DNA from: a bacterium
GTDB lineage: Bacteria; Electryoneota; RPQS01
Length of the DNA stretch: 32,967 nt
Direction: 5' to 3'
Assembly: GCA_018812265.1 (NCBI GenBank)
Contig: JAHJDG010000137.1
Span: 1 to 32,967 of the forward strand
The translations under genes were made by a program, and so were the position numbers. Each line of letters starts with the position of its first letter. The first letter of the stretch is position 1. Below, piece after piece: positions 1-32,967 of this stretch. The notes under the pieces were generated by a model. The model did not search any database, had not been told where the DNA came from, and saw only the letters and a program-made list of their open reading frames with translations.

Positions 1-46
1 CGCACTTGCAGGATTAGTTGCTCCCACGTCCGAAATTATAGAAGAA

Positions 47-81
47 GCTCCCCGCTTGTCATGAGCGGGGAGCCTTTTTTC
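47..81 (+). terminator. Rho-independent terminator
   Basis: A perfect 10-bp stem (GCTCCCCGCT, 47-56, pairing with AGCGGGGAGC, 64-73) has a 7-nt loop and is followed by CTTTTTTC. This is a textbook intrinsic terminator for transcription arriving from the left of the window. The gene it serves lies mostly or wholly outside the window. Confidence 0.85.
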
Positions 82-114
82 ACGTTCCGCACTGCTCCCG
101 GGAGGATAGAGGGG

Positions 115-150
115 GGCTTCATCCTTCATCCCTCATCCTTCATCCTTTCT
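115..150. repeat. TTCATCC heptad tandem repeat (copy 1)
   Basis: About four to five head-to-tail units of the heptamer YTCATCC lie here in non-coding DNA between the terminator at 47-81 and the gene at 440. A closely matching array occurs at 16573-16608, and a TTCATCG variant at 28545-28576. The rest of 82-439 is non-coding. It holds the 12-bp palindrome CTTTGTACAAAG at 267-278 and a possible -10 element (TATACT, 413-418) just before the next gene. Confidence 0.6.
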
Positions 151-439
151 TCATGCCTCCTCCCTTTCCACAAGCCCCATCTAAATTATTCTCACTTATC
201 CTCCAACGCTTTTTGCGTTATTGCTATTTTCACCGCTAATACGTATCTATTACGGCATGAGAATATCTTTGTACAAAGAGCACCGCATTGTCGCCATAGA
301 GATTGTGGATTCGATCCATCGGGCCCGCAAAGCTGAGAAAGTCAGAGTGAATAGCTCTGGCCTTCTCTGTTGCTCTCATGCCTAATGCGGAGTAGGCAAT
401 AAAGGTTTCATGTATACTGACGTCAATTGCAGGTGAACC

Positions 440-2779
440 ATGAATTTGTCTGTGCTTGAACAAATGGCTCGCAACGGGGACATGAGTGTTGATGCACTAC
501 GGTATCTCCTCGAGTGCAAAGGGGAATGTGAATGGCTAGATTACAAGCAAGCACTCCATATCGACACCGAGAAGGAGCTTTGTGATTTTGCGCGCGACAT
601 CTTGGCGATCAAGAATATGGGTGGCGGATATGTGGTTGTTGGTGTCGAAGACAAAACTTGGAAGCCTGTCGGTTTGTCCTTCACATTGCCGTACGACACA
701 AAGCTGATCCGAGATCAGGTCCGTAGAGCAACGGGCCTGGATCTGGAAGTAGATATCGTCCATCATGACATTCACGTTCCGAGTTCCAGCGGCAAGTTTG
801 CTCTTGTATTCATCCGATCAAGTAGAAAGCGCAGCAAGCGAAGGACACCTACTCTCTGCGCAAAGGACTTCTGTCATACCAAGACTTATGGTCTTCGGCG
901 GGGAGAAATCTATGTTCGTCGCGGAGATTCTACTATAAGGCTACAACACGACTCCGAGCTTGTCGACCTCCTTGAGCGGCTTGAGGACCAAGCGGACCAC
1001 GACTCAATGACAATGGCGGGTCCTCCGAGCCCCTTCGCCGTCCATGACGGTCTATATAGGCTACTTGAAAAAGGATTTCTCAAGTTTATTGGTCGCACCG
1101 AGGTGCGCGACCAACTACTCGATGTTGTGACCAGAGACCCTCGCATTTGGATCATCAATGTACATGGTCCAGGCGGAGTGGGCAAGTCAGCACTGGTAAA
1201 CTGGGCAGTATACGAATTCTATGAGAAACGTTCCTTTGAATCTATTATTCAGCTCACCGCAAAAGAAGCGACTCTCACTCCCGCGGGAATCAGGCCACAC
1301 GATCGTTCCTTAGTCTCTCTAGAGAATCTGCTGGATCAAATTACCCTTACCTTTCAGCATGACCCACCAGACGATTTGAACGAAAAGAAAGCCCTCACAA
1401 CGCAGATTCTCTCAGCGTGGAGTACTCTAATTGTTCTCGATAACATGGAGACTGTTCGAGATGGCCGGATTCTGAGCTTCGTTCAGTCACTTCCTCCTGA
1501 CACTAGGGCAAAAGTCCTCTTGACCAGCAGGCAGAAGTCCCGTGGTTGGGAATTGCCATTTCCTGTCAAAGAGCTCAATGTGGATGATGTCCAAGAATTC
1601 ATCCAGATTCGCTCAAGAGAAATGCGGATCGACTTTCCTACTGATCATAACATGGCAGAGCGCACATGCTTGGCCTCAGGTGGATTGCCCCTTGCCATCC
1701 AATGGCTGTTGGGCCGCTACAAGATCCGGCCAGATATAGACGATGTCCTCGCCTCCGTCGGTCAAAAAGATTCCCCAATACTTGAGTTCAGCTTTGGCAA
1801 CATATGGCAGGTTTTGCCTGCAGATGCTCGGGCTGTACTCGCGATAATGACTATTTTTGACACTCCCCCGACATCGCAACAGATCAGCATTGCCACGGAG
1901 TATCCTATCGACAGGGTTGAGAAAGCACTTGATGATCTGGCCGAGGTGACGCTGGTGACACGAAACACACAGGTGTCAGACGGCTCCGTCACATATGTGT
2001 CTTTGCCGATAACTCTCTCATTCGCGCGAAATCAGCTCGGCAGTATGGGTGACTTTGAGGTCAGAAGCAGAGAGCGATACCAACGATTCGCAGATCAAAT
2101 GAGGCTTCACAAGACAGAAATTAGCAGATTCGAGAGCACATTTGAAAAGTACGGTCTAGAAAGCGATAATGAGAAACGGGCGGCTTTGCTCTGCCAAAAG
2201 GGCGAGTCCGAGATGTTTAGAGGCAATTTGGATGATGCTGAGATGCTCTTCAAGCAAGCACGCGAGTTAGCTCCACAATCGGCTTATGTTTGGGCCATGT
2301 GCGCCAGTCACGAATTATCAAGGAATCGGCTCGGCAAGGCCGAAGAAATGATTGGGGAGGCGTGCAGGCGAGCCACAAAGAAATCTGGTGCGCTATGCCA
2401 TACGATCAAGGCAAGAATTCACTTCGCCCAACGTGATCGTGATGGCAGAGTGAGCGCTCTCGCGCGTGCCGTTGAATTCGATCCTGATGACAATGTCATC
2501 CGTCATCAATACGGTGTCGCACTGAGTATCAATTGGAGACACGAAGAGGCAATAAAGCAGTTTACTATCATCATTGATCGAGAGCGACAAGCTGAAGCAC
2601 CGTCCAGAACACTACTGATGGCATACAAGACGCGAATGATCAATCTCAAGAGACTTCGGCGAGAGTCAGAGTACGCAATAGACCTTGATACTGTCAAGAC
2701 TCTGTTCGAGAAGTACCCATACCTTAAAGCAAACGCTGACGATTTTGCTGAGTTTCTATCGCCCGCGGGAGCAGAATAA
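440..2779 (+). CDS. AlbA_2 (Schlafen-type) domain / STAND NTPase / TPR protein, putative defence or signalling ATPase
   Basis: This 779-residue protein has three visible parts. Residues about 18-180 look like an AlbA_2 (Schlafen-AlbA) domain, with EWLDYKQAL near 31, NMGGGYVVVGVED near 59 and GEIYVRRGDST near 154. Residues about 215-520 form an NB-ARC/STAND ATPase: P-loop GPGGVGKSAL at 243, Walker B LIVLDNM at 330, a TSR sensor motif, and GLPLAIQWL near 415. Residues about 580-730 hold TPR-like helices. The ATG follows AGGTGA closely, and a possible -10 (TATACT) lies at 413-418. A 36-codon ORF begins one base after the stop. STAND proteins with C-terminal repeats are often sensors in anti-phage defence or signal transduction, while AlbA_2 domains are tied to nucleic-acid binding or cleavage. 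A sensor-effector role is inference. Base composition is visibly lower in GC than most of the window, which suggests transfer. Confidence 0.85.
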   Translation: MNLSVLEQMARNGDMSVDALRYLLECKGECEWLDYKQALHIDTEKELCDFARDILAIKNMGGGYVVVGVEDKTWKPVGLSFTLPYDTKLIRDQVRRATGLDLEVDIVHHDIHVPSSSGKFALVFIRSSRKRSKRRTPTLCAKDFCHTKTYGLRRGEIYVRRGDSTIRLQHDSELVDLLERLEDQADHDSMTMAGPPSPFAVHDGLYRLLEKGFLKFIGRTEVRDQLLDVVTRDPRIWIINVHGPGGVGKSALVNWAVYEFYEKRSFESIIQLTAKEATLTPAGIRPHDRSLVSLENLLDQITLTFQHDPPDDLNEKKALTTQILSAWSTLIVLDNMETVRDGRILSFVQSLPPDTRAKVLLTSRQKSRGWELPFPVKELNVDDVQEFIQIRSREMRIDFPTDHNMAERTCLASGGLPLAIQWLLGRYKIRPDIDDVLASVGQKDSPILEFSFGNIWQVLPADARAVLAIMTIFDTPPTSQQISIATEYPIDRVEKALDDLAEVTLVTRNTQVSDGSVTYVSLPITLSFARNQLGSMGDFEVRSRERYQRFADQMRLHKTEISRFESTFEKYGLESDNEKRAALLCQKGESEMFRGNLDDAEMLFKQARELAPQSAYVWAMCASHELSRNRLGKAEEMIGEACRRATKKSGALCHTIKARIHFAQRDRDGRVSALARAVEFDPDDNVIRHQYGVALSINWRHEEAIKQFTIIIDRERQAEAPSRTLLMAYKTRMINLKRLRRESEYAIDLDTVKTLFEKYPYLKANADDFAEFLSPAGAE

Positions 2780-2780
2780 T

Positions 2781-2891
2781 ATGAACTTCTGCCCGGTAAA
2801 GGCCATCCCACGGGATAAAGACGGGCACTCGATGTGCAATGTGTGCCACTCGAAGGATAAGCGCGTAGTTACTACGGTGCGGGATCGCTGA
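2781..2891 (+). CDS. Candidate 36-residue Cys-containing mini-protein
   Basis: This short ORF starts with an ATG one base after the stop of the STAND gene, so translational coupling is possible. The 36 residues include Cys4, then CNVCH at 19-23, and a basic C-terminus (KDKRVV, RDR). That is compatible with a mini zinc-binding protein but is only a weak motif. The stop codon falls inside a perfect hairpin (2880-2896), so the 3' end may have been shaped by a palindrome insertion. No family is recognised. It may equally be a chance ORF. Confidence 0.3.
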   Translation: MNFCPVKAIPRDKDGHSMCNVCHSKDKRVVTTVRDR

Positions 2892-2896
2892 TCCCG
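2880..2896. repeat. Short perfect palindrome CGGGATC-GCT-GATCCCG
   Basis: Two 7-bp arms surround a 3-nt loop and contain the stop codon of the mini-ORF. It is the first in a cluster of short hairpins running to about 3094. No T-tract follows, so it is not an obvious terminator. Confidence 0.6.
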
Positions 2897-2929
2897 TCGG
2901 AATCATGTCTTCCTTGCAAGGGTAAGGAA

Positions 2930-2946
2930 GGCGGTCAGAGACCGCC
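2930..2946. repeat. Short perfect palindrome GGCGGTC-AGA-GACCGCC
   Basis: Two 7-bp arms flank the loop AGA. The core GGTC-AGA-GACC is identical to that of the hairpin at 28474-28492, which supports a dispersed palindrome family. There is no downstream T-run. Confidence 0.65.
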
Positions 2947-3009
2947 AAGAGTTTGAATGGATTGGATTGCGGAGTTGCGGGCGGAAGTCGCACGAAAAGT
3001 TAGGTGACT

Positions 3010-3058
3010 CTCGCGGTCGGAAAATAACGGGGCGAATCTGGAGATTCGCCACCGCGAG
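3010..3058. repeat. Nested inverted repeat with GGCGAATC core
   Basis: The outer arms CTCGCGGT (3010-3017) and ACCGCGAG (3051-3058) enclose a perfect inner hairpin, GGCGAATCT (3031-3039) and AGATTCGCC (3042-3050). The 20-nt inner hairpin recurs with one mismatch on the minus strand at 32734-32753, inside a coding region. Confidence 0.65.
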
Positions 3059-3061
3059 AAA

Positions 3062-3094
3062 GTCCTCACCGCGAGGTAGTCCTCCGCCGAGGAC
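3062..3094. repeat. Pair of CCTC/GAGG hairpins
   Basis: CCTC-ACCGC-GAGG (3064-3076) is followed at once by GTCCTC-CGCC-GAGGAC (3079-3094). Both share the CCTC...GAGG core, as if one small palindrome had duplicated. This is the end of the hairpin cluster behind the STAND gene. Confidence 0.45.
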
Positions 3095-3119
3095 ATCGGA
3101 TTCCGGCCGGGTAGCGCGC

Positions 3120-3350
3120 AGATTCAGCGTCACGTACAATACTATACGGCGCTAACCGGGCTCGGCAATCCCCCTTCTCCTGCTGAAGCGGAGGGAGATC
3201 CGGGCGCAATCCCTGCGGAGCACAAACGGGAGGCCATGTATAGGCTCCCATTCTGACCAAACTAACAGCCAGACGACAAAATGTCGGTGCGCCGCGTCGA
3301 CATGGTGATTTCACATGTTCACAAGAGCCCTCATTTCGGGGGCTCTTCAC
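3120..3350. other. Non-coding stretch with several potential stem-loops
   Basis: No convincing gene is seen between the hairpin cluster and the tRNA. The stretch holds GGGAGGCC...GGCTCCC (3228-3249, one bulged base) and a perfect 8-bp stem AAGAGCCC (3323-3330) / GGGCTCTT (3340-3347). The last stem resembles a terminator but lacks a T-tract on either strand. I compared the stretch with tmRNA, SRP RNA and RNase P signatures and saw no match. A small structured RNA is possible but unsupported. Confidence 0.3.
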
Positions 3351-3502
3351 TATGTTACTTACGACCAGACCTGTCGTTGATTGCCGGGAGATGGACGCAC
3401 TCGTCAATTACCTTCAGCACTTTGTTATTTCTCACGTTAGATCATGTGACCATCCCTATAACAAAACCCCCGACATCCATCTGTCAGGGGCGTAAGTTCC
3501 TT

Positions 3503-3591
<89 letters not shown>

Positions 3592-3743
3592 GGTCGGCAG
3601 GCATCACGCCCGCCCAAATTCTTTCACAGTCTCAATTTAGGCTTTTTTCCGCTTAGGTGCAAGCTTCTTCCTGATCCTCTTAACTTGTGATTTCACAATT
3701 CTTTAGGTAAAGACAGCCGAACTGTGCCGATGTAGGTGTTCCG

Positions 3744-4094
3744 TCACGGTGCCGAGCCGGTTGGGACCCTGCAAACGATGAAAACATAGCGCAGCAGGCT
3801 GTCGGAGGCGGCGATGACATTGTGGCGAGTCTCGGGCGGGATATAAACAAACTGCCCGGCCGATACCTCCTGCTCTCCCATCCCATCGGCCACAACGACG
3901 CCGGAGCCTTCGAGGATCACGAGCTGTTCTTCATGTCGTTCGGTGGAGTGCTCGCCGACGGATTGCCCCGGCGAAAGCGTCACCATTCCCGATTTCATGG
4001 CAACGGTCTGGTCCGCCGCAAGAATCCGCACATAGTGCGGAGGATTTTCCGGCGGAGTGAATACAAACGGCTGCAGGGAATTCAACTCGGTCAT
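3744..4094 (-). CDS. Small cupin-domain protein
   Basis: This 116-residue single-domain cupin has the first cupin motif at about residues 43-63, with metal-ligand candidates His49, His54 and Glu55 or Glu56. The second motif, around GQFVYIPPETRHNV, has the usual proline and His91. Cupins of this size bind a metal and act as small isomerases, dioxygenases or sugar/amino-acid binding folds. The substrate cannot be read from the sequence. It is the last gene of a minus-strand run of small proteins with gaps of about 35-50 bp (SnoaL, VOC, DinB, YdeI), which suggests one transcript. Confidence 0.85.
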   Translation of the reverse strand: MTELNSLQPFVFTPPENPPHYVRILAADQTVAMKSGMVTLSPGQSVGEHSTERHEEQLVILEGSGVVVADGMGEQEVSAGQFVYIPPETRHNVIAASDSLLRYVFIVCRVPTGSAP

Positions 4095-4130
4095 GGTGGA
4101 AAACGTTTACGAAAGTTGTTTGGAGATCGG

Positions 4131-4550
4131 TCAGGTTTGCACGGCCACGATCCCGAGCTGCTGCATCAGCATGAGCGAATCAATCACGGCCACGATTTCC
4201 GCGATTCTGTCTCCGGAAAAGCGAAAAATATCAATGCCGCGAACGGACATGGAGTTTCCGGTGGCGGGGATCCCGTGGTAGTCACCCCGGTGCAGGCCGG
4301 ACATCGTGAACAGGCTGGCCACACGGTTCTCTTCGGCAATGTTCAGCTCATCGCTCATGCGGAAGTCGGCGAACGCTTGCCGGAGCATGGCCACGAAACG
4401 TTTCAATTCCTCGCGACCGCGTACCGTACCGAATGGCCCGCTGAAGATTATGTCGTCGGTCAGCAGCTCATCGGCGACGTCCAGTTTACCGGCGGTGAAC
4501 AATTCCTCGCAGTAGCGATGCACCGCCCGCTTGTTGGATTCGAGAGACAT
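4131..4550 (-). CDS. SnoaL-like / ester cyclase family protein
   Basis: The 139 residues have the NTF2-like SnoaL pattern: an N-terminal helix (NKRAVHRYCEELFTAGKLDVADELLTDD is its start region), FGTVRGREELKRFVAMLRQAFADF, and the closing strands RGIDIFRFSGDRIAEIVAVIDSLMLMQQLG. Relatives are annotated as ester cyclases or steroid-delta-isomerase-like proteins. Most stand-alone copies have no known substrate. The ATG has a good Shine-Dalgarno sequence (GAGGTGA about 7 nt upstream). It lies 44 bp downstream of the VOC gene and 36 bp before the cupin gene, in the same direction. Confidence 0.85.
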   Translation of the reverse strand: MSLESNKRAVHRYCEELFTAGKLDVADELLTDDIIFSGPFGTVRGREELKRFVAMLRQAFADFRMSDELNIAEENRVASLFTMSGLHRGDYHGIPATGNSMSVRGIDIFRFSGDRIAEIVAVIDSLMLMQQLGIVAVQT

Positions 4551-4594
4551 CTTGCTTCACCTCATGGAGTGAGCCGGATTGGCTGCGCAAAAAA

Positions 4595-4978
4595 CTACTT
4601 TGCCGACGCGTTTTCTTCGATGATCCCGAACAAATTCCCTTCGGAATCCGTGCAATAGGCGAACCAGCCCACACCCGGAACGACCTGCTTGGGCATCGTG
4701 AGCGAGCCGCCGGCTTCGGCAACGCGGCGGGCATAATCATCGAAGCCGGGCACGCCGATGGTGCAGATGTAGGCGGCGGGGGAATCGCCCGTCTTGGGAC
4801 TCATGCGATGCATGATGGCTCCGTTGATTCCCGGTTCGCCCTCGGGGCCGGTTCTACACATCCAGTAATCCATGGGACCCGCCCACTTTTCGATCTTCCA
4901 GTCGAAGACCTTGCGGTAGAACTCAGCAGCCCGTTCCGGATCGTCGGCCGGAATCTCGAAATGGATCACGCGCGGCAT
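4595..4978 (-). CDS. VOC family (glyoxalase-like) protein
   Basis: The 127 residues form two beta-alpha-beta-beta-beta units. The start PRVIHFEIPADDPERAAEFYRKVFDW is the classic VOC opening, and the end WFAYCTDSEGNLFGIIEE is the classic closing strand with a glutamate ligand. It is closest in appearance to the small family of bleomycin-resistance/glyoxalase-fold proteins that act on unknown small molecules. The ATG follows AAGGAGA at about 6 nt. It sits in a same-strand run with DinB and SnoaL-like genes, a set often seen together among stress or detoxification genes. Confidence 0.9.
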   Translation of the reverse strand: MPRVIHFEIPADDPERAAEFYRKVFDWKIEKWAGPMDYWMCRTGPEGEPGINGAIMHRMSPKTGDSPAAYICTIGVPGFDDYARRVAEAGGSLTMPKQVVPGVGWFAYCTDSEGNLFGIIEENASAK

Positions 4979-5026
4979 GTTTGTCTCCTTGGACTTGGCG
5001 AGTGGCTGCGATTCTTGTGGATTGTC

Positions 5027-5506
5027 TCAGAACTGGCCCGGTTTACCCAATAAGCGTCGAGTCAAGCCGATCTGTCCGGCATGATACGCTTCGTGGCAGG
5101 CGAGGAAAAGAGTTCGATGGAGAGCCGTTTCGACGTCGCCGAACATCGGCTGGCGGCCGGTGGATTCGTCCAAACGAGGCGCAAAGGTTTCCAGAGTCTT
5201 TTCAAGAATCCCCAGCGAGTCACTCAATGCCGACTTCAACTCGGCGAGGGACATCGGTTCCTGCTCGAATCGTTCCCGTTTACCGGGAGCGTATAAATCT
5301 ATCCGATCGTCATTCCAGTGCGGCTCCCCACCCATAAACCGAATCGCCTGCGCACGGGTGCCGATGATGTGTCCGAGGATCCAGTTGATGGAGTTTTCCG
5401 CTCCCCGAGGAACGGCTAGACTTTCCTCTTGGCTGACGTCTTCGAGGTTGCGTGTCAGAGTCAGTTGGTTGAACTGAAAGGCGCGAAGGATGTCGTTGGC
5501 GGTCAT
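5027..5506 (-). CDS. DinB family protein
   Basis: The 159 residues form a DinB-type four-helix bundle. The three histidines expected to bind metal are at His46 (NWILGHIIG), His138 and His142 (CHEAYHAGQIG). DinB/YfiT-like proteins include metal-dependent thiol-S-transferases (bacillithiol, mycothiol) and many uncharacterised members. Length and motif placement fit the family well. The start ATG has only a weak upstream AGAGA. It is 48 bp upstream of the VOC gene. Confidence 0.88.
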   Translation of the reverse strand: MTANDILRAFQFNQLTLTRNLEDVSQEESLAVPRGAENSINWILGHIIGTRAQAIRFMGGEPHWNDDRIDLYAPGKRERFEQEPMSLAELKSALSDSLGILEKTLETFAPRLDESTGRQPMFGDVETALHRTLFLACHEAYHAGQIGLTRRLLGKPGQF

Positions 5507-5552
5507 GATTCTCTGTTTCGGTTTGCTGTCAAGTTGTCCGTGAAAACGCCGG

Positions 5553-6125
5553 CTACTTGAGTCCGATTCGTTTGCCGAGCGCCGACATGCGGATGAGTTC
5601 CTCGAGACGCTTGATCTGTGTCTCTTCTTTTTGTGCGCTCATCACCCAGCCGATAGCCATTTTCTGGTAGGAAGGCGGAGTTCTCTCGAAACTTCGCCAC
5701 GCCGCACCGTTGGCCTTGAACATTTTCTCGAGTTCGGGAGACAAAGACGACGGGGCTTCGCCGGCGGGCGGTGCTTTGGCCTTGCCCTCCAGCATTTCCT
5801 TCGCCGCCGCCAGACCGGCCTCGGTCATCTTGCCTTCCTTCATCAATTTCTGCACGCGTTTGCGATTCGGCTCCGACCACGTACTGCCGGCATTGCGTGG
5901 CGTGAATTTCTGGGCGTAGCTTTCGTCGTTGATCCGCTGGACGATGCTGTCAATCCAACCGAAGCACAGCGCTTCCTCGACCGCATCCTCGTATTTGAGC
6001 CGCGGCTTGCCGGTATGCACCTTGTGGAAAACCAGCCAGATTTCCTTTTGGGACGCGTGGTTCCTCGCCAGCCACTTCCGCCATTGACTGCGGTGCTCGA
6101 CGTGAAGGCTATTGGGAATTTTCAC
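5553..6125 (-). CDS. YdeI/OmpD-associated family protein
   Basis: The protein has the YdeI pattern: HRSQWRKWLARNHASQKEIWLVFHK near the N-terminus, YEDAVEEALCFGWIDSIVQRINDESYAQKFTPRNAGSTW is the start of the central block, and NRKRVQKLMKEGKMTEAGL follows. The family includes proteins linked to bacteriocin or antimicrobial tolerance; the biochemistry is not settled. I chose the GTG at 6125 (190 residues) because GGAGGA lies just before it and the product then begins like its family. An in-frame TTG at 6155 would add ten residues. It follows the asparagine-synthase-like gene by 36 bp. Confidence 0.85.
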   Translation of the reverse strand: MKIPNSLHVEHRSQWRKWLARNHASQKEIWLVFHKVHTGKPRLKYEDAVEEALCFGWIDSIVQRINDESYAQKFTPRNAGSTWSEPNRKRVQKLMKEGKMTEAGLAAAKEMLEGKAKAPPAGEAPSSLSPELEKMFKANGAAWRSFERTPPSYQKMAIGWVMSAQKEETQIKRLEELIRMSALGKRIGLK

Positions 6126-6161
6126 GCTTCCTCCATTCCTCTGCTCACCCTTCAAATACCG

Positions 6162-7985
6162 TCAACGCCTCCCACCCGATACGTCGTTCCGGTAGTACTT
6201 CTGCCATTGCTGGATCGTGACCAGAGCTTTCACAAGCTGTGCAGAATGATATCTGCGGTGATCGTAGGCGTCACGCAGTTTCGCAATCCCCCGCGGATCG
6301 AGAATGCTCATGGGTTGCACTTCTTCCAGACAGCGGAGCACGTCGGCGCGATATCGTTTCTTGTGGTATTCCAGAGGATGCGCGTACTGGTGACCCATTG
6401 CCGGATAATAGAAAAGTTCGCCCGAGCAGCGAAAAACGATCCGCTCGATCTGCGAGATTGCCATTCCCCAACGTCGGAGGATGCGTCGGCGCCAGTGAAC
6501 ATCGCGTTCGAGAGGATAGCCGAAATTTCGGGTGGTTGGGAAATTGTATAGTTCTGGAAATCCGGATTTCAACGCGTTAAAATAGGCAATTCCCGCACGC
6601 CGCAGTTGCACCGGCATGCCGTGCGCGAACCTCACGACACGGGCGTGGACGTTGGGCGCCAAATAGAAGGCGCGGTCGCGATGAACTTGAATCCCGAAGT
6701 TTACCCGGTTGGTATCCCGGTCCAGGGCATACCAGCGGGAATAGCGTTCCTCCAGTGTCGCACCGGGAAGTGCGCGGATGGCCTCTCTGTAGTTCAGAAC
6801 ATCCCAGTTCTCCGTGGTCAGAAGCGGCTGCACTTCCGCCACGGACGTCGTCAGGGCTCTCGCCAACACCAGTCGCACCAGATGTTCCCCCATATCGCCG
6901 TGCACGGCAAGGTCTCGCGCGCGCTTGATATCCTCCACTCCCCACATGGTGTCACCCAAGAATCCGCTAAGGACGTGAGTTCCCGGCGGTAGAACCTCGC
7001 GCTGCGGCCCCAGCGGACTGTTCTGAATGGCCAGCTTCATCCCCTCCGAATTGAAAAAGCCGTCCTTTAAAATCTGTTCCAGCGGCCGCAAGTCCATCGG
7101 CAGTTTCAGATTCCTGAGTCCCAGACTCTGCGCAAGGCCGATTCCGATTTGAAAATCTCGCGAAGAGGGACGGCCGTACGTGTAGGTGGTAATTCGGTCG
7201 CGGGGGATCCCTTCCAATGCACAGCCGAGCATAAAACGGGAATCCATCCCCCCGGAAATCGGAATGGTGATCTCGCTCAATCCCTCCAACTCAGAGGCAA
7301 CCGCCTCGCGAAGTACGCTCAGTGCTTCGCCAACAATACGCGCTTTCAATGCATTAGGATCCTCACCCGCGAACACTTCATCGGCCGTTCTTTCGAAGGG
7401 AAGAGCTACGCGTTGTTCCAATACGCCCACTCCATCCCGGACCGTAAGGCATTGCCCGGGTCGGACGCTGAACACATCCTTTAACGGCGTGTAGCGTTCG
7501 GGAAGGTAATTGAGAAGGAGCATATAAGGAACGCTGCGCTCCTCGATCGGAGGCTTGGGATCGGCTACATGATGAAGAAACATCAGCGAGTTCGAGAAAT
7601 ACCAGCGCCCGCCGATATGTGAGTAGTACCAGCGTTGGAAAAGAAATACATCGGACGCAATGCTGATCACGTCGCGCTGACGGTCGTATTTCAGAGCGAT
7701 CCAACTCCCACCCGGTTCATCCCCCTCAAACTGCCAATCTTCCGCCGCTCGCGAGGCTACAGGATGCCCCACCGGCAAGTCTGAAAAGGACTTTTCTCCC
7801 GCCACGCGTCCGGCGAAAAACCGATAGCCAGTTTCATCCAAGCGCGCGGCAACGTGCGGATAGTAGGGTCCCTCATCTTTCGATTCGATAACGTCCAACA
7901 CCCACCGCCGACCTGAAATAGAATGCGTTGCGTTTCGGCGCGGAGTAGGTTGAGGAGATTCCGATAGAATGAAGCAAATAAGCAT
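6162..7985 (-). CDS. Asparagine-synthase-related protein without an evident glutaminase nucleophile
   Basis: This 607-residue protein has the PP-loop ATP pyrophosphatase motif PISGGMDSRFMLG near residue 243 and the later motif LSGFLGDTMWG in place of the usual SGFGGDE. The N-terminal part keeps features of the Ntn glutaminase fold, including a region rich in W/Y/F (FLFQRWYYSHIGGRWYFSNS) and VFSVRPGQCLTV. It does not begin with the Met-Cys of active class II glutaminases, and no nucleophilic Cys2 is apparent. It may therefore use ammonia or another amine, or catalyse another ATP-dependent amide ligation or cyclisation, as in natural-product asnB homologues. The start is uncertain because no strong Shine-Dalgarno sequence precedes it. 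A DUF1624 membrane acyltransferase lies 77 bp upstream. Confidence 0.85.
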   Translation of the reverse strand: MLICFILSESPQPTPRRNATHSISGRRWVLDVIESKDEGPYYPHVAARLDETGYRFFAGRVAGEKSFSDLPVGHPVASRAAEDWQFEGDEPGGSWIALKYDRQRDVISIASDVFLFQRWYYSHIGGRWYFSNSLMFLHHVADPKPPIEERSVPYMLLLNYLPERYTPLKDVFSVRPGQCLTVRDGVGVLEQRVALPFERTADEVFAGEDPNALKARIVGEALSVLREAVASELEGLSEITIPISGGMDSRFMLGCALEGIPRDRITTYTYGRPSSRDFQIGIGLAQSLGLRNLKLPMDLRPLEQILKDGFFNSEGMKLAIQNSPLGPQREVLPPGTHVLSGFLGDTMWGVEDIKRARDLAVHGDMGEHLVRLVLARALTTSVAEVQPLLTTENWDVLNYREAIRALPGATLEERYSRWYALDRDTNRVNFGIQVHRDRAFYLAPNVHARVVRFAHGMPVQLRRAGIAYFNALKSGFPELYNFPTTRNFGYPLERDVHWRRRILRRWGMAISQIERIVFRCSGELFYYPAMGHQYAHPLEYHKKRYRADVLRCLEEVQPMSILDPRGIAKLRDAYDHRRYHSAQLVKALVTIQQWQKYYRNDVSGGRR

Positions 7986-8062
7986 TACTTGGTTCAGCGA
8001 TGGTCAAAATGTACGAGATACCGCAGCACAACCTCCATATCATGTGCATAAATGCAAACGGA

Positions 8063-9292
8063 CTACAAATAGCTGAGCCACCATCGGTCGCGATGCGCAG
8101 CCTTATAGCGCCCATACCAGCGACAGAGCGGATACAACAACACAACCACAAACACCCACACGGCAAAGACCACTCCCAGTCCGAAGCCATGCGTAGCCAG
8201 CGACTGACTTGTATAGGACTCGGTAGTCAGCACCCATTCCCCCAAATCCCACCCCGCTACCGCCAATCCGATGAAGGCCAATGCATGAACGAAATAGATG
8301 TGAACAACGTAGAAGAAGAACGGCACACGCCCGAACACCTCTAAGAACTCCGTCACGCGGTTGCGGACGCTATCGAACCAGGCCAACAACAGCAGGGTCT
8401 GTCCCAGCGCATTCAACGAAAAAAACACTGACGGCGGATACTTTCGCATGTTCACGAAATCCATCAACTGGTACAGTGCCGAATCGTAGGCGATGCGCTC
8501 CGTACCCGCCCATATCTGAACCGCGCGTAATACGAGGAACAGAAGTAACGCAAGACTTCCCAAACCCACCAGCCACCGGCGGCGTCGCCGCGGATCGTAA
8601 TCCGATTGATATAACGTACCCAACAGATACCCCAAGCACATGATACCGATCCACGGCAAAGCCGGATAGGTAATATTGAGTGCGAAGTGCGGGGCCAGTT
8701 TCACCACCGTATGTTGATGCAGAATATTCCAAATCACGGAGATTAGAGAATTGCCGCTCGTTTGGATGGGATCCAACACATGATGAAAGCAGGTCAGCAC
8801 AATGCCAATGGCAAAAATAGCCGATCTGGGCAGATAGATGATCGCCGACAAGCAGATCATACTGAAACCGATAGCCCAGATCACCTGAACCCAGAGCGCA
8901 CTGAAGGTCGGATCGAACGTCCAGCCGAAAGTGACCACCGTAAACTCGATCACCAACAACCACAATCCCCGGGTCAACAGAAAACGTGACAGCGCTTTTG
9001 TCCCGACCCGATTCCCGTACAGAAAAGCACCAGTACCTGCCAGAAAGACAAACGCCGGTGCGACAAAATGAGTGATCCAGCGAGTGAAAAAAAGGAGTGG
9101 TGTAGTGGTGGCGAGATCGGTGGGATCCAAGAACAGGGTCTTAGGACCGAAATACATTCGCGTATGATCTAAGGCCATGAGTACAATACACAAACCGCGC
9201 AGGATGTCAAGCGACGCAATCCGGGATTTTCGCAGAGAAGACTTCCCTGCGAAGGCCGGATGTGTATTACTTTCAGGAACAACAATCGCCAT
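8063..9292 (-). CDS. DUF1624 / heparan-alpha-glucosaminide N-acetyltransferase-like membrane protein
   Basis: The 409 residues contain about ten hydrophobic segments. The N-terminal signature RIASLDILRGLCIVLMALDHTR is typical of the DUF1624 (HGSNAT catalytic domain) family of membrane acyltransferases. FLAGTGAFLYG and LPWIGIMCLGYLLG are further typical blocks. Members transfer acyl groups across or at the inner membrane, and the bacterial substrates are mostly unknown. The ATG is supported by the conserved domain starting shortly after it. The next upstream feature is tRNA-Ser(CGA), 117 bp away. Confidence 0.9.
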   Translation of the reverse strand: MAIVVPESNTHPAFAGKSSLRKSRIASLDILRGLCIVLMALDHTRMYFGPKTLFLDPTDLATTTPLLFFTRWITHFVAPAFVFLAGTGAFLYGNRVGTKALSRFLLTRGLWLLVIEFTVVTFGWTFDPTFSALWVQVIWAIGFSMICLSAIIYLPRSAIFAIGIVLTCFHHVLDPIQTSGNSLISVIWNILHQHTVVKLAPHFALNITYPALPWIGIMCLGYLLGTLYQSDYDPRRRRRWLVGLGSLALLLFLVLRAVQIWAGTERIAYDSALYQLMDFVNMRKYPPSVFFSLNALGQTLLLLAWFDSVRNRVTEFLEVFGRVPFFFYVVHIYFVHALAFIGLAVAGWDLGEWVLTTESYTSQSLATHGFGLGVVFAVWVFVVVLLYPLCRWYGRYKAAHRDRWWLSYL

Positions 9293-9409
9293 ACGGTCTA
9301 CAGGTCAAACCGCACGATCCAAAGGAAAGAAGGTCCGAATCATCAATCGAATCGGCAACGAGAAGTCCAGCTTGTGACGAACAAGAGCAAGACAGGCAAA
9401 TCTTGCTGG

Positions 9410-9497
9410 CGGTGAGGGAGGGATTCGAACCCCCGGTACCGACAAGCGGTACAACGGCTTTCGAGGCCGCCGCATTCGACCACTCTGCCACCTCACC
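9410..9497 (-). tRNA. tRNA-Ser (anticodon CGA)
   Basis: This is an 88-nt class II tRNA on the minus strand. The acceptor is GGTGAGG/CCTCACC with G73. The anticodon stem GCGGC/GCCGT has a 7-nt loop CTCGAAA carrying CGA. The long variable arm is followed by a T-arm GGGGGTTCGAATCCCTC. It is a second serine isoacceptor in the window. No CCA is encoded. Confidence 0.96.
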
Positions 9498-9582
9498 GAA
9501 ACGGTTGTCAGCACGAGGCGCCGACGGAACCGCGAGCAGACACGAATAATATAGGCCGTTTCATGGAAAAATCAAGTACCTG

Positions 9583-10059
9583 TCATCGCCCGTGGCCGGT
9601 CTGGTCGGGCTTGTCCTCCGTTGGAGGAGGGCTCTCCATTGGAAGCTCGACGGTAGGCTGAGGTTCCGGTTCGCCAAACACTTTGCCGGACAGGAGGGTC
9701 AGCAATCCCAGCACCACACCGCCGATGATCACGCCGACAAGCATATTGATGAGCATCATCGAACGCGCATCCACGCCGGGGGGCAACTGCGCGAGCTGCT
9801 CGGCCACTTTCGGATTGTTTGCAACATAGGTATCAAAGAACAGATAGATCAGAGTCGAGCTGACCAGCGACTCGATCACTCCCGTCCACAGGCCGTGCCC
9901 GAAGTACTTCTTGTGTGCGAACCGGCCGAGGATCAGCGCCGCGATCAACCACCACATGATCGCAATGAACCATTGATTGAGATCCACGAGGCCGAACAAA
10001 CTCACCAGCCCGATCAGCACACCAAGCAAGCTGACGACGAAAATGAGCTTCCAGTTCAT
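9583..10059 (-). CDS. Small four-segment membrane protein
   Basis: The 158 residues include four strongly hydrophobic segments (starting at about 4, 28, 60 and 98), an HKKYFG turn after the second, and a Pro-rich hydrophilic tail (EPEPQPTVELPMESPPPTEDKPDQ). The open frame extends upstream into the prohibitin gene, but the ATG at 10059 has AAGGGAG at a good distance and starts directly with a membrane segment, so I use it. No family is recognised with confidence. It follows the prohibitin gene by 62 bp on the same strand, so a role in the same membrane assembly is possible. Confidence 0.8.
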   Translation of the reverse strand: MNWKLIFVVSLLGVLIGLVSLFGLVDLNQWFIAIMWWLIAALILGRFAHKKYFGHGLWTGVIESLVSSTLIYLFFDTYVANNPKVAEQLAQLPPGVDARSMMLINMLVGVIIGGVVLGLLTLLSGKVFGEPEPQPTVELPMESPPPTEDKPDQTGHGR

Positions 10060-10121
10060 GGCCACTCCCTTCTCAAAAATGCGGGGGAAGACGGAACTCC
10101 TGCCGTGCGCAGCCACTCGCT

Positions 10122-10940
10122 CTAATTGCTGCCTCCGAGAATCAGCGGCAGCCCGTCCTTGCCCGAGCCGATGACTACGGTCTTGGCGTTGGTCGAGGTG
10201 GCGAGCTTTTCCGTCGCTTCGATGCCCTTCCACTTCAGGAACTGCGGGCTTAAACCCTCCGCTACGATAACCTGAAAATCGGCGATGCCGCGCCCCTCGA
10301 TGCGCTTGCGTTCCGCCTCGCGCCGTTCCTTGTCCAGCACGAATTCCATCCGCTGACTCTCCTGCTCGGCCTGCAACTTTTCCTCAATGGCCGCCGTGAG
10401 TTTGGTGGGAAGCTGTACCTGCCGGAGCGGCGTGTTCTCGATAGTGATCCCGCGCGGACTCACCACCGCCTGCAGTTGCTCCTGAATCTGCTGCGCTAAG
10501 AGCTCGCGCTCCGAGGTGTAAAGCGCGCGAGCCTCATAGGTCGCCGTCACCCCGCGCGCGATCGAACGGAAATTCGGTTCCAGAATGATCCCCTTATAGT
10601 CCGGGCCGATGGTCTTGTACACCTCGGCCGCGACCTCGGGATTCAAGTGAAACAGTACCGACACCTCGAGCTGCACCGACAGACCTTCCTTGGAAGGCAC
10701 CGTCATTATCTCTTTCATCTCCTGCGTCTTCACCGAGAATTTGTGCACCACGGCCAGCGGATTCTTCAGATTGATTCCCGGCTTCAGCGTCCGGTCCGAC
10801 ACCTTGCCGAATAAATCCACCACTCCCACGTGCCCGGCGGGGATCACCGTGAACGTGCGGAATAAAAGCATCAGAATCAGCACTCCGATGATGATGCTGA
10901 GAATGCCTTTCCCGCCGATGGGTGGTCTGTATCCGTCCAT
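10122..10940 (-). CDS. Prohibitin / SPFH-domain membrane protein
   Basis: The 272 residues begin with a cytoplasmic stub and one membrane segment (about 15-30). An SPFH/band 7 domain follows (VIPAGHVGVVDLFGKVSDRTLKPGINL onward) with TVPSKEGLSVQLEVSVLFHLNP. A charged coiled-coil stretch (about 185-225, EEKLQAEQESQRMEF) is next, then a C-terminal region ending LPLILGG. Prohibitins form large membrane rings that organise membrane domains and modulate proteases. The ATG has GGGAGG at about 8 nt. The start of the small membrane protein is 62 bp downstream. Confidence 0.93.
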   Translation of the reverse strand: MDGYRPPIGGKGILSIIIGVLILMLLFRTFTVIPAGHVGVVDLFGKVSDRTLKPGINLKNPLAVVHKFSVKTQEMKEIMTVPSKEGLSVQLEVSVLFHLNPEVAAEVYKTIGPDYKGIILEPNFRSIARGVTATYEARALYTSERELLAQQIQEQLQAVVSPRGITIENTPLRQVQLPTKLTAAIEEKLQAEQESQRMEFVLDKERREAERKRIEGRGIADFQVIVAEGLSPQFLKWKGIEATEKLATSTNAKTVVIGSGKDGLPLILGGSN

Positions 10941-10986
10941 GATTTTTCCTCCCGTACGGTTTGGTTTTGCCGCAACTCGCGAATCA

Positions 10987-11322
10987 TTACACGGTCACGA
11001 CGTTTTCCGACTCCATGAGAATCGTTGCGATCTCGCGCATGTTGCTGATGCGCTCGGAGCGGACTTTTTCATCCAGTTTGAAATGGCTGACGCACGTTCC
11101 GCACGCCACCAGCAGCACGCCCGCCCGGTTCAGTTCATCGAGCACGTCGAGAACCGGCGAACCTTCCGCGAGCAATTTCACTCCGCCGTTGTAGAAAACG
11201 ATCCGGTCGGGCTTTGCTTCAAGCGCCAGCAGCGTTCGCAGAAACGAGTTCATCAGCCTGACGCCCAGTTCGTCATCGCCGCGTCCAAAACGGTCACTTT
11301 TAATCACGATGGTTCGCTTCAT
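10987..11322 (-). CDS. DsrE-fold protein like the C-terminal domain of YedF
   Basis: The 111 residues have a DsrE/YchN-like fold. The pattern IVFYNGGVKLLAEGSPVLDVLDELNRAG, then VLLVACGTCVSHF, then ISNMREIATILMESENVVTV, closely resembles the C-terminal half of the selenium-metabolism protein YedF. Cys74 and Cys77 form CGTC, a plausible sulfur or selenium relay site. The N-terminal TusA-like domain of full YedF is absent. No selD, selA or selB is in the window, so a selenium role is not supported locally. The gene follows corA by 22 bp. Confidence 0.8.
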   Translation of the reverse strand: MKRTIVIKSDRFGRGDDELGVRLMNSFLRTLLALEAKPDRIVFYNGGVKLLAEGSPVLDVLDELNRAGVLLVACGTCVSHFKLDEKVRSERISNMREIATILMESENVVTV

Positions 11323-11344
11323 AGTCCCTCAGGTTGTGCGCTGT

Positions 11345-12424
11345 TCACATCCATCGCCGGCGCTTGAAATACACGATCATGCCAAGCGACAGAAGGGCCA
11401 TGATCCCCCAGGCCACAAAGTAGCCAAATCGCCAGTGAAGTTCCGGCATGAACTCGAAATTCATTCCCCACATTCCCGCCAGAAACGTTAGCGGCAGGAA
11501 GATCGTGGCGGCTACGGTGAGAACCTTCATCACCTCGTTCTGCCTCACGCTCAGGCTCGACATGTACATGTCGAGATTCCCCGACTGCATCTCGCGAAAC
11601 GTCTCGATAGTCTCCATCACCTGCACGCAATGGTCGTAGAGATCGCGGAGGAACGGCCGCATTTCATTGCGAATCAGCGGCGTATCGTCCCGCAGCAACG
11701 AGCCCAGCACTTCCCGCAGCGGCCAGATGGCCTTGCGCAGAAACAACAGCTCGTGTTTGATCTCGAAGATGACCGGCAACGTGCTGTTGTTCGGACTGTT
11801 CACCAGTTCGGCTTCTAGACGATCCATGCGGTTGCTGATGTGGTCCAGAACTCCGTAATAGCTGTCAACAATAGAGTCCATCAGCCGATAAGCGAGGTAG
11901 TCATGATGAAGCAGCCGGACGCGCGGCTTGCCGCTGCGAATGTAGTCCCGCACGACGCCGAACTGATCCGTTTCCCTCTCGCCGACCGACAACACGAAAT
12001 CCTTACCGAGCACGATGCTGATCTGCTCGTCGGACAGCTGTCCGTCCTCCCCAATCGTAAACCGCTTGAGAACAACAAAGAGAACCTCCCCGTAGTCCTC
12101 GATTTTGGTGCGCTGATCGGTATTGATAATGTCTTCGATGACCAACGTGTGTAAACCGAGTGCTTCGCACGCGTCCTGAAGCGGCTTCACGTCGCGCAGT
12201 GCATCCACGTCAATCCACTTGATTCCCGGCTTGGATAAGAGCGCGGAAATCCGGGTCGCCTCGTGAATCTCGATCTCTTCCACTTGCTCAACATCGTACG
12301 CAATCGCGTTGATGCGAGTGGTTTTCAGATCGGGAAACTCGGGTTCCAGCCGCTCTCCGGGCGCCCGTCCCGCCTGTCGAGACCTGCGTTTGAGAGCTTG
12401 TCTCAGAGTGGAAGGCAACTTCAC
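11345..12424 (-). CDS. corA: CorA-family magnesium/cobalt transporter
   Basis: The 359 residues have the CorA layout: a long soluble N-terminal domain, a coiled stalk helix, and two C-terminal membrane segments. The selectivity motif is WGMNFEFMPEL with Gly-Met-Asn at 320-322, and the tail KRRRW is typical. The N-terminal LGLHTLVIEDIINTDQRTKIEDY block is also characteristic. It forms a pentameric channel for Mg2+ (or Co2+/Ni2+) in the inner membrane. The start is a GTG preceded by GGAGGG at about 8 nt. It sits in the middle of the minus-strand run between the LolA-like and DsrE-like genes. Confidence 0.95.
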   Translation of the reverse strand: MKLPSTLRQALKRRSRQAGRAPGERLEPEFPDLKTTRINAIAYDVEQVEEIEIHEATRISALLSKPGIKWIDVDALRDVKPLQDACEALGLHTLVIEDIINTDQRTKIEDYGEVLFVVLKRFTIGEDGQLSDEQISIVLGKDFVLSVGERETDQFGVVRDYIRSGKPRVRLLHHDYLAYRLMDSIVDSYYGVLDHISNRMDRLEAELVNSPNNSTLPVIFEIKHELLFLRKAIWPLREVLGSLLRDDTPLIRNEMRPFLRDLYDHCVQVMETIETFREMQSGNLDMYMSSLSVRQNEVMKVLTVAATIFLPLTFLAGMWGMNFEFMPELHWRFGYFVAWGIMALLSLGMIVYFKRRRWM

Positions 12425-12485
12425 GGCGATTCCCTCCGCGTTTTCCGCCGCCCGCGTTCCAACGGGTCCGGCCGTCCGTCAGTGA

Positions 12486-13271
12486 CTACCGCGTGTCCTC
12501 CTCAGCTTCCTGGAACATCTTCTGCAGCAGCTCCTCCATGTTCATGCTCGGCATCTCCACCTGGTCGGGATCGAACAGATCATCGGATAGACCACCGTTG
12601 GCGGTGATGGACTTCACCGTCATGGTGGTCATCAGCTTCTGACCGTCGAACAAGTCAATCCGGTACGGATACTCGTAATCACCGAGCACCTTGCGGAAAT
12701 CCGACAGCGCCCAGCGCACTCGCGCGTCTTCCTGAAACGACTCTCCCTGCAAGATGCGCGACGTGCTTTTCTCAAGCCACAGATGATGATTGACATCGTC
12801 GCGGGTCATTTCGACGACGAAACAGTCGTGCCCGTCCACGGTCTCCGATCGGACAACTCGCGAGTTCTCGGGAGTGAAGTCCCAGCAATCGCGGAATTCC
12901 GATCTCTCGGCGGCTTCCTCGGAGGATACTTTGCGCTTGCCGGTCAGCGAATGGAACATCCAGACGTCTTTTCCGTCGTCAATGATGATCGTCTTCATGT
13001 CGCCCATGTCCGCCTGGGGAACGTGCATCGTCATTTCCACCCGCGATTTCCCGTCCTTTCGATAGAGAGTGTGTTCGGCGGTGATTTCTCCCTCGTCGGT
13101 GGTGGTGACCATGTCTTCCACGATCACCATGTCGCGAATTTCGGTACGCTGCCGCTCGCACTTGGCCTGTGCGTCGCGAAGAACCGCCGGCCACTCGTCG
13201 GCCCGTGCGGCATGGCGCGCTGAAAACACAAGGAGGAAAGTCAGGATCAAGACTACGGTCGTCCGGTACAT
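12486..13271 (-). CDS. Exported LolA-fold outer-membrane lipoprotein-sorting-like protein
   Basis: With the ATG at 13271 the product is 261 residues and begins MYRTTVVLILTFLLVFSARHAARA, a clear signal peptide. This start has AAGGGA six bases upstream; ATGs at 13277 and 13292 are less well placed. The mature part has alternating strands (EHTLYRKDGKSRVEMTM, KTIIIDDGKDVWMFHSLTGK, HHLWLEKSTSRILQ, YEYPYRIDLFDGQ), which is the half-barrel pattern of LolA/LolB-like or DUF4412-type proteins. Such proteins carry lipids or lipoproteins in the periplasm. A specific cargo cannot be named. The gene ends 61 bp before corA. Confidence 0.8.
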   Translation of the reverse strand: MYRTTVVLILTFLLVFSARHAARADEWPAVLRDAQAKCERQRTEIRDMVIVEDMVTTTDEGEITAEHTLYRKDGKSRVEMTMHVPQADMGDMKTIIIDDGKDVWMFHSLTGKRKVSSEEAAERSEFRDCWDFTPENSRVVRSETVDGHDCFVVEMTRDDVNHHLWLEKSTSRILQGESFQEDARVRWALSDFRKVLGDYEYPYRIDLFDGQKLMTTMTVKSITANGGLSDDLFDPDQVEMPSMNMEELLQKMFQEAEEDTR

Positions 13272-13320
13272 GTTCATTCCCTTGGATTGCATTGGAATCG
13301 CCGGCTTGGCGGTTATTCAT

Positions 13321-14307
13321 TCAGGGTGCTTCGGCAATAGCGTCGCGGCCATGCTCGAACATGAGATCATCCCAGAACGCGAGAACATCGCGCTCTTCGC
13401 GGTCCCTGGAGTACTCGCGGGTCACGAAGTCACGAGCCTTGCGCGCCTTCTCCTGCAGAAGATGGGGAGACTTGTGGAACGTATTTATAATCTCTTCGGT
13501 CGCCGTCGCGAAGTTGATGATGTCTCCTGCTTCGATCGGCCACGACCACTCCGGATTGAAACATTCGCGGCCGCCCATTCCGTGATATCCGACCACCAGA
13601 CAACCCGACAGCATGGCTTCGAGGGATCGGGATGGAAAGTCATCCCGGAAGCCGAAGCTGAGAAAGATCAGACTCCGCTCGAGAACTGCCGCCACCTCGC
13701 GTTCCGACACGTCTTCGATGGACACCGCGTCAAGCTCATCGAGGACCCCGCGGAACTTGAGAATGCTCACGACCTGAACGGCGTCTTCGCGATGTTCCCG
13801 TCCCCAGAAACTGATCAGCGGTTTCTTGTCGGTCAGTTCGCGAAACGGAAACAGACTCGCGTCCACCGAACCGTGGATTCGCTGCACGTTCAGATCCGGA
13901 AACACCCGCGTCAGATAGCGACGACTGCCCTCCGATACCACCAGCACCCGCACCAGATCGGGATGATGATAGGCGGTGGTGAGATCGCGCGGATCGAGGG
14001 AATACCCGATGAACGTATCATACGCGTTCCGATTGAAGATGATCTTCTTCGTGCCGGGAAAGACGTCGGCCAGGCGGGGGCCGAACACTTCGGGAATCAC
14101 CACGAAATCGAAGCGGTCCGGTTGAATGCGTGAGTGCAGTTCAACGCGGGTCTGATTCTCGAACCACGTGCTGCGAAATTCCTTTTTCTTGTGAACGATG
14201 GCAGCCTGATATCCATTCCGGTTCAGGATGTCCACGTGGCGGTACAAGACCTTGATTCCGCCCGCCGGGCGATTGTCGTCCGGGCATATGAAATAGAGAG
14301 TGTTCAC
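13321..14307 (-). CDS. Glycosyltransferase, GT4-like
   Basis: The protein shows the GT-B arrangement. The N-terminal half begins TLYFICPDDNRPAGGIKVLYRHVDIL, with a glycine turn for the donor or acceptor site. The C-terminal half contains the family block SFGFRDDFPSRSLEAMLSGCLVVGYHGMGGRECF, where the conserved acidic position and E-A-M-L-S-G-C motif contact the nucleotide sugar. I place the start at the GTG at 14307 (328 residues), where homologous proteins usually begin. A TTG at 14328 is also open, and neither has a clear Shine-Dalgarno sequence. It follows the terpene-cyclase-fold gene by about 60 bp, which hints at glycosylation of a lipid or surface product, but this is inference. Confidence 0.85.
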   Translation of the reverse strand: MNTLYFICPDDNRPAGGIKVLYRHVDILNRNGYQAAIVHKKKEFRSTWFENQTRVELHSRIQPDRFDFVVIPEVFGPRLADVFPGTKKIIFNRNAYDTFIGYSLDPRDLTTAYHHPDLVRVLVVSEGSRRYLTRVFPDLNVQRIHGSVDASLFPFRELTDKKPLISFWGREHREDAVQVVSILKFRGVLDELDAVSIEDVSEREVAAVLERSLIFLSFGFRDDFPSRSLEAMLSGCLVVGYHGMGGRECFNPEWSWPIEAGDIINFATATEEIINTFHKSPHLLQEKARKARDFVTREYSRDREERDVLAFWDDLMFEHGRDAIAEAP

Positions 14308-14368
14308 GGGAATCGCGCGGGAGGCCAAGATCAGCGGGTCAGATCGGCGGTGTGGAACGAATAGGGGA

Positions 14369-16048
14369 CTACTTGTTCCGCTCGAACAGGGATCGTGCGT
14401 GACGGCGTTCGCGCATTCGTGCCCGGCCGGGAATCCCGAGCGGGACCAGCGCTTCGAGCGCCCAGAGCGAGGTCAGCTCGGGAACAACGACCTCTTCGGA
14501 AACGGCGGGGATCGCGATTCTTCCAGCCGCGTGGCTCCAAAGCAGTTCCGACGGATCTACGCGACGGCGCAGGAACTCGCGGGCGCGCTGTAAAACCTCT
14601 TCGGGAACTCCCCGCGCCCCACTGAGTCCGCGCAGCACCCACGCCGTATGATGAACGGAGGAATTCCATTCCGGCGGGTCATTCCATCCGCCGTCGGGAA
14701 GCTGCCGAAGGACCAGCGTCGCGACCGTGCGGATCACCGCCGCGGCACAGTTTGCCGATCCGGCAGCCGCGAGTGCTTCGAGTGCCATCGCCGTGGCGAG
14801 CAGATCGCTGCCGACAAAACGATTCCGCCAGAAGCCGCCCCGCCCCTGACGGCGAAGCAGGAAGCGAACACCGGCTTCGATACTCGCCCGTTGTCCCATC
14901 TCGGCAACGCCCGAATAGGCGAGCGCTTGGACGACCGCCGCCGTGGCTTCCACACATCCGCCTTGTCCGAAAAAGAATCCGCGCCCAGCCAGGCGACCGA
15001 ACACCGACCGGGGAGGATCCGCGAAGAGCGGCCAGCCTCCATCTTCTCGCTGCGAACGAAGAAGCTGGAGTACCACTCGCCGCCTTGCCCACGCCGTATC
15101 CACCGGCGTATCTCCCGCGAAACTGAGCGCGTCGAGAGCGAGCGCAGTGGTCAGATGATCGGCGGGCAGCGACGAACCGGCGGCCCATCGTCCGTGATCA
15201 TCGCAGTGATGCAGGAGTGTCAGCGTGCTGCCCATCACCGCTTCCGGCTCGGCGTCGGCGGTGAGCACGGATCGCACGGCGGTCGCGTGAAACAGCACCG
15301 AAAGATCGCACGGATTCTGAATGAGTCCGCCGTGATCCCAGAGCTGCAAGGCTCGCAGGAATCGCCAGCCGCGCTCGAAGGCGGTGTCGCTGACCGGCAG
15401 CAACGCATGACGAAGCGCCACTAAGGCGAAAGCGGTGGCGCGGGCTGAACCGTCCCACGATCCGTCGGCTCGCTGCGATTCCAGCAACGCGGGAAGATGC
15501 GCGCGGGCATGAGCTTGTTCAAGCCCCATGATCTTCAGCGCAAGGCGGAGTCCATTACCGGCGTGGTTGCGAGGCCGGGCAACCCGGAAGCGCGGAGTCA
15601 GCCAGCGGGCGGCCGACATCTGCCACCGCCGGATTCTTCCGGGCGGGATGTCGGACAGCGCGCCGATGAAGAGCAGCGTTTCCGGATCGAGTTCGCGGCG
15701 GCGGTTCTGTTCGAGCCAGTGGATCGCTCGCCCGAGAGCGGTGCGCGCCGATCCGTCACCGAGCGTACTCAATGCCTGCACGATTTCCAGAGTGACCGAC
15801 AGATCTCCCGGATCGTCGGGATAGCGCGACCACGAGCCGTCCCCGTTCTGCTCAGCCAGAATTCCCGTCACCATCGCCGATGCGTCTTCAACGGGGAGTT
15901 TGCCGGTCAGGTTGCCGACCAACAAGCTTCCGGCCGTGTGACGGGCCGCAGGCAAAACCGGAGCCAGCCACTGCGGCGAACCGGCCAACGCCCGTTCACA
16001 GAGACGATCACGAATCCTTTCGGCGAGCTGAAGAGGGCTATTGGTCAT
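14369..16048 (-). CDS. Prenyltransferase/squalene-oxidase-repeat protein (terpene-cyclase fold)
   Basis: The 559 residues are built from alpha-alpha repeats with QW-like motifs: [48 protein letters not shown] and [21 protein letters not shown]. These are the repeats of squalene-hopene cyclases and protein prenyltransferase beta subunits. I do not see the DxDD acid motif that protonates squalene in class II cyclases, so a hopanoid-forming activity is doubtful. The start overlaps the end of tadA by 11 bp, which indicates translational coupling, and a glycosyltransferase follows. It could be a divergent cyclase, or a binding scaffold with the same fold. Confidence 0.85.
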
Positions 16049-16535
16049 TTCGTTTCTGCTGGCGCAGCGAGGAGAAAAATTCGGAAAGCATCGCTCCGCA
16101 TTCGTCCGCCAAGACGCCGCGGATCACTTCGCAGGTGTGATTCAGGCGGCTGTCGGAGAGGAGCGAGTAGAGAGTCATGACGGCTCCGGCTTTGGGATCG
16201 TCGGCTCCGTACACCACCAGCGGGATTCTTGAAAGCACAATGGCCCCGGCACACATGGCACAGGGCTCGAGGGTAACGTACAACGCGCAGTCGAGTAGCC
16301 TCCGGCTCCCCAGTGCGGAAGCGGCGGCGGTGATGGCGATCATCTCGGCGTGGGCGGTGGGATACTGCAGGCTCTCGGTCTGATTATGCCCGCGGCCCAC
16401 GATGACGCCATCGTGGACGATCACGCAGCCGATGGGGACTTCTTCCTTGGCCTCGGCGAGCCGGGCCTCCCGCATCGCCTCCCGCATCCACCGCTCGTGA
16501 TCGGACTGGCCGAAGGTTTCCAGCCCGCCGTTCAT
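16038..16535 (-). CDS. tadA: tRNA-specific adenosine deaminase
   Basis: This 165-residue CMP/dCMP-deaminase-fold enzyme has the zinc site HAE at 62-64 and PCAMC at 91-95, with the proton-shuttle Glu64. [11 protein letters not shown] is also typical of TadA. It converts A34 to inosine in tRNA-Arg(ACG). The substrate tRNA-Arg with anticodon ACG is encoded 76 bp upstream on the same strand, a neat pairing. The ATG is well placed relative to the domain. The stop overlaps the next gene by 11 bp. Confidence 0.95.
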
Positions 16536-16572
16536 CCGAAGGCGAGGGTTTCAGGATGCCGCAATCGCCCTA

Positions 16573-16608
16573 CTTCATCCTTCATCCTTCATCCCTCATC
16601 CTTCTCAT
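16573..16608. repeat. TTCATCC heptad tandem repeat (copy 2)
   Basis: Four to five YTCATCC units lie between the tadA start and tRNA-Arg. They run TTCATCC three times, then CTCATCC, then TTCTCATGG, closely matching 115-150 in both order and the trailing TTCTTCATG/TTCTCATGG. The shared layout argues for a dispersed element rather than chance. Confidence 0.6.
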
Positions 16609-16610
16609 GG

Positions 16611-16684
16611 TACGCCCATAGGGATTCGAACCCCAAACCTTCTGGTCCGTAGCCAGACGCTCTATCCAATTGAGCTATGGGCGC
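16611..16684 (-). tRNA. tRNA-Arg (anticodon ACG)
   Basis: A 74-nt tRNA reads on the minus strand. The acceptor is GCGCCCA/TGGGCGT with A73. The D-arm contains AGCTCAATTGGATAGAGC. The anticodon stem TCTGG/CCAGA encloses CTACGGA with ACG. The T-arm is TTTGGGGTTCGAATCCC. It is the expected substrate of the adjacent tadA product. No CCA is encoded. Confidence 0.96.
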
Positions 16685-16817
16685 AAGTCTTTGATAATTC
16701 GGAAAAAAGTGGTAGCGATTTGTCTACTGATAACTATGCAAGTATATGAAACAAGAGGATTAAAGTCAAGGGCTCGCCCAAACTTCTTGGGTATCGGACG
16801 ATTTCTCCAGAAAAACC

Positions 16818-16846
16818 TTGACAAAGGCAGATTATATCATTATATT
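16818..16846 (+). promoter_or_regulatory. Sigma-70-type promoter of the Fur-family gene
   Basis: A perfect -35 (TTGACA, 16818-16823) and a good -10 (TATATT, 16841-16846) are 17 bp apart, placing the start of transcription near 16853. A 7-bp direct repeat, ATTATAT-C-ATTATAT (16831-16845), overlaps the spacer and the -10, so it could bind a repressor. A weaker TTGTA-TG-TAAGAA stretch (16847-16859) just after it partly resembles the palindrome upstream of the ferritin gene. Confidence 0.75.
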
Positions 16847-16882
16847 TTGTATGTAAGAATTGTTCGTGACGATGAGTTGATA

Positions 16883-17335
16883 TTGACACAAGTCCAATCC
16901 ACCGTGATTGAGGAACGCCTCCAGAAGTTTCAAGAGGCGTGTCGCGCGCGGGGTCTTAAAATCACCCCCCAGCGTCTCGAGATCTTCCGCGAGCTGGCCT
17001 CTACCAAAGAGCATCCTTCGGCGGAAGACATCTTCGAGCGCATCCGCGTGCGCATGCCCACCGTTTCGCTGGATACGGTCTATCGAACGTTGTCTACGCT
17101 GAACGAAACCGGCATCGTGTCGAGAGTCGAGGTTCTCGATGACCGCTGCCGCTTCGACGCCAACACCGAGCGTCACCATCACTTCGTCTGCGTTCGCTGC
17201 AAGCGGGTGGTGGATTTCGAGTGGCCGGGCTTCGATCATCTGCAGATCCCCGAAGAGCTGCGAGGCGTGGGCGTGATCCATCAACCTCATGCAGAACTTC
17301 GCGGTGTGTGTCACGCGTGCCTTAGAAAGGAGTAA
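16883..17335 (+). CDS. Fur-family (PerR-like) metal-dependent regulator
   Basis: With a TTG at 16883 the protein has 150 residues, the normal Fur length; TTG 16877 and GTG 16904 are alternatives and none has a strong Shine-Dalgarno sequence. The winged-helix domain (RGLKITPQRLEIFRELAS, then MPTVSLDTVYRTLSTLNETGIV) is followed by the dimerisation domain with RHHHFVCVRC and GVCHACLRKE, whose two CxxC pairs form the structural zinc site. Fur proteins repress iron, zinc or peroxide genes. The next gene is a DPSL ferritin with a palindrome in front of it, so a peroxide or iron-storage role (PerR-like) is the likeliest reading, but the sequence does not settle it. Confidence 0.92.
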   Translation: MTQVQSTVIEERLQKFQEACRARGLKITPQRLEIFRELASTKEHPSAEDIFERIRVRMPTVSLDTVYRTLSTLNETGIVSRVEVLDDRCRFDANTERHHHFVCVRCKRVVDFEWPGFDHLQIPEELRGVGVIHQPHAELRGVCHACLRKE

Positions 17336-17343
17336 TCCTCTCT

Positions 17344-17368
17344 GCCAAGCCGAGTGGCCTCTTTTTTT
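17344..17368 (+). terminator. Weak possible terminator after the Fur-family gene
   Basis: A short stem (GCCA 17344-17347, TGGC 17355-17358) is followed by CCTC and seven T residues. The stem is only 4 bp, so it would be inefficient at best. It lies between the regulator and the operator of the ferritin gene. Confidence 0.3.
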
Positions 17369-17382
17369 GCCTCTTTGTTAAG

Positions 17383-17406
17383 AATAACTTGTAACTACAA
17401 GATATT
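17383..17406. promoter_or_regulatory. Palindromic operator upstream of the DPSL gene
   Basis: The arms are AATA-A-CTTGTA and TACAAG-A-TATT around AC: an 11-2-11 palindrome with a single mismatched pair. It lies 58 bp before the ferritin start and 48 bp after the regulator's stop. Size and symmetry suit a dimeric Fur/PerR-type repressor. Binding by the adjacent regulator is inferred. Confidence 0.65.
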
Positions 17407-17463
17407 CAGACTGCAAGAATGTACACCTCTGAACAAACCAAGACCAAACGAAAGGAAATTCTC

Positions 17464-18015
17464 ATGGGTAAAGTTGCCCGCGAAATCGTTGTCAAATCCG
17501 GTGTGGACGTTGACAAGCTGGTGGATCTGCTGGTGAAAAACGCGGCCGCCGAGCTGACCACGTTCTACTATTACACGATCCTCCGCGTGAATCTGATCGG
17601 CCTGGAGGGCGAAGGCCTCAAAGCCATTACCGAAGCCGCGCGAATCGAAGACCGCAATCATTTTGAAGCGCTGGTTCCCCGCATCTACGAACTCGGCGGC
17701 AAGCTGCCGGCCAAGATGACGGAGTTCCACGACCTGTCGGCCTGCCCGCCGGCGATGCTGCCTTCCGATCCCACCGACGTGAAGGCCATGCTAAAGGTGC
17801 TGGTCGAGGCCGAGCGCTGCGCGGTCCGCGGCTATAACGCGATCTGCAATCTCACGTTCGGCAAGGATCATCGCACCTACGATCTGGCGCTGGCCATTCT
17901 GCAGGAAGAGATTCAGCATGAGTCGTGGTTCTCCGAGTTCCTCGGTGAAGGTCCGTCGGGACACTTCATGCGCACCGATCAGCTCTCCCCCTACGTGTCG
18001 AAGTTCTTCTCCTGA
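17464..18015 (+). CDS. Dps-like ferritin (DPSL / thioferritin type)
   Basis: The start ATG has AAAGGAAA about 7 nt upstream, giving 183 residues. An in-frame upstream extension to 17419 lies in the leader and is not used. The ferritin-like four-helix bundle is visible with ligand candidates Glu30, Glu62, His66, Glu115 or Glu117, Glu149 and His152 (QEEIQHESWF). Cys119 and Cys128 lie eight residues apart next to these ligands, matching the paired cysteines known from archaeal and Bacteroides DPSL proteins. It should oxidise and store iron using peroxide and protect against oxidative damage. A perfect inverted repeat follows as terminator. Confidence 0.88.
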   Translation: MGKVAREIVVKSGVDVDKLVDLLVKNAAAELTTFYYYTILRVNLIGLEGEGLKAITEAARIEDRNHFEALVPRIYELGGKLPAKMTEFHDLSACPPAMLPSDPTDVKAMLKVLVEAERCAVRGYNAICNLTFGKDHRTYDLALAILQEEIQHESWFSEFLGEGPSGHFMRTDQLSPYVSKFFS

Positions 18016-18047
18016 CCGAACGGCCATTCTGGATCCTGTTTGGCGTA

Positions 18048-18075
18048 AGCGTGGCCCAATTGGGCCACGCTTTGT
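18048..18075 (+). terminator. Terminator of the DPSL gene
   Basis: A perfect 10-bp stem AGCGTGGCCC/GGGCCACGCT with the loop AATT (18048-18071) lies 33 bp after the stop, followed by a short T-rich tail (TTGTATT). The remaining 18076-18283 up to the next gene holds no recognisable gene. Confidence 0.75.
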
Positions 18076-18283
18076 ATTCTCACCGGACCGGGACGGTGTT
18101 CCTCTCGGAATTCCGCTCGGCTGCTTGTGCCGATCCCCGAAACATCCTTCACTTAGTTCCAGTTTTACAGCCTGATACTGGCCTTCCACATCCGACCCTT
18201 TTCAGCCTTGATCCTGCAACCTTCTGCTACTTCCACGACTCCCACTAATAAATCCCATTCTCCAACGAAAATCCGGAGCCGCC

Positions 18284-19621
18284 ATGTCATCCATTCGTAG
18301 TTACTGTGGACTCTCAGCAATAGCCGGCATCATGTTTCTGTTCCTTTCATCGGCATTGGCCATTCCATCGGAACCGCCGTCCGTGACACCGGAACAGCGC
18401 ACCGCCATCGTGGACAGCGCCGCTCAAATCTTTACCGAGCAATACGTCTTCGCGGACATCGGTAAGCGTATGGCCGACTACATTCGCAAACAGAACAAAC
18501 AGGGTGCCTACAAAGAACTCGCAACGCTTCCCGATTTCACGGAGCGTTTGACCGAAGACCTGCGGTCCATCTCCAAAGACCTGCACATTCGGATCATAAC
18601 CGCACTACCTGAGGACGAAAACAAAGCACCGGAAGACTCGTTAGCCAAGCGCGAGCGCCAGCGGGCGAAAGCACGCCGGTTCAATTTCGGCTTCCAAAAG
18701 GTGGAATGCATGCCCGGCAACGTCGGCTACATCAAATTGAATCAGTTCTATGCGGCCGAAGATGCCGGCCCGACCGCCATTGCCGCCATGAATTTCCTCG
18801 GCAACTGTGATGCGCTGATCTTCGATTTGCGCGACAACGGCGGTGGCGATCCGTCCATGATTCAATTACTCACCAGCTACCTCTATGAGAAACCGAAGTT
18901 TCTCAACATGTTCGAAATCCGCGGTCAGGAGCGCCCCGATCAGTTCTGGTCGCACGCCTACGTTCCCGGCCCGCGACTGCCGAACGCACCCGTCTTCGTT
19001 TTGACCAGTGATAACACCTTCTCCGGCGCCGAAGAATTCTCCTACAACCTGAAAAACCTCAAACGCGCCACGATTGTCGGCGATACCACCGGCGGCGGAG
19101 CTCATCCATGTAATTTTATCCCCGTCCGCAGTCTCGGCGTCATCGTCAAAGTGCCCTTTGGTCGCGCGGTGAATCCGATCTCCGGAACCAATTGGGAAGG
19201 CACCGGCGTTCTGCCCGATATCGTGGTCCCGCAGGAAGAGGCTCTCGACGTTGCCCACCTGGAAGCGCTGAAACCTATCTATGAGAAAGAAACCGATCCC
19301 ACGCTGAAAAATGCCTTGGATTGGTTGATCGTCGGTCTCGATGCGAAACTCCATCCGGTGCAGCTTTCCGTGAACGAGTTGCGGGCTTGCAGCGGCACCT
19401 ACGGCCCCCGCGTTATCACTCTTGAGGGCGAAACGCTTTACTATCAACGAGAACAGGGCCCCAAGCGCCGCCTGATTCCTCTGAAAAAAGATCTCTTCGC
19501 ACTGGACGGCTTGGACTACTTCCGCGTGGAATTCGTCCCCGATTCACAAGGCAACATCACCGAAATCATCGGCCACTACGAGCACGGTCAGACCGACTCC
19601 CACCCTCGTAGCAACAATTGA
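18284..19621 (+). CDS. Secreted S41 family (tail-specific-protease-like) peptidase
   Basis: The 445 residues start with a signal peptide (about 1-25, ending SSALA-IP). The S41 catalytic core follows: YIKLNQFYAAE, DALIFDLRDNGGGDPSM, VFVLTSDNTFSGAEEFSYNLK with the nucleophile Ser in TFSGAEE, and ATIVGDTTGGGAHP. The C-terminus (RACSGTYGPRVITLEGETLYYQ) is a beta-rich domain seen in IRBP-like or N-terminal-truncated S41 members. It lacks an obvious PDZ domain. It is likely a periplasmic or extracellular serine peptidase. The start has a GGAG about 6 nt upstream. It faces the convergent ArsG-like gene. Confidence 0.93.
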   Translation: MSSIRSYCGLSAIAGIMFLFLSSALAIPSEPPSVTPEQRTAIVDSAAQIFTEQYVFADIGKRMADYIRKQNKQGAYKELATLPDFTERLTEDLRSISKDLHIRIITALPEDENKAPEDSLAKRERQRAKARRFNFGFQKVECMPGNVGYIKLNQFYAAEDAGPTAIAAMNFLGNCDALIFDLRDNGGGDPSMIQLLTSYLYEKPKFLNMFEIRGQERPDQFWSHAYVPGPRLPNAPVFVLTSDNTFSGAEEFSYNLKNLKRATIVGDTTGGGAHPCNFIPVRSLGVIVKVPFGRAVNPISGTNWEGTGVLPDIVVPQEEALDVAHLEALKPIYEKETDPTLKNALDWLIVGLDAKLHPVQLSVNELRACSGTYGPRVITLEGETLYYQREQGPKRRLIPLKKDLFALDGLDYFRVEFVPDSQGNITEIIGHYEHGQTDSHPRSNN

Positions 19622-19648
19622 CTCATCACCAAACCTTAACGCCGAGCA

Positions 19649-19661
19649 GGGACTGTGTCCC
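19649..19661. repeat. Short palindrome GGGAC-TGT-GTCCC
   Basis: Two 5-bp arms with a 3-nt loop lie between the convergent S41 and ArsG-like genes. The format matches the other short hairpins in the window (3-nt loop, perfect arms). No T-tract follows. Confidence 0.4.
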
Positions 19662-19691
19662 GGCCGGAATCTCACAACGGCCACACCTACC

Positions 19692-20399
19692 TCATTTCGC
19701 TTGGTAGAACAGCGAGAACGCATCCCAGCCGAACCAGTAGGAAAGGATCAGGTACACTCCCGCGAGGAGAAAGATCACTCCCGTAATCCGCCGCGCCCAT
19801 TTCTCGAATGCAGTTAAGCGGTCGAAGGCCTTGCCTACCTGTTGCGCGCCAACGGCGATGAGCACGGCAAACACCACCACCGGCAGCGCCGTGCCGATTC
19901 CGTACACCACCGGCATCAGCACGGGCGAACCGTGCTGCACGGACAGCGGAATCAGACTGCCGAAAAACAGCGCCGCCGATACCGGACAGAAACTAAGCGC
20001 GAACACGACTCCTAAGAGCAGCGGCCCCCACAGTCCTCCCTTTTCGGCTCTCGCCTGCAGTCCGCTTCCCGCCGAAAGTCCGGGTATCACGAAGCGAATC
20101 CATTCGAGCAGAAACACTCCCGCTAAGATCAGCACCGGGCCGAGCAGCCGGTTCATGTATTTCTGCAGGAACTGCGAAACTCCGGGAATCGAGAGCAGTC
20201 CCGCCACCACAATTGCAGCCACGATCAGATAGGCGAGCGTCCGCCCGATCACGTAACTCGCGCTCGCCAGCAGCACTTGCCGCGTGCTCGACAGCCGCTT
20301 GCCGATAAACGAGATCGCGGCGATGTTGGTGGCCAGTGGGCAGGGACTGATCGAAGTCAGAATCCCCAGCCACGCCGCGGTGAAAAGCGCAAAGAACAC
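19692..20399 (-). CDS. ArsG-like / CcdA-DsbD family membrane transporter
   Basis: The 235 residues contain six hydrophobic segments with the CcdA/DsbD cysteines in ISPCPLA (Cys20) and LSFCPVSAALFFG. It is close to the branch annotated as aromatic arsenical efflux permease ArsG. The start is a GTG 3 bp after the stop of the ArsF-like gene, so the two are co-translated. DsbD-type proteins pass electrons across the membrane through cysteines; ArsG-type members are believed to work with ArsF in handling nitro- or organo-arsenicals. The function here is inferred from the family and the ArsR-led operon. Confidence 0.85.
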   Translation of the reverse strand: MFFALFTAAWLGILTSISPCPLATNIAAISFIGKRLSSTRQVLLASASYVIGRTLAYLIVAAIVVAGLLSIPGVSQFLQKYMNRLLGPVLILAGVFLLEWIRFVIPGLSAGSGLQARAEKGGLWGPLLLGVVFALSFCPVSAALFFGSLIPLSVQHGSPVLMPVVYGIGTALPVVVFAVLIAVGAQQVGKAFDRLTAFEKWARRITGVIFLLAGVYLILSYWFGWDAFSLFYQAK

Positions 20400-20402
20400 C
20401 CG

Positions 20403-20933
20403 CTACGCCTTCACGAATCCCTGGACTTCAGCGCGAACGTACTTCTCGAACTCATCCTTGTCGCGCAACAGCAACCACACCTTGTCGAGATTCTTCCAGC
20501 GGATTTCCTTCCCGCTGCGTACGTCGGAGAGAATGACCGATTTCGTGATGAGTTTGTAGTCCTTGAGATAGTGCTCGTTTTCCGGCTGATCGGTGTTGAT
20601 CGTCCGCCAGATGAGTTTGCCGCTTTGCAGCTCGCCCGCGAATCCCGTCTCAATCGCTTCGTGCGTGTAGGTCTCGATCTTGATACAGTTCGCGCAGCGC
20701 TGATTGGTGTGGAAGTAGTACGCGACCACCACCGCTTCGCTGTCGGGAAAGCTGGTTGTTTCCGCCGCCACTGCCGCTCCGGGGCAGCCCTCCGTTCCCG
20801 CCACGTTCTCGCTGCAACCCTCGCAGCTTCCGCATTCCGAATCCGTCTTCGGGGCGGACGGCCGCAGCACGATGATTCCCACTACGACGACCGCCAGCGC
20901 CGCCACGATCAATGCAATCCACTTCGCTTTCAT
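20403..20933 (-). CDS. ArsF-like thioredoxin-fold protein, membrane anchored
   Basis: The 176 residues have one N-terminal membrane segment (about 5-22), then a Cys-rich linker (ECGSCEGC at 33-40, Cys50) and a thioredoxin-like domain with CANC at Cys80/Cys83. VVVAYYFHTNQRCANCIKIE is the hallmark of the family named nitrophenyl compound nitroreductase subunit ArsF. The domain ends WLLLRDKDEFEKYV. It probably relays electrons to or from the ArsG-like membrane protein encoded 3 bp downstream. The gene lies 16 bp after the small thioredoxin-like gene. Confidence 0.83.
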   Translation of the reverse strand: MKAKWIALIVAALAVVVVGIIVLRPSAPKTDSECGSCEGCSENVAGTEGCPGAAVAAETTSFPDSEAVVVAYYFHTNQRCANCIKIETYTHEAIETGFAGELQSGKLIWRTINTDQPENEHYLKDYKLITKSVILSDVRSGKEIRWKNLDKVWLLLRDKDEFEKYVRAEVQGFVKA

Positions 20934-20949
20934 GTTGTCTGTGTTTCCT

Positions 20950-21192
20950 CTATTCGTCTTCCGCGATCATTTCCTTGAGTTCCTCCACCGACGGCACGCG
21001 TCCCACCACCTTCACTTCGCCGTCAATCATCAGCGCCGGCGTGGTCATCACTCCGAAGGCGGTAATCCGTTGAATGTCCTTGATCTTTTCGAGCTGATAC
21101 TCGACTCCCGCCGCTTTCGCCGCCGCCTCGGCGTTGGCCGCGAGTTTTTCGCACTTCGGGCAGCCGACGCCCAGGATTTGCAGCAATCTCAT
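20950..21192 (-). CDS. Thioredoxin-like small redox protein (TM0996/MTH895 type)
   Basis: The 80 residues start RLLQILGVGCPKCEKLAANAEAAAKAAG with the active-site CPKC (Cys11, Cys14). ITAFGVMTTPALMIDGEVKVVGRVPSVEELKEMI is the typical second half with the cis-Pro (TTP). It belongs to the redox-active disulfide protein 2 / MTH895 group, often encoded beside metalloid permeases. It is followed after 16 bp by the ArsF-like gene. Upstream, 260 bp with an inserted repeat element separate it from the permease gene. Confidence 0.9.
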   Translation of the reverse strand: MRLLQILGVGCPKCEKLAANAEAAAKAAGVEYQLEKIKDIQRITAFGVMTTPALMIDGEVKVVGRVPSVEELKEMIAEDE

Positions 21193-21259
21193 ACTTGTAT
21201 TCTCCGAATTGTCTATTCGCCGAGCTATGTCTTCCTACCACACTATGGGTGAGCCGACT

Positions 21260-21402
21260 TGTCATTCTGAGGGTCGCTGGTCGGTTCCTGCGTTATGCCC
21301 GCAATGTGGAAGCGACCCGAAGAATCTCAGCCCACCTGCTCAGACTGGATAGATTGAAGCGCGGCACGAAAGCTGAGATTCTTCACTTCGTTCGGAATGA
21401 CA
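21260..21402. repeat. MITE-like inverted repeat element, two facing TGTCATTC...GAAGAATCTCAGC units
   Basis: The left unit runs TGTCATTCTGA (21260-21270), a stem GGGTCGCT (21271-21278) / AGCGACCC (21311-21318), then GAAGAATCTCAGC (21319-21331). The right unit is the inverse: GCTGAGATTCTTC (21372-21384), ACTTCGT, then TCGGAATGACA ending at 21402. The outer ends match over 8 bp. A related unit is at 27454-27490. There is no transposase ORF, so any movement would be in trans. The element sits in the only long gap of the ars gene set. Confidence 0.7.
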
Positions 21403-21452
21403 GCTATAAAGGTGCTTTCGCATCGCGGCCATAGCAAGCTATAGCCCTACAA

Positions 21453-22751
21453 CTACGATACAATCGCTCCGAAAATCAATCCTGTGATCGTCGCCATCAC
21501 CACCACCAGCACGATGAACACCGCCGTCTTTTTCGTTCCGAGCACGCTGCGAATCACCAGCATCGAAGGCAGCGACAGCGCGGGACCCGATAAGAGCAGA
21601 GCCAACGCGGGACCCTTGCCCATCCCGCTGCCGAGGAGTCCCTGAACGATGGGAACCTCGGTCAGCGTGGCGAAATACATGAACGCGCCGATCACCGATG
21701 CTACGAGATTCGCGCCCAGCGAGTTCCCGCCCACCAGACCCTCCACCCACTCCGAGGGAATAAGTCCCTCGTGACCGGGACGACCGAGCGCCGCTCCCGA
21801 AATCAAGACTCCGTAGAAAAGCAGCGGCAGAATCAGTTTGGCGAACGTCCATGTGCTGTCCAGCCATTCGCTCAGCTCGCCCTTGCTCGTTCCGGCCACC
21901 AGCGAGAACGTCAGTACGCCCGCCGCGAATGCTATCTGCGGATGCTGCGGCGCGACAACAGCGAGAATCAAGGAAGGAACGGAGGCCAGAATGATCTTAT
22001 AGGTCGAGACCTTGAACCATGCCACCGTCATCGCGGCAAGTAAAGCGGCAAACACGCCGGTAATCCACCATTTCGCACCGAAGATCGCGCTCCACACTCC
22101 CCCGTCGCTCTGCGGACGCGCCCAGTTAGCGAATACCAGAATTCCGATCAGCGCCGCCATGTGCGATGCCGTCTGCCATAGCGGCCGCGAAGTGGAGTCG
22201 GCGGGAATCGGCTGCGCGGCGATGCGCTCCGTGTCTTCCCTGCGGAAGAAGACGTGCATCAGCAAACCGATCACCACGCTGAACAGAATCGCTCCCACCG
22301 CCCGCGCGATTCCGATCTCCATTCCCAGAATCCGCGCGGTGAGAATAATCGCCAAGACGTTGATGGCGGGGCCGGAATAGAGAAACGCACAGGCCGGGCC
22401 GAGTCCCGCGCCCATTCGATAGATTCCCGCGAACAACGGCAGCACCGTGCACGAGCATACCGCCAGCACGCTCCCCGACACCGACGCTACGGCATAGGCG
22501 ACGACTTTCTTCGCGCCCGCGCCGAGATATTTCATCACCGCGCCCTGCCCGACGAACACACCAATCGCTCCGGCGATGAACAGCGCGGGCAAGAGGCACA
22601 GGATCACGTGCTCGCGCGCGTACCAAACCGCCAGCGCCACCGCTTCGCCGAGCGCGCCGGTCAGTCGCGGACTCTCTTCGGGCAGAAAGTAGAAGAGAAG
22701 GAAGACCGCCGCGATCCAGAACAGCGGCTTCCAATCACTACGGAAACTCAT
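21453..22751 (-). CDS. Permease (ArsP/DUF318 type), putative metalloid or organoarsenical exporter
   Basis: With the ATG at 22751, 2 bp after the arsR stop, the protein has 432 residues; an in-frame start at 22784 inside arsR is less likely. About ten membrane segments are seen. The signature AVCSCTVLPLFAGIYRMGAGLGPACAFLYSGPAIN and its C-terminal counterpart LTEVPIVQGLLGSGMGKGPALALLLSGPALSLPS mark the DUF318/ArsP-type permease family, with a vicinal Cys pair (CSC) able to bind soft metals. It probably exports an arsenical or another soft metal across the inner membrane. Control by the adjacent ArsR is strongly suggested by gene order and operator. Confidence 0.9.
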   Translation of the reverse strand: MSFRSDWKPLFWIAAVFLLFYFLPEESPRLTGALGEAVALAVWYAREHVILCLLPALFIAGAIGVFVGQGAVMKYLGAGAKKVVAYAVASVSGSVLAVCSCTVLPLFAGIYRMGAGLGPACAFLYSGPAINVLAIILTARILGMEIGIARAVGAILFSVVIGLLMHVFFRREDTERIAAQPIPADSTSRPLWQTASHMAALIGILVFANWARPQSDGGVWSAIFGAKWWITGVFAALLAAMTVAWFKVSTYKIILASVPSLILAVVAPQHPQIAFAAGVLTFSLVAGTSKGELSEWLDSTWTFAKLILPLLFYGVLISGAALGRPGHEGLIPSEWVEGLVGGNSLGANLVASVIGAFMYFATLTEVPIVQGLLGSGMGKGPALALLLSGPALSLPSMLVIRSVLGTKKTAVFIVLVVVMATITGLIFGAIVS

Positions 22752-22753
22752 CG

Positions 22754-23080
22754 CTACGGCTCGCGCTCGAGTTCCAGCTGCCACTCGGCGCGGGCAGTAA
22801 TCGCCCGTTCAACGCAATCGAAAAACGACAGCACGCACGGCATCCGCAGCTCGTACCAGACCTGCGCACCTCGTTTCTCATCCCGCACCACCCCCGCGTT
22901 TTTCAGCACCGAAAGGTGCTTGGACACGGTGGAGACGTCGGCTCCGATGAGAGCGGTCAGTTCGCAGACACACTGTGGACCTTTGGCCAGCTCCTCCACG
23001 ATGAAGAGCCGGGTTGGATGAGCTAATGACTTGAAAACATTAGCTCTATGGATAAGCCTCGTGTGAGTTCGATCATCCAT
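22754..23080 (-). CDS. ArsR family metalloregulator
   Basis: The 108-residue winged-helix repressor has the ArsR pattern FKSLAHPTRLFIVEELAKGPQCVCELTAL, with the metal-box cysteines Cys37 and Cys39 in the CVC motif, and STVSKHLSVLKNAGVV as recognition helix. A third Cys (MPCVLSF) could complete a thiolate site. It would leave DNA when As(III), Sb(III) or a related thiophilic ion binds. A perfect operator overlaps its promoter. It leads a run with permease, thioredoxin, ArsF-like and ArsG-like genes. Confidence 0.95.
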   Translation of the reverse strand: MDDRTHTRLIHRANVFKSLAHPTRLFIVEELAKGPQCVCELTALIGADVSTVSKHLSVLKNAGVVRDEKRGAQVWYELRMPCVLSFFDCVERAITARAEWQLELEREP

Positions 23081-23098
23081 GTCTCATTCCCATTCTTG

Positions 23099-23124
23099 GT
23101 TATTTGGCAATATAGCCAAATAAC
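23099..23124. promoter_or_regulatory. ArsR operator (10-6-10 palindrome)
   Basis: GTTATTTGGC (23099-23108) and GCCAAATAAC (23115-23124) are perfect 10-bp inverted arms around AATATA. The site covers the -10 and most of the spacer of the arsR promoter and lies 18 bp before the arsR ATG, the usual position for an autoregulating ArsR. Confidence 0.88.
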
Positions 23125-23137
23125 TCTTCATTGTCAA
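23109..23137 (-). promoter_or_regulatory. Promoter of the arsR operon
   Basis: On the minus strand a perfect -35 TTGACA (plus 23132-23137) lies exactly 17 bp upstream of the -10 TATATT (plus 23109-23114). The -10 is the spacer of the operator palindrome, so ArsR would block polymerase directly. Confidence 0.85.
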
Positions 23138-23195
23138 GAGATGAGTCTTGTCCAATTGGTGGTTGCTGTAGGATCACCGATTTCGCGATTCTATG

Positions 23196-24278
23196 CTATG
23201 CCGCCGCCCGGTTGTACTCCTCCACCAACGAGTCCATAAGTTCCTTGACGGAGACAATCTCCGTCGTGCGGTAGGCATTCGCTCCGGCAAACGGGAAACC
23301 GCGAGTGAGATATCCTTTTTGCGCATTGATCAAAGCGAGCGCGATGCAATAGGGACTGTTCTGATAGTCACACGTGATGATGCAGTGATAGGGGCAGCGG
23401 TACGGCTCTTTTTCTCCGCGATTGAGAGCCTCAATGAAAGCGTTACGGATTACCCGTCCCGGCATTCCCACCGGACTCTTGATAATCATGATGTCTTCCG
23501 GCTTCGAGTCAAGATAGGCCTGCTTGAACGTAATGGACGCGTCGCACTCATGGGTGGTGACGAAGCGCGTTCCCATTTGCACGCCGGCGGCGCCCATGTT
23601 CATGAACCGGAAAATGTCCGCTCCCGTGTAGATTCCTCCAGCCGCAATAACCGGAATGGATTGGCCGGTCCTTTGCTCGAAAGGTTGTACGGCTTCGATC
23701 ACCGCCGGCACCAAGTTTTCCAGCGCAAACGCCGGATCGGAAATCTGATCGAGTTTGAATCCAAGATGTCCCCCCGCCAGCGGCCCTTCCACCACCAGTG
23801 CATCGGGCGGATAGTCAAACTTCTCCGTCCACCGTTTGCAGAGCAGAGCCGCCGCGCGAGCCGAGGAGACAATCGGTACCAGCTTGGTTTGTGTGTCTTT
23901 GCCGCGATACTCCGGCATATCCAGCGGCAGCCCGGCTCCCGAAAAAATGACGTCAATTCCCTCTTCAATGGCTGTATGAACCAGCGTCGCAAAATTGGTC
24001 AGCGCCACCATAATATTCACGCCGAGAATCCCGTTCGTGGCTGCGCGGGCCTGGCGGATCTCCCGCCGGAGTACGCGCAAGTTGGCTTCCTGATAGTTCT
24101 GAAAGAAATCCCGCTCCAGCATACCGATTCCGGCCGTGGCGATTACGCCGACACCGCCTTCATTGGCCACCGCCGACGCCAGACCGGACAACGAGATTCC
24201 CACTCCCATTCCGCCTTGAATGATGGGAATTCGAGCCGTCAGATTCCCGATGCGCAGCGGCTTTAACTTGTTAACCAT
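23196..24278 (-). CDS. Nitronate monooxygenase / FMN-dependent NPD family protein
   Basis: This 360-residue TIM-barrel flavoprotein starts with RIPIIQGGMGVGISLSGLASAVANEGGVGVI, the typical NMO/FabK-type FMN-binding start. VEGPLAGGHLGF and PVIAAGGIYTGADIFRFMNMGAAGVQMGTRF are the phosphate-binding and mid-barrel blocks. Near the C-terminus four cysteines (295, 299, 303, 311) form YRCPYHC...C...C, a feature of one subfamily. Candidate activities are nitronate oxidation or an enoyl-ACP reductase-like step. The start has GGAAGAGA upstream. It lies 115 bp upstream of the arsR start, separated by the arsR promoter, and is probably not part of that operon. Confidence 0.92.
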   Translation of the reverse strand: MVNKLKPLRIGNLTARIPIIQGGMGVGISLSGLASAVANEGGVGVIATAGIGMLERDFFQNYQEANLRVLRREIRQARAATNGILGVNIMVALTNFATLVHTAIEEGIDVIFSGAGLPLDMPEYRGKDTQTKLVPIVSSARAAALLCKRWTEKFDYPPDALVVEGPLAGGHLGFKLDQISDPAFALENLVPAVIEAVQPFEQRTGQSIPVIAAGGIYTGADIFRFMNMGAAGVQMGTRFVTTHECDASITFKQAYLDSKPEDIMIIKSPVGMPGRVIRNAFIEALNRGEKEPYRCPYHCIITCDYQNSPYCIALALINAQKGYLTRGFPFAGANAYRTTEIVSVKELMDSLVEEYNRAAA

Positions 24279-24476
24279 AAAATCTCTTCCTGACTTCGTT
24301 CATCTTGGAGAAACGACCTCATCTTTACCCGATCCGTCTCCGCACCAACTCCCACGATTCCGTGATGAGAAAACTCTCGCCGATGTTCTCCACCATTGTG
24401 CAGAGTTTTTCATGGGAACGGCAAATGTGAGTGTGCCTTCGGGGACATGGGGGCGCGCACTGACGTCGAACATCCT

Positions 24477-25040
24477 CTACTCGTCGCTCTGTTTCAATTT
24501 CTCTACGGTGCGGACAAACTCCCGCACGAACTTATGCACGCGGCCGGGGAGTCTATCATCAAGCAGTTTCCCGCCGTCGTCCCAGACCGTGCGCGCTTCC
24601 CGCACGTTGATCTGCTGCGGGATGACGTGCACTCCCAGCACGATGAGCGACTGTCGCAAGTGCGGCATCATCCGCTGCGTTCCCCACAAACCGACGGTCG
24701 CTCCCATCAGCCCCACCACCTTGCCCAGCCACGGTTGTCCCTCCCCGCGCGAGGTCCAGTCCAACATATTCTTGAACGTGCCGGGGATGCTCGCGTTGTA
24801 TTCGGGACAGGCGATCAGCACACCCTGACAAGCCGCCAGCCGCGCCTTCAGCTTCCAGACCGTCTCGGGCAGTCCCCTCTCGTTCTCCAGATCTCCATCG
24901 TAGAGCGGCAGTGGAAAGTCGTGCAGATCTATCAGGTCAATATCCACACCCTCTTTTTCCAGATAGGACACGGCCAGAGAAAGCAGCTTCCGGTTGTAGG
25001 ATGCCGCACGGAGCGAGCCTGCAATGGCGGCAATACGCAT
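24477..25040 (-). CDS. NADPH-dependent FMN reductase
   Basis: The 187 residues from the ATG at 25040 (GTG at 25052 also open) have the flavodoxin-like pattern: RIAAIAGSLRAASYNRKLL for FMN phosphate binding, then LIACPEYNASIPGTFKNMLDWTSRGEGQPWLGKVVGLMGAT, then GGTQ-like GLWGTQRMMPHLR. Members reduce FMN, quinones, azo dyes or chromate using NAD(P)H. It is the last gene of the run AKR, tag, methyltransferase, FMN reductase, with the methyltransferase stop 50 bp upstream. Confidence 0.92.
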   Translation of the reverse strand: MRIAAIAGSLRAASYNRKLLSLAVSYLEKEGVDIDLIDLHDFPLPLYDGDLENERGLPETVWKLKARLAACQGVLIACPEYNASIPGTFKNMLDWTSRGEGQPWLGKVVGLMGATVGLWGTQRMMPHLRQSLIVLGVHVIPQQINVREARTVWDDGGKLLDDRLPGRVHKFVREFVRTVEKLKQSDE

Positions 25041-25090
25041 GGGGTGGATCACGGTTGTCTGGGGATGAAGCCGAAGAAACGGTCAGTGCT

Positions 25091-25834
25091 TTACGCAACG
25101 TAAAAAACGTAGCCGTAATGGTCGGAATATTTACGGAACATGTCAATCTCTTTCTGCAACACCTCCAAGAGCTCCCGTGCCGGTGGATCGTCGGAATGCA
25201 GTGCGCGTTGTCGCACGAGTTCCGTTTCCAAGGGACGATAATAGTCCGTCCACCACGATTCGCTCGGCAGCGTGAAATGATCGAGCAGACGGAAACCGCT
25301 TCGTTCAATGGCCTGCAGGCATTGGCTAACGGATAACATTCCCGGATAGAGACCCGTGAGGTAGTCGGTGATTTCGGCCGGTGCATCGGCGGCAAACCAG
25401 CAGACATCGGTTACGGCCACGCAGCCGTGATCCCTGAGCAACGGTCTCCAGAACGTCAATCCCTGTTCAAAGCCCGCCACTGCGATGGCGCCTTCCGACC
25501 AGATCAGATCGAAACTATCGCGGGCAAATTCCAGTTTCGACATATCACCTTCGACAACGCGAATCCGCTGGCCGAATCCCGCTGTGGCGGCACGCTCACG
25601 CAGCATATCGAGAAACGGAGCATGGTTGTCTAAGGCGACGACGTTCGCAGACGTGTTTCGCGCCAGCACGAGAGTCGGTACTCCACTGCCGCAGCCCATA
25701 TCCAGAATGTTGCGGATGCGTTCGGGATTGGGGATCGCCGCCAGTGCGCGCAACGTGGAGGCTTCGTCGCCGGGGCCTTGACGTGGAAGATTCCCGAATA
25801 TTTCATAGAACAACGCCGGGAATTCTTCGCTCAT
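25091..25834 (-). CDS. Class I SAM-dependent methyltransferase
   Basis: The ATG at 25834 overlaps the stop of tag as ATGA, giving 247 residues; the open frame continues upstream only as overlap. The SAM-binding motif I is NILDMGCGSGVPTLVLARNTSANVVALDN. VVEGDMSKLEFARDSFDLIWSEGAIAVAGF is the motif II/III region, with a catalytic-zone pattern like that of small-molecule methyltransferases. The substrate is not readable from the sequence. The overlap shows co-translation with the DNA-repair gene tag, but a shared role is not implied by that alone. Confidence 0.9.
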   Translation of the reverse strand: MSEEFPALFYEIFGNLPRQGPGDEASTLRALAAIPNPERIRNILDMGCGSGVPTLVLARNTSANVVALDNHAPFLDMLRERAATAGFGQRIRVVEGDMSKLEFARDSFDLIWSEGAIAVAGFEQGLTFWRPLLRDHGCVAVTDVCWFAADAPAEITDYLTGLYPGMLSVSQCLQAIERSGFRLLDHFTLPSESWWTDYYRPLETELVRQRALHSDDPPARELLEVLQKEIDMFRKYSDHYGYVFYVA

Positions 25835-26418
25835 TTTCCTTTTCCTTTGGAAAGTTGGGCATAACGGAAGCAGGTTGTCAAATGATCGTTGACCATTCCC
25901 GCCGCCTGCATGAACGCGTAGCAGATGGTGGAACCGACGAACTTGAATCCCCGCGCTTTGAGATCCTTGCTCATCGAGTCGGACTCGCGCGAGGTGGCGG
26001 GAAGCTGCTTCAGCGTCTTCCACTTGTTGTGAATCGTCTTGCCGCCCGTAAACTGCCAGATGTAGGCGTCGAACGTGCCGAACTCCTTCTGCACTTCGAG
26101 AAACCGCTTGGCGTTCTCGATGGTGGCGGCGATCTTCAGACGATTGCGGATGATGCCCGCATCATTCAGAAGCCTCGCCACGTCCTTCTCTCCATAACGG
26201 GCGATCCGCTTCACGTCATAGTCGTGAAACGCCTTGCGAAAATTTTCGCGCTTGTGCAGAATCGTTTTCCACGACAACCCGGCTTGATTGGCGTCGAGCA
26301 CCATGAACTCGAACAGCTGCCGGTCGTCGTGCAGCGGCTCGCCCCACTCTTCATCGTGGTAGGCGATCATGAGCGCGTCATCACTCGGCCACGGACAACG
26401 GGAGTACGTTTTTAGCAT
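25831..26418 (-). CDS. tag: DNA-3-methyladenine glycosylase I
   Basis: The 195 residues begin with RCPWPSDDALMIAYHDEEWG, the Tag signature. The zinc snap ligands are present at Cys8, His21, His179 and Cys183, the same spacing as in E. coli Tag. QAGLSWKTILHKRENFRKAF is the conserved base-binding region, with the aromatic pocket later. It removes 3-methyladenine from alkylated DNA. It starts 6 bp after the aldo/keto reductase stop and its stop overlaps the methyltransferase start (ATGA), so it lies within one transcription unit. Confidence 0.96.
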   Translation of the reverse strand: MLKTYSRCPWPSDDALMIAYHDEEWGEPLHDDRQLFEFMVLDANQAGLSWKTILHKRENFRKAFHDYDVKRIARYGEKDVARLLNDAGIIRNRLKIAATIENAKRFLEVQKEFGTFDAYIWQFTGGKTIHNKWKTLKQLPATSRESDSMSKDLKARGFKFVGSTICYAFMQAAGMVNDHLTTCFRYAQLSKGKGK

Positions 26419-26424
26419 AGGAAT

Positions 26425-27420
26425 CTACTCGTTCGGACTCAAGTACCCGCCCGCGCTCTCGATGCGCATACGGCGTTCGTCGAGCAGGCGGTCCATCGTT
26501 TTCAAATCTTCTTCGTCAATCGTCCATCCCGCACTGCCCGCCGTCTCTTCGATCTGCGACGGACGGCGCGCGCCGACGATTGCGCTCGTCACTTCCGGCC
26601 TGCGCAGCACCCATGCGACGGAAAGCTGGGCTACCGTCTTGTCGTACTTGGCGGCAATTCCCTTCAATCTCTCCACGGCGTCGAGATTGATCGAGAGATT
26701 CGGTTCCTGATACTCCTTCGTGTTCCGCCGCCAATCATCCTTGGCCACGCGGTTCAGGTCGAACTTGCCGGTGAGAATTCCCGCCTGCATGGGTGAATAG
26801 GCGAGAAATCCGATGTTGTGCTCGCGCATAAAATCGAACGTACCGCGCTCCGGGTAGCGGCGAAGCATCGAGTACGCCGCCTGCAGCGACGCCATCGGTC
26901 GAATCGCCTGCGTATTGTGCATGTGATTCATGTCATACTGGAAATTCGACACGCCCGCGTAGCGAATCTTGCCCGCTTCGATCAGCTCGCCGATGGCTCG
27001 CCAGCCTTCCTCGATGTGTTCGCTGTCGGTCGGCCAGTGGATCTGATAGAGGTCAATCACGTCGGTCTTCAGGCGGCGGAGGCTGTCTTCGCATTCCTTC
27101 TTCACACTGGCCGCGCGGAGATCATTGCCGATTTCGCGTTTCTCGTTCCACACCATCGAGCATTTGGTGGCCAGAATCACGTCCTTCCGGCGGCCGGCAA
27201 TCGCTTTTCCCACCACTTCCTCGCTGTGGCCGAGGCCGTACACGGGAGCGGTGTCAATCCAATTGATGCCCAGTTCCAGCGCGCGATGAATGGCGGCGAC
27301 GGATTCGTTGTCATCCTGCTCGCCCCATCCGAACGCATATCCTCCTCCGCCCACCGCCCACGCCCCGAATCCCACCTCAGTCAGGTGCAGATTGGTAGTC
27401 CCGAGTTGACGGGTTTGCAT
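26425..27420 (-). CDS. Aldo/keto reductase
   Basis: This 331-residue AKR barrel has the catalytic tetrad at Asp56, Tyr61 (DTAPVYGLGHSEE), Lys86 (LATKC) and His128 (YQIHWP). The cofactor motif SAIVGARRPSQIEE near the C-terminus binds NADPH. It is typical of AKR12/13-like or YajO-like reductases of carbonyl compounds. The ATG has AGGAGGAGA upstream at about 6 nt. It is the first gene of the run with tag, methyltransferase and FMN reductase. Confidence 0.96.
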   Translation of the reverse strand: MQTRQLGTTNLHLTEVGFGAWAVGGGGYAFGWGEQDDNESVAAIHRALELGINWIDTAPVYGLGHSEEVVGKAIAGRRKDVILATKCSMVWNEKREIGNDLRAASVKKECEDSLRRLKTDVIDLYQIHWPTDSEHIEEGWRAIGELIEAGKIRYAGVSNFQYDMNHMHNTQAIRPMASLQAAYSMLRRYPERGTFDFMREHNIGFLAYSPMQAGILTGKFDLNRVAKDDWRRNTKEYQEPNLSINLDAVERLKGIAAKYDKTVAQLSVAWVLRRPEVTSAIVGARRPSQIEETAGSAGWTIDEEDLKTMDRLLDERRMRIESAGGYLSPNE

Positions 27421-27453
27421 TCCGTATCTCCTCCTGCAAGAACATCTCTATTC

Positions 27454-27520
27454 TGTCATCCTGAAGCGGCACCGCCGCTGAAGGATATCTCGGGAATGTT
27501 GGGCCCAGCAGGCCCGTGTA
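27454..27520. repeat. TGTCATCC-stem-GAAGGATATCTC element and adjacent hairpin
   Basis: TGTCATCCTGA (27454-27464) is followed by a perfect stem AGCGGC-ACC-GCCGCT (27465-27479) and GAAGGATATCTCGGGA. It has the same arrangement as the units at 21260-21402 but a different core hairpin. A further hairpin GGGCC-CAGCA-GGCCC lies at 27501-27515. The stretch between the AKR start and the Abi-like stop holds no other gene. Confidence 0.55.
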
Positions 27521-27572
27521 TTACAGGCTTTACAACAGTGGCGATTATCTATAACGCTTCCCATTGGGTTTC

Positions 27573-28382
27573 TCAGAAAGGAAGATCATCATTGTCGACA
27601 TCATTATGCGTCTCAGATTGATCGAGTTCTTCCCTTTCACCTTCCATCACGCCAATGAATCGGATTGTGCTGGCCACATGGCTTAAGATTAGGAGGCTCT
27701 CGTTATAGTTCAGTATTGGATTGTCGTGGGCAAGGCTTTGCTCATTCCGTACTTGGTTGAACGCCTCCATAATCGAGATGCTTGACTTCAGAATCCTTTC
27801 TGTCATTCCTGATTCGATTATTCCTTGTTGTCTAAGGCACTTAACATATTCGCCAAACAGGTTATGCAAGGGTTTCTGTTTATCAATCTTAAGGCCATGT
27901 TTATCACACAGTGCGCGTATGTATTTAACGACAAAGGTGTGTAACCGATCAAGTCCAGACTCAGGCTCATTCCTCTCTATGGCCGCTTTGACCGCATCCG
28001 CTAGAACCTCAAAGTCTCGCCCCCCAGACACGATAGAGAACGCTTCAATGTCTTGGACAGGCATACTCTGAAGAAGACGCTCGGCAATATGGTGACAATC
28101 TACCCACAGATTCTGCTGATCAGCGGATGATTCACGGCAGTATTCCAGCATGTCGGCGATTAATCTACCGACAACATGATTTGGCTCTTTGCTCCAGAAA
28201 GCTCGTAGACGGTTTGCCTTTGAGCCGCTGGCGTTTTCATATCGGGCATCATAAATGTCTTTTCCGGTACTTTCAACAATGAATTCCGCAAATCTCCTGT
28301 TTGGGAAATCGAGGACATACCCGCTTCCCATTCCGAAAAGCTTTTCCAGTTTACTTTTCTCTATGGAATTAAGCTCGGACAT
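27573..28382 (-). CDS. Abortive-infection (Abi_C) family protein, candidate phage defence
   Basis: The 269 residues fall in two parts. The N-terminal domain KLFGMGSGYVLDFPNRRFAEF, then SKANRLRAFWSKEPNHVVGRLI, resembles the N-terminal region often fused to Abi_C domains. The C-terminal part, with IMEAFNQVRNEQSLAHDNPILNYNESLLILSHVASTIRFI, is the Abi_C helix pattern (RNE-SLAH). Abi_C proteins are associated with abortive infection, usually through unknown toxicity or RNA effects. The gene looks clearly lower in GC than its neighbours and has an acidic tail. Repeats lie on both sides. Horizontal acquisition is likely. No partner antitoxin is visible. Confidence 0.85.
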   Translation of the reverse strand: MSELNSIEKSKLEKLFGMGSGYVLDFPNRRFAEFIVESTGKDIYDARYENASGSKANRLRAFWSKEPNHVVGRLIADMLEYCRESSADQQNLWVDCHHIAERLLQSMPVQDIEAFSIVSGGRDFEVLADAVKAAIERNEPESGLDRLHTFVVKYIRALCDKHGLKIDKQKPLHNLFGEYVKCLRQQGIIESGMTERILKSSISIMEAFNQVRNEQSLAHDNPILNYNESLLILSHVASTIRFIGVMEGEREELDQSETHNDVDNDDLPF

Positions 28383-28451
28383 ACACAGCGTTGTCAGATT
28401 GTAAAGTTAGTCCTCTCCAGATTCGCCCCGTTGTTACCCACATACTGGCGG

Positions 28452-28492
28452 CGGTCTCCGACCGTCTTTGTTCCACGGGTCAGAGACCCGTG
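28452..28492. repeat. Two short palindromes (CGGTC-TCC-GACCG and CACGGGTC-AGA-GACCCGTG)
   Basis: The first (28452-28464) has 5-bp arms; the second (28474-28492) has 8-bp arms. The core GGTC-AGA-GACC of the second also occurs at 2930-2946. They lie upstream of the Abi-like gene in the 199-bp gap before the S9 peptidase. No terminator T-tract follows. Confidence 0.6.
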
Positions 28493-28544
28493 ACTAGTTA
28501 ATGATTTGGAAATCTACAAACGAGATTGCAGCTCTTCGTAAGCT

Positions 28545-28576
28545 CCTTCATCGCTCATCGTTCATCGCTTATCATT
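28545..28576. repeat. TTCATCG heptad repeat (variant copy 3)
   Basis: Four units of the form YTCATCG (TTCATCG CTCATCG TTCATCG CTTATC) lie just after the S9 peptidase stop. The unit differs by one base from the TTCATCC arrays at 115-150 and 16573-16608, with the same alternating T/C first base. Confidence 0.5.
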
Positions 28577-28581
28577 TGCGG

Positions 28582-30606
28582 TCACTTCATCCACTTCTTG
28601 AACCACGCAGCAATCCCTTCGAGGCGGGCGATGCGGCGGTCAGGGCGACCGCCGCGCGACAGGCTATGTGACTCCTCGGGAAATCTCCAGAACTCCACCG
28701 GAGCCTTGCCGAGTACCTTCAATCGTCCGAAAAGCTGCTCGGCCTGCTCGATGGAACAGCGCAGATCGTCCTCGTTGTGCATGATGAGCAGCGGTGTACG
28801 GACGTTGTTCGCGTAGGTCAGGGGCGACATCGCGTCGTAGCCATCCGGGTTCTCCCAATAGTGGCCGCCGAACTCGTAGAAGTCATGGTGGCCGATGTCG
28901 GACGTGCCGAGAAAAGTACGCATATTCACCACCGAGCGCTGCGTGACGGCCGCGCGGAAGCGATGCGTGCGGCCAATGGCGTAGTTGGTCATATAGCCGC
29001 CGTAGCTGCCGCCGGTAATGCCGATCCGCTTCCGGTCCACGAACGGCTGCGCTTCTAAGAAATCGGCGGCGGCCATGATGTCGTTGAAATCGTCGGTGCC
29101 CCACGCGTTGGTGATAGCAGCGGCGAAGTCGCGGCCGTAGCCCTGCGAGCCGCGCGGATTGGTGTAGAAAACGATAAAACCCTGCGCCGCGAGGTACTGC
29201 ATCTCGTGGAAGTACACCCGCCCGTACTGGCAGCGCGGCCCGCCGTGCACCTGCAGGATCGCCGGATACTTTTTAGTTGCCTTGAAATCGGGCGGCGTGA
29301 CCAGCCAGCCGTGCAGTCGCGTGCCGTCTCCCGAACGGAAACGGATTTCTTTTGTCTTGCCGAGAATGCGCGACGGGAAATACTCGGGCGTGCTCTCGGC
29401 CAGTTTCACGAATGAGAGTCTGCGCGCGGTGTTGTCGGCGCAGAAATGAACGTCGGCGGTCGTCGTGAAGTCACGATGAATGAGCGCGAGTCCCTTGCCG
29501 CGTACCGTGAACGTCGGAACTTGCCCGCGAGCAGGCCAAATGCGCTCGGGATCGCCGGGCTTGATGGAAGCGCGCACCAAATACGTATCGCCTTCATCCG
29601 TCACTTGATAGAACAGGTGGCGGCTGTCCGCGCTCCAGAAAACCGGCGGCACCGCCAGTCCGTAGCCGAGATCACCGAGCGTTTCGTCTCCCGCCTGGCG
29701 GTCGAAATGCGGAGTGAGATCGCGTCGTTTGCCCGTCTTCAGATCGAGCAGATGCGGATGAAACGTCTCCACGCCCCAGCCGCCGCGCAGATTGTGATGA
29801 CCGAGATAGACCAGATAGCGGCCGTTGGGACTGACCGCCACCGCCACTTTTTCGCCGAGCGGAACGTTGTACTCCGAGCGTTTGCCGGTGCGCAGATTCA
29901 GCTCGAAGATCGCCGAATGAAACGGATTCTGATCGGGATCGCGGTGGACGTTGGTCACGTAGGCGATCTGCCAACCGTTTTGCGAAACGTGCCAGCATTC
30001 CACGTCGGCCTTGCCCTGGGTCAACGCGGTCAGCTTCTTCGTCTGTAGATCGAGGCGGTAGAGCTGCCAGCGCGCTTCCGGGAAGAATCCGTCGCCGTCG
30101 AGTTTGTAGAAAAGCCGGGTGATTTTACGCACAGCCGGCGGCTTCGTTTCCGGCTCCTTACCTTCGGTCACGGCCTTGTCCGCTTCCGGATCGGGATCGG
30201 GCGTGCGGAAGCGAAGTATCAGCACGCGGTCGTCTTGCGCCCACTGCACCAGACCGATGTTCCCGCGGGTGCTGAACACTTCTGCGGGCGCGCCGCCTTC
30301 GCGCGAAACGATGAAAATGCGATCCAGCCCCTTCTCATGGCGGACGAAGGCCAGCCGCGAGCCGTCCATACTCCACGCCGGCGCGCGGTCGGTGTGCTCG
30401 CCGCGCGTCCACTGCCGCGACTCAATCCGTTCCGTATCGAGAACGTGCAGATTGGCGAAGTATTTCTTCTTTTCGAGATCGCACCACTCGAGCGTATAGG
30501 CCAAGAGCTTGCCGTCGGGATGCAGCGCCAGCGAGCGCGGCAGACGAAAACGGGAAAAGTCATCGGCGAGAACGCGAGACTTGTTGATCGCAGTTCGGGG
30601 AGCCAA
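28582..30606 (-). CDS. S9 family peptidase (prolyl oligopeptidase type)
   Basis: With the TTG at 30606 (preceded by GGAAAGGA at about 7 nt) the protein has 674 residues; an ATG at 30660 would overlap the upstream gene by 29 bp. The N-terminal part is a beta-propeller with repeated TolB-like motifs (ALHPDGKLLAYTLEW, SMDGSRLAFVRHEKG, SPNGRYLVYLGHHN). The C-terminal alpha/beta hydrolase has GITGGSYGGYMTNYAIG with the nucleophile Ser (about 530), Asp in NEDDLR and His in EESHSLSRGG. No signal peptide is evident with either start. It is probably an acylaminoacyl-peptidase or dipeptidyl-peptidase-like enzyme that digests short peptides. It begins 25 bp after the zinc-ribbon gene. Confidence 0.93.
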   Translation of the reverse strand: MAPRTAINKSRVLADDFSRFRLPRSLALHPDGKLLAYTLEWCDLEKKKYFANLHVLDTERIESRQWTRGEHTDRAPAWSMDGSRLAFVRHEKGLDRIFIVSREGGAPAEVFSTRGNIGLVQWAQDDRVLILRFRTPDPDPEADKAVTEGKEPETKPPAVRKITRLFYKLDGDGFFPEARWQLYRLDLQTKKLTALTQGKADVECWHVSQNGWQIAYVTNVHRDPDQNPFHSAIFELNLRTGKRSEYNVPLGEKVAVAVSPNGRYLVYLGHHNLRGGWGVETFHPHLLDLKTGKRRDLTPHFDRQAGDETLGDLGYGLAVPPVFWSADSRHLFYQVTDEGDTYLVRASIKPGDPERIWPARGQVPTFTVRGKGLALIHRDFTTTADVHFCADNTARRLSFVKLAESTPEYFPSRILGKTKEIRFRSGDGTRLHGWLVTPPDFKATKKYPAILQVHGGPRCQYGRVYFHEMQYLAAQGFIVFYTNPRGSQGYGRDFAAAITNAWGTDDFNDIMAAADFLEAQPFVDRKRIGITGGSYGGYMTNYAIGRTHRFRAAVTQRSVVNMRTFLGTSDIGHHDFYEFGGHYWENPDGYDAMSPLTYANNVRTPLLIMHNEDDLRCSIEQAEQLFGRLKVLGKAPVEFWRFPEESHSLSRGGRPDRRIARLEGIAAWFKKWMK

Positions 30607-30631
30607 GCAGGATTCCTTTCCAATTGTCGGG

Positions 30632-31402
30632 CTATCGTCCGCGCACGCGGTTGTAGGCATCGGCCAACATCGCCAGGATGCCGGATTCCGAAGATCCCTG
30701 AATCATGTGCGCGAGCACGGGATGAGTAACGAAGTAGGAGAACATCAGCGCCGAGAGCGGCAGGCCGACGAGCACGAAGTACGCATGATGACGATGCTCG
30801 AGCCGGTCCTGCGCGCCGAGTTCGTGCAGAAACGTCCACACCCGCTCGTCTTCATATTCGGTGTCGGTGAGCGTCAGCGCTTGATAAGACCAGAGAATCG
30901 CCACCGGCATGAACATCAGGAACACCGTGGCCGGAAAACGCGACCACACGTCGTTGATTCCCACCACCAGCAACGCGAAGACGACGCCGATGATCAAACC
31001 CCACGTGGTGAGATTCTTGTATTGGCGGATAGTTTCGCGCTCGCGCCGCAGAATCCTGGGCGCAGCCAAGAGAAGCGGGAAGTAGATCCGCCCGATGATC
31101 GCCGCGAACATCGCCGCATAGTAGACCGTGACCACAAACCAGAAGGTTCGCCGGTCAATGAAATGAACGAGGTCCGGTTGCCCGAGGATCTGCATCGTCA
31201 CCGCGAGAATCCCCAGAATCACCATGAGGAGAAAGAACCAGAAGTTCGTACTGCGGTCTTCCAGCCATTGGCCAATCAGGCTGCGGTCCTGAATTCCGCT
31301 TCGTCTTCGAGTCGGCTTGAAACAGTGCGGGCAGCGCGTCTTGAATCGCTTGCGAAACGAAATCTTACGCAGGCAGTGGGGACAACGGCTAGGGGCAAGC
31401 AT
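30632..31402 (-). CDS. Zinc-ribbon membrane protein
   Basis: The 256 residues start with a zinc ribbon, CPHC at 7-10 and CPHC at 24-27, flanked by basic residues. Five or so membrane segments follow (starting near 54, 85, 129, 161 and 208), with charged loops between. No named family is recognised. Zinc-ribbon plus membrane layouts are common among uncharacterised proteins that sense or assemble at the membrane. The gene lies 25 bp upstream of the S9 peptidase start and may share its transcript. Upstream 31403-31770 is non-coding. Confidence 0.8.
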   Translation of the reverse strand: MLAPSRCPHCLRKISFRKRFKTRCPHCFKPTRRRSGIQDRSLIGQWLEDRSTNFWFFLLMVILGILAVTMQILGQPDLVHFIDRRTFWFVVTVYYAAMFAAIIGRIYFPLLLAAPRILRRERETIRQYKNLTTWGLIIGVVFALLVVGINDVWSRFPATVFLMFMPVAILWSYQALTLTDTEYEDERVWTFLHELGAQDRLEHRHHAYFVLVGLPLSALMFSYFVTHPVLAHMIQGSSESGILAMLADAYNRVRGR

Positions 31403-31564
31403 GGCAGGACTCCAAACGGTTCGCGGGGCTTAGTTGCTGTTTTGAAAATATAAACTTCCCCCCTCGTAGATGCAACCTCGAAGAGGCATGCTCCTGTTCA
31501 TCAATGCCCTGAAGTACACGAAAAGACTCCTTTGCCGGAATCCTGCCATAATGAACAAATCATC

Positions 31565-31579
31565 ATGCCTTATCGGCAT
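31565..31579. promoter_or_regulatory. Possible upstream activator half-site (ATGCC-TTATC-GGCAT)
   Basis: A small inverted repeat lies about 110 bp upstream of the sigma-54 promoter core, within the usual range for an enhancer-binding protein. It is short, and could be chance. Confidence 0.25.
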
Positions 31580-31676
31580 ACAGGGTCGCCAGTTTGGCAG
31601 TAAGCTGTCAGCAAAATAATTCATTAAGGGTCAAGAATTGTTCGTAATGCAATAATCCACAGACTATTAGGTCGCA

Positions 31677-31692
31677 TGGCACGAGCGTTGCA
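31677..31692 (+). promoter_or_regulatory. Sigma-54 (RpoN) promoter upstream of hsp20
   Basis: TGGCACG-AGCG-TTGCA matches the -24/-12 consensus TGGCACG-N4-TTGCW at every defined position, and the GG and GC elements have the required spacing. It is 79 bp upstream of the hsp20 ATG on the same strand. Confidence 0.8.
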
Positions 31693-31770
31693 GAATGCAG
31701 GTATTGGAACGGCAAATGGGCCGTCTCGACAAAATCACCACCAAGAAACGGAAAATAGGAGAAAACAGCC

Positions 31771-32229
31771 ATGACGATCACAAGATGGAGACCGCTGAAT
31801 GCGGACGCAATGCGCCCCTTCTGGGCCGATGCGATGAGCCCGATTTCCCGAATGATGGACGACTTCTTCGCGAACCAGCGCTCGGGCGACATGATGGCCT
31901 GGGGGCCGAACGTGGACATCGTCGAGAATCCCGACGGATTCGAGATCCACGCCGAACTGCCGGGCGTCAAGGAGGAGGACGTGAACATCACCCTCGACAA
32001 CAACGTGCTCACGCTGTCCGGCGAGAAGAAGCAGGAAGTCCGGGAAGAGAACAAGGGCAACTACTGCCGGATCGAACGCAGCTACGGCCGCTTCGAGCGC
32101 AGCTTCAGCCTGCCCAACACCATCAAGGCCGAGAACGTGCGGGCGAGCTTCGAGGACGGCGTGCTTCGCATCACGCTGCCCAAAGCCGAACAGGCCAAGA
32201 GCCGCTCGATCCAGATCGCCAAGAAGTAA
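31771..32229 (+). CDS. Small heat-shock protein (Hsp20 / alpha-crystallin)
   Basis: The 152 residues have a Trp/Met-rich N-terminal arm (RPFWADAMSPISRMMDDFFANQ), then the alpha-crystallin domain (VDIVENPDGFEIHAELPGVKEEDVNITLDNN, LTLSGEKKQEV), then NYCRIERSYGRFERSFSLPNTI, and the conserved motif GVLRITLPKAE. An I-x-I-type end (SIQIAKK) is present. It prevents aggregation of unfolding proteins. The ATG has AGGAG about 9 nt upstream. A sigma-54 promoter lies upstream and a strong terminator downstream, so it is transcribed alone. Confidence 0.96.
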   Translation: MTITRWRPLNADAMRPFWADAMSPISRMMDDFFANQRSGDMMAWGPNVDIVENPDGFEIHAELPGVKEEDVNITLDNNVLTLSGEKKQEVREENKGNYCRIERSYGRFERSFSLPNTIKAENVRASFEDGVLRITLPKAEQAKSRSIQIAKK

Positions 32230-32283
32230 TTTCCATCGTGGCGGCGGCGCCGCCCAAGCACTTCCACTGGCCTGCACACGGAG

Positions 32284-32312
32284 AGCGCGACGCATCCCGC
32301 GTCGCGCTTTTC
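32284..32312 (+). terminator. Terminator of hsp20
   Basis: A perfect 10-bp stem AGCGCGACGC/GCGTCGCGCT with loop ATCCC is followed by TTTTC. It lies 55 bp after the hsp20 stop, just before the convergent partial gene. Confidence 0.8.
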
Positions 32313-32330
32313 TATCAGTTTCTCTTCGCG

Positions 32331-32967
32331 TCACCAAGATAGCGCCAGCTTCACACCGTCTTGCGTCGGCGCGAACCTCAGTGTCGTTTCGCTTGTTTCC
32401 CGTTTCATGAGCGTTAAATCCACCTGCGATCCGAGATACACAAGCCCCGCTGCAATTCCCGCCGCCCATGTCAACTGATAATCACGATTGTAGGTGTCAT
32501 ATGAATCGGCAATGCGTTCCGCGTCCGTCTGCGCCAGATAATCGGCCCGCGAATCGCGCATCTCGCCGATCCGCCACACCAACACCCCCACGCTCGCCGC
32601 CGAGAGTCCAAACCACACCGCTCCGCGCACTTTCTTTCCTTCCCGCCAATGCCCGCTGCCGGGAAGAATGAGATTCATGACTTGCGAACGCGGTGCCGGC
32701 CGCAGCGCTTGTATCGTACTATCTTCCCGCCGCGGCGAATCTCCGGATTCGCCCGTGACTTGTTCTTCCCGAGGTGGCTCTTTCGGTCGTGCCGCTTTCA
32801 CTTCGTTGAACACCACCCGAAACTTCGGACTCACCTGCACCGGATCGAGCGTCAGATCGGGCACAGCGTCCAGCGCGCGCTCGAAATAGCCGCGTGCTTC
32901 GTCCTCGCGGCTTTGCATGATGAGCGCGTAGCCCGCAGTTAGATTCAGCCGCGCCCGTTCATCGGCA
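32331..32967 (-). CDS. Partial TPR/membrane protein (5' end outside the window)
   Basis: The reading frame is open to the window end, upstream of the Met at 32918, and reads ADERARLNLTAGYALIMQSR..., which with EDEARGYFERALDAVPDL forms a TPR unit. The gene therefore starts outside the window. The rest has a linker, then NLILPGSGHWREGKKVRGAVWFGLSAASVGVLVW (a DUF5683-like start of a membrane segment) and a second segment near WAAGIAAGLVYLGSQ. The C-terminus is strand-rich (TTLRFAPTQDGVKLALSW). An 8-bp-stem palindrome (32734-32753) lies in the low-complexity linker. No function is known. Confidence 0.75.
   Translation of the reverse strand, partial: ADERARLNLTAGYALIMQSREDEARGYFERALDAVPDLTLDPVQVSPKFRVVFNEVKAARPKEPPREEQVTGESGDSPRREDSTIQALRPAPRSQVMNLILPGSGHWREGKKVRGAVWFGLSAASVGVLVWRIGEMRDSRADYLAQTDAERIADSYDTYNRDYQLTWAAGIAAGLVYLGSQVDLTLMKRETSETTLRFAPTQDGVKLALSW
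32734..32753 (-). repeat. In-frame copy of the GGCGAATC palindrome
   Basis: GGCGAATC and GATTCGCC are 8-bp arms around a 4-nt loop. On the minus strand the 20-nt element differs at one base from 3031-3050, and the next dozen or so bases are also similar. It encodes the residues around GESGDSP in the linker of the partial TPR/membrane protein. Confidence 0.6.

Follow-up and report, generated by a model that had tools for sequence, protein, structure and literature searches.

In nearly the whole of the phylum examined here, the small heat-shock gene hsp20, and often dnaK as well, lies behind sigma-54 promoters that need an ATP-driven activator. Textbook bacterial heat shock is governed by sigma-32 or by repressors of the HrcA type. 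The present analysis yields an enhancer of 13 bp and two candidates for the activator, and it shows a clear partition of tasks with HrcA; the signal that acts on the sigma-54 chaperone genes of Bacteroidota-like bacteria thereby becomes open to testing. The window, by which we mean the whole stretch of 32,967 nucleotides that was analysed, carries one such hsp20 gene, and the features of this locus are collected in Table 1. We consider that the hsp20 gene of the window is almost certainly under the control of sigma-54 and an enhancer of its own. The joint reading, in which this control holds and the activator is a predicted sensor-less enhancer-binding protein (EBP), hereafter EBP A, is given a probability of about 0.58. 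Labels beginning with G, C, and L are our handles for genomes, contigs, and loci, respectively, and G000 is the genome of the window.

Table 1. Features of the hsp20 locus in the window (positions are those of the whole stretch).
Feature	Positions	Strand	Basis or remark
Possible further palindrome TGCCTTATCGGCA, 8/10 positions	31566..31578		by eye; 21 bp upstream of the main palindrome
UAS palindrome CGCCAGTTTGGCA, 9/10 positions of TGYCAN3TGRCA	31587..31599		starts 90 bp before the -24 element
Overlapping palindrome TGGCAGTAAGCTGTCA (TGGCA-N6-TGTCA)	31595..31610		search with the second pattern
Sigma-54 promoter, -24 TGGCACG and -12 TTGCA (TGGCACG-N4-TTGCA)	31677..31692	+	consensus match, shuffles, conservation
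Predicted transcription start	31703..31703	+	inferred from 31691, the C of the -12 GC
Ribosome-binding-like AGGAG	31757..31761	+	read from the sequence
hsp20, small heat-shock protein, 152 aa	31771..32229	+	PF00011, E 3.2e-27

The hsp20 product of the window contains the Hsp20/alpha-crystallin family domain PF00011 (95 bits against a cut-off of 20.8) and has an orthologue that is 87% identical within the same genus. Upstream of the gene, TGGCACGAGCGTTGCA at 31677-31692 on the forward strand shows 0 mismatches to TGGCACGNNNNTTGCW, which we take to be the sigma-54 consensus. The -24 GG and the -12 GC are correctly spaced, and the 3' end of the promoter lies 78 bases ahead of the hsp20 ATG at 31771. 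The first-pass annotation had claimed that this 16-bp core matches the RpoN consensus at all defined positions; the match is indeed exact and goes beyond chance. The transcription start that it expected near 31703 agrees with the start that we predict from position 31691, the C of the -12 GC. A divergent neighbour of hsp20 at 30632-31402 on the reverse strand encodes 256 aa; by eye, its product begins with a stretch rich in Cys and looks membrane-like in places, and it has no Pfam match.

The 400 bases upstream of hsp20 were shuffled 300 times without once reaching the promoter score, and the exact match to TGGCACGNNNNTTGCW is present as a single copy in the 3.5 Mb genome of the window (97% complete). 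However, we reckon that chance alone would supply roughly one exact match in a genome this large. A scan of this genome allowing one mismatch gave 27 sites compared with 46 for the backwards pattern, and a scan of the window allowing two mismatches gave 3 sites compared with 5.6 expected. Sites with one or two mismatches are thus no commoner than in the controls, which means that weaker matches stand at chance level and that a motif match alone is weak evidence. The palindrome of the window, when taken alone, is at chance level as well (3 one-mismatch matches against 3.17 expected). It could be argued from these figures that the promoter is a chance match and that hsp20 is really controlled by sigma-70, HrcA, sigma-32, or an RNA thermometer. 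We regard this as highly improbable, because the conservation of the promoter, the enhancer, and its phasing, all described below, argue against a chance match. Moreover, a sigma-70-type scan found 0 sigma-70-like promoter pairs at the hsp20 locus, and the window contains 0 matches to CIRCE at up to 3 mismatches. With regard to RNA thermometers, the fold of the hsp20 5' UTR is like that of its shuffles (z 0.01), and no RNA-family match came near its cut-off, which gives no sign of a ROSE-type element.

Sigma-54 promoters require an upstream enhancer and an ATP-driven activator. A genome lacking rpoN had been named in the first-pass annotation as an observation that would speak against its proposal; RpoN is encoded in the genome of the window with its activator-interacting, core-binding, and DNA-binding domains (three Pfam domains). 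The same genome encodes 12 strong matches to sigma-54 activators and 8 weaker ones.

The collection comprised 39 genomes of the phylum, and the region upstream of hsp20 (up to 450 bases, at the best match) was read in 38 of them. G004 was left out of this reading because its sole match reaches a weak 45 bits, comparable to the second Hsp20 copies. Promoters were scored by a simple weighting of our own with a maximum of 20.5 and a threshold of 17.5. A promoter scoring at least 17.5 is found upstream of hsp20 in 36 of the 38 genomes, compared with 3 of 38 on the reverse strand and a mean of 1.23 (maximum 4) among shuffles of the hsp20 regions. On the strength of this conservation, the chance reading of the -24/-12 site was rejected. 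All defined promoter positions are kept in 11 of the 36 promoter-bearing regions, and among the phylum promoters scoring at least 16.5 the GG is present in 37/37 and the GC in 36/37, a result that selection by score favours. The two genomes that fall short of 17.5 are G006, where the gene is a fragment, and G009, where the best site (CGGCATACTGGTTGCC) scores 16.5.

The enhancer (UAS) is conserved along with the promoter. A site agreeing with TGYCA-N3-TGRCA at 9 or more of 10 positions, with its start 54-160 bp ahead of the -24 element, precedes hsp20 in 35 of the 38 genomes (shuffles: mean 0.33, maximum 3), the exceptions being G006, G028, and G033. Promoter and UAS occur together in 34 of the 38. 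Every one of the eight families of the phylum includes one or more genomes with the palindrome at hsp20, and the commonest bases of the UAS sites spell TGCCATAATGGCA. The further palindrome of the window, TGCCTTATCGGCA, is weak and sits inside a terminator-like stem on the reverse strand.

Across 51 sites, the UAS lies 67, 77, 86-91, 97-100, 108-112, 121-122, 129-135, 138, or 143-146 bp from the promoter, that is, in steps of about 11 bp. With one site taken per genome (35), 0 of 20,000 uniform draws were as periodic (p 5e-5), and over the 20 distinct distances the p value was 2e-4. Both p values are rough, since the best period, 11.25 bp, coincides with the upper limit of the periods tried (10-11.25) and the genomes share ancestry. 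The proposal of sigma-54 control of hsp20 with which the first-pass annotation began is strongly supported by these results, as RpoN is encoded, the promoter is conserved, and the enhancer is both conserved and helically phased.

Outside the phylum, an hsp20 promoter scoring at least 17.5 was found in 5 of 21 genomes (reverse strand 2 of 21), and promoter and UAS were found together in 2 of the 21 (G039 and G044). G046 carries a 10/10 UAS at hsp20 and a promoter that departs from the consensus at the -12 GC (score 15.5, shuffle p 0.28), and G045 carries a 10/10 palindrome, no promoter, and no near full-length match to EBP A. In a further collection of 38 named loci of hsp20, searched with a looser pattern and no control, a -24/-12-like site was seen in nine: G001 and G011 again, L082, L087 from Pirellulaceae, L095 from Verrucomicrobiia, and L094, L096, L099, and L106 from Kiritimatiellales/Pontiellaceae. 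The sites of L094, L096, L099, and L106 end in TTGT, and L082 additionally carries the UAS. No -24/-12-like site was seen in the remaining Kiritimatiellales/Pontiellaceae of this set, nor in its loci titled Proteobacteria or Chloroflexota groups. The -24/-12-like sites of L087, L094, L095, L096, L099, and L106 have no exact TGYCAN3TGRCA within 450 bp, as if hsp20 in L087, L094-L096, L099, and L106 were perhaps driven by a different EBP.

The elements defined at hsp20 were also found at other genes of the phylum. A strict pattern, consisting of the UAS, a spacing of 66-96 bp, and the promoter, gave 12 matches in the 39 genomes and 0 in the backwards control. Nine of these are at hsp20, one is at lon (G034), one is at dnaK (G006), and one, in G016 (L129), is unexplained. 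The sole ORF listed at this last match starts about 650 bp away, and the match was taken as chance and rejected as a target. The second pattern, TGRCA-N6/7-TGYCA followed by the promoter, has an N6 option that was derived from this window; it gave 8 matches in the 39 genomes, all at hsp20 and the window included, and 0 when read backwards. Because both patterns were built from hsp20 loci, independent evidence comes only from the lon and dnaK matches and from the controls.

Of the 32 genomes in which dnaK was matched, 30 had the region upstream of this gene read, with gene starts located by motif. The promoter is present in 23 of the 30 (reverse strand 1, shuffles 0.97), the UAS in 15 (shuffles 0.32), and both elements in 13, and CIRCE was found in 0 of these 30 phylum regions. 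In the genome of the window, dnaK is preceded by the palindrome TCTGCCATTATGGCAGA and then by TGGTTCACTCATTGCA, with a weak promoter (TGGTTC, score 17.5, shuffle p 0.045). The lon gene of this genome follows closely on rpoN; neither a sigma-54 site nor a UAS precedes it, and it was ruled out as a target. On the contig concerned (G000:C159; L195:1-4006), rpoN and lon come one after the other behind a gene for an ABC-transporter ATPase that looks lptB-like by eye, all on the same strand.

The first-pass annotation had further suggested that sigma-54 control ties chaperone expression to another stress. Our results give this suggestion no particular support; the elements of hsp20 recur at dnaK in many genomes and at lon in one, and the circuit therefore looks like protein quality control. 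The search for the motif upstream of other chaperone genes, which it had recommended, was successful in the genome of the window for dnaK and unsuccessful for lon, and groEL has CIRCE instead.

The groEL gene served as an internal negative control. A match to groEL is present in 36 genomes, and the gene was read in 29 of 30 loci (that of G009 was too short). The sigma-54 promoter was found in 2 of the 29 (shuffle mean 2.37) and the UAS in 1, whereas CIRCE, at 16 or more of 18 positions, is present upstream of groEL in 26. In the genome of the window, the groEL CIRCE is complete (18/18) and lies about 940 bp ahead of the gene. HrcA is encoded in 38 of the 39 phylum genomes. Taken together, the elements at dnaK and hsp20 and the CIRCE at groEL indicate that chaperone control is split, with sigma-54 and the enhancer serving hsp20, often dnaK, and one lon, and HrcA serving groESL.

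Two members of one family may depart from this arrangement. A CIRCE-like match at hsp20 occurs in 1 of the 38 genomes, G019, where it agrees at 16/18 positions and overlaps the promoter. The repeat, TTAGCAGTC-TGGCACGGCGATTGCTAA, is superimposed on the promoter upstream of hsp20 (L066), and HrcA might repress the sigma-54 promoter of hsp20 in this genome. A weaker CIRCE-like repeat (13/18) is present at hsp20 in G014, which belongs to the same family. In G014:C38 (L182:4237-7334), the order is UAS, sigma-54 promoter, hsp20, a small ORF, and groEL. Here hsp20 lies 740 bp upstream of groEL, and groEL has no CIRCE within 900 bp upstream, so it is possible that sigma-54 serves both genes.

We propose a mechanism in which RNA polymerase with sigma-54 would transcribe hsp20 from the -24/-12 element at 31677-31692. 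A Fis-type EBP would bind the palindromes at 31587-31610, assemble into a ring-shaped ATPase on the side of the helix turned towards the polymerase, and remodel the closed complex. The same activator, together with sigma-54, would turn on dnaK in many members of the phylum and lon in at least one, and groESL would be left to the repressor HrcA acting via CIRCE. In this scheme the activator would be EBP A, a PspF-like and sensor-less protein that is presumably restrained by another protein and freed by damage to proteins or to the envelope. The first-pass annotation had held that a dedicated EBP is needed. That such an activator exists is likely; which EBP it is, the signal to which it responds, and the induction of hsp20 by heat are points that we infer.

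EBP A (L034; G000:C225:2593-3672) is a protein of 360 aa with the domains Sigma54_activat, AAA_lid_14, and HTH_8 and no sensor domain. Its gene lies between purD and lptE in the genome of the window, and LptE (PF04390) is encoded directly after it in all five genomes checked (G000, G014, G011, G039, and G019). EBP A gave a reciprocal best match in 5/5 comparison genomes of the phylum and is present at near full length in 33 of the 39. We think it probable that EBP A is the activator of hsp20 in the window. It was not found in six phylum genomes, namely G003 (56% complete), G005 (80%), G006 (88%), G021 (77%), G028 (93%), and G036 (80%), and these are draft assemblies, in which absences are soft. 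Among the six, G003, G005, G021, and G036 have a 9/10 UAS at hsp20 and G006 has a 10/10 UAS at dnaK. The presence of the UAS in genomes without a found EBP A means that EBP A was either missed there or is not the activator.

The same promoter and enhancer could instead be served by EBP B (L032; G000:C226:2473-3996), a protein of 508 aa with GAF, AAA+, and HTH_8 parts, in which case the signal would be a small molecule or phosphorylation rather than the release of a sensor-less activator. EBP B is present in 35 of the 39 phylum genomes, compared with 33 for EBP A, and occurs in five of the genomes in which EBP A was not found (G005, G006, G021, G028, and G036). It gave a reciprocal best match in 4/5 genomes, the fifth (G001) having a fragment only, and a kinase gene adjoins it in the genome of the window. 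This kinase gene, which shares the stretch G000:C226 (L190:712-3996) with that of EBP B, encodes a Ser/Thr protein kinase with a PEGA domain. However, EBP B was not found in G003, G016, G019 (98% complete), and G029 (91% complete), all of which have a 9-10/10 UAS at hsp20, the UAS of G019 and G029 being 10/10.

The recognition helices also bear on the choice between the two proteins. The helix of EBP B reads SLRWLHYK, whereas that of clade A reads GERTLYRK, and the latter is seen in G039 and G046, where hsp20 has the palindrome; yet G039 has EBP B too. In G046 (99% complete), which bears the UAS, the helix of the clade-A EBP reads GIGERTLYRK, and the listed matches to EBP B are without the GAF part. 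In an EBP tree of 48 rows, from which the EBP of G044 (L364) was left out, G039, G041, and G046 group with EBP A (support 97/95). The hsp20 gene of G041 has no 9/10 UAS despite the clade-A EBP of this genome. Presence and absence inside the phylum discriminate between EBP A and EBP B only partly, as both show gaps among the matches listed, which include the best one of every genome. On balance, activation by EBP B appears rather unlikely to us. As a separate observation, the clade-A EBP of G041 has an N-terminal extension and adjoins a gene for an M50 site-2 protease (PF02163) at G041:C8 (L363:1980-4423), an adjacency that gives a hint of envelope-stress input.

There is room for still other activators among the 12 strong EBP matches of the window's genome, such as the receiver-type L031 group, or for different EBPs in different families. 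The L031 group is nearly as widespread, with reciprocal best matches in 4/5 genomes, and no EBP gene is found near hsp20 in the phylum loci searched. Nevertheless, the palindrome occurs at hsp20 across all eight families, in at least one genome of each, and G014, which is 100% complete and has a 10/10 UAS, encodes five strong EBPs and no reciprocal match to L031. We therefore hold this alternative to be a good deal less probable than activation by EBP B.

Further EBP genes were considered and set aside. In a search of loci L049-L136 for an EBP gene beside hsp20, only L104, L106, and L112 (Pontiellaceae) matched, at 25-28% identity and in the receiver region of L031 alone. An EBP gene on the contig of hsp20 in G048 has a receiver-like start by eye, and its product falls outside clade A. 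A side observation concerns G000:C9:8476-8491 (L004, L033), where a sigma-54 site with one mismatch, TGGCACAAGGCTTGCA, closely precedes an EBP gene whose product has a receiver-like start by eye, which suggests a self-regulated sigma-54 module.

If EBP A is the activator, a wider role can tentatively be imagined for its clade. An EBP of this one clade, sensor-less or with a pseudo-receiver, may be the master activator of the cytosolic chaperones hsp20 and dnaK in the phylum and in G039 and G046, being encoded beside lptE in the members checked and in G039. It might be held by a partner, either a chaperone or an envelope protein, and freed by protein damage. Such a positive sigma-54 switch would stand beside HrcA and would perhaps predate the version seen in Bacteroidota, which brought groESL under its control as well. 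We offer this as a speculative scenario, less probable than not in its entirety.

E. coli PspF is the EBP of the phage-shock response. EBP A is like PspF in consisting of AAA+ and HTH parts with no sensor domain. Unlike PspF, it scores 273.8 and 229.5 against curated cut-offs of 443.55 and 529, and its gene has purD and lptE as neighbours in the genome of the window. One paper treats PspF as a class that has no signal domain (PMC3162934). The word 'hsp20' is absent from the main text of that paper and from that of PMC4641369.

Small heat-shock genes have been placed under sigma-54 elsewhere. According to PMC4370416, ibpB of E. coli is transcribed by sigma-54, which is similar to the control proposed here. 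In E. coli, the ibpAB genes are also transcribed by sigma-32, whereas no sigma-70-type site was seen at hsp20 of the window. The Hsp20 of the window scores far under the cut-offs for IbpA and IbpB (30.6 compared with 212 and 26.3 compared with 207, respectively). Parts of other studies mention a Geobacter Hsp20 gene that was altered in an IHF mutant study (PMC7962754) and tandem sigma-66/sigma-54 promoters at hrcA-grpE of Chlamydia trachomatis (PMC8762339). The HrcA/CIRCE system is present in our phylum (HrcA in 38/39 genomes, CIRCE at groEL in 26/29) but absent from the window and from dnaK (0/30).

A survey has predicted that GroEL, IbpA, GroES, GrpE, DnaJ, and DnaK are enriched among sigma-54 genes in Bacteroidota and Planctomycetota, as given in passages of PMC12316311. 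Our results are like these in that the small heat-shock COG0071 and DnaK are among its predicted sigma-54 genes. The main text of the survey is without the word 'Calditrich-', and its passages name no enhancer or activator. Within the open-licence literature, with subscription journals mostly outside, we recognised no paper dealing with the enhancer described here or with hsp20 as a sigma-54 target in Calditrichota-like bacteria.

The closest likeness is to Flavobacterium psychrophilum (Bacteroidota), for which excerpts of PMC9723704 give mapped transcription starts with sigma-54 motifs at groES-groEL, lon, dnaK, grpE-dnaJ, htpG, skp, and clpB, and three predicted proteins with a sigma-54 interaction domain. 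The inducing situations named in those excerpts are growth on blood agar, osmotic pressure, plasma, and freshwater, and not heat. In the same source, a gene for a sigma-54-dependent regulator (THC0290_0733) is followed by lptE (0732), with groES-groEL at 0729-0728. The phylum described here is similar in having sigma-54 sites at dnaK (23/30) and lon (G034) and, in gene order, an EBP gene followed by lptE; the EBP-lptE pair of F. psychrophilum is listed under another promoter class (SM5) in PMC9723704. Two differences stand out against the rows of that source. The groESL genes are a sigma-54 target in F. psychrophilum, whereas here they have CIRCE in 26/29 loci and a sigma-54 site in 2/29 (PMC9723704). 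Moreover, hsp20 is not among the rows seen for F. psychrophilum, whereas here it is the most conserved target and its enhancer is defined (PMC9723704). As such, sigma-54 control of chaperone genes is already known in kind from F. psychrophilum, and what is new is the hsp20-centred, phylum-wide version of this control, the enhancer, and the split with HrcA.
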